Assembly (NCBI RefSeq): GCF_009026825.1
Contig: NZ_CP045032.1
Coordinates: 1,984,001 to 2,048,000, forward strand
Length of the DNA: 64,000 bases
Reading direction: 5' to 3'
Origin: Corynebacterium urogenitale
GTDB taxonomy: Bacteria; Actinomycetota; Actinomycetes; Mycobacteriales; Mycobacteriaceae
The notes beneath the pieces are model-generated. The model ran no database searches and was not told the origin of the DNA. It was given only the letters and a program-made list of their open reading frames with translations. Below, one piece after another: positions 1 to 64,000 of the stretch (position 1 is the first letter of the stretch; every line of letters starts with the position of its first letter). The position numbers and the translations under genes were made by a program.

Positions 1-1
1 T

Positions 2-76
2 CTCTTCTCAGCCATCGTCGGCATTGTTGGCACCGCCGCGACCCTCATGACCACCCTGGATAAGTTCATCAAGTAG
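2..76 (+). CDS. 3' end of an unidentified small hydrophobic protein (partial)
   Basis: An open frame enters from the left edge and ends at a TAG at 74-76, followed 44 nt later by a strong terminator. The 24 visible residues are hydrophobic and helical, alternating Gly/Ala/Val/Ile with a short basic end (LDKFIK). Such a tail would fit one of the very small corynebacterial cell-wall or porin-like peptides, but nothing visible decides this and no function is claimed. The frame is open from the first base and the terminator is correctly placed, so coding is likely. Confidence 0.5.
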   Translation, partial: LFSAIVGIVGTAATLMTTLDKFIK

Positions 77-119
77 TCCCGCCACCACCCGGCTGGGCCC
101 CTCGGAGCCACTATTCTCC

Positions 120-156
120 AGCCCCGCAGCACCCTGCGCAGTGCTGCGGGGCTTTC
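120..156 (+). terminator. Rho-independent terminator
   Basis: A perfect 12-bp stem (gccccgcagcac / gtgctgcggggc) with an 8-nt loop is followed by TTTCCTTT. It closes the partial gene at the left edge. Confidence 0.85.
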
Positions 157-226
157 CTTTGCCTACGTTAAGGGCTTTGCGCCTTCCAACTATCAATTCA
201 ATGCCGAAAGAGCTCCGTCAAACCCC

Positions 227-265
227 TTTCGCACATCAACAAGTAAGGGTAGGCTCACTAACATT
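227..265 (+). promoter_or_regulatory. Promoter with overlapping DtxR-like iron box; probable leaderless start
   Basis: TTTCGC (227-232), a 17-nt spacer and TAGGCT (250-255) form a plausible promoter. The -10 lies inside a 19-bp DtxR-like sequence at 244-262 (TAAGGGTAGGCTCACTAAC), which agrees with the TWAGGTWAGSCTWACCTWA consensus at about 12 positions. Transcription would start at or next to the ATG at 266. No Shine-Dalgarno sequence precedes that ATG, so a leaderless transcript under iron/DtxR repression is inferred. Confidence 0.6.
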
Positions 266-1189
266 ATGGCTCCTTATTCACTTGCTCTCGACACAATTAC
301 CGCCAGCCAGGCTCAGCGAGCTTCCTTCGCCGACCATCGCTTGGTGCTCGCACCTTCAAATCCTGAGCACCGCATTATCCGCGCCACCGTGTCTAGTGTC
401 TCCGCCCCGGCAGAGAATCTCCGGCGCATCATCGTTGAGGCACCCGAACTCATTGGCTTTCAGCTCACCGGCCCCGATGAATTCTTTGGACTTTTCATCC
501 CCCCTTACCGTGGCGCAGAACTCCACCTTCCGTCGGACACCTCCGGCTCCAATATCCGAGCCGCCGTCGCAGCTATGCCGGATGAGCATCGCCCCTCGCT
601 GCGCTGGTACACCATTCGAGCCACAGACCCCGCACGTGGTCGCATCACCTTCGATGTGGTGACTCATGGCGTCGCTAAGCCCGAGGCCGAACACAACGGC
701 CCCGGACTGACCTGGGTGCTCGGCGCCCACATCGGTGACGAGGTCGGCATCTGGACCTGCCAGGGACTCTGGCATCGGGGCTTTACCTCGCAAACCCTCA
801 TTGCCGACCCGTCCTCCGTCCCTTCAGCGCGCGCAATCCTTGAGTATGCCGAGGCCTTCGCCCCGGAACAGCTCCATGAGATGCACCTCATCATCGTCGC
901 GGAAAGCTACCGCGACCTCGAACCCTTCCTCATCGCCGACTGGGAGAACAAACTAGGAAGCCTCGAGCTCATCTTCGGCCCCGCCGCGGAATTTAGCGTC
1001 ACCACAACGTCCTTCCTCCAACAACTGGACCAATTCCACCACCCCGCCACCCGCTCCCACTACGTCTGGGTGGCCGGCGAAGGAAGGCTATGCAAGGAAG
1101 TGCGGCGGCACGCGATCAACAACTGGGGACTACCAAGCAATTCAGTGCAGTGGTGCCCATACTGGTTCCTCGGAAAGGCCCGCCCCTGA
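266..1189 (+). CDS. Siderophore-interacting protein (FAD-dependent ferric-siderophore reductase)
   Basis: The 307-residue protein has the order of the ViuB/SIP family: an N-terminal FAD-binding beta-barrel (about residues 30-150, with a GFQLTGPDEFFGLFIPP segment where flavin contacts are expected) and a C-terminal NAD(P)H-binding SIP domain ending in a WVAGEG...YWFLGKA segment. Family members reduce Fe(III)-siderophore in the cytoplasm to release iron. It stands directly upstream of the siderophore biosynthesis operon on the same strand and has its own DtxR-like box, so it is probably the reductase for that siderophore. The ATG at 266 was chosen because the promoter/DtxR box ends just before it. 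The length is normal for the family. Confidence 0.9.
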   Translation: MAPYSLALDTITASQAQRASFADHRLVLAPSNPEHRIIRATVSSVSAPAENLRRIIVEAPELIGFQLTGPDEFFGLFIPPYRGAELHLPSDTSGSNIRAAVAAMPDEHRPSLRWYTIRATDPARGRITFDVVTHGVAKPEAEHNGPGLTWVLGAHIGDEVGIWTCQGLWHRGFTSQTLIADPSSVPSARAILEYAEAFAPEQLHEMHLIIVAESYRDLEPFLIADWENKLGSLELIFGPAAEFSVTTTSFLQQLDQFHHPATRSHYVWVAGEGRLCKEVRRHAINNWGLPSNSVQWCPYWFLGKARP

Positions 1190-1260
1190 CCCCACCTAGG
1201 GGTAAAAGGTGAAGTTTTTTCACGCCGATTTTTCGACGAACACACTGGTCAGAGAACAAG

Positions 1261-1317
1261 TAAGGTGAACCTAATGTGATACTTCAGAAACATTCAGGTT
1301 AGGTATGCCTACCCTTT
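1261..1317 (+). promoter_or_regulatory. Tandem DtxR-like boxes upstream of the siderophore operon
   Basis: Two 19-bp sequences fit the DtxR/IdeR consensus TWAGGTWAGSCTWACCTWA. The one at 1261-1279 (TAAGGTGAACCTAATGTGA) matches at about 14 positions; the one at 1299-1317 (TTAGGTATGCCTACCCTTT) matches at about 16. They are 38 bp apart start to start. A TACCCT -10-like element at 1320-1325 lies 7 nt before the ATG at 1333, which has no clear Shine-Dalgarno, so a second leaderless message is possible. Iron-dependent repression by DtxR is inferred. Confidence 0.75.
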
Positions 1318-1332
1318 GTTACCCTGCCTGGC

Positions 1333-2835
1333 ATGGACAACATATCCCAGCCCTCCGGGGCTTCCTTCGCTGTGCCCTCAACGCCCAGCAACCCAATACA
1401 TCCTGATTCAGAGTTCGACCTCAACCATGACCTCGTTGGGCACAAGGCCGTACATCTCGACGATGCCCTCCGCCACGCCGCAAACACCACGAGCGAATAC
1501 CTCACCACGGCGGAGCACCCGTGCCCGACACGCAGTATCGATTCCCTGCGCGAGACCATCGACGGCATCGACCTCACCCAACCCCTCCACAGTCTCGATG
1601 AATGCATCGCAGAGCTGAAGGACATCTGGCTCAATCACGCCGTGTGGTACCACCACCCGCACTACATTGCCCACCTCAACTGTCCCGTCTCAGCCAGCGC
1701 CGTTGCAGGCGACATCCTAGCCAGCGTCGTCAACACGGCAGTGGAAACTTGGGATCAGGCCTCCTCCGCAGCGCTCATCGAACAAAAGCTCATTCGCTGG
1801 ACCGCCTCCACCATGAGCTGGGATCCCACCCGCTCCAACGGGGTCTTTACCTCCGGCGGCACGCAATCGAACCTGCAAGCGATGCTGGTAGCCCGCAACA
1901 AAGCTCTACACCTGCACAGCACACATTCCATACAGTCCCTGCGCATCTTCGTCTCCGAGGATGCCCACTACTCCATCGCTCGCGCCGCCCACATCCTCGG
2001 GCTGCCCGGCGCGAACGTCATCCGCATCCCAACGGATGAGCACCACATCATGGACACCCGGCTCCTGCGCGATGCCCTGACTGAATGCACTGCAACCGGT
2101 GCCGTCCCCATGGCCATCGTCGCCACGGCGGGCACCACGGATCTCGGAGCCATCGACCCCATTGACAACATCGCGGACATCGCTAGCGACCACTCCACCC
2201 ACCTGCACGTCGACGCAGCGTACGGAGGGGCATTGCTGGTCTCCCCCACCCAATCGCATCGACTCCACGGGATCGACCGCGCCGATAGCGTCACCATCGA
2301 TTTCCACAAGGGGTTCTTTCAGCCCGTTGCCTGCTCAGCCGTGCTCTTTCGCGAAGGCTCAGAGCTCTCCCACATCTCCTGGCACGCCGACTACCTCAAC
2401 CCACAGGAATCGGAGGAGCTCAACCTCGCGGACTATTCGCTCCAGACGACGAGGCGCTTCGATGCCCTGAAACTATGGATGACCTTGCGCAACTACGGCT
2501 GCGAACCCATTGGCCGTGCTTTCGACAGCTGCTGCGAGACCGCCCGAGCGGTTGCTTGCACCATCGATCACCATCCTGACATGGAGTTGCTGACGCTTCC
2601 GAGCCTCAGCACCGTTGTCTTTCGCCCCCGCGATTCGCGCCTCGATCCCCAACGCCTGAAGGATCACCTCTTCGCCCAAGGCAGGGCAGTCATCGCCACG
2701 ACCAAGATCGGTTCCGAGCGTTGGCTGAAGTTCACGATCTTGGACCCCACGGTTCACGTCGCGGATGCCACCAGAGTCCTCTCCCTGATCGAAGAGGCAG
2801 CGGAATCCCTCATGGCCTCCAACAACACCCAATAG
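1333..2835 (+). CDS. PLP-dependent group II decarboxylase for siderophore diamine (lysine/ornithine/diaminobutyrate type)
   Basis: A 500-residue fold-type I pyridoxal-phosphate decarboxylase. The PLP-binding lysine lies in a DFHKGFFQPV segment (about residue 324), the form seen in DesA and diaminobutyrate decarboxylases. Upstream are HVDAAYGG (Asp/Ala contacts to the PLP ring) and TSGGTQSNLQAM near residues 175-187. Decarboxylation of a basic amino acid would give the diamine (cadaverine or putrescine) that the next gene hydroxylates. It is the first gene of a three-gene operon; 30 nt separate it from the hydroxylase. Exact substrate cannot be read from the sequence; the neighbours favour a DesA/DfoJ-like role over a polyamine one. 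The tandem DtxR boxes imply iron-starvation expression. Confidence 0.9.
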   Translation: MDNISQPSGASFAVPSTPSNPIHPDSEFDLNHDLVGHKAVHLDDALRHAANTTSEYLTTAEHPCPTRSIDSLRETIDGIDLTQPLHSLDECIAELKDIWLNHAVWYHHPHYIAHLNCPVSASAVAGDILASVVNTAVETWDQASSAALIEQKLIRWTASTMSWDPTRSNGVFTSGGTQSNLQAMLVARNKALHLHSTHSIQSLRIFVSEDAHYSIARAAHILGLPGANVIRIPTDEHHIMDTRLLRDALTECTATGAVPMAIVATAGTTDLGAIDPIDNIADIASDHSTHLHVDAAYGGALLVSPTQSHRLHGIDRADSVTIDFHKGFFQPVACSAVLFREGSELSHISWHADYLNPQESEELNLADYSLQTTRRFDALKLWMTLRNYGCEPIGRAFDSCCETARAVACTIDHHPDMELLTLPSLSTVVFRPRDSRLDPQRLKDHLFAQGRAVIATTKIGSERWLKFTILDPTVHVADATRVLSLIEEAAESLMASNNTQ

Positions 2836-2865
2836 ATCACCATCACCTCACGAATTAGGAGAGAC

Positions 2866-4203
2866 GTGAAACCTGCGAACTCTGTCACATCCACCCCAAC
2901 CGTCGACGTCCTTGCGATTGGCGCTGGTCCCTTCAACCTGGGTTTTGCCGCCTTGGCTCAGCCTCTCGTCGACGATGAGGAACTCAGCCTGCTCGTCGTC
3001 GATCAACGCGATGGTTTTTGCTGGCACCCCGGCATGATGCTGGACAATGCCACTATTCAGGTGCCGTTTATGGCCGACCTCGTCACTTTGGCCGACCCCA
3101 CCAGCCCGTATAGCTTCCTCAACTACTGCAAGCAACGCGGAACCATTCATCGCTTCTTCATTAAGGAGGACTTCTACCCTCTGCGCAGGGAATACTCCAA
3201 TTATTGCCAGTGGGTATCTGAACAGCTCAGCACGATTGTGTGGGGACAGCGCGTGGAATCCGTGGACCGTACTCCGGAGGGTCTCTATGCCGTGACGCTG
3301 CGCAATGGGGATTCGGTCGAGGTTGTGCACGCGCGTCATATTCTTAGCGGCATCGGCACGCAACCCTTTGTTCCCGATGCCCTCTCCCCTGGACTCGACG
3401 CCACCGGCACTCTCCATTCGGCCGAGTACCTCCACCGTAAGCAGGAATTGCTCGAAGCGGATTCCGTGACGATCATCGGTTCTGGCCAATCTGCAGCGGA
3501 GATTTATCTAGATCTGCTCGAACCCCTGACCACGTCCGGTCGAAGGTTGGACTGGATCACGCGCTCACCGCGCTTTTTCCCCATGGAATACACCAAGCTC
3601 ACCTTGGAGATGACCAGCCCCGACTACGCGAATTATTTCCGGGCCTTGCCGAGTGATGTGCGGGACCGTTCTCAACGCGATCAGCGGAACCTCTATAAGG
3701 GCATTTCCGGAGACACGATCAATGAGATCTACGACCTGCTGTACAGGCTGTCGCTAGACCGGACGATCGATACCACCCTGCGTGCAGGGTGTTCCGTGGA
3801 GTGGGCCCCAGATAGCGAGCCCACCGATGGCTCGCATGGCCGTCATCGACTGGCTGTGACCCACACGGAATCTGGGGTGCGAGGAGTCCACGCAACCGAT
3901 GCCGTAATTTTCGCGACCGGCTATAGAGCTCCAACCATCGCTCCTTTCCTGCAAAATATTGCCGAGCACATCAACACGGATGACGCTGGTCGTTATGCCG
4001 TGACTGAGAACTTCGCCATCGATGATGGGGAGACCATCTTCGTCAATAATGCCGACGAGCATGTCCATTCCCTCATCGCTCCCGACCTCGGCATGGGTCC
4101 GTGGCGCAATTCGATCATCCTGCGTACGATCCTCGGCCGGGAGGTTTACGCCGTTGAGCGACCTTTCGCCTTCCAGTCTTTCGGAGGTGAGGGTCTGTGC
4201 TAA
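2866..4203 (+). CDS. Lysine/ornithine/diamine N-hydroxylase (siderophore flavin monooxygenase)
   Basis: A 445-residue IucD/SidA/DesB-family monooxygenase that makes the N-hydroxy amine of a hydroxamate siderophore using FAD, NADPH and O2. Visible motifs are the FAD-binding GAGPFNL (residues 19-25), the QVPFMADLVTLADPTSPYSF segment, the NADPH-binding GSGQSAAE (about residue 205) and the C-terminal PDLGMGPWRNS block. The start is a GTG 3 nt after AGGAGAG. Its last 7 bases overlap the start of the next gene, so translation is coupled. Position after a decarboxylase suggests a diamine substrate, as for DesB/DfoA. Confidence 0.92.
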   Translation: MKPANSVTSTPTVDVLAIGAGPFNLGFAALAQPLVDDEELSLLVVDQRDGFCWHPGMMLDNATIQVPFMADLVTLADPTSPYSFLNYCKQRGTIHRFFIKEDFYPLRREYSNYCQWVSEQLSTIVWGQRVESVDRTPEGLYAVTLRNGDSVEVVHARHILSGIGTQPFVPDALSPGLDATGTLHSAEYLHRKQELLEADSVTIIGSGQSAAEIYLDLLEPLTTSGRRLDWITRSPRFFPMEYTKLTLEMTSPDYANYFRALPSDVRDRSQRDQRNLYKGISGDTINEIYDLLYRLSLDRTIDTTLRAGCSVEWAPDSEPTDGSHGRHRLAVTHTESGVRGVHATDAVIFATGYRAPTIAPFLQNIAEHINTDDAGRYAVTENFAIDDGETIFVNNADEHVHSLIAPDLGMGPWRNSIILRTILGREVYAVERPFAFQSFGGEGLC

Positions 4204-6671
4204 GCATTTCCACTGTTTGCGGGCCGATCACCTTCCGCCCGCTATCGCTGGATACTGATATCCCACGTGTGCATTCCTGGCTCACGTCCCCGCACGCTCA
4301 TTTCTGGGGCTGCCAACAGTGCACTGTCCAGGAGGTTCACGAGGAGTACCGGCGCATCGCCACCTCTTCCGATGAATCAGCATGGATCCTCGAGCACGCG
4401 GGCCACCCCTGCGCGCTCGTGGAGGTCTATCGTCCAGCAACAACGGCGCTCGGGGACATTGCACAGCTGCGCGCGGATTCCGCGGATATCGGGTTGCACA
4501 TTCTCGTCTCTCCTCCTCAGGACTCCCCAATTCCTCGCTTTACGTCCTCTGTATTTTCTGCCACCGTTCGCTGGATCTTCTCCACCTTCGCGCCAGCACG
4601 CATCGTGGTGGAGCCCGATGCGGCTAATGACAAGATCATCGCCAAGAATATGGCCGCGGGTTTTGGCGATGTTCCAGGCTGTGAGCGCACGCCTCTCACG
4701 ATGGGTGGGTTGAGCAAGCAGGCCCGCATCCAAACCTGCACCCACAGCGACTTCCTCAATTCCGCCCTCGGCTCCTACTCCTACGCACCACCAATAGAGC
4801 GCTCCACGGTGAGCGCGGCAGCACACCTTCACGGCCCGTCAATGGAGCTGGCCCAGCGGCAGCTACTCGCCAAGGCCATCCGCGAGTACGTGCACGAACG
4901 GCTTCTGCCAGCCGAGGCCCTCCCCGCGGGTTCTTCCCATAGCCATCGGTGCTTTTGGGGGTCCGTCGAAGTGCGTTTTGATGCCACGGAGTTCGCCCTG
5001 GAGCATTTGTCGGTCGCCGTGGAAACTCTGCACCGGCCGGATGGCGGTGACTTGTCGCTACCGGAGCTTATCGTTGAGGCGGCCGAGGACTTGTGCATTG
5101 ACTCAGACGTCCTGCCCACCTATCTGGAGGAGATCGAGGCCACCATCGCTGCCCGAGCTCGGAAGCTCACCGCCCCAGCCCCCAGTACCCGTGAGCTCAG
5201 CGGCCGCGACTTGCCGCACTCCCTTACCCCGGAACAGCAAGGTGAGCATCTGCAGCGCGTCGAGGCAGCGATGAGCGAAGGCCATCCGTGCTTCATTGCT
5301 AATTCGGGCCGCGGTGGAATGAGTGAACAGGACCTGACCCAGTGGTCACCCGAAGCCGGGCAAGCGACTCCCCTGGTGTGGCTCGCGGCAGCACGAAGGT
5401 GCTGCGTTACCGCAGGAATCGCCTCACAGGCCCAAAACTCTGCGGACATCACCTCCGAGCAGTGGCGCGACGTTCTCGGCGAGGAGCTATGGGCGCGTTT
5501 CCACTCAGCGGTGCGTGCAGCTGGCGAGGATCCGGAATCCTACGTGCCACTCCCCGTCCACCCATGGCAGTGGAGTAATCGCTTCACGACGAGTTTCGCT
5601 AGTGACCTGGCTTCCGGCCGCCTGATCTTCGTCGGTGAAAGCACGGATCTGTACCGCCCTCAGCAGTCCCTGCGCACCTTCTTTAACATCTCCCGACCCC
5701 ACACTCCGTACGTCAAAACTGCTGTGGCGGTGCGGAACATGGGGTTCCTCCGTGGACTCTCTTCCACATACATGGAGACCACGCCAGCCATCAATCAGTG
5801 GTTATCGGATCTGCTCTCGACAGAGCCAGAATTTGCCGAGAACAATGTGGTCCTCCTGAAGGAAAGCATGACTGTGGGTTACACCGGCAGTGTCTATCAC
5901 CGCGCACAGGCCGTGCCGGGGAAGCAGAATTCCGATCATGTGAAGATGAGCGCCGCCCTATTCCGTGACTCCCCCATTCCTTTCCTCACATCCGATGAAC
6001 GCGCAGTCACCTTGGCGTCCATGCTCCATCGTGATTCCCAGGGCCGAAGCCTGGTCGCGGAGTGGATTGAAGAGTCCGGCGGAGACGGAAGAACGTGGCT
6101 ACGGCGGCTACTGGATGTCTACCTGCTTCCCACCATTCACGCTCTTGCCGCCCATGGAATCGTCTTCATGCCGCACGGGGAGAATGTGATCCTCCGCCTC
6201 CGCCATGGTCTGCCCTCGGGAGCGTTCTTCAAGGACCTGGGAGAGGAGGTGGCCGTGGTGGACCGCACCCAGCCGGTGCCGGAGGCCTTCGACCGAATCG
6301 TGGCCGATCACGGCGAATTCGACGGCCCACAGCGCGCCCTATCCATTCACACGGACGTCGTGGACGGGGTGCTCCGCCATCTGGCCGTGCTGATGCACGA
6401 GGGAGCTCTGCTACCGCAGGAGCAGTTCTGGGCGACTGTTCGAGAGTGCATCCTCACCTACGAAGAAGCACATCCGGGCACTATGGACAAGCTCCCCCTG
6501 CTCAGCGCAACATTCAAGCATTCCTGCTTAAACCGGCTCCAATTGCGCAATCCCCTGACAATGGTGGATTTGGGCGATCAGAATGCGTCGCTGATTTACG
6601 CGGGTTCTATGCCTAATCCATTGGCGAGCCAGCAACCATTGACGGCTCAGCCCACCGGCGCAGCGCGCTAG
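4197..6671 (+). CDS. Fused GNAT acyltransferase and IucA/IucC-type NIS siderophore synthetase (DfoC-like)
   Basis: An 824-residue two-domain protein. Residues 1 to about 190 resemble the AlcB/RhbD/DesC acyl-CoA N-acyltransferases (GPITFRPLS start, HFWGCQ, DIGLHILVSPP, VEPDAANDKIIAKN). After a linker, residues about 210-800 form a type C NIS synthetase: GHPCFIANSGRGG, LPVHPWQWSN, QSLRTFFNISRP, VKTAVAVRNMGFLRGLSSTYM and HGENVIL (ATP/substrate sites). Together they would acylate the N-hydroxy-diamine, for example with succinyl-CoA, and then condense or cyclise the units, as DesC plus DesD do. Start GTG at 4197 follows GGAGGTGAG and overlaps the hydroxylase by 7 nt. Only 43 nt separate its stop from the convergent transporter operon. 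The acyl group and final product cannot be predicted from sequence. Confidence 0.9.
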   Translation: MLSISTVCGPITFRPLSLDTDIPRVHSWLTSPHAHFWGCQQCTVQEVHEEYRRIATSSDESAWILEHAGHPCALVEVYRPATTALGDIAQLRADSADIGLHILVSPPQDSPIPRFTSSVFSATVRWIFSTFAPARIVVEPDAANDKIIAKNMAAGFGDVPGCERTPLTMGGLSKQARIQTCTHSDFLNSALGSYSYAPPIERSTVSAAAHLHGPSMELAQRQLLAKAIREYVHERLLPAEALPAGSSHSHRCFWGSVEVRFDATEFALEHLSVAVETLHRPDGGDLSLPELIVEAAEDLCIDSDVLPTYLEEIEATIAARARKLTAPAPSTRELSGRDLPHSLTPEQQGEHLQRVEAAMSEGHPCFIANSGRGGMSEQDLTQWSPEAGQATPLVWLAAARRCCVTAGIASQAQNSADITSEQWRDVLGEELWARFHSAVRAAGEDPESYVPLPVHPWQWSNRFTTSFASDLASGRLIFVGESTDLYRPQQSLRTFFNISRPHTPYVKTAVAVRNMGFLRGLSSTYMETTPAINQWLSDLLSTEPEFAENNVVLLKESMTVGYTGSVYHRAQAVPGKQNSDHVKMSAALFRDSPIPFLTSDERAVTLASMLHRDSQGRSLVAEWIEESGGDGRTWLRRLLDVYLLPTIHALAAHGIVFMPHGENVILRLRHGLPSGAFFKDLGEEVAVVDRTQPVPEAFDRIVADHGEFDGPQRALSIHTDVVDGVLRHLAVLMHEGALLPQEQFWATVRECILTYEEAHPGTMDKLPLLSATFKHSCLNRLQLRNPLTMVDLGDQNASLIYAGSMPNPLASQQPLTAQPTGAAR

Positions 6672-6714
6672 TGGAAGGATCCCCCCCTGAACGCAGCTGT
6701 CTGCTGCAGACGGG

Positions 6715-7503
6715 CTAAATAACACCCCGCGGGACGATGATCGGGGAATCCCCGCGGGGGTCATCCCATACTTCCGCCTTCAGGCCGTAGGCATCGCGCA
6801 ACACTTCTTCAGTAAGCGCCTCCCGTGGACTACCCTGTGCGAGCTTTTGTCCATCTTTGAGGACGATCATCGTATCGCTGAAGGCTCCGGCGAGGCTGAG
6901 ATCGTGCAGCACGGTGACGACTGTCTTCCCTTGCTTCGCGAGGTCTCTGACGATGCTGAGGATCTCTATGGCGTGCGCCGGATCCAGGTAGGTGGTCGGC
7001 TCGTCGAGCAGCACCACCGGTGTGTCCTGTGCAAGCACCATGGCCATCCACACGCGCTGCCTTTGTCCGCCAGACAGCTCGGCCACGTCCCGCGCGGCGA
7101 GGTGATCAGTCGCCGTTTTCTGCATCGCCTCCCGGATCATCTTCTTGTCTTTCGACGCCACTCCGGCCCCGCCCCACAGGCCCTTGCGGTAGGGGTGGCG
7201 CCCACGTTCCACAAGTTCCGCAACAGTCAATCCGGGTGGGCAAAGAGGATGTTGTGGCAGCAGTGCCACGTGCTGTGCAGCCTCGCGCGCGCCCATGGGA
7301 TGAATTTCCTCCTCCCCGACGAGCACCCGACCTTGGGTTGGGGTCAGGAGCCTCGATAGGGCCTTGAGCAGCGTGGACTTACCGCAGCCATTGGGGCCGA
7401 GGAGGGTCGTCACCTGTCCTGGCTCGGCGGTGAAGGAGATGTCTTTGACAATGCTCGGGCCTTCGGCGTAGCCCACCGTGACGTGGTCGACGCGAACAAT
7501 CAT
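6715..7503 (-). CDS. Ferric-siderophore ABC transporter ATP-binding protein (FecE/FepC type)
   Basis: A 262-residue ABC ATPase with Walker A GPNGCGKST, signature LSGGQRQR, Walker B VVLLDEPT and a switch His in VTVLHDL. The family energises uptake of ferric siderophore, cobalamin or haem. The ATG at 7503 overlaps the TGA of the upstream permease (ATGA), so the reading frame extending to 7671 is an artefact. It is the last gene of the lipoprotein-permease-permease-ATPase operon. The convergent siderophore biosynthesis genes argue for ferric hydroxamate as substrate. Confidence 0.93.
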   Translation of the reverse strand: MIVRVDHVTVGYAEGPSIVKDISFTAEPGQVTTLLGPNGCGKSTLLKALSRLLTPTQGRVLVGEEEIHPMGAREAAQHVALLPQHPLCPPGLTVAELVERGRHPYRKGLWGGAGVASKDKKMIREAMQKTATDHLAARDVAELSGGQRQRVWMAMVLAQDTPVVLLDEPTTYLDPAHAIEILSIVRDLAKQGKTVVTVLHDLSLAGAFSDTMIVLKDGQKLAQGSPREALTEEVLRDAYGLKAEVWDDPRGDSPIIVPRGVI

Positions 7504-8543
7504 GCGTTCATTCCTTTCAAGGTTCCACGGCGGGCGGCAGTCCAGACCAGCCACACCAATGCGGGACCACCAATGATGGCGGTCACCAGGCCAACGGGAG
7601 CAGTAAAGGGAAGCGCCCCTGCCACCACTGCGCACGCTGTCATCAGCGCAGCGCCCGCCGCAGCTGAGCACACCGGATGGGGAGTCGGCGTGGCGGCCAC
7701 AAGCTTGGCCACTTGAGGGGCCAGCAGAGCCACAAACCCGATCGGGCCGACGAGAGATACCACGACAGCAACGATGCCGGTCGCCGCGATGAGGAGCGCC
7801 GCCCGAACTCTAGGGACATGCACTCCAAGGGTGGAAGCGGTGGCGTCGTCATGAGCCAGAAGGGGGAGATCACGCGTGACCAGCAGGCCCAACAGGACGA
7901 AGGGAATAAGTCCCAACACCATGGGCAGTAGTGCTTCAGAGCGAACGAAGCCCGTGGATCCTGCAAGCCACGTTTGGGCATCCGCAGCCCGCGTGAGTTC
8001 CGCCTTGAGCATCAAATACTGCACAAATGATTGCGTGAGGAAAGACAGCGCCAGGCCGATGATGACCACTCTTTGGGAGGTGCCAAAGCCACCGAGCACA
8101 ATGAGTATCGCCACGATCAGGAGCGCTCCCACGAGCGCCAGGCCCGCACGCCACCAGAAGGTGGGTAGAGACTCACTCCACGCGGGGCGCGAGAGGACCG
8201 TTCCGGCGACGACCAGCACAGCCGCGCCACCGGAAACACCGAGGATATCTGGGCTGGCCAACGGATTGCGCGCCATCGTTTGTGTCCAGGAGCCCGCGAG
8301 CCCCAAAGCTGCGCCGACGAACACCGTGGCGATCGCCACCGGCAGTCGGAGGTCCCAGACCACGTTCACTGCTTGGCGGGATCCGCCGCCGGTGAGTACA
8401 TCGAGGACTTCCATCGGAGTGAGTCTCACCGCACCTTGCCCCAAAAGGACGCAGTAGCACAGCCCCGCCAGCAGGACGAAGCCGAGCGTGGACAGAACCA
8501 CGCGAATAAGGCGGGTCCGTTTGATTCGCTGCAATTCGTTCAC
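7500..8543 (-). CDS. Ferric-siderophore ABC transporter permease (FecCD family), second subunit
   Basis: A 347-residue protein with about ten hydrophobic segments and typical FecCD landmarks: LRLPVAIATVFVGAALGLAG near residue 65, NPLASPDILGVSGGAA, a GxxxxR cytoplasmic loop that contacts the ATPase, and VGPIGFVALLAPQ. It forms the inner-membrane channel with its upstream paralogue. The GTG start overlaps the upstream permease stop (GTGA), and its own stop overlaps the ATPase start, so all three are translationally coupled. Confidence 0.92.
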   Translation of the reverse strand: MNELQRIKRTRLIRVVLSTLGFVLLAGLCYCVLLGQGAVRLTPMEVLDVLTGGGSRQAVNVVWDLRLPVAIATVFVGAALGLAGSWTQTMARNPLASPDILGVSGGAAVLVVAGTVLSRPAWSESLPTFWWRAGLALVGALLIVAILIVLGGFGTSQRVVIIGLALSFLTQSFVQYLMLKAELTRAADAQTWLAGSTGFVRSEALLPMVLGLIPFVLLGLLVTRDLPLLAHDDATASTLGVHVPRVRAALLIAATGIVAVVVSLVGPIGFVALLAPQVAKLVAATPTPHPVCSAAAGAALMTACAVVAGALPFTAPVGLVTAIIGGPALVWLVWTAARRGTLKGMNA

Positions 8544-9655
8544 ACCGCGACCTCCACACCCGTAGACCCCAACGCATTTCTCCGCCGACGAACCGCAGCG
8601 ATCATCAACGGGGCGCCGATCACGGCCAGCACAATGGACATCTCAAGCTCGTTGGGTTGCAGGAGGAACCGCCCCACAATATCGGCCAGCAAAACCGCTG
8701 CGCCTCCCACGACCGCGGTGGGCAGAAGTAGCCTCGTCAGCGCAGGTCCGGTGAATGGGCGGAGTAGATGGGGGATCGCGAAACCGACGAAGGTCACCAC
8801 ACCTACCGTGGCAGTGGCGGTGCCAGCAAGGATGATCACTGCTGCGGCAGCCAGTAAACGTGCACGTACTGGTGAACCGCCAAGGGCCCTGGCCGCGTCC
8901 TCCCCCATCGCGAGCAGGTCGAGGGGTCGGGCAGCAGCCGCCGCGCACACCGCGCCGACGGCGAGGCCAATCGCCGCCATCACCACATCATCCATGCCGC
9001 GACCTGCCGTGGATCCCACCGTCCACCGGCGCATTCCTTCCAGTGTGTCGGATGAGTACAAACTCAAGAGGTTGGTCGCCGCTTGCAAAGCGAAAGTCAC
9101 ACCCACTCCGACGAGAACAAGCGTTAGCGGGTCGCGCGAGACACGGGAGATGAGCAGCACGATCACCGCAGCAATGAAAGCGCCAATCAGACCCATCAGT
9201 GCCCGCTGCCCGACTGTTGAGGCCCAGCCCACCGCCAATGCGGATGCGACAGCAAACCCGGCACCAGCGTTCACGCCGATGATGCCCGGATCAGCCAATG
9301 GATTGCGCGTCCAGCTCTGAGCGATCGCGCCTGCCATCGCTAAAGAAGCGCCAACAACCACCGCGAGCAGCGTGCGCGGAACACGCAGGTCCCAGATGAT
9401 GCCTGCCTGTTCCAGATCCACTCCAGCGCTCGCAGCACCAGGAGGGTTTTCCCCAGTTGATGCGGAGGGCCCTTGCAGAAGGATCGCGGTGACGTCGGCG
9501 AAATGGAGTCCTCGGGAACCCAGATAGAGGGAGGCGATCATCAAAGCTGCGAGGCACAACGACCCGACAACGGTCAGTACGGCAGTACGACGAACCCCCG
9601 CACCGCCCGTGAGTCGGGGTGAGGGGGTTGCAGAATCTCGTTCTTCCTTTAACAC
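8540..9655 (-). CDS. Ferric-siderophore ABC transporter permease (FecCD family), first subunit
   Basis: A 371-residue polytopic FecCD permease with DLRVPRTLLAVVVGASLAMAG, NPLADPGIIGVNAGAG and VGVVTFVGFAIPHLLRP, the same blocks as in its downstream partner. It carries an N-terminal cytoplasmic stretch of about 20 residues. The GTG at 9655 lies 12 nt after the stop of the lipoprotein gene. No strong Shine-Dalgarno precedes it, and AAAGGAAG lies just after it, so the true start could be slightly internal. It is the second gene of the iron importer operon. Confidence 0.9.
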   Translation of the reverse strand: MLKEERDSATPSPRLTGGAGVRRTAVLTVVGSLCLAALMIASLYLGSRGLHFADVTAILLQGPSASTGENPPGAASAGVDLEQAGIIWDLRVPRTLLAVVVGASLAMAGAIAQSWTRNPLADPGIIGVNAGAGFAVASALAVGWASTVGQRALMGLIGAFIAAVIVLLISRVSRDPLTLVLVGVGVTFALQAATNLLSLYSSDTLEGMRRWTVGSTAGRGMDDVVMAAIGLAVGAVCAAAAARPLDLLAMGEDAARALGGSPVRARLLAAAAVIILAGTATATVGVVTFVGFAIPHLLRPFTGPALTRLLLPTAVVGGAAVLLADIVGRFLLQPNELEMSIVLAVIGAPLMIAAVRRRRNALGSTGVEVAV

Positions 9656-9667
9656 AGAGTGCCGAGG

Positions 9668-10624
9668 TTAGATGGCTTCCGCGAACTTGTCGACCGCCCA
9701 TGGGATGGTCAGCGGGTTCGGCATGCTCATTGCGTTGCCAACGTTCTCTTCCAGCCAACGCACCTTGCCTTCGCGCACGATGTCCAGCTTGTTGAAGGTT
9801 GGATCCTTCTTCAGAGTTTCGGCGGCACCCTGGTAGTCCAGGACAAACAGGTAGTCAACATTGTTGAGGTCGCTGTAGTTTTCAGGCGCGATATCGCGGT
9901 AGAACTCGCCCTTATCGCCCTCCAGCTCCTGTGGAATCTCAAAGCCGAGGTTCTCGATGAACTGTCCGCGGCCGTCACCGGAGGTGTACAGGCCAATCTT
10001 GCCCTCGTATGGCATCACGATGGCAGCCTTCTTGCCCTTGAGTTCCTCATGGTTTGCCACGAAGTCATCGAAGGCCTTTTGCGTATCCTCGATCAGCTTT
10101 TCGCCTTCGTCGTCTTTGTCGACAGCGTCGGCGATCTGGGTGACCTGATCCTGCCACGGAATCTGCCAGTCCTGCGCGCCCTTGGGCTTCAGGGTGGTCG
10201 GAGCAATATCGTTGAGCGCCTTTTCTGCCTGCGCATCCACAGCAGAATTCACGGCGATGATCTTGTCTGGATCGGAGGCGGAGATCTTTTCGAGAATCTC
10301 AGAGGTGAAGCCAGTGCCGGTACCGTAGACCGTCTCTGGCTTGTTATCGCCAAGCTTGTCCTTGGCCCATGGCCCCACACCAGATTCGTCCACGTCGCCC
10401 TCTGCACCCCATGGGGCAACAAGAACCGGCTGAATGCCCAGCGCGAGGAGGGTATCAGCATCACCGAGTCCAACAGATGCGATGCGCTCGCTACCTGCGG
10501 CCTCGTTATCCGACGCCGCCTCATCGCCGCCACGGGCGCAACCGGTGAGCACCAAAGAGGATGCGGTGAGAACAGCGGCAGCCTTCATGGCTGCACGGCG
10601 GCTAAGGGAAAAGGATAGAGACAT
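9668..10624 (-). CDS. Ferric-siderophore-binding lipoprotein (FecB/FepB type)
   Basis: A 318-residue class III solute-binding protein. The signal peptide (residues 1-28) ends in the lipobox LTGC (Cys29), giving a lipid-anchored receptor on the outer face of the plasma membrane. A Ser-Arg-Arg pair at 8-10 might indicate Tat export. The mature part has the periplasmic-binding features IASVGLGDADTLLALGIQPV, VYGTGTG and DPDKIIAVNS, and ends in WLEENVGNAMSMPNPLTIPWAVDKF. The ATG at 10624 follows GAGGT. A DtxR-like box lies 144 nt upstream. First gene of the importer operon. Confidence 0.93.
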   Translation of the reverse strand: MSLSFSLSRRAAMKAAAVLTASSLVLTGCARGGDEAASDNEAAGSERIASVGLGDADTLLALGIQPVLVAPWGAEGDVDESGVGPWAKDKLGDNKPETVYGTGTGFTSEILEKISASDPDKIIAVNSAVDAQAEKALNDIAPTTLKPKGAQDWQIPWQDQVTQIADAVDKDDEGEKLIEDTQKAFDDFVANHEELKGKKAAIVMPYEGKIGLYTSGDGRGQFIENLGFEIPQELEGDKGEFYRDIAPENYSDLNNVDYLFVLDYQGAAETLKKDPTFNKLDIVREGKVRWLEENVGNAMSMPNPLTIPWAVDKFAEAI

Positions 10625-10767
10625 CTGGGTCTACCTCACGTCTGGGAAATTGGGAAAAGTGGCTCACGGCCTCGTGGCGTCGAATGGCCACAGGAACGCC
10701 ACGACGGCGACACGGTAGCGCCGCAAATCGAAACTAACCGGAGCCTTAATGACCGCACTAACCTTAG

Positions 10768-10786
10768 CAAGGTAAGCCTAACCACA
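10768..10786 (-). promoter_or_regulatory. DtxR-like iron box of the importer operon
   Basis: CAAGGTAAGCCTAACCACA matches about 16 of 19 positions of TWAGGTWAGSCTWACCTWA. It is the best placed box for iron repression of the lipoprotein-permease-ATPase operon and gives this island three DtxR-controlled units. Confidence 0.78.
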
Positions 10787-10853
10787 CAATAGGCAACCCT
10801 ATGTGGGCAAGGCAGGAGGTTACCCCCAGGTATGCAAACGTGTTCAAAAATGG

Positions 10854-10899
10854 AAAAACCCCAGTTCCAATCAACCTTTGCGGGGTGGGGAGCTGGGGT
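10854..10899 (-). terminator. Terminator of the S10 ribosomal operon
   Basis: CCCCAGTTCC (10859-10868) pairs with GGAGCTGGGG (10889-10898), one G-T pair. Read on the minus strand it ends in GGGGTTTTTCC. It lies 34 nt beyond the rpsQ stop. Confidence 0.85.
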
Positions 10900-10932
10900 G
10901 TTTCTACGTCCAGGAGGCCCTGGAGAGGGTTC

Positions 10933-11211
10933 TTAGCGAGCCTTCTCGATGACCTCGACGAGACGGAAGTGCTTGTCCTTGGACAGCGGACGGGTCTCCT
11001 CGATGCGGACGCGATCGCCGACACCGGCGGTCTCGTTCTCATCGTGAGCCTTCACGCGGGAGTTACGACGCATGATCTTGCCGTAGAGTGCGTGCTGCTT
11101 GCGGTCCTCGAGCTCGACGACGATGGTCTTGCTCATCTTGTCGGATACAACGTATCCGGAGCGAACCTTGCGGGCGCCCTTTTCCTTGTTAGTCACAGTT
11201 GCCTCGCTCAT
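10933..11211 (-). CDS. rpsQ: 30S ribosomal protein S17
   Basis: A 92-residue OB-fold protein with the family signature [10 protein letters not shown] and the KAHDEN...[14 protein letters not shown] block. It binds 16S rRNA early in 30S assembly. Last gene of the S10 operon here; the start overlaps the rpmC stop by 4 nt and a terminator follows the stop. The spc-type genes that follow rpsQ in many bacteria are absent; an iron importer operon comes next instead. Confidence 0.97.
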
Positions 11212-11441
11212 GCTGCGTCACCACCTGGGTTGGTGGACAGGCCGAGCTCGCGCTCGCGCAGGACGGTGTAGATGCGGGCGATGTCGCGCTTGACAACACC
11301 CAGACGACGGTTGTTGGACAGCTGGCCGGTAGCCATCTGGAAGCGAAGGTTGAACAGTTCTTCCTTTGCCTCGCGGAGACGAGTGGTCAGCTCTTCATTG
11401 TTGAGCTCGCGGAGCTCGTGGGCCGGGGTTCCGGTAGCCAT
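11208..11441 (-). CDS. rpmC: 50S ribosomal protein L29
   Basis: A 77-residue protein of two long helices with the signature [19 protein letters not shown]. It sits at the peptide exit tunnel on 23S rRNA. The ATG shares one base with the rplP stop (TAATG) and the stop overlaps rpsQ, so synthesis is coupled. The C-terminal tail (STNPGGDAA) is slightly longer than in enterobacteria, as usual in Actinobacteria. Confidence 0.97.
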
Positions 11442-11857
11442 TAGAACTGATCCTCCTTCTTAACGATGCGAACCTTGCATGGAAGCTTGTTGCCGGCACG
11501 GCGGAGTGCCTCCAGAGCCTGCTCCTCGGTCGGGTAGGACACCTCGAACAGGATGCGGCCTGGCTTGACGTTAGCAACCCACTTCTCCACTGGGCCCTTA
11601 CCGGAACCCATACGAACGCCAAGCGGCTTCTGGGTCAGAGGACGATCAGGGAAGATGTTGATCCAGACCTTACCGCCACGCTTGAGGTGACGGTTGATCG
11701 CGATACGAGCGGACTCGATTTGGCGGTTGGTCACGTAGGTTGGCTCCAGGGCCTGCAGGCCGTAGTCGCCGAACGTCACGCGGTTGCCACCCTTGGACAC
11801 GCCCGAGCGGTGTGGGCGGTGCTGGCGACGGTACTTAACGCGCTTCGGGATAAGCAT
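11441..11857 (-). CDS. rplP: 50S ribosomal protein L16
   Basis: A 138-residue protein, full length for the family, with the N-terminal [14 protein letters not shown] block and the RMGSGKG signature near residue 81. It organises the A-site/peptidyl-transferase region of 23S rRNA. Five nucleotides separate it from the rpsC stop. Confidence 0.97.
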
Positions 11858-11862
11858 GTTTC

Positions 11863-12609
11863 TTAGCCCTCCTGCTTCTGCTCTGCGCGCTGGCGACGTG
11901 CACCACCGCGACGTGGACGCTCACGGCGAGAACCGCGGGATGGACGCTCATCGCGGGCGTTCATCAGGGACTCGCGACGGCCAGCGACAACGTCACCCTT
12001 GTAGATCCACACCTTCACGCCAATGCGGCCGAAGGTGGTGTGAGCCTCGTAGGTGCCGTAGTCGATCTCGGCGCGGAGGGTGTGCAGCGGAACGCGACCC
12101 TCGTGGTAGCGCTCGGTGCGGCCCATCTCTGCACCGCCGAGACGGCCTGAGCAAACGACCTTGATGCCCTTGACCTGTGGCTGACGCATTGCACCCTGGA
12201 TCGCCTTGCGCATAGCACGGCGGAATGCCACACGGTTGGTCAGCTGCTCAGCGATGGACTGGGCCACCAGCTGTGCATTGGCATCGATGTTCTTGACTTC
12301 GAGAATGTTCAGCTGAACCTGCTTGCCGGTGAGCTTCTCCAGCTGGCCGCGGATGCGATCAGCCTCGGAGCCACGACGACCGATCACGATGCCCGGGCGG
12401 GCGGTGTGAATGTCCACGCGGACGCGGTCGTGGGTGCGCTCGATGACAACGTCGGCGATGCCGGCGCGGTCAAGACCCTTGGACAGGAAGTCGCGGATCT
12501 TGATGTCCTCGGCGAGGTAGTCAGCGTACTGCTTGTCGGCGTACCAGCGTGAGCGCCACTCGGAGGTGATACCCAAGCGGAGGCCGTGCGGGTGAATCTT
12601 CTGGCCCAC
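11863..12609 (-). CDS. rpsC: 30S ribosomal protein S3
   Basis: A 248-residue protein. A type II KH domain occupies about residues 40-110, with the GxxG loop in [12 protein letters not shown]; the S3 C-terminal domain follows, and then a strongly basic Arg-rich tail of about 35 residues. It lines the mRNA entry channel. The ATG shares one base with the rplV stop. Confidence 0.97.
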
Positions 12610-12971
12610 TACTGAGCACTTCCCTTCTGGCTCTCGACGACCACGGTGATGTGGCTGGTGCGCTTACGGACGTGGAAAGCACGACCCTGAGCGCGCGGAC
12701 GGAAACGACGCATGGTTGGGCCCTCGTCAGCGAATGCCTCGGAGACAACCAGGGTGCGTGGATCCAGACCGAAGTTGTTCTCGGCGTTTGCTGCTGCGGA
12801 TGCAACAACCTTGGCGACTGGCTCAGAAGCAGCCTGTGGGGCGTACTTCAGGATTGCCAGGGCGTCCTCCACAGACTTGCCACGGATCGTGTCGATCACG
12901 CGACGTGCCTTCATTGGAGTGACGCGCACGAAACGCGCGGTAGCGCGTGCGGTGTTCACGGTCTCACTCAT
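12609..12971 (-). CDS. rplV: 50S ribosomal protein L22
   Basis: A 120-residue protein with the [18 protein letters not shown] start and the extended hairpin loop that reaches into the exit tunnel (AEANNFGLDP-type region followed by [18 protein letters not shown]). No deletion or duplication of the kind linked to macrolide resistance is seen in the loop. Two nucleotides separate it from the rpsS stop. Confidence 0.97.
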
Positions 12972-12973
12972 AT

Positions 12974-13252
12974 CTATCGACGACCCTTCTTGTCGTCCTT
13001 GACGTGACCCTTAAAGGTCTTAGTCGGGGCGAATTCGCCCAGCTTGTGGCCAACCATCGAGTCATCGATGAACACTGGCACGTGCTTGCGACCGTCGTGG
13101 ACGGCGAAGGTGTGACCAATGAAATCGGGCAGGATGGTGGAACGGCGGGACCAGGTCTTGATGACCTGCTTGGTGCCCTTTTCGTTCTGAGCGTCCACCT
13201 TCGCGAGGAGGTGTTCGTCGACGAATGGGCCCTTCCTGAGGCTGCGTGGCAT
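12974..13252 (-). CDS. rpsS: 30S ribosomal protein S19
   Basis: A 92-residue protein with [16 protein letters not shown] at the N-terminus and the family block [16 protein letters not shown]. It sits in the 30S head near the A site. Sixteen nucleotides separate it from rplB. Confidence 0.97.
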
Positions 13253-13268
13253 CCTCTACTACCTCCTC

Positions 13269-14111
13269 TTAGCGCTTCTTGTTCTTGTTGCTGCGACGGC
13301 GACGGACGATCAGCTTGTCGCTTGGACGGTTTGGCTTACGGGTGCGGCCCTCAGGCTGTCCCCATGGGGACACTGGGTGGCGACCACCGGAAGTCTTACC
13401 TTCACCACCACCGTGTGGGTGATCAACTGGGTTCATCACAACACCACGGACGGTTGGGCGTACGCCCTTCCAGCGCATACGGCCGGCCTTGCCCCAGCGG
13501 ATATTGATCTGGTCGGCGTTGCCGACCTCACCCACCGTTGCACGGCAGCGGATGTCCACGCGGCGGATTTCGGAGGACGGCATACGCAGGATTGCGTACT
13601 TGCCTTCCTTACCCAGCAGCTGGATGGAGGAGCCTGCGGAACGGGCCAGCTTAGCGCCGCCGCCTGGCTTCAGCTCCACTGCGTGGATGGTGGTACCGGT
13701 TGGGATGTTACGCAGTGGCAGGTTGTTGCCAACCTTGATGTCTGCGTTCGCGCCGGATTCCAGGATTGCGCCCTGCTTCAGGTTGCGTGGAGCGATGATG
13801 TAACGTTTCTCGCCATCGAAGTAGTGCAGCAGTGCGATGTTAGCGGTGCGGTTCGGGTCGTACTCGATGTGAGCAACCTTTGCCAGCACGCCGTCCTTGT
13901 CGTTACGACGGAAGTCGATGACGCGGTAACGGCGCTTGTGTCCGCCGCCCTTGTGGCGGGTGGTGATGTGGCCGTGAACGTTACGGCCGCCGGTCTTCGT
14001 CAGCGGGCGCAGCAGGCTCTTCTCCGGGGTGGAACGAGTGATTTCCTCGAACTGGGAGACGGAGCTCTGGCGGCGACCCGGCGTAGTCGGCTTGTACTTG
14101 CGAATAGCCAT
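13269..14111 (-). CDS. rplB: 50S ribosomal protein L2
   Basis: A 280-residue protein, full length. The [14 protein letters not shown] loop near residue 225 contains the His implicated in peptidyl-transferase centre function. An RNA-binding OB fold and SH3-like barrel precede it, and the tail is basic. Thirty-seven nucleotides separate it from rplW. Confidence 0.98.
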
Positions 14112-14148
14112 ACTTTTGCTTCCTCTTTACCTTTCGGCTTCCGGGCCC

Positions 14149-14451
14149 TTAAGCCTGTGCACCGAAGATGTCGATCGGATCGCTGCCGGCGACCAGGGTC
14201 ACCATGGCGCGCTTGGTTGCCTTGCGACGGCCGTAACCGGTACGGGTGCGCTTGCGCTTACCCTCGCGGTTAGCGGTGTTCACGGAGGCGACCTTCACAC
14301 CGAAGATCTGCTCGACGGCAATCTTGATTTGGGTCTTGTTGGAATTTGGATTCACCAGGAACGTGTAGACGTTCTGCTCCATCAGGCCGTAAGACTTCTC
14401 AGACACGACCGGAGCGATGATGATATCGCGAGGATCGGCAATAGTGCTCAT
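14149..14451 (-). CDS. rplW: 50S ribosomal protein L23
   Basis: A 100-residue protein with [22 protein letters not shown] and the [18 protein letters not shown] block. It is the tunnel-exit protein that docks SRP and trigger factor. The ATG overlaps the rplD stop by one base. Confidence 0.97.
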
Positions 14452-15113
14452 TACTTAGCCTCCTCCTTGGTCTTCTGAGCTGGATCAGCAGCGGTGATGA
14501 AAGCGTTTAGTGCCTCCACGGAGAACACAACGTCGTCTGCATTCAGAACGTCGTAGGTGTTCAGCTGGTCGTTGACCAGGATGTGGACGTTTGGCAGGTT
14601 GCGCACGGACTTGAAGGACGTGACGTCCTCGCGGGTCAGAACAACCAGAACGGACTTGCGGTCGGTCAGGCGCTCTAGGAATGCGCGTGCGGACTTGGTA
14701 GATGGAACCTGTCCTGCAACCAGCTCCTCCACAACGTGGATGCGGGAGTGGCGTGCGCGGTCGGTGAGGGCGCCACGCAGAGCGGCAGCCTTCATCTTCT
14801 TAGGAGTGCGCTGGGAGTAGTCGCGTGGCTGTGGGCCGTGAACCGTGCCACCACCGGTGAAGTGTGGTGCGCGGATGGAACCCTGGCGAGCACGACCGGT
14901 GCCCTTCTGGCGGAATGGCTTACGGCCACCACCGCGAACATCGCCGCGGGTCTTGGTGGCGTGAGTGCCCTGGCGCTTAGCTGCAAGCTGAGCGGTGACA
15001 ACCTGGTGCATGAGAGCGATGGATGCCTCTGCATCGAAGATGGAGGCAGGCAGCTCTACGGTGCCGTTGGTCTTACCGTCAGCGGTGTGGACATCAAGCT
15101 TCAGATTGCTCAT
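14451..15113 (-). CDS. rplD: 50S ribosomal protein L4
   Basis: A 220-residue protein. The basic extended loop ([20 protein letters not shown]) that enters the exit tunnel is intact. In Escherichia coli L4 represses the S10 operon; no such leader element could be recognised here. The ATG overlaps the rplC stop by 4 nt. Confidence 0.97.
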
Positions 15114-15766
15114 GCGTGTGCACCGCCCTTCACTGCGGTCTTAACGACGACGAGGCCGCCGTTGTTGCCTGGAACTGCGCCCTTGATGAGCAGCAGGTTG
15201 GACTCGGTATCGACCTTGGCAACCTTCAGGTTCTGGGTGGTGATGCGATCGTTACCCATACGACCTGCCATGCGCTTGCCCTTGAAGACGCGTCCCGGAG
15301 TAGCACATGCACCGATGCCACCGACGCGGCGGTGAGCAGCCTGGTTACCGTGTGCAGCACCCTGGCCGGCAAAACCCCAACGCTTCATAGCGCCAGCGTA
15401 GCCCTTGCCCTTAGAGGTGCCGGTGACGTCGACGAACTTCACTTCGTTGAACAGCTCAACGGTGATGTCCTGGCCGATTTCGTAGCCGGATGCGTCATCG
15501 ACGCGAATCTCGGCGACATGGCGGCGTGGGGTCACGCCAGCCTTCTTGAAGTGACCAGCCTGTGGCTTGTTGACCTTGCGTGGGTCAATCTCGCCGTAGG
15601 CGATCTGGACGGCTTCGTAGCCGTCGGTTTCCTTGGTGCGAACCTGGGTAACAACGCACGGCCCAGCCTCAACGACGGTAACCGGCACAACGCGGTTGTC
15701 CTCGTCGAAGATCTGGGTCATGCCGAGCTTCTTGCCCAGGATGCCCTTGATCTCGTTTTCACTCAT
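15110..15766 (-). CDS. rplC: 50S ribosomal protein L3
   Basis: A 218-residue protein with [14 protein letters not shown] at the start and the [15 protein letters not shown] loop that approaches the peptidyl-transferase centre. Sixty-one nucleotides separate it from rpsJ, the widest gap inside the operon. Confidence 0.97.
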
Positions 15767-15827
15767 TAATTTTCTCCGCTGCCTAAAGTTCAGTTGGCTT
15801 TCGAGGAACGCTTAGATTGTCCCGTGC

Positions 15828-16133
15828 TTACTGAATGTTGACGTCGACGCTGGCCGGAAGATCGATGCGCATGAGAGCGTCAACGGTCTTCGGGGTTGGG
15901 TCGAGAATGTCGATCAGACGCTTGTGGGTACGCATCTCGAAGTGCTCGCGCGAATCCTTGTACTTGTGCGGCGAACGGATGACGCAGTACACGTTCTTTT
16001 CGGTTGGCAAAGGCACCGGGCCAACGACGCGAGCACCAGTGCTGGTGACTCGCTCGACAATCTTCTTGGCAGAAGCGTCGATGGCCTCGTGATCATAGGC
16101 CTTGAGCCTGATGCGGATCTTTTGTCCCGCCAC
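15828..16133 (-). CDS. rpsJ: 30S ribosomal protein S10 (NusE)
   Basis: A 101-residue protein with the signature [23 protein letters not shown]. It is a 30S head protein and also the NusE partner of NusG in transcription-translation coupling. The GTG start follows GAGGA. First gene of an eleven-gene minus-strand operon ending at rpsQ. Confidence 0.98.
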
Positions 16134-16727
16134 GCTTGTCCTCTTCCTCAGCGCTTCAGCCGGAGTTGATCCTGCTGGCTGTCGCGCTTCTCATATTTGT
16201 CTCAACGCTGTCCGGCCGTGGGGCCTGGTCCAGTCGCCAGTTACGCTTATGTCTTTACTTTTCCTGACGTGCCGTGTGGTGGATACACCGCAAATGATCT
16301 ACACGGAAGAAGTAAATCCAAGGGAATTTCTCGTTATCACAGTGCTTTCGCACTCTGATTCGTATTCAATTCCACGCTGGAAGGGACGAGCACCCCCACT
16401 GCTATCGGTGGCGATGTCCGCAAGCCTTCGCTTACTGCCGCTGTTCATTTACCATGTCCCACTCCGGCACCCGCAGTCGGGCGTGTCGCCCACAATGACT
16501 ACAGTTACCGCACAGCAAAGCTTCCCTCACCCTGTTGGAGTGACGGTCTTTACTGACGATGGATCATGCTCACTTCACCATCGGTGCCTTCTCGGAGACT
16601 ATCGTCGGGCAGTTCCTTGTGGGCTTACCTGAACTAGTTGGTCCTCATGCGCCGTGTTAAAGCAACGTTGCATAGTAAACCACAGTTCAGCGGTTACGTC
16701 AAAATTCTTTTCAAGGCTTCGGTTAGC
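16134..16727. other. S10 operon leader/promoter region, no gene recognised
   Basis: The 594-bp gap must contain the minus-strand promoter and leader of rpsJ and possibly the promoter of the J-domain gene on the plus strand. Reading frames here are short and without family signal. A weak -10-like TTAGCAT lies at 16723-16729, just before the J-domain gene. Confidence 0.5.
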
Positions 16728-17129
16728 ATGGGTGTCGTGAGTGATTTTCGACATGACCCCGAGTACGTAGCCCGCCGGCGGCAGATCATTCGGGACAACC
16801 ATCCCGATCGCGGCGGCTCCGATGAAGCGTTAATCCGCGCTCTTCGTGACCTTGATGAGCACTGGTCGCGACGAAGCTCACGGCGCGCCCAATTCGAGGA
16901 AGCTCTACCCTCCTTTGTGCCCGACGATATTGCTCGGCAAGCTTATGAACGTGCGGAGCGTTATGTCGATATTCTTCAGCGGGGCGCTGAAAGCATTAGG
17001 CGCCGTGGCGAAAAACTCACCAATTCATCCGACCTTCCAAAAAATATTGCACACCGGGCGGGTCGAGTAGCTGGCGCTGCTCGTAATTCAGTTGAAGATA
17101 TCGCAATACGTATTAAGAGGAAGCGCTAA
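16728..17129 (+). CDS. Small orphan J-domain-like protein
   Basis: From ATG 16728 the protein is 133 residues. Residues 10-50 read as helices II-III of a J domain with the loop motif HPD at 25-27 (NHPDRGGSDEALIRALRDLDEHW). Helix I is missing or minimal. The rest is charged and helical, ends in a basic RIKRKR tail, and has no Gly/Phe or zinc-finger region. J-domain proteins stimulate DnaK-type ATPase through HPD; whether this one does is inference. GTG 16737, with TAGCAT about 8 nt upstream, is an alternative, possibly leaderless start; the longer frame from 16638 has no support. It is a lone plus-strand gene between the S10 and str operons. Confidence 0.72.
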   Translation: MGVVSDFRHDPEYVARRRQIIRDNHPDRGGSDEALIRALRDLDEHWSRRSSRRAQFEEALPSFVPDDIARQAYERAERYVDILQRGAESIRRRGEKLTNSSDLPKNIAHRAGRVAGAARNSVEDIAIRIKRKR

Positions 17130-17226
17130 GTCGCGTCGTCGCGCAGTAGATCAGTACACCGCATCACTGTCGGCTCAGTTCCCTGGCGCTGCTATTTATC
17201 CTGGTCTTTATCTCAGGTCTCACAGC

Positions 17227-17263
17227 AAAAGCGGGATACCCCGTTAGGAGTATCCCGCTTCTT
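17227..17263. terminator. Bidirectional terminator between J-domain gene and tuf
   Basis: AAAAGCGGGATAC and GTATCCCGCTTCTT form a 10-bp stem with a 10-nt loop and A/T tracts on both sides. It can end the plus-strand J-domain transcript and the minus-strand tuf transcript. Confidence 0.85.
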
Positions 17264-17321
17264 ATTGCGGATGCTCAATAATTAAGCATCAGTGCCTCTT
17301 CGGCTCGCAGTAATCAGATGA

Positions 17322-18512
17322 TTACTTGTTGATCTTGGTCACACGACCAGCGCCAACGGTGCGGCCACCCTCGCGGATAGCGAAGCGCAGGCCCTCGTCC
17401 ATAGCGACTGGCTGGATCAGGGTGACAGACATATCAACGTTGTCGCCTGGCATAACCATGTCGGTGCCCTCTGGCAGCTTCACAACACCGGTAACGTCGG
17501 TGGTGCGGAAGTAGAACTGTGGGCGGTAGTTGTCGAAGAATGGGGTGTGGCGGCCACCCTCGTCCTTGGACAGGATGTAGACGGAGCCCTCGAACTCGGT
17601 GTGAGGGGTGTACTCGCCTGGCTTAGCCACGATCTGGCCACGCTCGACGTCCTCGCGCTTCAGGCCACGAAGCAGCAGTGCAGCGTTGTCGCCGGCCTCA
17701 GCGGTGTCCAGCAGCTTGTTGAACATCTCGATGGAGGTAACGGTGGTCTTCTGGGACTTCTCGCGGATACCCAGGATCTCGACCTCGTCGTTCAGGTTCA
17801 GAACGCCACGCTCAACACGGCCGGTGACAACGGTACCGCGGCCGGTGATGGTGAAGATGTCCTCGATTGGCATCAGGAACGGACGATCGGTCTCGCGAAC
17901 TGGGTCTGGGATGGACTCATCGCAGGCCTTCATGAGCTCAACGATCTTCTCGGTCCACTCAGCGTCACCCTCGAGAGCCTTCAGAGCGGAGATGTGAACG
18001 ACAGGAGCTTCCTCATCGTAGTCCTGCTCGGCCAGCAGCTCGCGGACCTCCATCTCGACGAGCTCGAGGAGCTCCTCGTCATCAACCATGTCGCACTTGT
18101 TCAGAGCAACGAGGATGTATGGAACGCCAACCTGGCGAGCCAGCAGAACGTGTTCGCGGGTCTGTGGCATTGGGCCGTCAGTAGCAGCAACCACGAGGAT
18201 TGCGCCGTCCATCTGAGCAGCGCCGGTGATCATGTTCTTGATGTAGTCGGCGTGACCTGGGGCGTCCACGTGTGCGTAGTGGCGCTTCTCGGTCTCGTAC
18301 TCCACGTGGGAGATGTTGATGGTGATGCCGCGCTCGCGCTCTTCCGGTGCCTTGTCGATGGCATCGAATGCGAAGGACTCGTTGACGTCCGGGTAGGTGT
18401 CAGCCAGAACCTTGGTGATGGCAGCAGTCGTGGTGGTCTTGCCGTGGTCGACGTGACCGATGGTGCCGATGTTAACGTGCGGCTTAGTACGCTCGAACTT
18501 AGCCTTCGCCAC
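17322..18512 (-). CDS. tuf: Translation elongation factor Tu
   Basis: A 396-residue GTPase that delivers aminoacyl-tRNA. G-motifs are GHVDHGKT (G1), DAPGHADY (G3), NKCDM (G4) and SALKA (G5); domains 2 and 3 are complete. The G3 motif is DAPGH rather than the common DCPGH. It is separated from fusA by about 460 bp, so it probably has its own promoter in addition to any read-through from the str operon. Confidence 0.98.
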
Positions 18513-18970
18513 TTTGTGTCCTCCTGGACTTCTCGGTGGCTACGACTCTCGCAGCCACATACTTTTACTTCATTTCCGACCTACTCCGCCTAACACCGGG
18601 TGGTGTAGGTCGTGAAGCAGTCGGCCTTATCTTGCCATTGTCGGCGTGTGCTTACCGTCCTGGTTTGTGGCCTAGGCGGCCACCTCCCTTACGGCAGCGT
18701 TGCACATAACCGGGCAACGGCCAGCACACCGCATACTACGGCATATCACCCGCTGACGAAAACTTATGCTTCCCATATTTGGGGTGATAGCTGAATTAGC
18801 AGGCAGTATGTGCCGTGCTGGCCCCTGCCCCGTGAGGACTACAGAAGGCTCAACCATCTGTAATTCCATCACTGTGGGTAAAGGGTTGTTCCTAAACCAT
18901 GCGCCGGCATGACCGCCAAATCACATGGTTCACGGGCTGATCGGCTCGTGGAGCCGATCGAGGTGATTGA
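18513..18970. other. fusA-tuf spacer, no gene recognised
   Basis: This 458-bp stretch carries the tuf leader and promoter and the 3' end of the fusA message. A short stem-loop lies next to the fusA stop. No coding frame shows family signal. Confidence 0.55.
18939..18959 (-). terminator. Stem-loop after fusA (weak terminator or processing site)
   Basis: GATCGGCT and AGCCGATC form a perfect 8-bp stem with a 5-nt loop, 12 nt past the fusA stop. No T-tract follows on the minus strand, so partial termination or RNA processing is more likely than full termination. Confidence 0.4.
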
Positions 18971-21088
18971 TCAGTTGGTAGAACCACCACTGCGCTCGTC
19001 GATGATCTCCTGAGCCACGTTGGTAGGAACTTCAGCGTAGGAGTCGAAGATCATCGTGAAGTTTGCGCGGCCAGCAGTGCGGGAACGCAGGTCACCGATG
19101 TAGCCGAACATCATGGACAGTGGAACCTTGGCCTTGACGACCTTGGCGCCAGCACGGTCATCCATGGAGGAGACCTGACCACGGCGAGCGTTGATGTCGC
19201 CGATCACGTCGCCCATGTACTCCTCTGGGGTGATGACCTCAACGGCCATCATAGGCTCCAGCAGAACTGGCTTAGCCTTTGCCACAGCCTCCTTCAGAGC
19301 CTGGGAACCAGCCAGCTTGAAGGCCATCTCGGAGGAGTCGACTTCGTGGTATGCGCCGTCCAGCAAGGTGGCCTTGATGTTCACCAGCGGGAAGCCGGCG
19401 AGGTAGCCGTACTGCATAGCGTCCTGGATACCGGCGTCAACAGAAGGAATATATTCCTTCGGCACGCGGCCACCGGTGACCTCGTTGACGAATACGTAGT
19501 TCTCCTCGGAGCCCTCTTCTGGCTCGTATGGCTCGATCGCAACGATGACGCGTGCGAACTGACCGGAACCACCGGTCTGCTTCTTGTGGGTGTACTCGAG
19601 CTTCTCGACCGGCTTGCGGATGGTCTCGCGGTAGGCAACCTGTGGGGCACCCACGTTCGCCTCGACCTTGAACTCGCGCTTCATGCGGTCCACGAGAACG
19701 TCCAGGTGAAGCTCGCCCATGCCGCCGATGACGGTCTGGCCGGTCTCCTCGTCCAACTTCACGGTGAAGGTTGGGTCCTCTTCAGCCAGCTTCTGGATAG
19801 CGGTACCCAGCTTCTCCTGGTCGGACTTGGTCTTTGGCTCAATGGCCACCTCGATCACCGGATCCGGGAAGTCCATGGACTCCAGGATGACCTGATCGTT
19901 CAACTCACACAGGGTGTCACCGGTCGTGGTTTCCTTCAGGCCGATGAAGGCGTAGATGTGGCCAGCGGAAGCCTTGTCCACCGGCTGCTCCTTGTTGGAG
20001 TGCATCTGGAAGAGCTTGCCGACGCGCTCCTTCTTGCCCTTGGTGGCATTCATCACCTGGGCACCGGACTCAACAGAACCGGAGTACACGCGAACGTAGG
20101 TCAGCTTGCCGAAGAATGGGTGAACGGCAACCTTGAAGGCCAGAGCGGAGAATGGCTCATCCTTGGTTGGCTGGCGCTTGATCTCGGTTTCTGGCTCCTT
20201 CACGTCGTGACCAACGATGGAGCCAACGTCCATTGGGTTAGGCAGGAAGGCAACAACAGCGTCCAGGATTGGCTGGATGCCCTTGTTCTTGTATGCAGAA
20301 CCACAGTAAACCGGGTAGACCTCGGAGTTCACGGTCAGCTTGCGGATCTGTGCCTTGAGCTCATCGACAGTGATCTCTTCACCAGCGAAGTAGCGCTCCA
20401 TGAGTTCCTCATCGGATTCAGCGACGGTCTCGATGAGCTTCTCGCGATATTCCTCAGCCTTCTCCTGCAGATCAGCTGGGATCTCTTCCTCGGTCGCCTC
20501 GGTGCCGATCGCGGTCACGCCGCGCCAGGTCAGAGCCTTCATGGTCAGGAGGTCGACGACGCCGTCGAAGTCATCCTCAGCACCGATTGGCAGCTGCATC
20601 ACCAATGGCTTAGCGCCCAGGCGCTCGACGATGGTGTCCACGGTGTAGTAGAAGTCTGCGCCGAGCTTGTCCATCTTGTTGACGAAGCAGACGCGAGGAA
20701 CGTCGTACTTGGTGGCCTGTCGCCACACCTGTTCGGACTGAGGCTCCACGCCCTCCTTGGCGTCGAACACAGCAACAGCACCATCCAGAACACGGAGGGA
20801 ACGCTCCACCTCAACGGTGAAGTCCACGTGACCGGGGGTGTCGATGATGTTGATCTGGTTGTCTTTCCAGAAACAGGTGGTAGCAGCGGAGGTAATGGTA
20901 ATACCGCGCTCCTTCTCCTGCTCCATCCAGTCCATCGTGGACGCACCATCGTGAGTCTCACCGACTTTACGGTTAATGCCGGTGTAGAAAAGGATGCGCT
21001 CGGTGGTGGTGGTCTTACCGGCATCGATGTGAGCCATGATGCCGATGTTGCGGACCCTCTTCAGGTCAGTCAACGCTTCAAGTGCCAC
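18971..21088 (-). CDS. fusA: Translation elongation factor G
   Basis: A 705-residue translocase with [19 protein letters not shown] (G1), [10 protein letters not shown] (switch I), DTPGHVDF (G3) and NKMDK (G4), followed by domains II-V, including the [14 protein letters not shown] and [17 protein letters not shown] blocks. Part of the str operon rpsL-rpsG-fusA; a 243-nt spacer with two hairpins separates it from rpsG. Confidence 0.98.
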
Positions 21089-21259
21089 TGGGAAACCCCG
21101 CTCTTATCTTGTTGAGAGCGACCCGGACCTTCGTGCCTGACGAAAAGTTGCTCATCGGCATGCGTAAGGCCTCGCGAGTCGCGGGCGTAATTCGTACTCG
21201 ATCTATTGTGCCAGGTTACGGCGAATTCTTCCGCGCGAGTTATTCCTGGAGGTGCAAAT

Positions 21260-21321
21260 CCCGGGTGTGACGATCTTCTCCCACACCCCGGAAAGCCCCT
21301 CTCGCGCTGCAGCGAGGGGGC
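21260..21321 (-). other. Two consecutive hairpins in the rpsG-fusA spacer
   Basis: On the minus strand, just past rpsG, GCCCCCTCGC...GCGAGAGGGGC forms a stem (21295-21321) followed by TTTCC. A second stem, CCGGGGTGTG...CACACCCGGG (21260-21291), follows directly. The first looks like an attenuator or terminator that could uncouple fusA from rpsG expression. Confidence 0.5.
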
Positions 21322-21331
21322 TGGGAAGCTA

Positions 21332-21802
21332 CTACCAGCGGTAGTGAGCGAAGGCGCGGTTGGCCTCTGCCATCTTGTGAGTATCCTCACGGCGCTTCAC
21401 GGAAGCACCGAGGCCGTTGGAGGCATCGAGGATCTCGTTAGCCAGACGCTCGGTCATGGTGTTCTCACGACGCTGACGGGTGAAGGTCACCAGCCAACGG
21501 AGAGCCAGGGTGGTGGAGCGGCCCGGGCGGACCTCCACTGGCACCTGGTAGGTAGCGCCACCGACACGACGGGAGCGAACCTCGAGGGCTGGCTTCACGT
21601 TGTCGAGAGCCTTCTTCAGGGTGAGAACAGGATCGGTGCCGGTCTTTTCACGGCATGCTTCGAGAGCACCGTAAACGATGCGCTCAGCGGTGGACTTCTT
21701 GCCGTCCAAGAGGACCTTGTTCACGAGCTGGGAGACGATAACGTCGCCGTAAACTGGATCCTTCGGAAGCGGGCGGGAAGGTGCTGGACCCTTACGAGGC
21801 AT
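21332..21802 (-). CDS. rpsG: 30S ribosomal protein S7
   Basis: A 156-residue protein with the expected [10 protein letters not shown] start and the [13 protein letters not shown] block. It initiates assembly of the 30S head. In E. coli S7 is the str-operon repressor. Three nucleotides separate it from the rpsL stop. Confidence 0.98.
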
Positions 21803-21805
21803 TCT

Positions 21806-22177
21806 TTACTTCTCCTTCTTCGCGCCGTAGCGGGAACGAGCCTGCTTACGGTCCTTGACGCCCTGGGTATCGAGGGAGCCACGGATGATCTTGTAACGGA
21901 CACCTGGGAGGTCCTTCACACGACCGCCACGGACGAGCACCATGGAGTGCTCCTGGAGGTTGTGGCCCTCACCTGGGATGTAGGCGGAAACCTCAATGCC
22001 GGAGGTCAGGCGCACACGGGCAACCTTACGCAGTGCAGAGTTAGGCTTCTTAGGAGTGGTGGTGTACACGCGGGTGCACACGCCACGACGCTGAGGGGAA
22101 CCCTTCAGCGCAGCGGTAGCCACCTTGGTGCTCTTATCGTGACGGCCCTTGCGGACCAGCTGCTGAATAGTTGGCAT
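21806..22177 (-). CDS. rpsL: 30S ribosomal protein S12
   Basis: A 123-residue decoding-centre protein, starting at the ATG of [12 protein letters not shown]; the open frame upstream to 22261 is not coding. Lysines corresponding to positions 43 (TPKKPNSA) and 88 ([11 protein letters not shown]) are both wild type, so no classical streptomycin-resistance change is present. First gene of the str operon. Confidence 0.97.
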
Positions 22178-22483
22178 AAACCGACTTTCCTTTGTCTTTA
22201 TCTTCGATCTCCGCCACGCTACTGACCTGCAGCCTCGGCGGTATCTACTGTCTTTGTCCACATGCTAGTGGGGCAAAATCGAGCTAAACATGCAAAAATA
22301 GGGGCTCTTTCGGGGCCCTTCCGGATGTTTAACTCTTCTCGTCACAGCAGCTGAATTGCTCTTCAGACTGCCGGAGCAAGCGAGCTCCCACCGCACAAGA
22401 CGGGGGACTAACGGGCATGATACCGCGTCTGGGCAGGAGTTCCAAATTTACCGATCAGTAGTTCTGCCCGGCGGCACACCCTC
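22178..22483. other. str operon promoter region, no gene recognised
   Basis: A 306-bp gap upstream of rpsL. Near 22300-22330 a short GC-rich inverted repeat (GGGC...GCCC) followed on the minus strand by TATTTTTG may end the upstream membrane-protein transcript; its stem is only 4-5 bp, so this is weak. No coding frame is convincing. Confidence 0.4.
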
Positions 22484-23227
22484 CTAGCCCACGACAACAT
22501 TCTCGGCTTTGAGCTCACCCAACGGCAGTCTGGTGTCGGACGGCCAGTATTCATCCGGGGTGAGGGTCACTGTGACTTTCTGCCCGTCGTACTGCGAGAA
22601 GTTTTCCGCCGGAACCATGCCGTACCCTGGACTCGAAATGCCGATGGCGAAGAGCTTCGCCTGTTGCATAACCAAGCCACCCCCTGCTGAACGCGCTTGT
22701 ACCTCGGTGTATTCGTCGGGAATGAAGATGGCGTACATCTGATCATTCGTCTCACCGTTGGGTGTTCTGTCATGCCCTTGCAGTTGGGCTAAGTCCACCG
22801 CCCCAAGAACTCGGATAGTTCCCGTCGCTGTGAAGCGTTCCTGAAGACCGTAGGACTGTCTACCATTGCTTCCACCACCGCCACCACTGGTACTTGGTTC
22901 CGGCGAAGGCTCCGTTTCGGGCGCCGGCCCATTACCCACCGTCGGCTTCGGGCCAGACGCCATGTTGTCAGTCTCCTCGCCAGCCGCACCTGTGCCACTC
23001 CCGTCCGTCGACTCATCAGTCGGGCCACGCTCAGGATCGTCCGTCGCTGATAGCTCAGCCCCCTGTTCGGATTCATCCTCCCTGGCCGACACCGTCGCCC
23101 CATCTCCAGCCTTCGAGGATGGCGATAGTGCACCGGGAACCGCGATGATCAGCACGATACAGGCGCAGATGACCAGAACTTCCGCGACGATCAGCGCAAC
23201 AATGGATCCATTCGATTTCTGTGCCAT
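22484..23227 (-). CDS. Membrane-anchored protein of unknown function
   Basis: A 247-residue protein. A short cytoplasmic start (MAQKSNGS) leads into one transmembrane helix (about residues 9-30). A disordered linker rich in Ser, Glu, Asp, Thr and Pro follows (about 33-125, ending in a GGGGG run), then a C-terminal domain (about 128-247) predicted outside the membrane, mixed beta with IRVLGAVDLAQLQGHD and VTVTLTPDEYW. I do not recognise the family. ATG 23227 follows GGAG and lies 12 nt past the stop of a gene with the same architecture, so the two form an operon. Confidence 0.75.
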   Translation of the reverse strand: MAQKSNGSIVALIVAEVLVICACIVLIIAVPGALSPSSKAGDGATVSAREDESEQGAELSATDDPERGPTDESTDGSGTGAAGEETDNMASGPKPTVGNGPAPETEPSPEPSTSGGGGGSNGRQSYGLQERFTATGTIRVLGAVDLAQLQGHDRTPNGETNDQMYAIFIPDEYTEVQARSAGGGLVMQQAKLFAIGISSPGYGMVPAENFSQYDGQKVTVTLTPDEYWPSDTRLPLGELKAENVVVG

Positions 23228-23239
23228 GATCTTGCTCCT

Positions 23240-23800
23240 TTATCGGATGTAGACGTGTGCATCGTTGCCGCCGGTGCAGTGGACTTCTTCCCCACTCGGC
23301 GTGCAAGTCATGGTGTAGGTCAGTCCTGTCGTTGGGCTCGGCGCCGTCACGCTTTCAGGCAAGGATCCTCCCTTGCGATATTCCCTCATGAACGCATCCC
23401 GGACGTTAGCTCCGAAGCCATCGGTGGTCGGCCCGCTGACGCGATATTCCCCCTTCAACTCCGGTTTAGCTTCGCCAGAGTCCTGTGACTCCGCTCCCGA
23501 GTCTTTCGTCGGCTCGCCGGAATTCTGCGTTGTCGGTTCAGCCACAGCCACTGTGTCTTCCGCACCACTGGTATCTGGACCGACGATGAGATGATAGCCC
23601 GCCAACGCCACCGCACACACTGCGAGGAAGGCCCCCACAATCGCGACGATCCTCAGCCCTTTGCCCTGCTGCTGATCCCAAGGCGCCGTGTCCTGCGGAA
23701 GCATTCCACCTGCCTGTTGCGGAGCCCCCTGAGGGTTCCATTTACTTGGATAGGGCTGCTGACCATTAATCATGCTCTCAATATAATCTAAGCCTTCCAT
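23240..23800 (-). CDS. Membrane-anchored protein of unknown function, partner of the next gene
   Basis: From the ATG at 23800 the protein is 186 residues. A Pro/Gln-rich cytoplasmic segment (SKWNPQGAPQQAGG) is followed by one transmembrane helix (VAIVGAFLAVCAVALAGY), an acidic Ser/Thr linker, and a C-terminal domain of about 70 residues with two cysteines (TMTCTP, VHCTGG) that could form an extracellular disulphide. ATG 23800 was chosen because GAGGGG lies 6 nt before it; GTG 23836 is possible. The family is not recognised. The same one-helix, acidic-linker, external-domain plan as its downstream neighbour suggests joint function at the envelope. Confidence 0.68.
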   Translation of the reverse strand: MEGLDYIESMINGQQPYPSKWNPQGAPQQAGGMLPQDTAPWDQQQGKGLRIVAIVGAFLAVCAVALAGYHLIVGPDTSGAEDTVAVAEPTTQNSGEPTKDSGAESQDSGEAKPELKGEYRVSGPTTDGFGANVRDAFMREYRKGGSLPESVTAPSPTTGLTYTMTCTPSGEEVHCTGGNDAHVYIR

Positions 23801-23871
23801 TTTCATCCCCTCGGGAGAATAATTCCTGCCCATCACCCCTGGTCAGCCCTTCGCCCACCATGCAGCGGCAC

Positions 23872-24465
23872 TCACTTCAGCAGAGCTGCACGCATCCGCT
23901 CATCTGAGAGCTGCTTCACCATCCACGGACTAAAAGCGAAAGGCGTGGCATCGATCGCGGCAAACAGGTCCGCCGGCGCCACCCACCGGTAGTCACACAC
24001 TTCATCCGGATTGGGTGTGGGCTGATTGTGCGCCTTGGCCAGGTACACGGGGCATATTTCCCATTCGACGATGCCGCTGAAATCCACCGCACGGTAGCGA
24101 AAATCTGGCAGTACTTCTTCCTGCTCTTCGACTTTCAAGCCCAGTTCGTATTCAGCACGCCGCGCAACCGCGTCTGCTTGCTTCTCCCCCGGTGCCGGGT
24201 GCCCGCAGGCCGAGTTCGTCCACACACCCGGCCACGTCTTCTTGGTGATGGCCCTGCGCGTTATCAGCACTTCGCCATTCTCGTTGCGGATGTAGCTGGA
24301 GAAAGCCAGGTGCAAGGGTGTGTCGGTGGTGTGCACTTCGGACTTCAATGCCTCGCCAATCGGATTGCTGTCCTCGTCAACGAGGATCACGAGCTCTCGA
24401 GCTCCCTGTTGCGCACTCATCTCGCCGTGCCTTCCGTTGTCATGTTGTTTCTTGTCCGACGCCAC
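23872..24465 (-). CDS. idi: Isopentenyl-diphosphate delta-isomerase, type 1
   Basis: A 197-residue Nudix-fold enzyme interconverting IPP and DMAPP. The catalytic Cys is in TNSACGHP and the catalytic Glu in EWEICPVYLA; the metal-binding His/Glu positions are in the same blocks. It is the last gene of the carotenoid operon, 23 nt after crtEb, where it would supply DMAPP for prenyl-chain building. GTG 24465 is used, with ATG 24420 (MSAQQG) as an alternative; both have GGAAG-like sites. Confidence 0.93.
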   Translation of the reverse strand: MASDKKQHDNGRHGEMSAQQGARELVILVDEDSNPIGEALKSEVHTTDTPLHLAFSSYIRNENGEVLITRRAITKKTWPGVWTNSACGHPAPGEKQADAVARRAEYELGLKVEEQEEVLPDFRYRAVDFSGIVEWEICPVYLAKAHNQPTPNPDEVCDYRWVAPADLFAAIDATPFAFSPWMVKQLSDERMRAALLK

Positions 24466-24488
24466 CAGACCGTCTTTCTTCCGTCAGC

Positions 24489-25388
24489 TTATCCATTAAC
24501 AAAAACCCAGATGAGGGTCATGCACACCACTGCGCCTGCAAAGTAGTTGCCCCACAGGAACACCTTCCATGCCCGGTGCACTTCAAAGGACTCCTCCTCC
24601 GAGACGTTCCAAAAGCGTGCAGCATTGGCGATGTAGAGTACGTTCGCGGCGGCAACGATAGCTCCCGGGATGCCCAGCAAGAGCAGCAGGGCGCTCGTGA
24701 CCACATAGGCCACGACTGCTAGTCGCACGGTCGTGCGCCCACCCAGTTCCGTAGCAATAGAGCGCAGACCGCCATCGCGGTCGGCCTTGACATCTTGGAC
24801 GGCACCCAGCGCGTGGGACGCCATTCCCCACAGGAAAAAAGCCAGAATGACGACCCAGAACGGTGCCGGCAACTCTCGTCCCAGCATCGTGCCGCCGACG
24901 AGAGCCGGCCCTACGAAATGCGTGGAGGACGTGATCGAATCCAAGATTGGGCGTTCCTTGAAGCGCAAGTTCGGGCCCGAATACGCATACACGGCAGCCA
25001 GGCATGCTGTGAGCCACAGTGCGGACACCCACGTACCCGCAGCGTAGAGCGCAATAGCGAAGGGCACCACGGATACACCAGCCGCCCACAGCACAGTGGA
25101 ATGTAAGGACTTGGATAGCACCGCACCTTCCACTCCGCCCTTGCGCGGGTTCCGGATGTCCGATTCATAATCGAAGACATCATTGATGCCATACATCGCG
25201 ATGTTGTACGGCACGAGGAAGAAAAGCACGCCTACCACAAAAACCCAGTCCAGCGCTCCGCCAAGCAATAGGTAGGCCGCTCCAAACGGGAACGCTGTGT
25301 TCACCCAACTGATTGGCCGGGATGAGCGAAAAACCGCCGCCACCCGCTGCCTCACTGTCGGGCTTTGTGATTGTTCCTGGATCATCAT
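24489..25388 (-). CDS. crtEb: Lycopene elongase / UbiA-type prenyltransferase for C50 carotenoids
   Basis: A 299-residue UbiA-superfamily membrane protein with about eight helices and both Asp-rich motifs, NDVFDYESD and DVKADRDGG. In C50 pathways CrtEb adds two DMAPP units to lycopene, giving flavuxanthin. The ATG overlaps the crtYf stop by 4 nt. Neighbouring crtYe/crtYf make the decaprenoxanthin- or sarcinaxanthin-type assignment secure. Confidence 0.92.
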   Translation of the reverse strand: MMIQEQSQSPTVRQRVAAVFRSSRPISWVNTAFPFGAAYLLLGGALDWVFVVGVLFFLVPYNIAMYGINDVFDYESDIRNPRKGGVEGAVLSKSLHSTVLWAAGVSVVPFAIALYAAGTWVSALWLTACLAAVYAYSGPNLRFKERPILDSITSSTHFVGPALVGGTMLGRELPAPFWVVILAFFLWGMASHALGAVQDVKADRDGGLRSIATELGGRTTVRLAVVAYVVTSALLLLLGIPGAIVAAANVLYIANAARFWNVSEEESFEVHRAWKVFLWGNYFAGAVVCMTLIWVFVNG

Positions 25389-25696
25389 TTATGCCCCTTC
25401 CACAGAGCTGGGACGAGGAGCGTAACAAAAATTGCGTAGAAGAAATCCTCCACCGGAACCAAGCCCAGCTGCCACCCGAGCCGTTCGCCATCGCCGTAAC
25501 CCACCAGCCCAGCCCAGATCATGAGGTTATCGAAAACCGCAGTAAGGACGAGAACAACTGCCGTCACCAGAGCGATGACCTTCAGCTGCCGGCGCGCCGC
25601 GGTAACTCCATGGCGGGACTTCTCCCTCAGGACAGACCACAAGGCGCCACTAACCGCGGCAAGGAGGAAAGGAAGACTGATAAGTACATACGTCAT
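25385..25696 (-). CDS. crtYf: C50 carotenoid cyclase subunit
   Basis: A 103-residue heterodimeric cyclase subunit with three hydrophobic helices and the family motif PVEDFFYAIFVTLLVPALW. With CrtYe it cyclises the C50 intermediate (epsilon- or gamma-type ring). Start and stop overlap its neighbours by 4 nt each, so it is fully coupled. Confidence 0.9.
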   Translation of the reverse strand: MTYVLISLPFLLAAVSGALWSVLREKSRHGVTAARRQLKVIALVTAVVLVLTAVFDNLMIWAGLVGYGDGERLGWQLGLVPVEDFFYAIFVTLLVPALWKGHK

Positions 25697-26034
25697 GCCG
25701 CATTCTCCCCACCTGAAGAGTCAAGGTTTTGCAGGATCAACCGTGCCCCGGACGTCAGGTTGATCGTGAGATAAGTCAGGAAAAACAGGAAAATCGGCTC
25801 CTCAACGGGCATCTCCGGTGCCAACTCAACACCCAGCATGTAGGGCGAATCCCCGCGAAAGAACACTCCCTGAGCAATGCCGAAGGCGTCCCAGACCACA
25901 AACAACCCCACCATCAGCGCCGATAGCAACGCGGCCCTCTTGGCGTCGAAAAAGAAGGCGAGCTTCCAACGATGGTCACAGATCACCATGCAGCACAGGC
26001 TGAGCAGCAAAAACGATATGTAGACTACGGACAT
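25693..26034 (-). CDS. crtYe: C50 carotenoid cyclase subunit
   Basis: A 113-residue partner of CrtYf with membrane helices and the PVEEPIFLFFLTYLTINL motif. ATG 26034 was chosen: it follows GAGGTGAGG and lies 7 nt after the crtB stop, while the open frame upstream to 26157 runs inside crtB. Ring type (epsilon or gamma) cannot be told from the sequence. Confidence 0.9.
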   Translation of the reverse strand: MSVVYISFLLLSLCCMVICDHRWKLAFFFDAKRAALLSALMVGLFVVWDAFGIAQGVFFRGDSPYMLGVELAPEMPVEEPIFLFFLTYLTINLTSGARLILQNLDSSGGENAA

Positions 26035-26041
26035 CACAACC

Positions 26042-26995
26042 TCACCTCGCCCGCATGGTCGCAGCCTGCGCGACCGAACGCAGTGCGATGAGAGTCTTGC
26101 GTGTATCACTGACGCTGATGCGACCCGCCCGCACCGCATCCGCGCTGGCCTCATCAATCTTGTCAGTCAGCGCCTCGAAAAGCCCCGTCGCGGCGAGCAC
26201 GCCTGCTCGCGCACCAAGCGGCAACAGCGGAATAGTCCGGTGGGCGTGTTCAAGATCCCGGCGAATATCCGCCACGAGTAGCTTCTTGCTCTCCTCGTTC
26301 AACCCCTGGTCGAGAATTTCGGGAAAGTACACGCGCCCCAGCTCCTGGGAGTCCTCGGCATAATCGCGAAGGAAATTGATCTTCTGGAACGCAGCCCCCA
26401 AGGCTCGTGCACCGCGGGTCATCGTCTCCCTGTCATGATCTGCGACGTCATCGCGCCCCTGCAGGAAGACAGAAAGGCACATCAAACCAATAACTTCCGC
26501 CGAGCCGTAGATGTACTCACCGAGGCTCTCCGCGCTGTGTGCGCTCTCAAACAAATCCATGCGCATGGAGTGGAAAAACGCGCGTACATGTTCCGGGTCG
26601 AACTGGCACCTGCGAGCCGTGTCTGCATAAGCGTGGAGCACAGGATCAACATGAAAACGGCGCTGCGGCGCGCTGAGCACAGCACGTTCGTATTCGTCCA
26701 GCATCGTGGCGATGTCCTGTTGTGACACACCAGCTTGAGCTGCAGCCCCGTCCACAATTTCATCGGCGATGCGCACCATGGCGTAAAGGTTGCGAATGTC
26801 CGACTGCATGCGTGGCGCAAGGACGTTGGTCGCCATCGAGAAACTGGTGGAATAGGTTCCAATGACTTGCCGAGCCGATGTGCTGGCCATCGCATCGTAG
26901 CGGTGCAACAAAGGTACAGCAGCAGTGGCTGGGTTCTCAGCGTTCTGCTTATTAGAGGCCTTGAGCTGCGAGATTGTCTTCCATCGAGCGAACAA
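26042..26995 (-). CDS. crtB: Phytoene synthase
   Basis: About 317 residues if the TTG at 26995 is the start. That TTG lies 9 nt after GGAAGGAG, inside the end of crtE; no ATG or GTG lies between it and the conserved YSTSFS block. Both Asp-rich motifs are present, RIADEIVD and RDYAED. It condenses two GGPP to phytoene. The next enzyme in every known route, the desaturase CrtI, is not encoded next to it. Confidence 0.9.
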   Translation of the reverse strand: MFARWKTISQLKASNKQNAENPATAAVPLLHRYDAMASTSARQVIGTYSTSFSMATNVLAPRMQSDIRNLYAMVRIADEIVDGAAAQAGVSQQDIATMLDEYERAVLSAPQRRFHVDPVLHAYADTARRCQFDPEHVRAFFHSMRMDLFESAHSAESLGEYIYGSAEVIGLMCLSVFLQGRDDVADHDRETMTRGARALGAAFQKINFLRDYAEDSQELGRVYFPEILDQGLNEESKKLLVADIRRDLEHAHRTIPLLPLGARAGVLAATGLFEALTDKIDEASADAVRAGRISVSDTRKTLIALRSVAQAATMRAR

Positions 26996-27878
26996 TGTCG
27001 AGCACTCCTTCCCGCACGTCATCTGGCAGTTCCGCCTCACGCGTGAGGCTACGCGCGGTGCGTAGGGAATGCCGTGTCTCTTCCGCAATATCCGCCAGTG
27101 CATCCTGCAGTAGACCTTTGGGGTCCTGCCGAAGCCTTGCCGTCACCATCGTCACGCGCTCCTTGGCGATGTCTTCGCGGTGCCCGGTCACGTCATCTGT
27201 CGATTGATAGGCAGAGCCCAGGGCATCAGCAATGCCGATCATCGGTTCGGTGGGCCTTCCAGCGGCCAGTGCCCCGAGCATCAACGGCGCACGGAAAGTA
27301 TAGGCGCTGGTTTTACGGTGATTACTCAAGCGCACGTCGTCGAGCGTATGTGCACTGGTCTTTTCCCGATGCGCCACATCGCTCAGCTCGCCATGGATGG
27401 ATTCCATCATCGCCTCCACGACTATGCGCACCGCCGGTGCACGCAGCAGGGCCGGAACCTCAGAGCCAGAAACGAGGTCGATTGCTCCCGTCAGCGCGAG
27501 ATCACCGGCCAGCACGGAGAGGGAATCGCCCATATGCACATCGTCTGCCATCGTGCCGAGACTGTTGTGGAAGGACATCTCGCCGCGTCGTGTGCAGTCA
27601 GCATCGACGAAGTCATCGTGGACGAGAAACCCTCCGTGTACAAGATTCACTGCCGCGCCGAAAGCCACGGCTGCCCGGTAGGAAGAGCCTTCCAAGTGGC
27701 CGGCCCCGATATGCACGAGCTTGCTTCGAATGTGCTTTCCGGCAAGCGTAATGCGGGCAAGTTCAGAATAGGAATGAGCCAGCACCGGCGTAACGGACGC
27801 GGACCCTGGTACCTGCGCGGTGAGATAACCTTTCAGGAATTCCTGGGAGTCTGTCATCGCCTTGGTGAGATAATTCAT
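26952..27878 (-). CDS. crtE: Geranylgeranyl diphosphate synthase of the carotenoid operon
   Basis: A 308-residue trans-prenyltransferase. The first Asp-rich motif is DDFVDADCTRRG and the KTSAYTF block is present. The second motif reads STDDVTGHRED rather than DDxxD, so its last Asp is missing or displaced. ATG 27878 overlaps the stop of the upstream glycosyltransferase (ATGA), and the frame upstream of that is not used. It supplies GGPP for CrtB. A second, long-chain synthase for menaquinone lies near 54 kb. Confidence 0.9.
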   Translation of the reverse strand: MNYLTKAMTDSQEFLKGYLTAQVPGSASVTPVLAHSYSELARITLAGKHIRSKLVHIGAGHLEGSSYRAAVAFGAAVNLVHGGFLVHDDFVDADCTRRGEMSFHNSLGTMADDVHMGDSLSVLAGDLALTGAIDLVSGSEVPALLRAPAVRIVVEAMMESIHGELSDVAHREKTSAHTLDDVRLSNHRKTSAYTFRAPLMLGALAAGRPTEPMIGIADALGSAYQSTDDVTGHREDIAKERVTMVTARLRQDPKGLLQDALADIAEETRHSLRTARSLTREAELPDDVREGVLDIVRSMEDNLAAQGL

Positions 27879-28666
27879 GAACGCACCATCCGGTCCAAAA
27901 ACTCCGGTAGTTTTCCACGGGAGCTCAGACGTTCCTGCGGCAACTGCTGCCTCCAATTCACCGCGATCGTGTGGAACCCGCGGTAGAACCTACGACATAC
28001 CTGGCGGAAGCCCTGCAGAGCTCGCGGGTCCATTGGCAGGACGAGGTCCTTCTGCAGCCATACTGTTTCATCGGGGCGAACCGCAAAAGATAGATGCATG
28101 TCCTCATGCACAACCGTGTCAGAAAAGTCCACGGTGTCCGCGATGGATTCCCACCACGTGCGGCGAATGCTGTAATTCGTGCCGAAAAACGGCTGATGCC
28201 CGAGAGCCCAGCTCGAAGTCAAGCGGTAAGCACCGAGATACAAGGCGGTCATGGCGCGACCATAAAGACCGGGAAGCTCAAAAGCCCCGCCACCGGACAC
28301 ACCCACAACACGGCGTCCAGCCTGCTGCTCCGCTAGATCCCACGCGTGGTGCAACTGTTCGATGAACTGCTCGGGCGCGATCACATCGGCGTCGGTCCGC
28401 AACATAATGTCCCCGCTCGCGTTCGCAAAGCCGGTCTGTGTGGCCCAGGTGATTCCGCGGCGTTCCTCACGCACAACCTTCGCACCAAAAGCCGTGGCAA
28501 CGAGGGCAGAATCATCGGTAGAACCGTTATCCACAACGAGAATCTCGTCTGGTTTCACTGTTTGCTGGTTCAGGGAGTCAAGGCACCGAGCGAGCAAAGG
28601 TGCGTCGTTAAGGCAGGGGATGATGACGCTCACCGTGCGCTGTCGGCGAGACTCTTTCGCGCTCAT
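27875..28666 (-). CDS. Family 2 glycosyltransferase, first gene of the carotenoid operon
   Basis: A 263-residue GT-A enzyme with VSVIIPCLNDAPLLARCLDSL, VVDNGSTDDS and the TDADV (DxD) motif near residue 93, and HEDMHLSF as the likely catalytic Asp/Glu region. There is no transmembrane helix, so it is cytosolic or peripheral. Position at the head of the crt operon with a 4-nt overlap to crtE suggests glycosylation of the C50 carotenoid (a CrtX-like role), but a lipid substrate is also possible. In other C50 clusters this position is usually occupied by crtE alone or by a transporter. Confidence 0.82.
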   Translation of the reverse strand: MSAKESRRQRTVSVIIPCLNDAPLLARCLDSLNQQTVKPDEILVVDNGSTDDSALVATAFGAKVVREERRGITWATQTGFANASGDIMLRTDADVIAPEQFIEQLHHAWDLAEQQAGRRVVGVSGGGAFELPGLYGRAMTALYLGAYRLTSSWALGHQPFFGTNYSIRRTWWESIADTVDFSDTVVHEDMHLSFAVRPDETVWLQKDLVLPMDPRALQGFRQVCRRFYRGFHTIAVNWRQQLPQERLSSRGKLPEFLDRMVRS

Positions 28667-28703
28667 ACCAACACCAGCAGCGCTTGAGCGCGAGCGTCCA
28701 CGC

Positions 28704-28883
28704 TCACCACTGCTTCCGGTGAGACAGACCTGGAACGCCCGTGGATGTCGTCGTTGTGATCTTGCCCCGTGCGGTACGCGTGACGCGGACAGGGCCCATC
28801 TTCATGGACACGCTGATCCCCGAACGCGAGGAATTGATGCGAAATGGGCCAATCTTCTTCGATCGACGGTAGCTAAAAGACAT
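28704..28883 (-). CDS. DUF4236 mini-protein
   Basis: A 59-residue protein with the hallmark start MSFSYRRSKKIGPFRINSSR followed by SGISVSMKMGPVRVT and a C-terminal GVPGLSHRKQW. This pattern (basic beta-rich repeat, GPFRIN, SGIS, GVPG) matches the DUF4236 family, which also occurs as an N-terminal domain of larger proteins. Function is unknown. It is the nearest gene upstream of the glycosyltransferase (37 nt), so it may be the first gene of the carotenoid transcript. The Shine-Dalgarno is weak. Confidence 0.72.
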   Translation of the reverse strand: MSFSYRRSKKIGPFRINSSRSGISVSMKMGPVRVTRTARGKITTTTSTGVPGLSHRKQW

Positions 28884-28934
28884 GTGTTCAATCTACCCGA
28901 CGTCACTGGTGATGTTCAGCACCCGCTGCGCCAT

Positions 28935-29002
28935 GAAAAACTAAAACCCCGGTTCCCTCCCCTTTCCCTCTCAGTGTGAGAAGGCGGGGAGCGAACCGGG
29001 GC
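28935..29002 (-). terminator. Terminator of rpoC
   Basis: A long imperfect stem, CCCCGGTTCCCTCCCC against GGGGAGCGAACCGGGG, is followed on the minus strand by TTTTAGTTTTT. It lies just past the rpoC stop at 29068. Confidence 0.85.
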
Positions 29003-29067
29003 TTCCAGTGGCCTCGCAGGCACGCTACGTCCGGCTAGTACGCCGGGCGCGTGATGGTGACTCCGAC

Positions 29068-32000
29068 TTAGAGGTCCATGTCATCCAGTGGGACAGCAGC
29101 GCCGGTGAACTCACCGTAGCCATCGTCGCCGTAGAAGCCATCACCGTAGGTGGATGGGATAGAGTAGGCCGCAGCGCGTGCCTCCTCCGTTGGCTCCACC
29201 GTGATGTTGCGGTAGCGGGCGATACCGGTACCAGCTGGGATGAGCTTACCGATGATCACGTTCTCCTTCAGGCCGATGAGCTTGTCGGAGCGCTTGTTGA
29301 TCGCAGCATCCGTGAGAACACGAGTGGTCTCCTGGAAGGAGGCCGCGGACAGCCAGGACTCGGTGGCCAGGGAGGCCTTGGTAATACCCATGATCTCCGC
29401 ACGGACCTCGACAGGGCGTCCACCGGACTTGACGGCTTCCTTGGAAGCAGCCACAGCGTCGGCGTGCTCCACCAGGGAACCCGGCAGGAACTCGGTGGAA
29501 CCGGAGTCGATGACCGTCACGCGGCGCAGCATCTGGCGCACGATGATCTCGATGTGCTTGTCGTGGATCGCCACGCCCTGGTCGCGGTAGACCTTCTGCA
29601 CTTCGTTGATCAGGTGCTGCTGCACACCACGGCGGCCGAGGACGCGAAGCACCTCGTGTGGGTCAGCGGAGCCCTTGAGCAGCTGCTGGCCCATCTTCAC
29701 GTGGTCACCATCGCGGATCGGACGCTCAGCGCCGCCGGTGTTCAGCGTTGCCAGACCCTGACGCTTGGAGAGCTTCTCGTACACCACATCATCGGAGCCA
29801 TCATCAGGAACGATGGTGAGGGTGTAGAAAGTCTCGTCGTCCTCGATCTTGACGGTGCCGTCGACGGAAGCGATTGGGGACTTCGCCTTCGGCACGCGAG
29901 CCTCGAAGAGCTCCTGGACACGAGGCAGACCACCGGTGATGTCGCCACCCACGCCACCGAGGTGGAAGGTACGCATTGTCAGCTGGGTACCAGGCTCACC
30001 AATGGACTGTGCAGCGACGATGCCCACTGCCTCACCGATTTCAACCTTCTTGCCCGTAGCCATGGACTTGCCGTAGCAGGTGGAGCACAGGCCGGTTGCG
30101 GTAGCACAGGTCAGAACGGATCGGACCTTAACCTCTTCGACGCCAGCGGCCACGAGGATATCGAGGTCCTGCTCGCCGATGACTTCGCCCTTGGAGAGGA
30201 TGACCTCACCATTGGCGCCGGTGGCGTCGGAAGCGAGGTAACGGCCGACGACGGAGGTCTCGACGAAGTCCGCGCGCACGAAGGTATCGGTCTTGTTGCC
30301 CTCGGCATCGAGGACAGCCTCTGCCACTGGCAGGACGATGCCCTGAGAGGTGCCACAGTCGTCCTCGCGGACGATGACATCCTGTGCCACGTCGACGAGA
30401 CGACGGGTCAGGTAACCGGAGTCCGCGGTACGCAGTGCCGTATCGGCCAGGCCCTTACGGGAACCGTGGGAGTTGTTGAAGTACTCGAGCACGGACAGGC
30501 CCTCGCGGAAGGAGGTCTTCACCGGACGGGTGATGTACTCACCGCGGGAGTTGGTCACCATGCCCTTCATGCCGGCCAGGGTCCAAATCTGACGCATGTT
30601 ACCGGCAGCACCGGACTTCACGATCATCGGAATTGGGTTGTCGTCTGGGTACAGAGCCTCGACGGACTCACCCACGAAGTCGGTCGCTTCCTTCCACAGG
30701 TCAACGAGGGACTGGTAGCGCTCGGTCTCGTTGATCTTGCCGCGGGCCAGCTTCTTCTCGATGACATGAGCCTTGGCCTCGTAAGAGTCCAGGACTTCCT
30801 GCTTGTTCGGAAGCACCAGCACGTCGTGCATGGTGATGGTCACACCGGAACGGGTTGCCCAGTAGAAACCGGCATCCTTGAGCTTGTCCACGGTCTGCGC
30901 GACGGTGATCATCGGGTACTTCGCCGCGAGGTCGTTAATGACAACAGCCTGTGGCTTCTTCGCCATGACACCCTCGACGTATGGGTAGTTCCACGGCAGC
31001 AGCTCGTTGAACAGCACGCGACCCAGGGTGGTCTCCGCCAGCCAGGTCTGGCCACGCTGCCAGCCATCCGGGAAGAGCTCAGCCTCAATCTCAGCGCTTG
31101 GACGCAGGTGGTTGATGCGCACCTTAATTGGAGCCTGCAGGCCCAGCGTGCCACGGTCGTAGGCCATGATGGCCTCAGCAAGGGAGCTGTACACGCCCTT
31201 CTCTGGACCCTCTTCGGTAGCTGGCTCGTAGGCACCCTGGCCACCGAACTCGTCCTTGCCCTTCTGCAGGGTCAGGTAGTACAGGCCGGTCACCATGTCC
31301 AGACGTGGCATAGCCAGTGGCTTACCGGACGCTGGGGAGAGGATGTTGTTGGAAGCCAGCATCAGGATGCGAGCCTCGGCCTGCGCCTCGGAGGACAGCG
31401 GCAGGTGCACTGCCATCTGGTCACCGTCGAAGTCAGCGTTGAACGCCTCACAGGCCAGTGGGTGCAGCTGGATCGCCTTACCCTCGACCAGGATTGGCTC
31501 GAAAGCCTGGATACCCAGGCGGTGCAGGGTTGGTGCACGGTTGAGCATCACTGGGTGCTCAGCAATGGCCTCTTCCAGAACGTCCCACACCTCAGCGCGC
31601 TGGCGCTCCACCATGCGCTTAGCGGACTTGATGTTCTGCGCGTAGCTCTTCTCTACCAGACGCTTCATCACGAATGGCTTGAACAGCTCCAGAGCCATCA
31701 GCTTTGGCAGACCACACTGGTGCAGCTTCAGCTGCGGACCAACGATAATCACGGAACGACCAGAGTAGTCCACGCGCTTACCAAGCAGGTTCTGACGGAA
31801 ACGGCCCTGCTTGCCCTTGAGCAGATCGGACAGGGACTTAAGCGGACGGTTGCCTGGACCGGTGACCGGGCGGCCACGGCGACCATTGTCGAAGAGTGCA
31901 TCCACAGACTCCTGCAGCATGCGCTTCTCGTTATTCACGATGATCTCCGGCGCACCGAGGTCAAGCATGCGCTTGAGGCGGTTGTTGCGGTTGATCACAC

Positions 32001-33036
32001 GACGGTAGAGGTCATTGAGGTCGGAGGTCGCAAAGCGGCCGCCGTCCAGCTGAACCATTGGACGCAGCTCAGGTGGGATCACTGGGATGCAGTCCAAGAT
32101 CATCGCCGCAGGATCGTTGCCGGAGCGTAGGAAGGCAGCAACGACCTTCAGACGCTTGAGGGCACGCAGCTTCTTCTGGCCCTTGCCGTCGCGAATGACC
32201 TCACGCAGAGCCTCGGCCTCAGCCTCGAGGTCGTAGTTGCGGATGAGAGTCTGGATCGCCTCGGCGCCCATGCCGCCGGTGAAGTAGTCCTCGTAGCGGT
32301 CGACGAGCTCGTTGTAGATGTTCTCGTCGACAATCATCTGCTTCGGGGCCAGCTTGACGAAGGTGTTCCAGATTTCGTCGAGGCGGTCGATCTCGCGCTC
32401 GGAGCGCTCGCGAATGTGGCGCATCTCGCGCTCAGCGGCGGTCTGCACCTTCTTCTTAGCGTCGTTCTTAGCGCCGGCGGCCTCGAGCTCGGCGAGGTCC
32501 TCTTCCAGCTTCTGGGCACGCTCGGCCAGCTCAGCGTCGCGGTCGGCCTCGACTTCCTTCTTCTCCAGCATCATCTCGGCCTCGAGGGTGGACTGGTCGT
32601 TGTGACGACCCTCCTCGTCCACGGAGGTGATGATGTTCGCCGCGAAGTAGATGATCTTCTCGAGATCCTTCGGAGCCAGGTCCAGCAGGTAACCCAGGCG
32701 GGATGGAACGCCCTTGAAGTACCAGATGTGGGTGACAGGGGCAGCGAGCTCGATGTGGCCCATGCGCTCACGGCGCACCTTGGACTTGGTCACCTCGACG
32801 CCACAGCGCTCACAGATGATGCCCTTGTACCGGACACGCTTGTACTTGCCACACTGGCACTCCCAGTCGCGGGTTGGACCGAAAATGCGCTCGCAGAATA
32901 GACCGTCCTTCTCAGGCTTGAGGGTACGGTAGTTGATCGTTTCGGGCTTCTTTACCTCGCCACGGGACCAACGACGGATGTCGTCAGCGGTGGCCAGGCC
33001 AATGCGAAGCTCGTCGAAGAAGTTGACGTCCAGCAC
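29068..33036 (-). CDS. rpoC: RNA polymerase beta' subunit
   Basis: 1322 residues. The N-terminal zinc finger (CQCGKYKRV...ICERCGVE), the catalytic [15 protein letters not shown] and the C-terminal zinc site ([13 protein letters not shown]) are intact. The GTG start follows GAGGGG. It is 77 nt downstream of rpoB. Highly biased codon use produces long open frames on the opposite strand that are not genes. Confidence 0.98.
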
Positions 33037-33113
33037 GTGAACTTCCTTTCCCCTCCTTCAGCGGAGGGCCTTGGTGGTGAACGAAGGTCAGTTAGTTGAG
33101 TTCAGGGAGCGCG

Positions 33114-36100
33114 TTAGCTGACATCCACGTCAGCGTCAGGGCGCTCGTCACGCGACAGGTTGATGCCGAGGGCTGCGTTAGCATTTTCCAGCTCGTCATC
33201 GTCGTCGGAAGACAACTCCATCGGGGTGCCGTCTGCAGCCAGCACTTCCACATTCAGGCAGAGGGACTGCAGCTCCTTGAGAAGCACCTTGAAGGACTCT
33301 GGAATACCCGGATCAGGGATATTCTCACCCTTCACGATCGCCTCATAGACCTTCACACGGCCCACAACGTCATCGGACTTGATGGTTAGCAGCTCCTGCA
33401 GGGTGTAGGCAGCGCCGTATGCCTGCATTGCCCACACCTCCATCTCACCGAAGCGCTGGCCACCGAACTGTGCCTTACCACCCAGAGGCTGCTGGGTAAT
33501 CATGGAGTAAGGGCCGGTGGAACGGGCGTGGATCTTCTCGTCGACCAGGTGGTGAAGCTTCAGCATGTACATGTAGCCCACAGAAACTGGGTATGGGAAA
33601 GGCTCGCCGGAGCGGCCATCCATGAGCTGGGCCTTACCAAAGTCGTCGACGAGGCGAATGCCATCGCGGTTCGGGTTCGAGGAGCGCAGCAGACCGGACA
33701 GTTCGGCGTTGGACGCACCGTCGAACACTGGGGTGGCGGTCAGGGAGTCCGCTGGAACCTCGTAGAGGTCCTCAGGCAGGGTCTCCAGCATCGCCTTGAT
33801 CTTTGGATCATCGGAGTTGGTGTCCACTGTCCAGCCGGCCTTCGCCAGCCAGCCGAGGTGAACTTCGAGCACCTGGCCGATGTTCATACGGCGTGGCACG
33901 CCGTGGGTGTTCAGGATGATGTCCACTGGGGTGCCGTCTGGCAGGAATGGCATGTCCTCCTGTGGCAGGATCTTGCCCACAACGCCCTTGTTACCGTGGC
34001 GGCCAGCGAGCTTATCGCCGTCCTGGATCTTGCGCTTCTGCGCAACGTAGACGCGAACCATCTCGTTGACACCTGGAGCCAGGTCATCGTCGTCTTCGCG
34101 GGAGAAGACACGCACACCGATGACCTTGCCGGTCTCACCGTGCGGAACCTTCATGGAGGTATCGCGAACCTCGCGAGCCTTCTCACCGAAGATGGCGCGG
34201 AGCAGGCGCTCCTCAGGGGTCAGCTCGGTCTCACCCTTCGGGGTGACCTTACCGACGAGGATATCGCCATCGCGCACGTCAGCGCCGATGCGCACGATGC
34301 CGCGCTCGTCGAGGTCGGCCAGAACATCCTCGCCAACGTTAGGAATATCGCGAGTGATCTCCTCCGGGCCGAGCTTGGTATCGCGAGCGTCGATCTCGTG
34401 CTCTTCGATGTGGATGGAGGTCAGAACATCCTCCTCAACCATGCGCTGGTTCAGGATGATTGCGTCCTCGTAGTTGTGACCTTCCCATGGCATGAAGGCG
34501 ACGAGCAGGTTCTTACCCAGCGCCATTTCACCTTCGGCGGTACCCGGACCATCAGCGATGACCTGGCCGGCCTCAACGCGCTCGCCTTCGTCCACCAGTG
34601 GCTTCTGGTTGTAGCAGGTGCCCTGGTTGGTGCGCTCGAACTTGCGCAGCATGAAGGTATCCCGCACACCGTCATCATCCATGATGGTGATGTAGTCGGC
34701 GGAGACGTACTCCACCACGCCCGCCTTCGGTGCGATGATCATGTCGCCCGCATCGTAGGCGGCGCGCAGCTCCATACCGGTGCCCACGTACGGAGCCTCG
34801 GAACGCAGAAGCGGCACGGCCTGGCGCTGCATGTTGGCACCCATCAGTGCACGGTTAGCGTCATCGTGCTCAAGGAACGGAATCATAGCGGTTGCCACGG
34901 AAACCATCTGTCGTGGCGACACGTCCATGTAGTCCACCTCGTTCGCAGGGACGACCTCCACGTCGCCACCGCGCAGACGCACCTCGATGCGGTCTTCGGT
35001 GAAACGGTTATTCTCGTCAAACGGGGTGTTCGCCTGAGCAATAACGTGGCGATCTTCCTCGTCCGCGGTGAAGTAAGCCACCTCGTCGGTGATCTGGCCA
35101 TCGACGACGCGACGGTATGGCGTCTCAATGAAGCCGAATGGGTTCACACGTGCGAAGGAAGACAGGGAACCAATCAGACCAATGTTCGGACCCTCAGGAG
35201 TCTCAATTGGGCACATACGGCCGTAGTGAGATGGGTGAACGTCGCGAACTTCCAGACCAGCGCGGTCACGGGTCAGACCACCTGGGCCCAGTGCGGACAG
35301 ACGACGCTTGTGCGTCAGGCCGGACAGGGAGTTGTTCTGGTCGAGGAACTGGGACAGCTGGGAGGTACCGAAGAACTCACGGATGGCAGCGGACACTGGG
35401 CGCACGTTGATCAGGGAGGTCGGAGTGATGGACTCCGCATCCTGGGTGGTCATGCGCTCGCGCACCACGCGCTCCATGCGGGAAAGACCCACACGCACCT
35501 GGTTCTGGATCAGCTCGCCGACGGTGCGCAGGCGACGGGTGCCGAAGTGGTCGATATCGTCGGTACCGATTGGCACCTCAACGCCCTCTGGGGAAGTCAT
35601 GGACTTCTCGCCAGCGTGCAAGCGCACGAGGTACTCGATGGCGGTCAGGATGTCCTCTTCGGTGAGGGTCATCGTTCCGTCGTTATCGCCGCCGAGGCCC
35701 AGCTTGCGGTTGACCTTGTAACGGCCGACCTTCGCCAGGTCGTAACGCTTCGCCTTGAAGAAGGAGTTCTCCAGCAAAGCCTGAGCGGAATCGCGCGTCG
35801 GGGACTCGCCTGGACGCTGCTTGCGGTAGATCTCCAGCAGCGCCTCGTCAGTGTTAGCGACACCATCCTTTTCCAGGGTGGACATCATGATTTCGGAGAA
35901 GCCGAAGCGGTCGGTGATCTCCTGGGTAGACAGGCCGAGCGCCTTGAGCAGCACGGTCACTGGCTGACGGCGCTTGCGGTCAATGCGGACACCCACGGTG
36001 TCACGCTTGTCGACATCGAACTCCAGCCACGCACCGCGGGAAGGGATGACCTTCACGGAGTGCAGGGTGCGCTCGGTGGAGCTATCGATGGAGGCATCGA

Positions 36101-36626
36101 AGTACACACCTGGGGAGCGAACCAGCTGGGAGACAACGACACGCTCGGTGCCGTTGATAATGAAGGTGCCCTTGTCCGTCATCATCGGGAAATCGCCGAT
36201 GAAGACGGTCTGGGACTTGATTTCACCGGACATAGAGTTGGTGAATTCCGCGGTCACATACAGTGGCGCGGCGTAGTTAATATCCTTGTCCTTGGCCTCG
36301 TCGATCGTGGACTTCACGTCGTCGAAGCGAGGCTCGGAGAGCGTCAGGGACATGTTCTCCGAGTAGTCCTCGATCGGGGAAAGCTCCTCGAGGATGTCCT
36401 CGAGTCCGCTGGTAATGCGGACGCCCTCCCCAGCCTCAGCCTGGGCACGTGCACGCCACTCAGGCGTGCCGATGAGCCAAGCGAAGGACTCTCGTTGGAG
36501 GTCAAGAAGGCCTGGAACCTCAATCGGAGCGTCAATCTTTGCGAAAGAGTATCGCTGAGAAGCTCCGGGGATTCCGGCCACTGAACTTGTCTGGCGGGAG
36601 ACTGCCAAGATGGGTCCTTCCAGCAC
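33114..36626 (-). CDS. rpoB: RNA polymerase beta subunit
   Basis: 1170 residues beginning [11 protein letters not shown] after a GTG, as in other corynebacteria. The rifampicin region ([30 protein letters not shown]; given here only by its key Gln, Asp, His and Ser residues) is wild type, so no common rifampicin-resistance substitution is present. Confidence 0.98.
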
Positions 36627-36942
36627 CTCATGCGTGTCGCGCTACGTGGTGGAGTTGTAGCGTGGCGCGCAGTAATTTGAGCGTACGGTCTTGTGATGGT
36701 CGTTAATGTGGATCAATCACTACGCACACTGCTTTAAGAAACAGCTAAGGGACCTTGTCAAATCACGAATTTCTGGCGGTTTCCCACACTTCGTGCTTTG
36801 CCAAAGCCTCTCGGTTGATGAGCTTGCTCACCGTTCTGCCTGTTCACAGCAGCGCGCGAAGACATTAATCCAGCGCAACGAACTATCCTATAGCACCCAT
36901 ACCCGCTTGTCTACCCCGATTTGACAGGCAGGGGGTGTACCA
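36627..36942. other. rpoB promoter region, no gene recognised
   Basis: A 316-bp gap. On the minus strand a perfect -35 hexamer TTGACA lies at 36761-36756, with a poor -10 candidate (CTTAAA-like) 17-19 nt on. It could drive rpoBC independently of rplJL. No coding frame is convincing. Confidence 0.4.
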
Positions 36943-37977
36943 TCATTCCCCTTCGTCGTACCGACGCCGCTGCGGGCGGACAACGAAGAACAGTGAAACT
37001 GCAGACACCATAACACCCGCAGCGATTAATGCAAGACTCCACATGGTGGTGTTGGGCGATTCTGCAGCCTTAGCAGCTTGAGTCAACAGCTGGGCTTCTG
37101 CCTCCAGGGCTGTTTTACCCTCGAAATCCAACAACGTTTGCACTGGCCGGAGTTGCCCATCGGCACCGCGAACCTTGTACTCATCCGTCGTATGTTCCGT
37201 CACTCCGACAATCAGACCGCTGGCCGGCTCCACCGCGAGCTCGCGTGTGGCACTGTGATACAGCTGAGCCACACGAGGCTGCCTCTCCGCCACATCTACG
37301 TCCGCGCCTTCTGGCAGCGCAATCTCATTGCGAATGCCCTGATAGGAATCCGCAACATTTGTTGAATCGATGCGCTGCTCGTAGATATGCACCGTGACAT
37401 CCCGGCCAGCGGAATCTTTCCTCACTTCCTCCCGGCTGAACTCCGCCGGGAAAGAAGCGCGCAGGGTGTAATCGAAGTAGTCATACGCCTCCTGCTGAGC
37501 ATTTTGCGGGAACTTGGCCCATGCCCCCTGCATGGGCACTTCTACCGATGGCGTAGCTGGAGTATCCGCCACCTGTCCAGTCCCTCCCACAACCTCACCG
37601 CTAAAGCGATCGGCGCGGAAAGTGTACACCTGCGCCTCCAGCAGGGCATCCAAGTCATCATCAACGTCTTCACGACGAGTCGTCACGCCTACACGGCCAC
37701 TGACCTCAGTTTCGTCCGCCGGCGCCCCTTGCGTGAGGTGGAACTGGCGAACAACAGGTGCCTCTCTCTCCTGCGGCTCCCTCTCCCCCGGCTGGTAACC
37801 TTCACCCACCGTCGCTGCGGGATCCTCGAGGCTGATGGTTGTTGCTCCGAGGTCTAGTGGCGTCGGCTCATCGACGGGGAGAAAACGCGGCAGGATCGCT
37901 CCGGTGGCGAGCAGAAGGACGCCACCCAGCAGCGCGAAAAGAGCGAGGATTCGCTGGCGTGAAAGCATGAGCACCAT
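36943..37977 (-). CDS. DUF3068 envelope protein (porin PorA-family fold)
   Basis: A 344-residue protein with an N-terminal transmembrane helix (RILALFALLGGVLLLATGAIL), an external region of about 280 residues and a C-terminal transmembrane helix (LALIAAGVMVSAVSLFFV) with a short basic tail. The VRKDSAGRDVTVHIYEQRIDS and AELAVEPASGLIVGVTEH-type blocks match DUF3068, an actinobacterial membrane family of unknown function. The ATG at 37977 is used (37968 also possible); no good Shine-Dalgarno is seen. It separates rplJL from rpoBC. Confidence 0.82.
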   Translation of the reverse strand: MVLMLSRQRILALFALLGGVLLLATGAILPRFLPVDEPTPLDLGATTISLEDPAATVGEGYQPGEREPQEREAPVVRQFHLTQGAPADETEVSGRVGVTTRREDVDDDLDALLEAQVYTFRADRFSGEVVGGTGQVADTPATPSVEVPMQGAWAKFPQNAQQEAYDYFDYTLRASFPAEFSREEVRKDSAGRDVTVHIYEQRIDSTNVADSYQGIRNEIALPEGADVDVAERQPRVAQLYHSATRELAVEPASGLIVGVTEHTTDEYKVRGADGQLRPVQTLLDFEGKTALEAEAQLLTQAAKAAESPNTTMWSLALIAAGVMVSAVSLFFVVRPQRRRYDEGE

Positions 37978-38007
37978 GATACGAGCGCAATCCGCCGCCC
38001 GAAAGTA

Positions 38008-38050
38008 CAAAACACCCGCCCCACCTGCGCGCAGCAGGTGAAGCGGGTGT
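38008..38050 (-). terminator. Terminator of rplJL
   Basis: CACCCGC-ccc-ACCTG and CAGGT-gaa-GCGGGTG form a two-part stem followed on the minus strand by GTTTTGTACTTTC. It lies 22 nt beyond the rplL stop and would reduce read-through into the DUF3068 gene. Confidence 0.8.
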
Positions 38051-38071
38051 GAAGCGTGAAGGGGATTCCTC

Positions 38072-38458
38072 TTACTTGAGGGAAACCTTTGCGCCTGCCT
38101 CTTCCAGCTTGGTCTTTGCAGCCTCAGCGTCGTCCTTGGACACGCCCTCGAGCAGAGCCTTAGGAGCAGCCTCAACGAGCTCCTTAGCTTCCTTCAGGCC
38201 CAGGCCGGAAACGATCTCGCGGACAACCTTGATCACGCCGATCTTCTTAGCGCCAGCGTCCTCGAGAACGACGTCGAACTCGTCCTTCTCCTCAGCAGCA
38301 GCCTCGCCGCCGGCAGCGCCTGCAGCAGCAACAGCAGCAACTGGAGCAGCAGCGGTCACGTCGAAGGTGTCCTCGAAGAGCTTCACGAACTCAGAGAGCT
38401 CGATCAGGGTCATCTCCTTGAAAGCCTCGATCAGTTCGTCGTTGGTGAACTTAGCCAT
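38072..38458 (-). CDS. rplL: 50S ribosomal protein L7/L12
   Basis: A 128-residue stalk protein. The N-terminal dimerisation domain ([19 protein letters not shown]), an Ala/Gly-rich hinge (about 35-55) and the factor-binding C-terminal domain ([22 protein letters not shown]) are all present. It lies 126 nt after rplJ. Confidence 0.97.
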
Positions 38459-38584
38459 GATGGCATCCTTTCGTTCATTATTTGCCCACCTTGTGCAGCG
38501 CGCGCACGTCCTATGCGGTGGGCGAAAGAGTGTGAAGTATTAAAGAGTGTTCGCTGGGCTCGTCGTCGGCCCAGCAGGCGGGAA

Positions 38585-39097
38585 CTAGTCCTTCTTCTCC
38601 TGCAGAGCAGCAGCCAGGCGTGCAACCTGGGAAGCTGGTGCGTTGAAGAGTCCAGCAGCCTTTGCCAAGGAACCCTGCATGGCACCGGCCAGCTTGGCCA
38701 GCGTGGTCTCGCGGTTGTCCATCTCAGCCAGGGCATCGACCTGCTCAGCAGACAGCGCGTTACCGTCCATGTAGCCACCCTTGATCACGAAGTTCTTGTG
38801 ATCCTTGCTGAAGTCCTTCATGGCCTTCGCAGCATCAACAGCCTCGCCGTTGATGAAAGCGATAGCGGTAGGACCAGTCAGCAGGGACTCGTCGAACTCG
38901 ATGCCGGCTTCCTTAGCAGCCAGCTTGATCATGGTGTTCTTGGCGACGGAGTAGGTGACATCCGCACCGAGTGCGCGGCGCAGCACGGTCGTTTCAGCAA
39001 CGGTCAGACCACGGTACTCGGTCAGCACGGTGGAATCTGCCTGCTCAAAACGTGCCTTGAGCTCAGCCAGAGAAGCGGTGTTCTTCGGATTTGCCAT
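38585..39097 (-). CDS. rplJ: 50S ribosomal protein L10
   Basis: A 170-residue stalk base starting [14 protein letters not shown]; the ATG at 39097 follows GGAGGCGAG, so the longer open frame to 39148 is not used. The C-terminal helix that carries L7/L12 dimers (ALQEKKD end) is present. Confidence 0.96.
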
Positions 39098-39483
39098 ATA
39101 CTCTCGCCTCCTTCCAAATGTCTTGCGGTGTACAAGTTGTACGTGCACCGGCAGTCATGTCTTAATCGACGTGAAGGGCAACACTGTCCACAACGACAAG
39201 CGCCCCGTACCCGCAGGGGCACAGGGCGCTAGAAACTCAATAAACAGCCCGACATGAGCCGGGTGTGAGTTTTCGTAGTACGTCTCGTGTGTTACCTGCG
39301 TGGGCTGTCATCATGAATGATGAACCTTCAACCTCGACCTTCGCGCGGAGCGAGGGCCAAGATAACCGACGGTCTTCGGTGAAACTTTGAACGTATTCAA
39401 ACTTCCTCCGAGCACTCTACACACTTCCAGCCTATTTCCAAAATCCTCCCTGCTCCACCCACCCTTCGCTACGCTGTGGTGCT
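39098..39483. other. rplJ leader and divergent lipase promoter region
   Basis: A 386-bp divergent gap. The rplJ side contains a compact hairpin at 39199-39230 consistent with an L10 leader. No coding frame with family signal is seen. Confidence 0.5.
39199..39230 (-). promoter_or_regulatory. Candidate L10 (rplJL) leader hairpin
   Basis: On the minus strand AGCGCC...GGCGCT encloses a second helix (GTGCCC/GGGTAC), about 100 nt before the rplJ ATG and without a T-tract. This is where bacterial L10 leaders place their L10-L12 binding stem, so autoregulation is plausible but not shown. Confidence 0.45.
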
Positions 39484-40425
39484 ATGAGCACCCACGCGCG
39501 AGCCACATCGTTCTTGCCCGCTTTCTTGAAATCCCTCCGCCACCCGGAGTGGCTTCCCGACGGTGTGAATAAGTGGGATGAACCACTGGACGGTCGTGTC
39601 CCCGTCGTCTTACTCCACGGCACTTGGCTGAATGTGTACAATTCCTTCTCCCTCCTCGCTCCAGCGCTGGAGGAGGCTGGGCATGCGGTCTTCGCGAAGA
39701 ATTACGGACGGGATTCCTCGCCGCTGACCGGCCGCGCATCCGGCGTGTTCGCGACGGCGGGTTTGCTGGACTCCCAAAAGGAGGTTGCGGCCTTCATCGA
39801 CGAGGTTTTGGAGCGCACGGGCGCGCGCCAGGTGGATCTCGTCGGACACTCGCAGGGCGTGGCTCAGGCACGCCTGTACCTCACGGACTCCGGCGGAGCT
39901 GACCCACAGAATCCGGAGAAGAACAAGGTCCGCCGCATTATTGGCATCGGCGGGTCGAATCACGGAACCACGCTCAGTGGCATCTCCTCGCTGGCCTCTG
40001 TCTTAGACAGATCCGGCCGGTCCGATGGCCTCACGCTCAAGCTTCTAGGCCAGGCAGCTATAGATCAGCGTGTGGGCAGTGAGGCCGTGCGCCACCTCAA
40101 TCGACAGGGCGATACGGTCCCCGGCGTGGACTACACCATGATTTGCAGCCGCTTCGACCAGATCGTCACTCCCTGGAGAACACAGAGGTTGGAGGCCGGT
40201 CCAGGGGCCACCGTACGGAATGTGCTGGTGCAGACCGGCAATATCAAGGACTTCTCCGACCACTTGGCCATCCTCTATTCACCACGTGTCGTGGACCTCG
40301 TGCTGGAGGCACTTCACGATGGTGATGAGGACTACCGCACCACCCACCCTGAGGTCTCCACCTGGGTGGTGCCGTGGTTCGGCGAGGCGCGTCGCCCGTC
40401 CCTTTCTTTTCTCCGACGCCACTAG
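39484..40425 (+). CDS. Alpha/beta-hydrolase of the triacylglycerol lipase class
   Basis: A 313-residue hydrolase. The oxyanion segment is VVLLHGTW (about residues 41-48) and the nucleophile Ser123 lies in VGHSQG. An SRFDQIVTP block (acid) and FSDHLAIL (His) complete a triad, as in LipA/LipC-type lipases. There is no signal peptide or helix, so it is cytosolic or exported by another route. It stands alone on the plus strand, and its stop shares the tetranucleotide CTAG with the stop of the convergent surface-protein gene. Substrate unknown; lipid ester hydrolysis is likely. Confidence 0.85.
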   Translation: MSTHARATSFLPAFLKSLRHPEWLPDGVNKWDEPLDGRVPVVLLHGTWLNVYNSFSLLAPALEEAGHAVFAKNYGRDSSPLTGRASGVFATAGLLDSQKEVAAFIDEVLERTGARQVDLVGHSQGVAQARLYLTDSGGADPQNPEKNKVRRIIGIGGSNHGTTLSGISSLASVLDRSGRSDGLTLKLLGQAAIDQRVGSEAVRHLNRQGDTVPGVDYTMICSRFDQIVTPWRTQRLEAGPGATVRNVLVQTGNIKDFSDHLAILYSPRVVDLVLEALHDGDEDYRTTHPEVSTWVVPWFGEARRPSLSFLRRH

Positions 40426-43067
40426 TCCTCGTCTACATCAGCGCGCTCCACGCGCTGAGCCAGCACCATTTCTTGCGCTGCGCGTAGATTGCGTGTTGCG
40501 AGCAGCACGAGCAGCATGCCGCCGAGCAGCGCCATGAGTCCCACGCCGAGGGTGAAGCCTCCCATCCAGCCACCTTGTTGAAGTTGATCGGCAAAGAGCT
40601 GGATTGCGCTTTTCTCCTGCTTTTTCGGTCCAGCGGCGTGGGATTCCAGCGAGTTTTCTGACGGCAGGGCGCGAATACCCAATCCTTCACCGGAGGCCTC
40701 CGACATTGCGCCGTCTTCAGCCGCAGCCTCCTCAGTCACGGCATCGTCACTGTCGGCGGAAGCAGTTGCACCGCTTGAGGACGTGTCCGTGCTGCCTGTC
40801 ACTGACGCGGTGGAGACGACCGGAGTACCCAGAGAACTAGATCTGCCACCGGTGCTGCCGCTGGCAGATCCGGTTCCGTGAGCAATCGATGTTGCCAGCG
40901 GGTGAGCGGCGCCTACTGTCTGCGCAGATGCTTTCTGCCCTGCACCCTGCGCATGCACGTTAGCCGTTACCTGCCCGTTGGAGGTAGTACCCGAGACGCT
41001 CTGACCTTCAGACTTCGCTCCTTGTGGTTTTGTCTTTACGGGAGCCACAGCGGTCGGTTTCGCATCCTGGCGGGGCCCCACAGCGAGGCTCTTTCCGAAC
41101 CATTTATTGGCGATCCCGTCGATGGTAGTCAGGCTGTTGTCGAGGGAGATGAGGTCCTTGTTGACTTGTTGGAGCACCCCATCGACGCCCTTGGCGAATT
41201 CGAGGATGGGGATGTCTCCATCGGCGAGCCAGTGGCCGGAGTTGCTGTTCGGCTCATCCCCTGGGCCTTCTTCCCCTGGGTTCTGCTCCCCTGGGTCTTC
41301 TTCCCCTGGGTCTTCTTCCCCTGGGTTCTGCTCCCCTGGGTCTTCTTCCCCTGGGTTACCGGGTGCTGGTTCAGATGGAGACTGGTCACCAGCGAGGTTA
41401 CCGACGGCAAAGAAGGTCTCGAGTGGCACACTGAACTGCTTGCCCTTTTCGTCCGTGCCACTGTATTCGAATACCACGCGGTAGACACCTGGCTTGGAGA
41501 ACAAGAACGCATGGTGATCGTGGCTGGACGCCGGGTACTTGACTGTCTTTGTGCGGTCCTTAGAGTTCAGCTCCACGGCCAGCCTACCCAGCTTGGAGTG
41601 GGCGGTGACCATGTCACCAGGGCCATCGAATTCGGCGATCTTAAGCTCAACATCACCCTTGGTTTTTGGATATGCAAAAGCTTCCGTGGAAAAGCCTAGC
41701 CACGGCGCCTCCAGATCGTCCTCTTGCGCAGCTGGCGTGACCCATGCGGTATCCCCGAAGTCAGCACCTGCAGCATTGAGGTCTTCCTTGATCTTCTCGT
41801 TCAAGTTTAGGTGAGCACCTTCGCTATCCACACGGAATCCGAACATGCCGCTCGCTCGTTCAGTGACTTTTTGCGGATCAGCGCCGTCCTTGAGGAACGC
41901 CACTTGCTTGCCTTGACGAGTCGCTAGCGCCAAATCCATGTGCCCATGGTCAATGATGTCCAGGTCAGAGGCACTCGGGTATTTCTCGCCGAACTGTTTC
42001 GCGATTGCCTCCGCCGCTCGCTTGTTGCGTTCGGCGGGTGTAAGTGGTGGATCATTCGGAACAGGGTTTGCGGGTGTGGGGCCGTCAGGTGCGGGTTCCG
42101 TCTCATCCGGGTTAGACGGAGATGGCTTGGACGGCTGGTCTTCCGAGGATTCGTCCTGGGCAGGCAGGCCAGCGGCGTCGCGCTGCTGCTCCGCAGTCTC
42201 GGTGATCTCCTGCAGGCCCTTCGTCGTGCCCTCCGGCAGTCCCACTTCCTCATCGGATCCGACCAGCCACGTCACTGTGCGCACTGGAGACTTCTCAATC
42301 TTGCCGGTATCCGTGTGCTTGGCGTGCGCTTGCACGTTCAGCTTGTAAATGCCTGGTTTCGTAAAGGTCCAGCCGAAGTGTCCGTGATAACCCACCGTGT
42401 AGCTGAACTTTCGGATGTTATCCCGGGTGGAGAGGACACGAGTGATCTTCGAGTTACCTACCGAAGCAAAGAAGGTCTCCATCTCTCCGGGACCTTCGAA
42501 GTCCACTAGCTCGAAGTGAACCTTTTTGTCTTCGAAGTTGCCCGGCACTTCGTATTCATGAGCGGGATCGAAAGCACCGATACCCGCCCACAGTGGGCGC
42601 CAATTATCGGTCCAGTCTGTGGACTGCGGGCCGGTCCACAAAATGGTGCCGGGCTTGCCCAGGAAGCTCAACGCCTTTTCATCCGGCACGACGAAGCGCG
42701 ATACTTCCCTGCCCTTCTTATCTGCATCTGGCGCGAGCCGCAGGCAGATATCATCGGCGGGACGTGGCACCTGGCCGTCCACAATCATCACATCCATTTC
42801 GCCCTGGTTGCGTGTGGCGTAAATGGCATCCACGTGAGCCTGGTAAAGCAGTGTCCGCCCAGCGCAGGTATGGGTGGAGTCGGTGCGTGTGTCCTTGATG
42901 TCGTCGCCGAGCTCTACGCTATTCCAACCGCGCTCGCCCGGTTTATGACCGCTTTCCGTTGGCGTCTGGTTTGCGTTGTCTTTGTCGTCTGCGGTGGCAA
43001 CAGGTGCGGAGCCCACAGCCAGCAGGCCTGCAGTCAGCACCGCAAGTAGTGCCTTTTTCCGTGTCAT
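40422..43067 (-). CDS. Anchored-repeat ABC transporter-associated surface protein, membrane-anchored
   Basis: 881 residues from ATG 43067, which follows AGGA and overlaps the permease stop. A signal peptide (about 1-27) is followed by two copies of the actinobacterial surface-anchored repeat (TIGR03769-like), each opening with an AHVD/GHMD motif and closing with HxH...F..PGxY (HGHFGWTFTKPGIY; HDHHAFLFSKPGVY). Then come a PGEEDPGEQN tandem repeat (given by position at 41258-41357), a Ser/Thr/Ala-rich stretch, one transmembrane helix near the C-terminus and a charged tail. No LPxTG is seen. Last gene of the operon; it fits the TIGR03773 'transporter-associated wall protein'. Function probably ligand capture outside the cell. 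Confidence 0.85.
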   Translation of the reverse strand: MTRKKALLAVLTAGLLAVGSAPVATADDKDNANQTPTESGHKPGERGWNSVELGDDIKDTRTDSTHTCAGRTLLYQAHVDAIYATRNQGEMDVMIVDGQVPRPADDICLRLAPDADKKGREVSRFVVPDEKALSFLGKPGTILWTGPQSTDWTDNWRPLWAGIGAFDPAHEYEVPGNFEDKKVHFELVDFEGPGEMETFFASVGNSKITRVLSTRDNIRKFSYTVGYHGHFGWTFTKPGIYKLNVQAHAKHTDTGKIEKSPVRTVTWLVGSDEEVGLPEGTTKGLQEITETAEQQRDAAGLPAQDESSEDQPSKPSPSNPDETEPAPDGPTPANPVPNDPPLTPAERNKRAAEAIAKQFGEKYPSASDLDIIDHGHMDLALATRQGKQVAFLKDGADPQKVTERASGMFGFRVDSEGAHLNLNEKIKEDLNAAGADFGDTAWVTPAAQEDDLEAPWLGFSTEAFAYPKTKGDVELKIAEFDGPGDMVTAHSKLGRLAVELNSKDRTKTVKYPASSHDHHAFLFSKPGVYRVVFEYSGTDEKGKQFSVPLETFFAVGNLAGDQSPSEPAPGNPGEEDPGEQNPGEEDPGEEDPGEQNPGEEGPGDEPNSNSGHWLADGDIPILEFAKGVDGVLQQVNKDLISLDNSLTTIDGIANKWFGKSLAVGPRQDAKPTAVAPVKTKPQGAKSEGQSVSGTTSNGQVTANVHAQGAGQKASAQTVGAAHPLATSIAHGTGSASGSTGGRSSSLGTPVVSTASVTGSTDTSSSGATASADSDDAVTEEAAAEDGAMSEASGEGLGIRALPSENSLESHAAGPKKQEKSAIQLFADQLQQGGWMGGFTLGVGLMALLGGMLLVLLATRNLRAAQEMVLAQRVERADVDED
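41258..41357 (-). repeat. 15-bp in-frame tandem repeat in the surface-protein gene
   Basis: About 6.6 copies of CCCCTGGGTCTTCTT (forward strand), with units starting at 41258, 41273, 41288, 41303, 41318, 41333 and 41348. Each unit encodes five residues (PGEED or PGEQN). Unit gain or loss would change the length of an extracellular spacer without a frameshift. Confidence 0.95.
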
Positions 43068-43975
43068 GATGCGATGTCCTTCTGTGTTGTTGCGGTTGCT
43101 GGTCGTTGTTCTTCCCTGGCTCTTCGACGCCACCCCGCGGCACTGCGGCCGCGGACCAGCGTGCTGAGGAAGGCGAGGAAGAAGAAAGTGGTGAGTACGA
43201 GCACGATCGTCGCACCCGCTGGTAGGTCAACAGCCCAGGAGAAGTAGACGCCCAGTACTGATCCCACAGCCCCGAGCGCAGCACTGGTGGCCATCATCAC
43301 CAGCAGCCTGTCTGTGAGCAGGCGGGCCGTCGCTGCCGGTGTGACCAAGAGAGCGAGCACCAGAATGTTGCCCACGGTGCGAACAGAGATCACCACGGCG
43401 GTGGTGACTGCCAGGTAGAGGACCAAGTCCATGAGCAGAACGTTGATGTTCAACGCCCGGGCGGATTCCCGGTCGAGGCTAACGGCGATGAGCTGCGGCT
43501 GGAGCAGGAGTATCACGGCGACAACCAGGGTTCCCACCACGGCCACGGAGATGATGTCACTGTTAGTCACACCCGTAATTGATCCGAAGAGAAAGCTGGT
43601 GAGGGAGCCCGTGTAGCCGTCGACCTTCGCGATGATCACTAGGCCAAGTGCGAAGGATGCGGCAAAGAAAATACCGATGACGCTGTCTTCGCGAATGCGC
43701 TGTCGCTGCGAAAACAGGGCGATGAGCACCGCCACGGAGATTCCCGCCACCGCCCCGCCGAGGAGGATGGAGGCATTGAGTGCAAAAGCGATCGCCAATC
43801 CGGGGAATACGGCATGGGCTACGGCATCGCCAATGAAGGCCATCCCACGGAGCACCACGTAAGTGCCGACCACACCACACACCGCTGCGCTGAGCACGGA
43901 AATGAGCAGCGCCTTCGGGAGGAAAGCGAGCGCGGGGTTACCGAGGTCAGCGATGAATTGATCAATCCCGATCAT
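43064..43975 (-). CDS. Anchored-repeat-type ABC transporter permease (metal type)
   Basis: A 303-residue ABC-3 family permease (ZnuB/MntB-like) with about eight helices; YVVLRGMAFIGDAVAHAVFPGLAIAF and TVGNILVLALLVTPAATARLL are diagnostic. It matches the 'anchored repeat' permease subgroup (TIGR03770). ATG 43975 overlaps the ATPase stop (ATGA), and its stop overlaps the surface-protein start. Substrate most likely Zn or Mn by family. Confidence 0.92.
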   Translation of the reverse strand: MIGIDQFIADLGNPALAFLPKALLISVLSAAVCGVVGTYVVLRGMAFIGDAVAHAVFPGLAIAFALNASILLGGAVAGISVAVLIALFSQRQRIREDSVIGIFFAASFALGLVIIAKVDGYTGSLTSFLFGSITGVTNSDIISVAVVGTLVVAVILLLQPQLIAVSLDRESARALNINVLLMDLVLYLAVTTAVVISVRTVGNILVLALLVTPAATARLLTDRLLVMMATSAALGAVGSVLGVYFSWAVDLPAGATIVLVLTTFFFLAFLSTLVRGRSAAGWRRRAREEQRPATATTQKDIAS

Positions 43976-44733
43976 GCTGCTCCCACCACCCCGACGGTGC
44001 GCAGTAGCGAGGAATTCTCCCGCACCCCGTAGGCGCGCATCCACGGCTCCGCTTGGCGAAGATCATCACGGGCTGAGTCCGCCTGCACACTGCCATTGAG
44101 CAACACCAAACGCTCGCAATGATCCACGGCCTCACCCAGATCGTGGGTGCTCATCAGGACCGTCGTACCTTCATCGGCCAGCTGCTTGAAAAGGCCAATG
44201 AGCTGTTCAGCGTTGGGCACATCCATCCCTGTGAACGGCTCATCCAGCAGCAGTACCTCTGGTTGTGCCGCAAGTGCGCGCGCAACCAATACTCGCTGGC
44301 GCTGTCCGCCCGAGAGCTGTCCGATGGGGCGGTCAGCCTTATCCTCGAGGTTTACTTTCTTCAGTGCCTGCAACGCGGCCTTATGGTCTTCCACGGCAGC
44401 TCGGCGCAAGAGCCCTCGGCGCACGACGCGGCCACCGAGGACGGCCTCGCGCACGGAGAGGGGAAACTCCCATGCGAACTCGTGCCGCTGTGGAACGTAG
44501 CCCACAGCCCGGCGCACTGCGGTGGCCCGGCTGCGGCCTCCGACACTGACGCTGCCACTATCCACAGGGATGAACCCCAAAATCGATCGGAGAAGCGTGG
44601 TTTTTCCTGCCCCGTTGGGCCCGAGGAGTCCCACGAATTCTCCGCGCTCTAGGTCCAGCGTGACGTCGGACAACACACGGCGACCGGACAGCTGCACAGA
44701 GAGGCGGCGCACGGACAGTACAGGGCTACTCAT
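43972..44733 (-). CDS. Anchored-repeat-type ABC transporter ATP-binding protein
   Basis: A 253-residue ABC ATPase with GPNGAGKTT (Walker A), LSGGQRQRV (signature), VLLLDEPF (Walker B) and STHDLGEA (switch His). The ATG at 44733 lies 8 nt inside the end of the upstream surface-repeat gene. It energises the adjacent ABC-3 permease. Confidence 0.93.
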   Translation of the reverse strand: MSSPVLSVRRLSVQLSGRRVLSDVTLDLERGEFVGLLGPNGAGKTTLLRSILGFIPVDSGSVSVGGRSRATAVRRAVGYVPQRHEFAWEFPLSVREAVLGGRVVRRGLLRRAAVEDHKAALQALKKVNLEDKADRPIGQLSGGQRQRVLVARALAAQPEVLLLDEPFTGMDVPNAEQLIGLFKQLADEGTTVLMSTHDLGEAVDHCERLVLLNGSVQADSARDDLRQAEPWMRAYGVRENSSLLRTVGVVGAA

Positions 44734-45706
44734 CGGCCGCCTCTTCCGCCTTCCGTCGCACGGAGCGGGAGTTACGCACGAGGGCAAAGGCGATAACGGC
44801 AAAGATCACGACCGCGCCGCCGAGCCCCAGCAGGATCCACTGCACAGAGCCTTCATCCCCACTGCTTTCCGCACTGGTCGTATCCTCTTGTGCTGCGCCC
44901 TGCGGAGATTCACCCACGCGCGGAAGCTCGCCCTCCCACCGGGAATTTCTCGCCTCCTCCGCTGGCACCCCGACGGCGAAGGTGAGGACCTTCGTGACCG
45001 TCTTCTCCGAGCCATCCTTTAGGGGCACGCTCACACCCACCGCGACTCGATGCACGCCTGGCTGAGTGAAGACCCAGTTAGCGTGGGCGTGCGTGTTCAT
45101 ATCCACCCACATGGATTGGACTTCGCTCTTTGCGGAATTCCACAAAACCTGTGGCTCGCTAAAGCCACCTGCCTGCAGAAACATGCTCAGCTGGCCTGGC
45201 CCCTGGTGACCCAGCAACTGCATGGTCACGCCGTTTGTGCCCTTGTCGATGAGAGCCGGAGACTGCGTGTTCCAACCCAGCCACGGCACGCCCTGGACCT
45301 CCGTCTGCGGCAGCACGTACACCTGCTGGCCCGCTGTGGCGCCCGTAAAGTCGTACGTTCCATCCTCCGGCAGTGTTTGCTGCGCATTGTTCGCAGCGAC
45401 GAACACCACGTCCTCTAGGTGCCGCCACACGGGTGATTCGGAGGAATCATCGCGCAGCATCAGGGACACGCCCTCGGGCGCGGGCTTATCCCCCTCATCC
45501 AAGCGCACGCCCAAATCCGCGTGCCCGCGGGTGAACTCGGCGTAGGTGCCGGGCGCGACGAAGCGCTCCTCGTCCGTCACGGTCTGCGCGAGGGCAGGAT
45601 CACTAGTCTGCGCCTGCGCCCCAGGAAGCACAACGCCGGAGATACTGAGGGTCGTGGCTGTGGCGACTGCGGCTAGAGCTTTGCGTAAGGTGACTCGACT
45701 GGTCAT
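44726..45706 (-). CDS. Membrane-anchored protein with one surface-anchored repeat (choice-of-anchor M)
   Basis: 326 residues: signal peptide (about 1-32, AQA cleavage), one full surface repeat (FTRGHADLGVRLDEG start, GVPWLGWNT middle, THAHANWVFTQPGVHRV end), an acidic Ser/Glu linker, one transmembrane helix (ILLGLGGAVVIFAVIAFALV) and a basic cytoplasmic tail. The repeat is the same module as in the other three surface proteins of this operon. Third gene of six, between the binding protein and the ATPase, so it is probably part of the import machine rather than a free adhesin. Confidence 0.87.
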   Translation of the reverse strand: MTSRVTLRKALAAVATATTLSISGVVLPGAQAQTSDPALAQTVTDEERFVAPGTYAEFTRGHADLGVRLDEGDKPAPEGVSLMLRDDSSESPVWRHLEDVVFVAANNAQQTLPEDGTYDFTGATAGQQVYVLPQTEVQGVPWLGWNTQSPALIDKGTNGVTMQLLGHQGPGQLSMFLQAGGFSEPQVLWNSAKSEVQSMWVDMNTHAHANWVFTQPGVHRVAVGVSVPLKDGSEKTVTKVLTFAVGVPAEEARNSRWEGELPRVGESPQGAAQEDTTSAESSGDEGSVQWILLGLGGAVVIFAVIAFALVRNSRSVRRKAEEAADE

Positions 45707-45761
45707 GGAAAAGTGCTCGTCCTTTGTGAAAGTGGTTCTTTGGGGGTTAATCGCCGCGAGC

Positions 45762-47345
45762 TCAACTGAGACAGCGGCGGAGTTCGGCGGCGTTGGCTAG
45801 CATGAGTTCCTCATAGCTGTGAACCTGTGCATCGAAGGTGTCGCCACGAATGGTGCAGACCTGCACATTCAAACGGTCCGCGATGGCCATGAGGCTATTG
45901 ACCTGCCCGGCTAGGGTGGGCTCAACGAAGACGGCGGGCACACGCAGGTTCTCCAGGGTGCGTGTGAGCGTGATGACATCGCGGGCACTGGGTTCCACCG
46001 CGGGATTGGGGGTGATGAACCCCGCGATGTCCAGCCCATAAGTATCTGCGAGGTAGGCGTACCCATCGTGGGCGGTGACGAGGTGTCGCCGGCCTTCGGG
46101 AATGGCCTGGATCTGTTCGCGAACAGAACGGTCCACGCTGTCGAGGCGGTCGAGGTACTCCTTGGCGTTGCGTTGGTAGGCGGCCGCGCCGTGCGGATCC
46201 ACTCGGCTTAGTTCGTCGCGAATGATCTCCACCATCGCTTTGGCATTGCCCACGGTATGCCACAGGTGTGGGTCGATATCGCCGTGGACGTGCTTGCCGA
46301 GGACGGCCTGCGGGAGCAGATAGGTTTCGTCCCCCGGCTGGCCGAGAAACCGAAAGTCTCTTTGAGCGGGTACCTGTTGCAGTGTGCGCGAGGGCACCTC
46401 GATGACCGTGGTTGCCGTCTCGCGATCTCCTCCGTCGCCGCTGAGGTCCATCTTTTTCTGACCGACGTCAACGCGCACGTCGTGGTGACCCTCTTTCACA
46501 ACCTGAACAGCTCCCTGCTGCGGGGCTTCATCGGCTGGCACTCCCACTGCAAAAGTGAGGGTGGTCTTCGCCAATGCGGTCGTGTCACGTTCTCCGCCGG
46601 TGATGAGATCCGTGGCTACGTCCACGGTGTAGATCCCGGGCTCCGCGAAAGACCAGCTCATGTGGGTATGCGCATTGGGTGGCAATTGGATGGAATCCGC
46701 ACCCAAGGGGTCGCCATCGAGCCCATCAGCGGAATCGAAGAAGATCTCCGGCTGTCCGAAGGTGCCGGTCACGTAGGCGGCAACCTGCCCCGGTCCGTCC
46801 ACATCAGTGACGTGGAAGGCGACCTGGCGCTGGGACGCAGCGGCTTCATCCTTGTGTTGTGGATCATCACCGGTTGCGCGCAGGCCCAGCCAGACGGAGT
46901 CCAAGGAGAGGTTTTCCACGAGAGGCCGCAGCTTCGCTCCCTTGGATTCCGCCCGCTCTGCCACGGGAATCACGGGCACGCCGGAACGCACGCTGCTGTG
47001 AACACTGTGACTTACAGCCTGTGGTTCCAGGAGGAAACCATTGGTGAAGGCCACGTCCGCATTCGCAGCATTGCGCACATCCCTCAAGGTCAGTTCATGC
47101 GTATGCGGATCCGCGTTGGGCGGTATCAGCCCGGTCACGCGTGCTCGCTCACCCGCGACATTGCGCACCAGGTCCGTGAGGATTGGCGTGGTTGCGACAA
47201 CATCCGTGATTCCATCGGTGGTGGATGGGAGGGCTGCTGTCGTCGCACAACTGGCAGTGGAAGCACTCAAGGTCGCCGCCGCCAGGACCCCCGCCACACG
47301 CCGATACGGGGCGCGCGGCAACAAAGAGGAGATCGGGGCAGCCAT
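45762..47345 (-). CDS. ZnuA-like metal-binding lipoprotein with inserted surface repeat
   Basis: 527 residues, about 200 longer than ZnuA-type proteins. A lipobox (TASC, Cys33) anchors it. The binding-protein lobe residues are DPHTHELTL (His), DPHLWHT (His), TAHDGYAYLADTYG (His) and a C-terminal Glu/Asp region, typical Zn/Mn ligands. Between about residues 150 and 275 an entire surface repeat is inserted (WLGLRATG ... AHTHMSWSFAEPGIYTV), roughly where ZnuA has its His-rich loop. It fits TIGR03772. The ATG shares one base with the stop of the upstream surface-protein gene. Confidence 0.9.
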   Translation of the reverse strand: MAAPISSLLPRAPYRRVAGVLAAATLSASTASCATTAALPSTTDGITDVVATTPILTDLVRNVAGERARVTGLIPPNADPHTHELTLRDVRNAANADVAFTNGFLLEPQAVSHSVHSSVRSGVPVIPVAERAESKGAKLRPLVENLSLDSVWLGLRATGDDPQHKDEAAASQRQVAFHVTDVDGPGQVAAYVTGTFGQPEIFFDSADGLDGDPLGADSIQLPPNAHTHMSWSFAEPGIYTVDVATDLITGGERDTTALAKTTLTFAVGVPADEAPQQGAVQVVKEGHHDVRVDVGQKKMDLSGDGGDRETATTVIEVPSRTLQQVPAQRDFRFLGQPGDETYLLPQAVLGKHVHGDIDPHLWHTVGNAKAMVEIIRDELSRVDPHGAAAYQRNAKEYLDRLDSVDRSVREQIQAIPEGRRHLVTAHDGYAYLADTYGLDIAGFITPNPAVEPSARDVITLTRTLENLRVPAVFVEPTLAGQVNSLMAIADRLNVQVCTIRGDTFDAQVHSYEELMLANAAELRRCLS

Positions 47346-49156
47346 TAGGCCTTGAAGGACTTCATGCTGCGGAGGTAGGTCAGCAGACCTCCGCCCAGCA
47401 CTGCAACGCCAAGGCCGGCAACAATGATCGCGAGAGTCATCGTGGAGGCGCCGGTGTTCGCCAGGGAACCATCAGCGCTCGCGCCACTGCCGTCGGCACC
47501 GTCAACGCCACCGGCACCGCCGGCACCACCAGCATCGCCAGCGCCACCGGAGCAGTTGCCGTCCTCAGTAATCTCTGCACCGAAGTCGAAGTGACCAGAG
47601 GTAGCGTTGCCGCCACTTCCGCCGACGGAGAACGTCAGGGTTGCGGGGGCGCTGACCTTCTTGCCTTCCTTCGTGGTAGCGGTTTGGGTGATGCCCACGC
47701 GGTACGTGCCTGGCTTGTCGAAGACCCAGTTGGGGTGCACGTGGCTATTACGTGGGACAACATGGGAGCCGGAGGCCTTGCCATTGGAACCGCTGAACCA
47801 TTCGGAGCCCACGACTTGGCCCAAATTGCCCTGCTCGTAGACGAACATGTTGCCCGGGCCTTCAAAGCTCGTCAGTGCGAAGGTGACATCGCCGGTGGTC
47901 TTTCCCAGGAGGTTCGGGTGCATGGTGTTCACGCCCAGCCACGGCACACCCGGCTGCTGAGTTGCGCCGATCAACCAAGCTTCGCCCTTGGCAATTGGAC
48001 CGAGCTTCTGCGGCAGTTGAGCCTTAGCCGCACCACCGAGGCCGAAATTCACGCTGGATGGGCTAACCCACTTCGGCGGAGACTGGCGGTCGTCCTTGAT
48101 CAGCGGCCGAAGTCCCGGCTCGCCCTTGGTGCACTGTGCTGCGTCCCCGCCAGCTGTGTTTCCACCACCGGTCGCTGCAGAATTGCCAGCCTTGGTCTGG
48201 GAGGTGGAGGAACTGCTAGAGCTTTTGGCAGAGCCAGACTTAGAGGATGAGGTGCCCTGGGAGGAGCTCTTTCCACCGCCGGTGGTTCCGCCAGTTGCGC
48301 CGCCGGTGTTTCCTGCCCCGGCGCCTTCGGATGCCCTACCGTTGTCGCCGCCATCTGCCTCGCTACCGTTTCCGGTGTGGGCTGGCGTGTTCGCTACTGC
48401 TACGTCAACTACTCCAGCCTCGTTCGGGTCTTTAGGTGAATGATCAACGACCCAGGTGTAGGTCTTTTCCTCACTGGAGACAGTTTGACCCTGCTTATTC
48501 TTCGCGGTGGCCTTCACGGTCATCGTGTACTGACCAGCCTTCTCGAACACCCAGTTGGCGTGAGTGTGGGCAGGGAATTTCTGCTCGCGAACATCACCGC
48601 TGGTGAGCTCGTAGGAGCCGTCCTTCAGCAAGGAACCCACTCCATTGAACCCATCGCCGAACAGGAAAACCCTGCCCGGCCCAGAAACGTCCGTGAATTC
48701 GATGTCCACATGCTCAAATCCGTCGGCCTGGACACCGAGTGTGTCCCAGCCAGGCCACAACAGACCCTTTTTCTGGGTTTGCGGAAGTAAATAACCGGCG
48801 ATGCCGACGTTCTCGACATCCTGAGTCTGGGTGGTGAACGCTTCCGCCTTCACGCCAAGAACGATATCTTCCGGGTCGTGTTGCACGTGGGAACCGGTGA
48901 TGTCCTCCTTAAGGTCAAGCACCAGCTTGCCGTTTTTCGCCGTCACGTTGAAAGCGTCTACGTGACCCTGATCGAAGCGCACGCTCTGGGCGCCTGCCTC
49001 GGAGGTCAATGGATTTTCAATAACGGACAACGTACCCGCTGTGGCATCCCACACTGGCAGGGCTGGCGCAGTGGCCAAACCAAGCGCAGTGACGGCGGAA
49101 AAAGCAGCCGTGATGCCCCGCTGCTTACTGGTGAAATGCTGGAATGTGCGTCCCAA
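47345..49156 (-). CDS. Cell-wall surface protein with two surface-anchored repeats and LAxTG sorting signal
   Basis: 603 residues: signal peptide (about 1-38), repeat 1 (FDQGHVDAFNVT start, HTHANWVF at 197-204), a long Gly/Ser/Thr-rich linker (about 270-345), repeat 2 (GVPWLGVNT, NSHVHPNWVFDKPGTYRV), a Gly/Ala-rich stretch and a C-terminal LANTGAST-hydrophobic helix-basic tail (SMKSFKA). LANTG is an LAxTG-type motif as used by class E sortases, so covalent wall anchoring is likely. It is the first gene of the anchored-repeat operon, behind a strong promoter with a Fur/Zur-like box. Confidence 0.87.
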   Translation of the reverse strand: MGRTFQHFTSKQRGITAAFSAVTALGLATAPALPVWDATAGTLSVIENPLTSEAGAQSVRFDQGHVDAFNVTAKNGKLVLDLKEDITGSHVQHDPEDIVLGVKAEAFTTQTQDVENVGIAGYLLPQTQKKGLLWPGWDTLGVQADGFEHVDIEFTDVSGPGRVFLFGDGFNGVGSLLKDGSYELTSGDVREQKFPAHTHANWVFEKAGQYTMTVKATAKNKQGQTVSSEEKTYTWVVDHSPKDPNEAGVVDVAVANTPAHTGNGSEADGGDNGRASEGAGAGNTGGATGGTTGGGKSSSQGTSSSKSGSAKSSSSSSTSQTKAGNSAATGGGNTAGGDAAQCTKGEPGLRPLIKDDRQSPPKWVSPSSVNFGLGGAAKAQLPQKLGPIAKGEAWLIGATQQPGVPWLGVNTMHPNLLGKTTGDVTFALTSFEGPGNMFVYEQGNLGQVVGSEWFSGSNGKASGSHVVPRNSHVHPNWVFDKPGTYRVGITQTATTKEGKKVSAPATLTFSVGGSGGNATSGHFDFGAEITEDGNCSGGAGDAGGAGGAGGVDGADGSGASADGSLANTGASTMTLAIIVAGLGVAVLGGGLLTYLRSMKSFKA

Positions 49157-49215
49157 GATGTTTTCCTTGCGCTCAAGGCTTCGGAGGGCACGTCAGCACA
49201 CCCACCTCTACCTAG

Positions 49216-49230
49216 AAATGATTGTCATTT
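49216..49230 (-). promoter_or_regulatory. Fur/Zur-like operator of the anchored-repeat operon
   Basis: AAATGATTGTCATTT is a perfect 6-3-6 palindrome of the TGAtnnTCA type bound by Fur-family regulators. It lies within about 20 nt downstream of the -10 and 60 nt before the ATG. With the ZnuA-like binding protein in the operon, a zinc repressor (Zur) is the best guess. Confidence 0.55.
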
Positions 49231-49234
49231 ATCA

Positions 49235-49263
49235 TTTATAGACCTACTGAACATCGTTGTCAC
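49235..49263 (-). promoter_or_regulatory. Sigma-A-type promoter of the anchored-repeat operon
   Basis: On the minus strand GTGACA (49263-49258), a 17-nt spacer and TATAAA (49240-49235) form a near-consensus promoter 79 nt before the first gene. The Fur/Zur-like palindrome covers the expected start of transcription. Confidence 0.65.
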
Positions 49264-49293
49264 ATAGGGGTTAGCTCCCACCCCCGAACACAC

Positions 49294-49345
49294 AAAAACC
49301 GCCTTCCCAACACTCCGCAAAGGAGCGCCAAGAAGGCGGTAAAAA
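49294..49345. terminator. Bidirectional terminator after rplA
   Basis: ACCGCCTTC (49298-49306) pairs with GAAGGCGGT (49332-49340), with A-tract and T-tract flanks on both strands. It ends rplKA transcription (minus strand). Confidence 0.75.
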
Positions 49346-49421
49346 CTATAAGCCGGCTAGCGCATGATCACGCGCCAGGCCATCTAGCGAGCAATCCACA
49401 AAAGGACTTGCGAGGTGGAAA

Positions 49422-50126
49422 TTACTCCGCGTAGTTCTTCTGAACGGACTCGTCGACCACAACGGAAGGACCGTTGGTGGAGGACAGGGAGACCTTCTTC
49501 AGGTACTTGCCCTTGGAAGAAGAAGGCTTGAGGCGTAGCAGCTCGTCGATGAGCGCGCCGTAGTTCTCAGCCAGCTGCTTCTCATCGAAGGAAGCCTTGC
49601 CGATGATAGCGTGCAGGTTCGCAGCCTTATCAACGCGGAAGGAGATCTTGCCGCCCTTGATCTCGGACACAGCCTTGGCCACATCGGTGGTCACGGTGCC
49701 GGTCTTCGGGTTCGGCATGAGGCCACGTGGACCCAGGACGCGAGCGACGCGACCAACCTTGGCCATCTGGTCAGGGGTTGCGATAGCAGCATCAAAGTCG
49801 GTCCAGCCGCCCTGAATCTTCTCGATCAGCTCAGCGGTGCCCACTGCATCCGCGCCAGCCTCTTCAGCAGCGGTTGCGTTTGGACCCTCAGCGAAGACGA
49901 TCACGCGAACGGTCTTGCCGGTGCCGTTAGGCAGGGACACGGTGCCGCGAACCAGCTGATCAGCCTTACGAGGATCCACGCCCAGGCGGATAGCCACGTC
50001 AACGGTGGCGTCGTAGTTCTTGGAAGAGGTCTCCTTGACCAGCTTCGCAGCCTCAAGCGGGCTGTAGGCACGGGACTTGTCGATCTTCTCCGCAGCGGCG
50101 CGGTAAGCCTTGGAAGTCTTGCTCAT
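49422..50126 (-). CDS. rplA: 50S ribosomal protein L1
   Basis: A 234-residue L1-stalk protein with the family block [15 protein letters not shown] near residue 127. In many bacteria L1 represses its own mRNA. It lies 154 nt beyond rplK, with a long hairpin in the gap. Confidence 0.97.
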
Positions 50127-50205
50127 GGTTATCTACCAATCTGTTTTCTTGAAAGATGGAGGTTGTGGTGCACGAGCCAGCAAGAGGCTCTGCCACAGGG
50201 TGTTT

Positions 50206-50266
50206 CCCTCTTCTTTCACGACGCCACTTCGTCCGAGGACGCGCTGGCGTCGAGATGAAAAGAGGG
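50206..50266 (-). promoter_or_regulatory. Long hairpin in the rplK-rplA spacer
   Basis: CGACGCCA (50219-50226) pairs with TGGCGTCG (50245-50252), and the flanks CCCTCTTCTTTCA / TGAAAAGAGGG extend the helix to about 20 bp with small bulges. There is no T-tract. It may be a processing site or part of an L1 control element. Confidence 0.45.
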
Positions 50267-50280
50267 GGAAGGGAAGGAAA

Positions 50281-50730
50281 TTAGTCCTTCGCTGGCTCGT
50301 CCTTGACGACAATGCCCATGGAGCGAGCGGTACCAGCGATGATGCGGGCGCCGGCCTCCACGTCGTTAGCGTTGAGGTCTTCCTTCTTCGTGGTAGCAAT
50401 CTCCTTGCACTGCTCCCAGGTCACGGAACCAACCTTGTCACTGTGAGGAACGCCGGAACCCTTCTGCAGGCCAGCAGCCTTCAGCAGCAGCTTAGCTGCT
50501 GGTGGGGTCTTCAGCTTGAAGTCGAAGGAGCGGTCTTCATAGACAGTGATCTCCACTGGCACGATGTTGCCGCGCTGAGACTCGGTTGCAGCGTTGTATG
50601 CCTTGGTGAACTCAACGATGTTCACGCCGTGGGCACCCAGTGCAGGACCAACCGGAGGAGCCGGAGTAGCCTGACCAGCCTGGATCTGCAGCTTAATGAG
50701 GCCAGTGACCTTCTTCTTTGCCTTTGCCAT
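50281..50730 (-). CDS. rplK: 50S ribosomal protein L11
   Basis: A 149-residue protein with the N-terminal Pro-rich [20 protein letters not shown] and the C-terminal rRNA-binding domain. The N-terminal prolines contacted by thiopeptides are wild type. It lies 177 nt after nusG. Confidence 0.97.
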
Positions 50731-50907
50731 GTGAAAAACCTACTTTCAGTTGTCAGGCGACAGCACGCCATGGCATATCAGCGTTTCCGCCGCCCTACCG
50801 GATGCCGGAGTCTCACCGGCCACCGGAGAGGTGAAAATTCTTGATCCGAGCGCCAGGTTCAACTGGCACACGAAAAGCGGCTGCTTTTTGCAAGCCGAGC
50901 TTCAAGC

Positions 50908-51789
50908 CTAGTTGAGCTTCTCTACCTGATCAAATTCCAGCTCAACCGGGGTCTCACGGCCGAAGATGGACACCATCGCCTTGAGACGGTTGGCGGTCGT
51001 GTCGATCTCAGAGATGGTGGCGGAGACGGTGGCGAATGGGCCGGACAGAATCGTCACAGACTCACCCACCTCGTAATCCACCACAACCGTTTCGGATGCC
51101 GGCTTTGGTGGGGTGGCCACGCCAGTGGAGGAAACATCCACACCAGTTGCTGCTGCCGCGTTCTCGCCCTCGGTAGCTGGGGTTGCCGTCTCCGGTGGCA
51201 ACAGGAACTTCGCCACCTCGCGGATCTTCACCGGGGTTGGCTTACCCTCGTTACCCACGAAGGAGGTCACACCTGGGGTATCGCGAACGACGGACCAGGA
51301 GGCATCCTGCAAGTCCATGCGCACTAGGACGTATCCCGGCAGCAACTTACGCTTGACGTTCTTCCGCTTGCCATCACGAAGCTCGGTGACTTCCTCGATT
51401 GGCACGACAACCTCGTGAATCTGGTCGTCGACACCCAGGGTCTGGGCACGCATCTCCAGGTTGGTCTTCACCTTGTTCTCGTAGCCGGAGTAGCACTGGA
51501 TGATGTACCACTCGCCATCGAGCTTCTTCAGCTCACGCATAAACTGGCGCAGGCGAGCCTTGTACGCAGCCATCGCCGCATCTTCTGCGGACTGCTCAGC
51601 GCCCTCGCCGGTGGCTTCGGCACCCTCGGAAGCCCCGGCAGATTCGACGTCACTGGACTCAGAGGCAGCGGACTCGGCTGCTTCCGCGTGAGCCTCGGCA
51701 GCAGCGGCCTGCACGTCCTCCTGTGCGGACGCAGCGAGAGACTCGGCACTGACCTGCTGCGGCTCGTTGTTCTCAGTCTGATCGCTCAT
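50908..51789 (-). CDS. nusG: Transcription termination/antitermination factor NusG
   Basis: 293 residues. An Ala/Glu/Ser-rich disordered N-terminal extension (about 1-70) precedes the NGN domain ([23 protein letters not shown]). A second low-complexity insert of about 40 residues lies between NGN and the KOW domain ([21 protein letters not shown]). Long acidic extensions are usual in corynebacteria, but the interdomain insert is longer than in E. coli (181 residues in total). It binds RNAP and, through NusE, ribosomes. Gap to secE 120 nt. Confidence 0.95.
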
Positions 51790-51909
51790 CTTGGATCAAT
51801 CCTCCACATTCATGAAAAATCCGCCCTTGCCGTAGTGGCTAAAGGCGGTGAATTTGATGTTGCCAGTGTAGCACGCAGAGCAGAAAGGGTGCTATTTCGG
51901 CAAGCGGTT

Positions 51910-52254
51910 TTAGACCTGGAACATCAGATCAACAAGCTTGCTTGCTCCCCAGTCAACCCCGGCCACGAGTGCGGTCATCACAACAAGGAACACCAGCACG
52001 ACGATGGTGTAGGTGACCATTTCCTTGCCGGTTGGCCAAATCACCTTCGACATCTCGCGAAACACACCGCGGAAGAAGTCCACGAGGGCAGCGAATGGGT
52101 TCTTGCGGGTTTTCACAACCTCGGGAGCCTTGGTTGCGCTGGTGGCGCGAGCGGTAGTTGCGGTTCCAGCTACTTGGCGCTTGCCAGCTGGGCGAGGAGC
52201 GCTGCCTTCACCGGCGCCGCCGGCTGCTGGGGTCTTCGTGCTCTCGTCGCTCAC
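51910..52254 (-). CDS. secE: Preprotein translocase subunit SecE
   Basis: A 114-residue protein: a disordered cytoplasmic N-terminus of about 50 residues, the amphipathic FRGVFREMSKVIWPTGKEM helix typical of SecE and one transmembrane helix. Part of the SecYEG channel. GTG start at 52254. It sits between tRNA-Trp and nusG, the standard bacterial order. Confidence 0.96.
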   Translation of the reverse strand: MSDESTKTPAAGGAGEGSAPRPAGKRQVAGTATTARATSATKAPEVVKTRKNPFAALVDFFRGVFREMSKVIWPTGKEMVTYTIVVLVFLVVMTALVAGVDWGASKLVDLMFQV

Positions 52255-52327
52255 GTAGGAACTCCTTTAGAAGGTGGGTGACACACTACAGTTACGCGAT
52301 GAATTCTAGCGTAAGAGAGTGGTGTTG

Positions 52328-52400
<73 letters not shown>

Positions 52401-52702
52401 ATGCGACAATCTCACGCGCCACAACACTGCAATCGCAGCCTCGCGCACGGTGAGGTGCAACAAACGAATACCCTAGCAGGCCACTGACCGAGCTGACAAA
52501 CAGACATGACAACGCGGTTAAACAGGCATGTCAACGAGCTGGGATGCCTCGCACTCAACTTCATCTAACGTTTTATCTAGCGCTTGCACTGCCGATCCAG
52601 GAAGGTGTGCAATCCCGGCAGGAACGCAAAAACGCCGCGCAACCAGGCATGCAAAAACCCCGCGTGCTTCGGAGGAAACCGAAGCAACCGCAGGGTTGTT
52701 GG
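52401..52702. other. Spacer between tRNA-Trp and tRNA-Met
   Basis: About 300 bp. It contains the terminator of the upstream tRNA pair at 52654-52698. No rpmG (L33) gene was found here, although several actinobacteria carry it between these tRNA genes and secE. No other coding frame is convincing. Confidence 0.6.
52654..52698 (-). terminator. Terminator after tRNA-Met
   Basis: TGCTTCGG / CCGAAGCA with flanking AACCCCGCG / CGCAGGGTT forms a stem that ends on the minus strand in GGGGTTTTTGC. It separates the tRNA-Thr/tRNA-Met unit from tRNA-Trp-secE. Confidence 0.75.
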
Positions 52703-52776
52703 TAGCGGTGGGGGGACTCGATCCCCCGACCTCACGATTATGAGTCGTGCGCTCTAACCAGCTGAGCTACACCGCC
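52703..52776 (-). tRNA. tRNA-Met, elongator (CAT anticodon)
   Basis: A 74-nt cloverleaf with acceptor GGCGGTG/CACCGCT (one G-U), D-arm AGCTCAGCTGGTTAGAGC, anticodon CAT in CTCATAA and an encoded CCA at 52702-52700. The D-loop and the paired first acceptor base-pair type fit an elongator rather than initiator tRNA-Met. Confidence 0.95.
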
Positions 52777-52851
52777 ACAATGCTGTCATCTCCACTGACT
52801 CGATCAACGGTCCGTGGTTCTCACTTCGCGTGACGGCCGAGAAAATGACTG

Positions 52852-52924
52852 AGCCCCCTGACGGAATCGAACCGTCGACCTTTTCCTTACCATGGAAACG
52901 CTCTGCCGACTGAGCTAAGGGGGC
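52852..52924 (-). tRNA. tRNA-Thr (GGT anticodon)
   Basis: A 73-nt cloverleaf with acceptor GCCCCCT/AGGGGGC, discriminator T, anticodon GGT in ATGGTAA, T-arm GGTTCGATTCC. CCA is not encoded. First gene of a Thr-Met tRNA unit. Confidence 0.97.
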
Positions 52925-53339
52925 ATTGCATCAATGCATCTGGAAACTTGCTAACGCTCGTGTTCCGTTTGCCTGAAGCCTGGAGTAGCTTAACCAGCAA
53001 TCACTCATTTACACAAATCGCCAGTTCAATCGCGCTTTTAGTGGCGTCGTTCACTACACATCGCACAGCACTTCACCCCCAACGCACTTCACCACCCCAC
53101 CGCAGAGCCACACCCCGTACAACAACCACCCCACCTCACCGGTTTTCCACACTTCACCCCGCCGCCCTTGCCGCTCGCGACACAGTTGCACATTCTCCAC
53201 CGCTTCACTGAAGCCGACCTGGCGTTTCACACCCGACATCGGCAAGGAATGTGCAACCATGTCGCACCCCACTCCGCACACACAGACAGCAGCAGACAGG
53301 AAAAGACCCCAGAGCATTCAGTCTCTGGGGCCCTAGTTG
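52925..53339. other. Intergenic region between tRNA-Thr and tRNA-Tyr
   Basis: 415 bp. It holds the tRNA-Tyr terminator at one end and presumably the tRNA-Thr/Met promoter. The middle is rich in CACC and ACTTCACC runs. Two short overlapping reading frames on opposite strands have no family signal and biased, Cys-rich or Thr/Pro-rich composition; neither is accepted. Confidence 0.5.
53299..53332 (-). terminator. Terminator after tRNA-Tyr
   Basis: CCCCAGAG (53307-53314) and CTCTGGGG (53323-53330) form a perfect 8-bp stem, followed on the minus strand by TCTTTTCC. Confidence 0.85.
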
Positions 53340-53421
53340 TGCCAGATGATGGATTCGAACCAACGTAGGCAGAGCCGACGGATTTACAATCCGCTCCCTT
53401 TGGCCGCTCGGGCAATCTGGC
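53340..53421 (-). tRNA. tRNA-Tyr (GTA anticodon)
   Basis: An 82-nt type II tRNA with a long variable arm; acceptor GCCAGAT/ATCTGGC, discriminator A, anticodon GTA in TTGTAAA. CCA is not encoded. Confidence 0.97.
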
Positions 53422-53498
53422 GTGCACCATGATCACGGTGCGCTGGTTACTCTACTACGAGTACCATGGATTTGCGCAAATCAGCTGGTCAAGCTGCG

Positions 53499-54521
53499 TT
53501 ATCCCAGACGCACCAAGGAGAACTTCATCAGCTGACGCAGCGCCGCCGTCACTTCGTTATCAGGCAGCTTCGCCAGCTCAATCTCGGCCAGTTGACGGTA
53601 ATGCTCCACGTCCTTCAGAGCCTTCTCACGCCCTTGCGAAGAACGAATCAGGCGGAGAGCCTCTTCCAGCAACGCATCGTCCGTGACAGGACCAACGAGA
53701 ATCTCCCGCAGGCGCTCTCCAACCTCGCCCTCTTGCCGCATTGCATATAGCACAGGAAGCGTGAAAACGCCCTCTCGCAGGTCGGTACCTGGGGTCTTAC
53801 CGGACTCCTTCGGGTCAGACCACACGTCGATGATGTCATCCACGATCTGGAAGACCTGCCCCATGTGGCGCCCAAACTTGTGCAACGCCTCAACCTGCTC
53901 CCGCGGCGCGCCGGCGTGGAGCGCCCCGAGGAATCCTGCGGAGGCAATGAGTACGCCGGTCTTCTCCTGGATCACGGTCATGTAGTGCTCGATGGCATCC
54001 TTCCCCTCGACAGCCCCCACGGTTTCGCGCATCTGCCCGGTCACCAGCTCCTGGAAGGCTTCCGCAAAGTGCGCAACAGTCTCCGTCCCCAGCGTCGCCA
54101 TCAGCTTGGACGCCACGGCGAACAGGTAATCGCCTGCGAGGATTGCCACGGAGTTATTCCAGCGCGCATTGGCGGATTCAGCACCACGGCGCCGCTCGGC
54201 CTCATCCATCACGTCATCGTGGTAGAGCGTCGCCAGGTGCGTCAGCTCCACAACGACGGCGGCTCGTACAACATCCTCGGCAGTCGGGTTACTTCCATAG
54301 CGGGCAGCAAGCAGAGCGAACATCACGCGGAAGCGCTTGCCTCCGGCTTCCGCCAGGTGACGGATCTTGTCAGTGAGGAAGGTCTCTCCCTGGGACAGCT
54401 CATGCATCAGCATGTTTTCTGCACGCTGCAGGCCCTCGGTGAGAGCTGCATTGAGCTCGGGATTTCCCAGGTCTGGCGCCACTGGAGTGGTCTGCGCCTC
54501 GGCACTGTACGTGGTTGCCAT
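53499..54521 (-). CDS. Long-chain all-trans polyprenyl diphosphate synthase (menaquinone side chain)
   Basis: 340 residues from ATG 54521; this start leaves 17 residues before the conserved LGNPEL, and a GTG at 54605 with a GGAAG site is the alternative. Both Asp-rich motifs are complete (DDVMDEAERRRG, DDIIDVWSD), and GGKRFRVMFALL and KTGVLIASAG are present. No bulky residue closes the pocket just before the first motif, which suits octaprenyl- to nonaprenyl-length products. It is divergent to menJ and in the menaquinone block, so the likely role is the MK side chain. Distinct from CrtE at 27 kb. Confidence 0.93.
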   Translation of the reverse strand: MATTYSAEAQTTPVAPDLGNPELNAALTEGLQRAENMLMHELSQGETFLTDKIRHLAEAGGKRFRVMFALLAARYGSNPTAEDVVRAAVVVELTHLATLYHDDVMDEAERRRGAESANARWNNSVAILAGDYLFAVASKLMATLGTETVAHFAEAFQELVTGQMRETVGAVEGKDAIEHYMTVIQEKTGVLIASAGFLGALHAGAPREQVEALHKFGRHMGQVFQIVDDIIDVWSDPKESGKTPGTDLREGVFTLPVLYAMRQEGEVGERLREILVGPVTDDALLEEALRLIRSSQGREKALKDVEHYRQLAEIELAKLPDNEVTAALRQLMKFSLVRLG

Positions 54522-54744
54522 GTCCGTGGTCAGCCTCATCAAAACTCGTTTGTAGGGTCCTTCGTGTGTTACTGGCGGCGCGGGAGTTGCCCTGTCAGTA
54601 GCCACACTTCATCTTCCGATACCTTATCCCACCTCGGTGGCTTGGCGTGTATCAGCCCGCTGTTCCACCGCCCCTCCCCCGCGGTGAGGTGCCGTCCAGG
54701 TGTTAGGTCAGCTTCATGCGACCTTCGTGCGACAATGGTGGACG

Positions 54745-56118
54745 ATGAATCCGCACATATCCTCCCCTTCGCCTGCGTCACTTTCCCCCACTTCTTCGAA
54801 CCAGTCGGGGGCGTTGACCGCTGACGTCGTGGTTGTTGGCGCCGGCCCAGCCGGTTCCGCGGCTGCTTACTGGGCTGCCGCAGCCGGCCTGGATGTGCTC
54901 GTCGTTGACATGGCCCAGATGCACCCGTCCGGACGGGATAAGACGTGCGGGGATGGTCTTACGCCGCGAGCTATTGGGGCTTTAGAGCGAATGGGGGCGG
55001 GGTACGTGCTGGATAACCGCCCGCGCATCGAGGGTTTGAAGCTGCATGGTTTCGGCGGCTCCGTCACCGCGCCGTGGCCTGAGGGTGGCGCGTTTCCGGC
55101 CCGCGGTTCCGCTGTCTCACGCATGCAATTGGATGTCGCGCTCCTCAATCATGCGATGAAGGCCGGTGCGCGTTTCCAGGGCGGGTTGAAGGTCATCGAC
55201 GCCACCAGCCAGCGCCCTGGGGTCATCTCTGAACTTCATGCAGTAGATGAGCACAAGCAGCCCGTCCCCCTGCGTGCGCGCCAGTACGTTCTGGCAGAGG
55301 GCGTGCGCAGCACCGTAGCCCGCAAGGTTGGTGTGCATTGGTTGCGGGACATGGTCCACGGGGTCGCGGCCCGCAGCTATGTGAGCACCCCTCGCGGCGA
55401 AGAGCCGTGGATCCACTCCCATCTGGAGCTGCGCGACAGCGATAGCGTGGCGCAGCCGGGATACGGGTGGATCTTCCCACTCGGCACTGATGAGGACGGG
55501 CAGGGGCGCGCCAACCTCGGCTGTGGCGCGCTGGCTACCGGCAAACGACCAGCCAAGGTCAATACCAAGAAGCTCCTGCGGCATTATGCGGCACAGGTCG
55601 CGGATGAATGGGGCGCGGGCGCCCCCCAGCAGATCACCAGCGCTCTCCTGCCGATGGGAGGAGCTGTCACCCGCACGGCTGGCGTGAACTGGGCCGTCAT
55701 CGGCGATTCTGCGGCACTGGTCAACCCGCTCAACGGTGAAGGTATTGATTATGGCTTAGAGAGCGGGCGCATGCTCGTGGAGCTACTCCCCGATGCGCTC
55801 CGCAACAAGGATGGCCTGCAGTTCTCCTGGCCGAACCGTCTGCGCGAGGAATACGGCGCGGCCTTTAGCCTGGCGCGCCGCCTAGCACTGTTACTGACGA
55901 TGCCGGGACTGCTCAGCGCCGTTGGGCCGATCGGCATGCAGGGCCCGCTGGCGAATACGGTCATGGGTTCCGCAGCACGACTCATGGGCAACCTTGTCAC
56001 CCCGCAGGATCGCGACATAACAGCAAGGCTGTGGCGCGCCGCCGGTGCGCTATCGATCAGGGCTGATGCCATCTTCGCGGCGGACTCCCGGCCGCTATTC
56101 GGCCTCACAATGCGCTAA
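54745..56118 (+). CDS. menJ: Menaquinone side-chain reductase (geranylgeranyl reductase family)
   Basis: 457 residues. FAD binding is by VVVGAGPAGSAAAYWAA (about residues 30-46) and GDSAALVNPLNGEGIDYGLESG (about 325). DKTCGDGLTPRAIGALE is the substrate/redox block of this family. MenJ reduces one isoprene double bond of menaquinone (MK to MK-H2) in mycobacteria and corynebacteria. ATG 54745 was chosen; GACAAT 8 nt upstream suggests a leaderless message. The next gene on the same strand is not part of its operon (convergent menG). Confidence 0.9.
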   Translation: MNPHISSPSPASLSPTSSNQSGALTADVVVVGAGPAGSAAAYWAAAAGLDVLVVDMAQMHPSGRDKTCGDGLTPRAIGALERMGAGYVLDNRPRIEGLKLHGFGGSVTAPWPEGGAFPARGSAVSRMQLDVALLNHAMKAGARFQGGLKVIDATSQRPGVISELHAVDEHKQPVPLRARQYVLAEGVRSTVARKVGVHWLRDMVHGVAARSYVSTPRGEEPWIHSHLELRDSDSVAQPGYGWIFPLGTDEDGQGRANLGCGALATGKRPAKVNTKKLLRHYAAQVADEWGAGAPQQITSALLPMGGAVTRTAGVNWAVIGDSAALVNPLNGEGIDYGLESGRMLVELLPDALRNKDGLQFSWPNRLREEYGAAFSLARRLALLLTMPGLLSAVGPIGMQGPLANTVMGSAARLMGNLVTPQDRDITARLWRAAGALSIRADAIFAADSRPLFGLTMR

Positions 56119-56183
56119 TTGGTCAGCGTTCGGCCACAGACCCGGCATGCGGACTGGTGGCGTCGAGCAAAAACGGGGCCTAG

Positions 56184-56876
56184 CTAGTTGAGCGGTTTGG
56201 TGGCCGCGTGCAGCGCGACAATGCCACCGGTCAGGTTCTGCCAGCCGGCGTTCTCCCAGCCATTGGCATTGATCTCTGCGGCCAGCTGCTCTTGGTTCGG
56301 CCACGCGCGGATGGACTCTGCCAAATAGACGTAGGCGTCCGGGTTGGAACTGACGACTTTCGCCACCCGCGGCAGCGCGCGCATCAGGTACTCCTTGTAG
56401 AACGTGGAGAACACCGGCGCCACCGGGGTGGAAAACTCGCCGACGACCAGTGTTCCGCCCGGCTTGGTCACGCGCGCCATTTCGCGCAGCCCCGCGCGGA
56501 AGTCCACGATATTGCGCAGGCCGTAGTTGATCGTCACGGCATCGAAAGTCTCGTCTGCGAAGGGCAGCTTGGTGCCATCGCCGCAGACCATGGGTAGCTT
56601 CCGGTACTGGCCGGCGCGGAGCATGCCTTGGGAGAAATCACAGGCCACGCAGAATGCGCCGGACTTGGCGAACTCCTCTGTGGACACGCCCGTACCTGCA
56701 GCGAGATCTAGGACCTTATCGCCGGGCTTGAGGTTCAGGCGGCGGCGTGTGCGCTTGCGCCAGTAACGGTCCTGGCCAAAGCTCAACACCGTGTTGGTAA
56801 TGTCGTACTTCCGGCCGACCTCATCGAACATGGAGGCGACTTCTTGGGGTTTCTTTTCCAGACTTGCGCGTGACAC
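56184..56876 (-). CDS. menG: Demethylmenaquinone methyltransferase
   Basis: A 230-residue SAM-dependent UbiE/MenG enzyme. SAM site [14 protein letters not shown]; family blocks [40 protein letters not shown] and [16 protein letters not shown]. It methylates demethylmenaquinone, the last step before MenJ. It follows mgtA by 90 nt on the minus strand. Confidence 0.95.
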
Positions 56877-56966
56877 AGTAGGCCATTGTAGCCCGCAGCG
56901 GTGCTTGGGCGTACAGCCCCACTCCGTCCTCCGAGGCTACGAACCCCTCAAGCCACGGGAGCTTTT

Positions 56967-58262
56967 CTACGCGACGTGGGGGCTACCGCCGCCACGCTGG
57001 CCTGGGCGCCCGCTGAGCTGCCGATCCTGGCTCCGCCGTGGGGTGGCTGCCGCATTCTGGGTCCGCACCAGAGGAGTAAAACGCTGATTCTGCGCTGCCA
57101 CGCGCAATCCCATCGCCTGGGCGTAGTAACCCATGAGCTGCTCACACAATCCATCCCACGTTTTACCTTGCACCGTCATCAGGGCATGTGCTCGCATAGT
57201 GGCCAAGCCGGTTTCTAAGATCGCGTCCACAGCACCGGGGAGATCGCGTTCGAAGCTATCGACTTCCAACAGGTAGCCATTGACGCCCGGCGCGATGAGG
57301 TCCACCGGGCCTCCCGCCGCAGGGGCGATGGCGGGCACTCCGGAGGCGTGCGCTTCCTGGATCGCTTGGCAGAAGGTCTCAAACTGACCGGTATGAACAA
57401 ACACATCGAGGCTCGCATACGCCTGTGGCAGGTCGTCGCCATACATGCCGCCGGTGAACACGGCGGTGGGCAATTCCTGCCGCAGCAGGCCCTCATCGGG
57501 GCCATCGCCCACCACAACCAGCTGCACGTCTTCCCGGTCGTTGAGGGCACGCAGGCGGGCGACTGATTTCTCTGCAGCTAAGCGCCCCACGAAGCCCACG
57601 ATGCGCCGCTCCATCAGGGGCACGCTCGATGGCTTCCCCACAGCGCGCCGCAGCTGGTCGCCTTCGCGTAGCCATGATTCCCGTACGGCTTCACTGCGCT
57701 TGCAGGGATGGAAGCGATCGGTATCCACACCGCGCCCCCAGTGGTAGACGTTGCGTATACCGTGGGCTTCCAGCTCGCCGATGGTCAGGGAGCTCGGCGC
57801 CAGCGTCAGCGCGCACTGGTTGTGGAACGCACGGGTCCACTGCCACGTGGCGTTGATCAGGGCCTTGAGCTTGTAGTTCTTAGCAAAGCCGGCCACATCC
57901 GTCTGGAACACAGCCACACACGGCACGTTCAGCGCCTTAGCCGCGAAAGCTCCTGCAGCACCGAGTACGAACGGGCTGGCCAGATGCACCACGTCCGGAC
58001 GGAAGCGGGAGAGTTCCTTCAACACACCTGGCAGTGGCACACCGATGGGGAGGGAGTTGATGCCGGGCATCTCGATGGTTGGCACGCGCATGATCCGGAA
58101 ACCCTCGTACTCGAAGATTTCCTCCTGGTGGTCGCGTGCTCCCGGGGCGATCACCACCGCTTCATGGCCATTTCTGCGGAGGTACTCCAGCACACGGAGG
58201 ACGGAGTTCACCACTCCATTGACGTTGGGGAGGAAGCTTTCAGCAACGATGGCTACACGCAT
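56967..58262 (-). CDS. mgtA: GDP-mannose-dependent alpha-mannosyltransferase, family 4 (MgtA type)
   Basis: 431 residues of GT-B fold. The N-terminal ESFLPNVNGVVNSVLR acceptor loop, the GFVGRLAAEKSVARL nucleotide-binding block and the EAHASGVPAIAPAAGGPVDLI (Glu-x7-Glu) motif are visible. Corynebacterial and mycobacterial homologues between menG and menD transfer mannose to a glucuronate-diacylglycerol or phosphatidylinositol lipid acceptor on the way to lipomannan. The C-terminal 60 residues are Arg/Pro-rich and probably disordered. ATG 58262 follows AAGGAG. Confidence 0.87.
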   Translation of the reverse strand: MRVAIVAESFLPNVNGVVNSVLRVLEYLRRNGHEAVVIAPGARDHQEEIFEYEGFRIMRVPTIEMPGINSLPIGVPLPGVLKELSRFRPDVVHLASPFVLGAAGAFAAKALNVPCVAVFQTDVAGFAKNYKLKALINATWQWTRAFHNQCALTLAPSSLTIGELEAHGIRNVYHWGRGVDTDRFHPCKRSEAVRESWLREGDQLRRAVGKPSSVPLMERRIVGFVGRLAAEKSVARLRALNDREDVQLVVVGDGPDEGLLRQELPTAVFTGGMYGDDLPQAYASLDVFVHTGQFETFCQAIQEAHASGVPAIAPAAGGPVDLIAPGVNGYLLEVDSFERDLPGAVDAILETGLATMRAHALMTVQGKTWDGLCEQLMGYYAQAMGLRVAAQNQRFTPLVRTQNAAATPRRSQDRQLSGRPGQRGGGSPHVA

Positions 58263-58341
58263 GTCTGTCAGCTTCTCCTTTCCAGGTCACTACGCGGTGG
58301 CATCAATGTAAAAAACCGGGCAACACTTCCTTAACTTGAAG

Positions 58342-58818
58342 TTACTTCCTTCGCCTTTCCAGCCGGAGCACCAGCGCCCAGAGCAGCGCGCCCAGGACCA
58401 GTACCACGGCAATACTCGATAGCGCCGGCAAGAAGGCCAATGTCCACGTTCGCCCTTCGACCTTCACATTTGCCGGGTTGGAGGCCTGATATTCCACTCG
58501 CACCTTCTGCCCCCGCTCCAGACCCGTGGGGTATTTCAATCCCTCGTTGGGCTGGTGGTAATTACCCCGTTCATCGCGGAAAAGGACCGTCGTTCGCATG
58601 GTGCCCACGTCGATGACTTCGGCGGTGGCGGTGGCTTTATCCCGCGCAATGGCGGCGTCGTTGATGGCAGCAGTGACCACCATGCCGGCGCAGACGAGGA
58701 CGAAGAAAGCCACCACCGCCAGCACCGCTTGTTTGGCACGACGGAAGATCTGATCCCTTCGTTTTTGCGCGGCCAGCTGCCCGCCCTCCACCACTGTGTT
58801 CGCCCCGCCCGGTGTCAT
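58342..58818 (-). CDS. DUF3592 two-helix membrane protein
   Basis: 158 residues from ATG 58818, which overlaps the menD stop (ATGA). Two transmembrane helices (AVLAVVAFFVLVCAGMVVTAA; AFLPALSSIAVVLVLGALLWALVL) flank an external domain of about 70 residues with TATAEVIDVGTM, FRDERGNYH and YPTGLERGQKVRVEYQASNP, typical of DUF3592. Function unknown. Conserved position between menD and mgtA in this group suggests an envelope role. Confidence 0.85.
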   Translation of the reverse strand: MTPGGANTVVEGGQLAAQKRRDQIFRRAKQAVLAVVAFFVLVCAGMVVTAAINDAAIARDKATATAEVIDVGTMRTTVLFRDERGNYHQPNEGLKYPTGLERGQKVRVEYQASNPANVKVEGRTWTLAFLPALSSIAVVLVLGALLWALVLRLERRRK

Positions 58819-60623
58819 GAAGGGGTCACCGCCTGTGCGATCTTTTTCTCCATTTCCCGACGCCACGCCCGATCGACTCGAGCTTCCACCACCGTGATGC
58901 CGGTGGCCGGCACTTCAGCGTGTTCGGCGAGGAGTTCGGCCAGCTCAGTGACGTTATCTGCGCGACGGTATTCCACTCCGAAACCTTCACACAGAGGCTC
59001 GATGGCCACATCCACCGGTGTCCCAAAAACCCGTTCGTAGGCAGCAGTTCCGTCGCCGAATGTGCGGAGTTTATCTACCCCCGGCTCGAGCGATTCGAAG
59101 ATCGCGCCACCGGCATCGTTGACGACAACGATCAGGAGATTCTCGGGGCGACGTTCCATGGGGCCAATGTTCAGTCCCGTGAGATCGTGCAGAAACGTGA
59201 GGTCTCCCATGACAGCGATGGTGCGAGGGGCACGCATCGCGGTGGGATCCATCGCTGCGTGAGCCATGGATACTCCGACGGCAGTGGAGACTGTGCCGTC
59301 GATCCCCGCTGCACCGCGACTGGCGATGGTGCGCACGCCATCGAAGGGCAACCCAGCCCGCGACGCATCACGGATAGCACTGGAAGCCCCGAGCACGAGG
59401 GCATCCCCATCACGCAGCGAATCCGCCACGACCGCCACTGCGTGCAGGCCGGTGAAGTGTTCATCGGCGGAAGTGGACAGCACGTCTCGGACGGCCCCGG
59501 CCCCCAAGTCGCTGATCGCCTCGCACACCTTAGTCCACCCTGCTGGGTGCTCACCGACAACCTTCACCATGCTTGCGACCTCGGCGACATTGCCGGTGAC
59601 ATTGGTGACCGTCGTGGTTTCCGTGATGACCACCACGCGAATCGACTCATCTGCCAGGAGTCGGGAGACAGGACGGTGCAAGGTTGGGCGCCCAATGACA
59701 ACAATCTGCTCTGGCCGCGTCGTCGCGGAGTACTCGCCCTGGGAGACGGCTCCCGCGGTGAACATCGCGGCGCCCGCGGAGTGGACGGGAAAATCCGGTG
59801 CTGGGGCGATAGGTTCAGCGAGCGCCGGCACGTCGGCCAGCTCGTCCATAACGCTGCGCGCCCAGGCATCATCGGTCACGGCTCCAGCCACAACAAGCGT
59901 GCGCAACGAGAGATCCACCGTCGCGCAGCCATGCGGCAGCGGGCGGGGGCCAGCCCCCACGGGGTTCTGCGCGTCATCAGGCTTCGCTTCCGCTTCGGCT
60001 TGGGCACGCAGACTGAGGTGATCCAGGTTGTCAGGCACAAGGGGTTCCACGAGGGGAACATCAATGTGCACGCCACCGCCGGCGATGGGATCAATAGCAG
60101 CGAATACACCCTCGCGAGCGATTGCGCGCACAGCATCGTGGTCAACCGGCTCGCTCATCGCCAGCCCCTGCAGGCTGAGGGTCTTCACTGCATGCGGACC
60201 GAAGATCTCCGCCTGCTCGATGGTCTGGTTGGCACCCGTTCCGACCAATGACAGTGGACGATTGGCGGACAGCACCATCAGTGGCACGTGAGATAGGCTC
60301 GCCTCCACCATCGCCGGGAGACAGTTGGCAACTGCGGTTCCAGAGGTCATCACCACCGGCACAGCCCGCCCAGTGGCTTTCGCCAACCCGAGGGCCAGAA
60401 ATGCTCCCGTGCGTTCATCGGTACGGACGTGCAGGCGCAGTCGCCGGGCGCGGTCGGCCTCTGCCAATGCAAGGGCGAGTGGGGCCGAGCGGGATCCCGG
60501 GCACACTACAGCCTCCCTCACTCCTCCACGGATCAACTCATCGACAAGGATGATGCTCGCCTCCATGGCAGGGCTGAGATCCTGTGGGCTCTGCATGTCG
60601 TTCAGTGTGTCTGGCTCCTTCAC
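58815..60623 (-). CDS. menD: 2-succinyl-5-enolpyruvyl-6-hydroxy-3-cyclohexene-1-carboxylate synthase
   Basis: 602 residues, ThDP-dependent. N-terminal CPGSRSAPLALALAE and the ThDP-activating Glu in RTDERTGAFLALGLAKATGR are present; the C-terminal ThDP/Mg2+ site is GDLTFLHDLTGL...VVVNDAGGAIF. It adds succinic semialdehyde (from 2-oxoglutarate) to isochorismate. GTG 60623 is the open-frame start; the ATG at residue 10 is possible. It lies 99 nt after the small ORF. Confidence 0.95.
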   Translation of the reverse strand: MKEPDTLNDMQSPQDLSPAMEASIILVDELIRGGVREAVVCPGSRSAPLALALAEADRARRLRLHVRTDERTGAFLALGLAKATGRAVPVVMTSGTAVANCLPAMVEASLSHVPLMVLSANRPLSLVGTGANQTIEQAEIFGPHAVKTLSLQGLAMSEPVDHDAVRAIAREGVFAAIDPIAGGGVHIDVPLVEPLVPDNLDHLSLRAQAEAEAKPDDAQNPVGAGPRPLPHGCATVDLSLRTLVVAGAVTDDAWARSVMDELADVPALAEPIAPAPDFPVHSAGAAMFTAGAVSQGEYSATTRPEQIVVIGRPTLHRPVSRLLADESIRVVVITETTTVTNVTGNVAEVASMVKVVGEHPAGWTKVCEAISDLGAGAVRDVLSTSADEHFTGLHAVAVVADSLRDGDALVLGASSAIRDASRAGLPFDGVRTIASRGAAGIDGTVSTAVGVSMAHAAMDPTAMRAPRTIAVMGDLTFLHDLTGLNIGPMERRPENLLIVVVNDAGGAIFESLEPGVDKLRTFGDGTAAYERVFGTPVDVAIEPLCEGFGVEYRRADNVTELAELLAEHAEVPATGITVVEARVDRAWRREMEKKIAQAVTPS

Positions 60624-60722
60624 GCCTACAAACTTACGTCAGGTGTGAGACATCGTTCCTCCCCACCCACGCATCCCTCACACCCTGACATCACATGGCG
60701 CTCGCCCCGCGCCGCGGCAGAC

Positions 60723-60872
60723 CTACTTGAGTAGTTTCATATCTTGGGCTGCGGCGATGAGCATCCGATCGACACCATTGAGCAGCTCATCCGCAATCGT
60801 CGGGTCCACTCCGGGTTCCCGGCGCGCCGCGAGTAGTTCTTTTTGCGCTGCCTTGAGCGATAGGTAGCGCAC
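60723..60872 (-). CDS. Small ORF between menC and menD (49 residues)
   Basis: A GTG start with AAAGGG 8 nt upstream opens 49 residues of regular amphipathic helix: RYLSLKAAQKELLAARREPGV, then DPTIADELLNGVDRMLIAAAQ. The frame is the one used by menC, resuming 12 nt after the menC TAA. It has no close motif. The pattern slightly resembles the cytosolic helical tail of CPA1-type Na+/H+ antiporters (YL..AQ..LL.ARRE), so a decayed antiporter remnant is one option and a real small protein is another. Confidence 0.45.
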   Translation of the reverse strand: MRYLSLKAAQKELLAARREPGVDPTIADELLNGVDRMLIAAAQDMKLLK

Positions 60873-60884
60873 ATGGTTCGCCCT

Positions 60885-61955
60885 TTACAGGTAGGTGTAC
60901 GCTGCGCGCAGCCGTTCAATCCACCAATCTTTGCGCGCGCCAGTAAGCACACACTCCCCGAGCACCGCCGCGTCCGGCACGATGTCGGCGACCTCCATGT
61001 GCCCGTCGACGATCTCCCGGTGGCCAACATCGGTGGAGAACAACCCACCCGTCGCTAGCCCTGCCGGCTGAATGGCGACAGGCATGGCGTCGTCGTCATA
61101 GAGCTGGGGCAGGCTCGCCGCCGCGTAAATTCCCGCGCCCATGCCCACAGCGGAATCCAACGCGGAGCTAATCGTGATCGCCACGCCGCGATCCGCCACA
61201 TCATGGGCAATGTCCAGCAGCGTATCGATTCCACCCAGTGGCGGGACCTTCAGCACCGCAACATCGCAGGCATTCGCATCTACAACCTCCCGCACCGCAG
61301 CCTTCGGGTCGTCGCTCTTGCGGATCGCCTCGTCAGCTGCCACGCGCACAAACAACCCGCGGCGCGGCAGCTGGCGACGCACCTCCGCCAGCTCAGCAAT
61401 GGTGGCGCAGGGCTGTTCCAGGTAATCCAACGGGCCAGAAGCGGTCAACGCCGTAGCGGCCTCCAATGCTTGCTCCACCGACCAGCCACCATTGGCATCT
61501 ACCCGCACCACCGGCCGCTCCCCGCCCTGGCCTGTGTGCCCGACCTCGGCAAACCACTCCCGCACCGCATTGACGCGCGCAACGTCATCGGCCAATACTT
61601 GGCCTTTCTCCGCGACCTTCACCTTCACCGTCTGGCAACCTGGGTAGCGGCGCATCAGCTGATCGATGATCGCTACCCCATCGCCCCCACGGACATCCAC
61701 CGCAGGAATAGTGGCGTTGACCTCTACGCGCTGGCGAACCGGTTGCGCAGACACACCCCCGAATCCGAAATCCACCGCATGCCGCAGCCACCGGGCAGCC
61801 TCTTGTGGCTCATACTCCACAAAGGGCGCCCACTCGGTCCAGCGGTCTGTGGCGTCGAATAAACACACTTCCCTCACCGTCACACCGCGAAACGGCACCC
61901 GCATCGGCAGCGCAATGGGGTGGGCGCGGGCGATGAGCTCATCGAGTTCGATCAT
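60885..61955 (-). CDS. menC: o-Succinylbenzoate synthase
   Basis: 356 residues, enolase superfamily. The catalytic Lys pair is in VKVKVAEKG, metal ligands in VRVDANGGWS, YLEQPC and ADEAIRKSD, and the second Lys in VLKVPPLGG. It dehydrates SHCHC to o-succinylbenzoate. ATG 61955 was chosen; the longer open frame runs into menB. Only 19 nt separate its start from the divergent menB start. Confidence 0.94.
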   Translation of the reverse strand: MIELDELIARAHPIALPMRVPFRGVTVREVCLFDATDRWTEWAPFVEYEPQEAARWLRHAVDFGFGGVSAQPVRQRVEVNATIPAVDVRGGDGVAIIDQLMRRYPGCQTVKVKVAEKGQVLADDVARVNAVREWFAEVGHTGQGGERPVVRVDANGGWSVEQALEAATALTASGPLDYLEQPCATIAELAEVRRQLPRRGLFVRVAADEAIRKSDDPKAAVREVVDANACDVAVLKVPPLGGIDTLLDIAHDVADRGVAITISSALDSAVGMGAGIYAAASLPQLYDDDAMPVAIQPAGLATGGLFSTDVGHREIVDGHMEVADIVPDAAVLGECVLTGARKDWWIERLRAAYTYL

Positions 61956-61974
61956 GATCACTAGACTGCCATGT

Positions 61975-62931
61975 ATGACTGACAACCCCACCGGCAACCC
62001 CTTTGACCCAACCCAATGGCGCGAAGTCCCAGGCTTCGAGTTCACGGACATCACCTACCACCGGCACGTCGGCGAGGAGCGTAAAGATGGCATCGTGCGC
62101 ATCGCCTTCGACCGCCCGGAGGTGCTCAACGCCTTCCGCCCGCACACCGTCGATGAGCTTTACCGGGCCCTCGACCACGCACGGCGTAGCCCCGACGTGG
62201 GAACCATCCTGCTCACCGGCAACGGCCCGAGCCCCAAGGATGGCAAGTGGGCCTTCTGCTCCGGCGGCGACCAGCGCATCCGTGGGCGTTCCGGTTACCA
62301 ATACGCCACCGAGCATGATTCCGACGTCACCGCGGCGACGGCCGACACCATTGATGAAGCCCGGTCTAAGGCCGAAGGCGGGCGCCTGCACATCCTCGAG
62401 GTGCAGAGGCTGATCCGCACGATGCCGAAGGTGGTAATTTGCCTGGTCAATGGTTGGGCTGCGGGTGGCGGGCACAGCCTCCACGTGGTCTGCGACCTGA
62501 CGCTGGCCTCCCGCGAGCATGCGCGATTCAAGCAGACGGACGCGGACGTGGGGTCCTTCGACGCTGGCTATGGCTCCGCGTACCTCGCTAAGCAGGTTGG
62601 GCAGAAGTTCGCGCGGGAGATCTTCTTCCTGGGCGATACCTACGATGCGGAGACGATGCACCGCATGGGTGCCGTCAATGCCGTGGCCGATCACGCAGAG
62701 CTGGAGGCTACCGCGATTGAGTGGGCGCGCAAGATCAACACCAAATCCCCGACTGCGCAGCGCATGCTGAAGTTCGCCTTCAACCTGACGGACGATGGAC
62801 TGATGGGCCAGCAGGTGTTTGCCGGCGAAGCAACGCGCTTGGCCTACATGACCGACGAGGCCGTGGAGGGGCGTGATTCCTTCTTGGAGAAGCGCGATCC
62901 GCGATGGGAGAGCTTCCCTTACTACTACTAG
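61975..62931 (+). CDS. menB: 1,4-Dihydroxy-2-naphthoyl-CoA synthase
   Basis: 318 residues, crotonase fold. Oxyanion-hole segments are CSGGDQRIRG and VNGWAAGGGHSLH, and the catalytic Asp is in SFDAGYGSAYLA. It closes the naphthoate ring from o-succinylbenzoyl-CoA. TAGACT at 61962-61967 lies 7 nt before the ATG, so a leaderless start is likely. A strong terminator follows the stop. Confidence 0.95.
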   Translation: MTDNPTGNPFDPTQWREVPGFEFTDITYHRHVGEERKDGIVRIAFDRPEVLNAFRPHTVDELYRALDHARRSPDVGTILLTGNGPSPKDGKWAFCSGGDQRIRGRSGYQYATEHDSDVTAATADTIDEARSKAEGGRLHILEVQRLIRTMPKVVICLVNGWAAGGGHSLHVVCDLTLASREHARFKQTDADVGSFDAGYGSAYLAKQVGQKFAREIFFLGDTYDAETMHRMGAVNAVADHAELEATAIEWARKINTKSPTAQRMLKFAFNLTDDGLMGQQVFAGEATRLAYMTDEAVEGRDSFLEKRDPRWESFPYYY

Positions 62932-62973
62932 GGATTACTCCTAGGGACGACGGCTAAGTTCCTAGGGTTTTCA

Positions 62974-63000
62974 GGGCCCGGGAAGTTATCCCGGGCCTTT
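62974..63000 (+). terminator. Terminator of menB
   Basis: GGCCCGGGA (62975-62983) and TCCCGGGCC (62989-62997) form a perfect 9-bp stem followed by TTTA, 43 nt past the menB stop. Confidence 0.85.
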
Positions 63001-63112
63001 ACGCAACCTGGGCAGCTTGTGGTGGCCCCGCTCTTTTTGGGGGCGGGCCCACTTTTTCATCGGCAGAAGAGCGCTTTCATGGGGAAAGAGCTACGATGGA
63101 ACACATCAATGC

Positions 63113-63141
63113 TTGACACTCCCCACTATTTTTCTTAGGGT
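63113..63141 (+). promoter_or_regulatory. Near-consensus sigma-A promoter
   Basis: TTGACA (63113-63118), a 17-nt spacer and TAGGGT (63136-63141). Transcription would start near 63148, about 166 nt before the ATG of the next gene. Confidence 0.75.
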
Positions 63142-63206
63142 GAGGTTTCATAAGACTGCCAGTTTTCACCGAAGGGCAGAATGCCATTTCAAGGCACGCG
63201 CCCTAT

Positions 63207-63247
63207 GGGCTCTCATTCACCGTGAGCCCTAAGGAATCTCATTCACC
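63207..63247 (+). promoter_or_regulatory. Leader element: hairpin with 11-nt direct repeat
   Basis: GGGCTC (63207-63212) and GAGCCC (63224-63229) form a hairpin whose loop holds TCTCATTCACC. The same 11 bases return at 63237-63247. A regulatory leader is inferred from its position inside a long 5' UTR. Confidence 0.4.
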
Positions 63248-63313
63248 TTCAGAACTGTCAACCCAAAAACTCTGGAGAGCTACCCCAGACAACACACCGG
63301 AAGGAGTGACCCG

Positions 63314-63736
63314 ATGCTTTCCCGCCTGAAGAAGTTCCTCGCCCCCTTACGAGCAGCTCGAACATCGAGTCACTCGGGTTCTATCCGCGCACTCACCCCA
63401 GCTCATACGCGGATCATCAACCGCGAACCCGTCCTCGTTCCAGTTGGCGCACGGATTCCACTACCCGATGGTTCCTGGCTACCAGCAACCGAACGTCGAC
63501 TCGCCCGCTACTTCCGTGCAGAAGCCGACCTAGCAACGCCTTCACTCAACGCCCTAGACACGCGTAGCCCCAGCTACCTCAATGTCATCAGCTACTTGGT
63601 GGACGTGGGTCGCACCCCCGCAACCTCGATGGATGCTCAAGAGGCTTTCGTGGCGATTCACGGCCGTGTTCCAGGCCCAATCGAACTGGATATTATTCGT
63701 ACGCAGCTCAAGCAGTTCGGTTTCCTCGCCGACTAG
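63314..63736 (+). CDS. Hypothetical protein of 140 residues
   Basis: The ATG follows GGAAGGAG by 7 nt, an excellent site. The N-terminus is basic (MLSRLKKFLAPLRAARTSS); the middle contains VGARIPLPDGSWLPATERRLARYF and the C-terminal half is helical (PSYLNVISYLVDVGRTPATSMDAQEAFVAI...QLKQFGFLAD). There is no signal peptide, transmembrane helix or recognised domain. The strong promoter and leader imply high or regulated expression. Family not recognised. Confidence 0.7.
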   Translation: MLSRLKKFLAPLRAARTSSHSGSIRALTPAHTRIINREPVLVPVGARIPLPDGSWLPATERRLARYFRAEADLATPSLNALDTRSPSYLNVISYLVDVGRTPATSMDAQEAFVAIHGRVPGPIELDIIRTQLKQFGFLAD

Positions 63737-63745
63737 CAACAAGCC

Positions 63746-63835
63746 CTCCCTACCCAAGCCCTCGCTGTCCAAACTTTCACTGCCCGAACTCTCACTGTCC
63801 CCAGCCCTCGCTGTCCCGCCCCTCACTGTCTCAGG
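63746..63835. repeat. Imperfect tandem repeat of about 15 bp
   Basis: CTCACTGTCC-like cores occur five times, with CTGTCC/CTGCCC starting at 63765, 63780, 63795, 63811 and 63825 (spacing 15, 15, 16, 14). The array lies between the 140-residue gene and menE. The uneven spacing makes it non-coding in any frame shared by all units. Confidence 0.6.
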
Positions 63836-63855
63836 GGTTGTCTACACTTCGAGTC

Positions 63856-64000
63856 ATGAGTACTGCACTGCGCACGGTCATCGCCGATCCCTCTAACTTG
63901 CCCCCCTTGATCGCTGCTTTGGCCGAGGTCCTGGAGGGAAGCCAGTCCTACCTCCCCCTACCACCGGCCTCCACTCCCGCGGCCACTGTGGCCAACGAGG
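63856..64000 (+). CDS. menE: o-Succinylbenzoate-CoA ligase, N-terminal part (runs off the window)
   Basis: Forty-eight residues are visible. They start STALRTVIADPSN and contain LIAALAEVLEGSQSYLPLP, which fits the N-terminus of actinobacterial MenE, the acyl-adenylating ligase between MenC and MenB. TACACT at 63843-63848 is 7 nt before the ATG, so a leaderless start is likely. Assignment rests on the short N-terminus and on menB/menC/menD next door. Confidence 0.75.
   Translation, partial: MSTALRTVIADPSNLPPLIAALAEVLEGSQSYLPLPPASTPAATVANE

Follow-up and report, generated by a model that had tools for sequence, protein, structure and literature searches.

We propose that six adjacent genes of Corynebacterium urogenitale form a zinc-starvation import operon, in which anchored extracellular modules capture zinc and pass it to a ZnuA-type receptor by way of the receptor's own permuted copy of the module (we put the probability at about 0.72). 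All six genes lie on the minus strand at 40422-49156 of the window, by which we mean the whole 64,000-nucleotide stretch of DNA analysed. The list of open reading frames with translations thereby bears out the six-gene operon that the initial annotation had placed at 40422..49156:

47345..49156, minus strand: gene 1, secreted surface protein with two modules and a sortase-type tail (LANTG); TIGR03773
47450..47464, minus strand: LANTG sortase-type motif of gene 1, present in the sequence
45762..47345, minus strand: gene 2, ZnuA-like lipoprotein receptor with an embedded module; TIGR03772
44726..45706, minus strand: gene 3, ZnuE-like, one canonical module followed by a C-terminal transmembrane segment
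43972..44802, minus strand: gene 4, ABC ATPase, ZnuC-like; TIGR03771
43064..44044, minus strand: gene 5, ABC-3 permease, ZnuB-like; TIGR03770
40422..43133, minus strand: gene 6, secreted, two canonical modules, a long linker and a transmembrane tail; ZnuF-like

Some of the reading frames may have been listed with starts too far upstream; for gene 6, ATG at 43067 is more likely to be the start than GTG at 43133, judging from the sequence. No sortase motif was found in the gene 6 protein, and the genome contains two sortase-family matches. The operon is flanked by rplK-rplA and rplJ-rplL (the ribosomal names are our reading of the translations). A lipase/alpha-beta hydrolase gene on the plus strand (39484-40425) converges with the operon and overlaps the end of gene 6 by 4 bases. 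Beyond rplJ-rplL lies a gene for a PorA-type (PF11271) protein (36943-38175, minus strand). In Corynebacterium diphtheriae the last gene of the znu cluster, dip0445, is PorA-like/DUF3068, so the neighbourhood may be rearranged.

The family assignments agree with this gene content. Gene 2 scores 671.5 bits against TIGR03772 (curated cut-off 350.45) and gene 1 scores 412.1 bits against TIGR03773 (curated cut-off 190.3), a profile that reaches only 147 bits on gene 3 and 156.8 on gene 6 and exceeds its cut-off in gene 1 alone. TIGR03771 exceeds its cut-off for gene 4, TIGR03770 for gene 5, and NF038134 for genes 1, 2, 3 and 6. A ZnuA-like receptor, a module-bearing membrane protein, an ATPase and a permease are thus united in one operon, which is the layout of the C. 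diphtheriae-type Znu system with HxD/HxH modules. Among the BLASTP matches listed, the closest named relative of gene 1 is from C. urogenitale (86%). Within the genus, TIGR03770 is above cut-off in 93 of 201 genomes, this one included. Among 396 genomes sampled across the phylum, TIGR03772 has matches in 254 and exceeds its cut-off in 3, again including this one; most of the other matches listed are confined to roughly the final third of the profile, which is the receptor part.

The initial annotation knew of no described mechanism for these families, which did not hold: the system has been published for C. diphtheriae (PMC6711530, 2019; PMC12445094, 2025). From the parts of PMC12445094 used here, the HxD and HxH motifs of ZnuE, ZnuF and ZnuG bracket about 150 residues, and zinc is bound by ZnuE, ZnuF and probably ZnuG. 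ZnuE is needed in zinc-limited medium, where the mutant ZnuE(3xA) fails to complement, and deletion of znuA has a modest effect only. By analogy with this published relative, zinc capture and a need for the ZnuE-like protein are supported for the present operon.

TIGR03769 has six matches in the whole 2.35 Mb genome, each above cut-off and all within genes of the operon, confirming the copy numbers first proposed (a pair each in gene 1 and the last gene, a single copy each in the receptor and gene 3):

48437..48973, minus strand: gene 1 module 1, canonical; HxD at residue 65, HxH at 197; first half-profile 62-132, second 121-240
47552..48133, minus strand: gene 1 module 2, permuted; first strand (GHFD, 521-524) C-terminal, with Cys342 and Cys535 flanking the cut
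46305..46904, minus strand: ZnuA module, permuted; second half 148-269 (HxH at 226), then first half 285-347 (HxD at 287)
44966..45532, minus strand: gene 3 module; HxD at 62, HxH at 206 (TIGR03769 and half-profiles)
42249..42845, minus strand: gene 6 module 1; HxD at 100, HxH at 250 (TIGR03769 and half-profiles)
41397..41951, minus strand: gene 6 module 2; HxD at 398, HxH at 538 (TIGR03769 and half-profiles)

The six HxH strings were found as originally written (HTHANWVF, HVHPNWVF, HTHMSWSF, HAHANWVF, HDHHAFLF and HGHFGWTF), and HxD and HxH are both present in all six copies. The initial annotation had thus recognised the modules, and its statement that each copy opens with HxD is correct for four of them; it overlooked the permuted order of the ZnuA copy and of gene 1 copy 2, in which HxD comes after HxH because the module is circularly permuted. 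The half-profiles that separate the two parts were trained on 310 canonical modules, all from other genomes. For comparison, the strands predicted by AlphaFold2 for the canonical gene 1 copy 1 run 64-74, 77-84 ... 121-124, 133-141 ... 197-204 ... 231-237.

In ZnuA the two halves are swapped: the second-half profile matches residues 148-269 (E = 7.6e-22) and the first-half profile residues 285-347 (E = 1e-9), with HxH (H226, H228) ahead of HxD (H287, D289). In the AlphaFold2 model (mean pLDDT 90.7), the strands follow the same swapped order (151-158 ... 225-233 ... 255-267, then 286-293 ... 340-344). All four motif residues are invariant in 121 of 121 sequences (the query and the 120 listed of 1508 matches), as are His81, His360 and His426, which align with H63, H317 and H383, the zinc-site histidines named for C. 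diphtheriae ZnuA in the part of PMC12445094 used. A downstream HxD occurs in 78 of 78 ZnuA copies of the best 80 of 549 loci (72 downstream only, 6 on both sides), and by profile count both motifs are present in all 70 ZnuA-type permuted pairs of these loci and the window. A C. diphtheriae receptor (P0094) has the same swapped order, with HxH at 191 followed by GHxD at 238. The reverse motif order, 45 residues apart, had already been remarked for C. diphtheriae ZnuA (PMC12445094); circular permutation is not named in the parts of that paper covered, and none of the other papers listed takes up the point in its title or the opening of its abstract.

The gene 2 protein has a metal-receptor fold. 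Compared with three PDB receptor chains, it has an insertion of about 205 residues that separates the first receptor stretch, which runs to 107-108, from the DPHLW stretch that contains His360; the permuted module adjoins DPHLW on its N-terminal side. At the insertion site, a second ZnuA-family receptor encoded in this genome (locus L104, 1495-2508) carries a long His-rich loop. In AztC, a D-loop (residues 117-133) is essential for zinc receipt from AztD, and His138 is a zinc ligand, as described in the part of PMC7463823 used. By alignment, His138 would correspond to the histidine of DPHxW, which would put the module copy of ZnuA at the D-loop position. A third ZnuA-family receptor is found at G000:C1:1701205-1701987 (L102), near a gene that reads like a DtxR/MntR-type regulator. 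With two further receptors of the family in the genome, the operon may not be the main zinc route.

Gene 1 copy 2 is permuted at a different point. Its HxH (H472, H474) precedes its HxD (H522, D524), the first-half profile matches 348-404 without the first strand, and the second half covers 391-513. The moved first-strand piece is not significant on its own (half-profile E = 44); we accept it on the basis of its conservation (GHFD in 67 of 68 aligned relatives), of a strand predicted at 521-530 that contains GHFD (AlphaFold2; mean pLDDT of the model 77.5) and of a cysteine pair. Cys342 and Cys535 are both present in 54 of the 68 relatives, one of them in 1 and neither in 13. Of 22 such copies, 20 have a cysteine after the moved strand, whereas none of 310 canonical modules has one after the first strand (both counts from the best 80 of 549 loci). 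In most relatives the cysteine pair would probably staple the permuted copy.

The pairing of the two motifs was followed in a locus sample comprising the best 80 of 549 relatives (24 genus names in titles, with some near-duplicates). Of its 451 HxH copies, 335 are preceded by HxD/E at a distance of 90-190 residues, 94 have HxD on the downstream side only and 22 have neither; chance rates for the upstream and downstream counts are 16% and 7.5%. The HxD-HxH spacing is not due to chance, since HxD/E lies 130-149 residues upstream in 309 of the 451 copies as against 3.6% at random positions. When modules of these loci and the window were counted by profile, both motifs were present in 343 of 398 canonical modules and absent from 29; 2 had HxD alone and 24 HxH alone, and 22 of the last group carry GHxD 47-52 residues past HxH. 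Outside this table stand 45 pieces that remained unpaired, of which 27 have HxH and 18 lack it, and 9 oddly placed modules, 7 of them with HxD alone and 2 with both motifs. The pairing rule is broken by 2 canonical and 7 oddly placed modules with HxD but no HxH, and by 27 HxH pieces without a pairable first half. Second-half pieces number 517 or 522, depending on the output form of one profile search; A1 took in 92 and A2 67 of 120 listed homologues. We did not use a Fisher P-value for the pairing table, as it is inflated by related sequences. At the sequence level, HxD and HxH are retained or lost jointly in most pairable modules. Many of the copies without both motifs belong to loci of Micromonospora, Salinispora and Actinoplanes, so the counts overstate the number of independent losses. 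In loci of these genera one module copy lacks HxH and HxD (with, for example, R and G in place of two histidines), and this copy is perhaps docking-only.

Two sites in the gap between rplA and gene 1 are candidates for regulation by zinc:

49210..49230: Zur-like box 1, which holds AAATGACAATCATTT on the minus strand; second-best match to the Zur matrix in the window
49245..49265: Zur-like box 2, best match to the same C. glutamicum Zur matrix in the window

The matrix was built from five C. glutamicum Zur sites given in the part of PMC2823685 used. Both of its best matches (49245 and 49210) fall in this gap, as happens with 2 of 300 column-permuted matrices; with 67 of the 300, at least one of the two best window sites does. 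The exact 15-mer AAATGACAATCATTT occurs once in the genome. A plain 15-mer scan allowing up to 3 mismatches gives two matches, which are one place on both strands (0.49 expected; 5 of 100 shuffles reach two), a weak signal on its own. Across the best 80 of 549 loci, 65 have their best matrix match close to a module-gene 5' end, above all of 60 permuted-matrix controls (mean 25, maximum 60 of 80), a signal smaller than under an earlier control. Four of the loci (L059, L060, L073 and L074, titled Schaalia, Xylanimonas, Actinomyces and Sanguibacter) have an identical match range and Zur-like site, and some of their titles may be mislabelled. The genome has one Fur-family match, a protein with HHHH and CxxC, which we take to be features of Zur/Fur proteins. 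Zinc represses the C. diphtheriae znu cluster via Zur (PMC6711530, in the part used), and we infer Zur control of the operon in this organism as well.

Gene order and fusions link the gene 3 protein to the receptor. The gene immediately after the receptor encodes a module in 75 of the best 80 of 549 loci, with the ATPase as one of the two genes listed next; in the most frequent layouts this module gene encodes one module with a transmembrane tail, and all 80 loci have at least one further module reading frame. Further, 22 of 120 listed ZnuA homologues (812-861 residues, among P0041-P0080) are fused in frame to a canonical module with a hydrophobic or transmembrane tail as ZnuA-ZnuE proteins (P0050 was checked). 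All species-named fusions are from C. urealyticum and may represent a single event. An N-terminal fusion of ZnuA with gene-1-like modules was seen once, in a Micromonospora sequence marked partial (P0076).

We envisage the following course. When zinc is short, Zur would leave the operon, and beta-sandwich modules would bind zinc at the wall (gene 1), at the membrane (gene 3) and on the gene 6 protein, which is probably wall- or membrane-held. The zinc site would consist of HxD of the first strand and HxH near the end of the module, the two motifs together forming one site. Zinc would pass from the anchored modules, chiefly that of gene 3 (ZnuE), to the permuted module of ZnuA, which would replace the His-rich loop beside the ligand His360. 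From there it would reach the ZnuA site, formed by His81, His360, His426 and probably a carboxylate, and go through the ABC-3 permease. Hand-over between modules, the direction of flow and the role of the ZnuA copy are suggested by position, fusion, the shared operon and the AztD/AztC parallel. The initial annotation had zinc as the likely substrate, for which the Zur-like boxes, the ZnuA-type receptor fold and the published regulation, binding and phenotype in C. diphtheriae now provide support; its passage of metal from the surface to the importer is unproven. More tentatively, and with rather less confidence than even odds, the relay may be homotypic: the receptor would have captured a permuted module of the type carried by its surface and membrane partners in place of the His-rich loop, zinc would move from like site to like site, and gene 1 would hold a second permutation with another cut point.

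Three other readings have to be weighed against this import scheme. The wall proteins of genes 1 and 6 could be surface buffers or stores of zinc that do not feed the importer, only the gene 3 protein serving uptake. We consider this unlikely, yet it has the strongest claim of the three. C. diphtheriae mutants without znuF or without znuG grow no more slowly, ZnuF and ZnuG give no help to growth in low zinc, plasmid copies of them reduce the growth of a strain without the transporter, and this growth-lowering effect of ZnuG depends on its histidines (PMC12445094, in the part used). However, genes 1 and 6 share the operon with the importer, most of the best 80 of 549 loci have Zur-like boxes close to module genes, and a znuF-445 deletion lengthens the lag phase in C. 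diphtheriae (same part of PMC12445094).

The HxD and HxH motifs might also be mainly structural or serve docking, with zinc bound elsewhere or weakly, which we regard as improbable. It bears on the earlier proposal that the conserved histidines are metal ligands, which stands in part: they matter in published growth tests, where His-to-Ala (3xA) ZnuE and ZnuG lose their effect, but the same study could not demonstrate zinc binding by them in vitro (PMC12445094, in the part used). There, ZnuE(3xA) still shifts with zinc and both 3xA proteins are less stable, so HxD/HxH as ligands are not proven. Against a structural role, neither half varies in the ZnuA sample, and two different permutations retain both; the 29 canonical modules without either motif are still recognised by the profiles, so the fold can do without the motifs. 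Still less probable, to the point of being a slight chance, is that the true ligand of the modules is some other metal or metal complex, zinc being incidental. ABC-3/ZnuA families also transport Mn and Fe, and the closest folds of the gene 2 receptor in a fold search include MntC, YfeA and PsaA. The Zur-like boxes speak against this, as do the Zur regulation by zinc, the zinc binding and the zinc-limited phenotype in C. diphtheriae (PMC6711530 and PMC12445094, in the parts used).

On the import scheme, the "anchored repeat" locus, which is widespread in actinobacteria, would count among zinc uptake systems, and it offers a concrete way to test how zinc is passed from the cell envelope to a receptor. 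The survival of both motif halves in two permutations provides an argument, independent of mutants, for joint action of HxD and HxH, a point left open by PMC12445094.

Several known systems resemble the operon. In NCBIfam, it corresponds to the "anchored repeat" families TIGR03769-03773 and to NF038134 (choice-of-anchor M), each of the six genes exceeding at least one cut-off; compared by name alone, these families mention neither a substrate nor permuted copies. With AztABCD it shares a ZnuA-type receptor and an extracytoplasmic zinc-binding partner, the D-loop of AztC ahead of His138 taking the zinc (PMC7463823, in the part used). It differs in that AztD is a beta-propeller, whereas here the module is a predicted beta-sandwich and the receptor has a permuted copy. 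Equivalog scores stay below the cut-offs for AztC, AztA and AztB (190.9 vs 350, 180 vs 220 and 199.6 vs 280) and for enterobacterial ZnuA, ZnuC and ZnuB (79.5 vs 268, 132.1 vs 306 and 92.3 vs 284). The streptococcal polyhistidine triad proteins with AdcAII are alike in that surface zinc-binding repeats are proposed to feed a receptor (PMC12445094, in the part used); their motif, HxxHxH, is different, and the likeness is one of proposed role. Closest is C. diphtheriae znuAECB with znuFG, which has the same order of receptor, one-module membrane protein, ATPase and permease, the same HxD/HxH modules, and a two-module protein without a sortase motif. Unlike that cluster, the operon begins with the two-module, sortase-tailed gene 1, and a one-module, ZnuG-like wall protein is absent from the six genes. 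We conclude that the operon is a further case of the C. diphtheriae-type Znu system, to which the permuted modules are an added detail.
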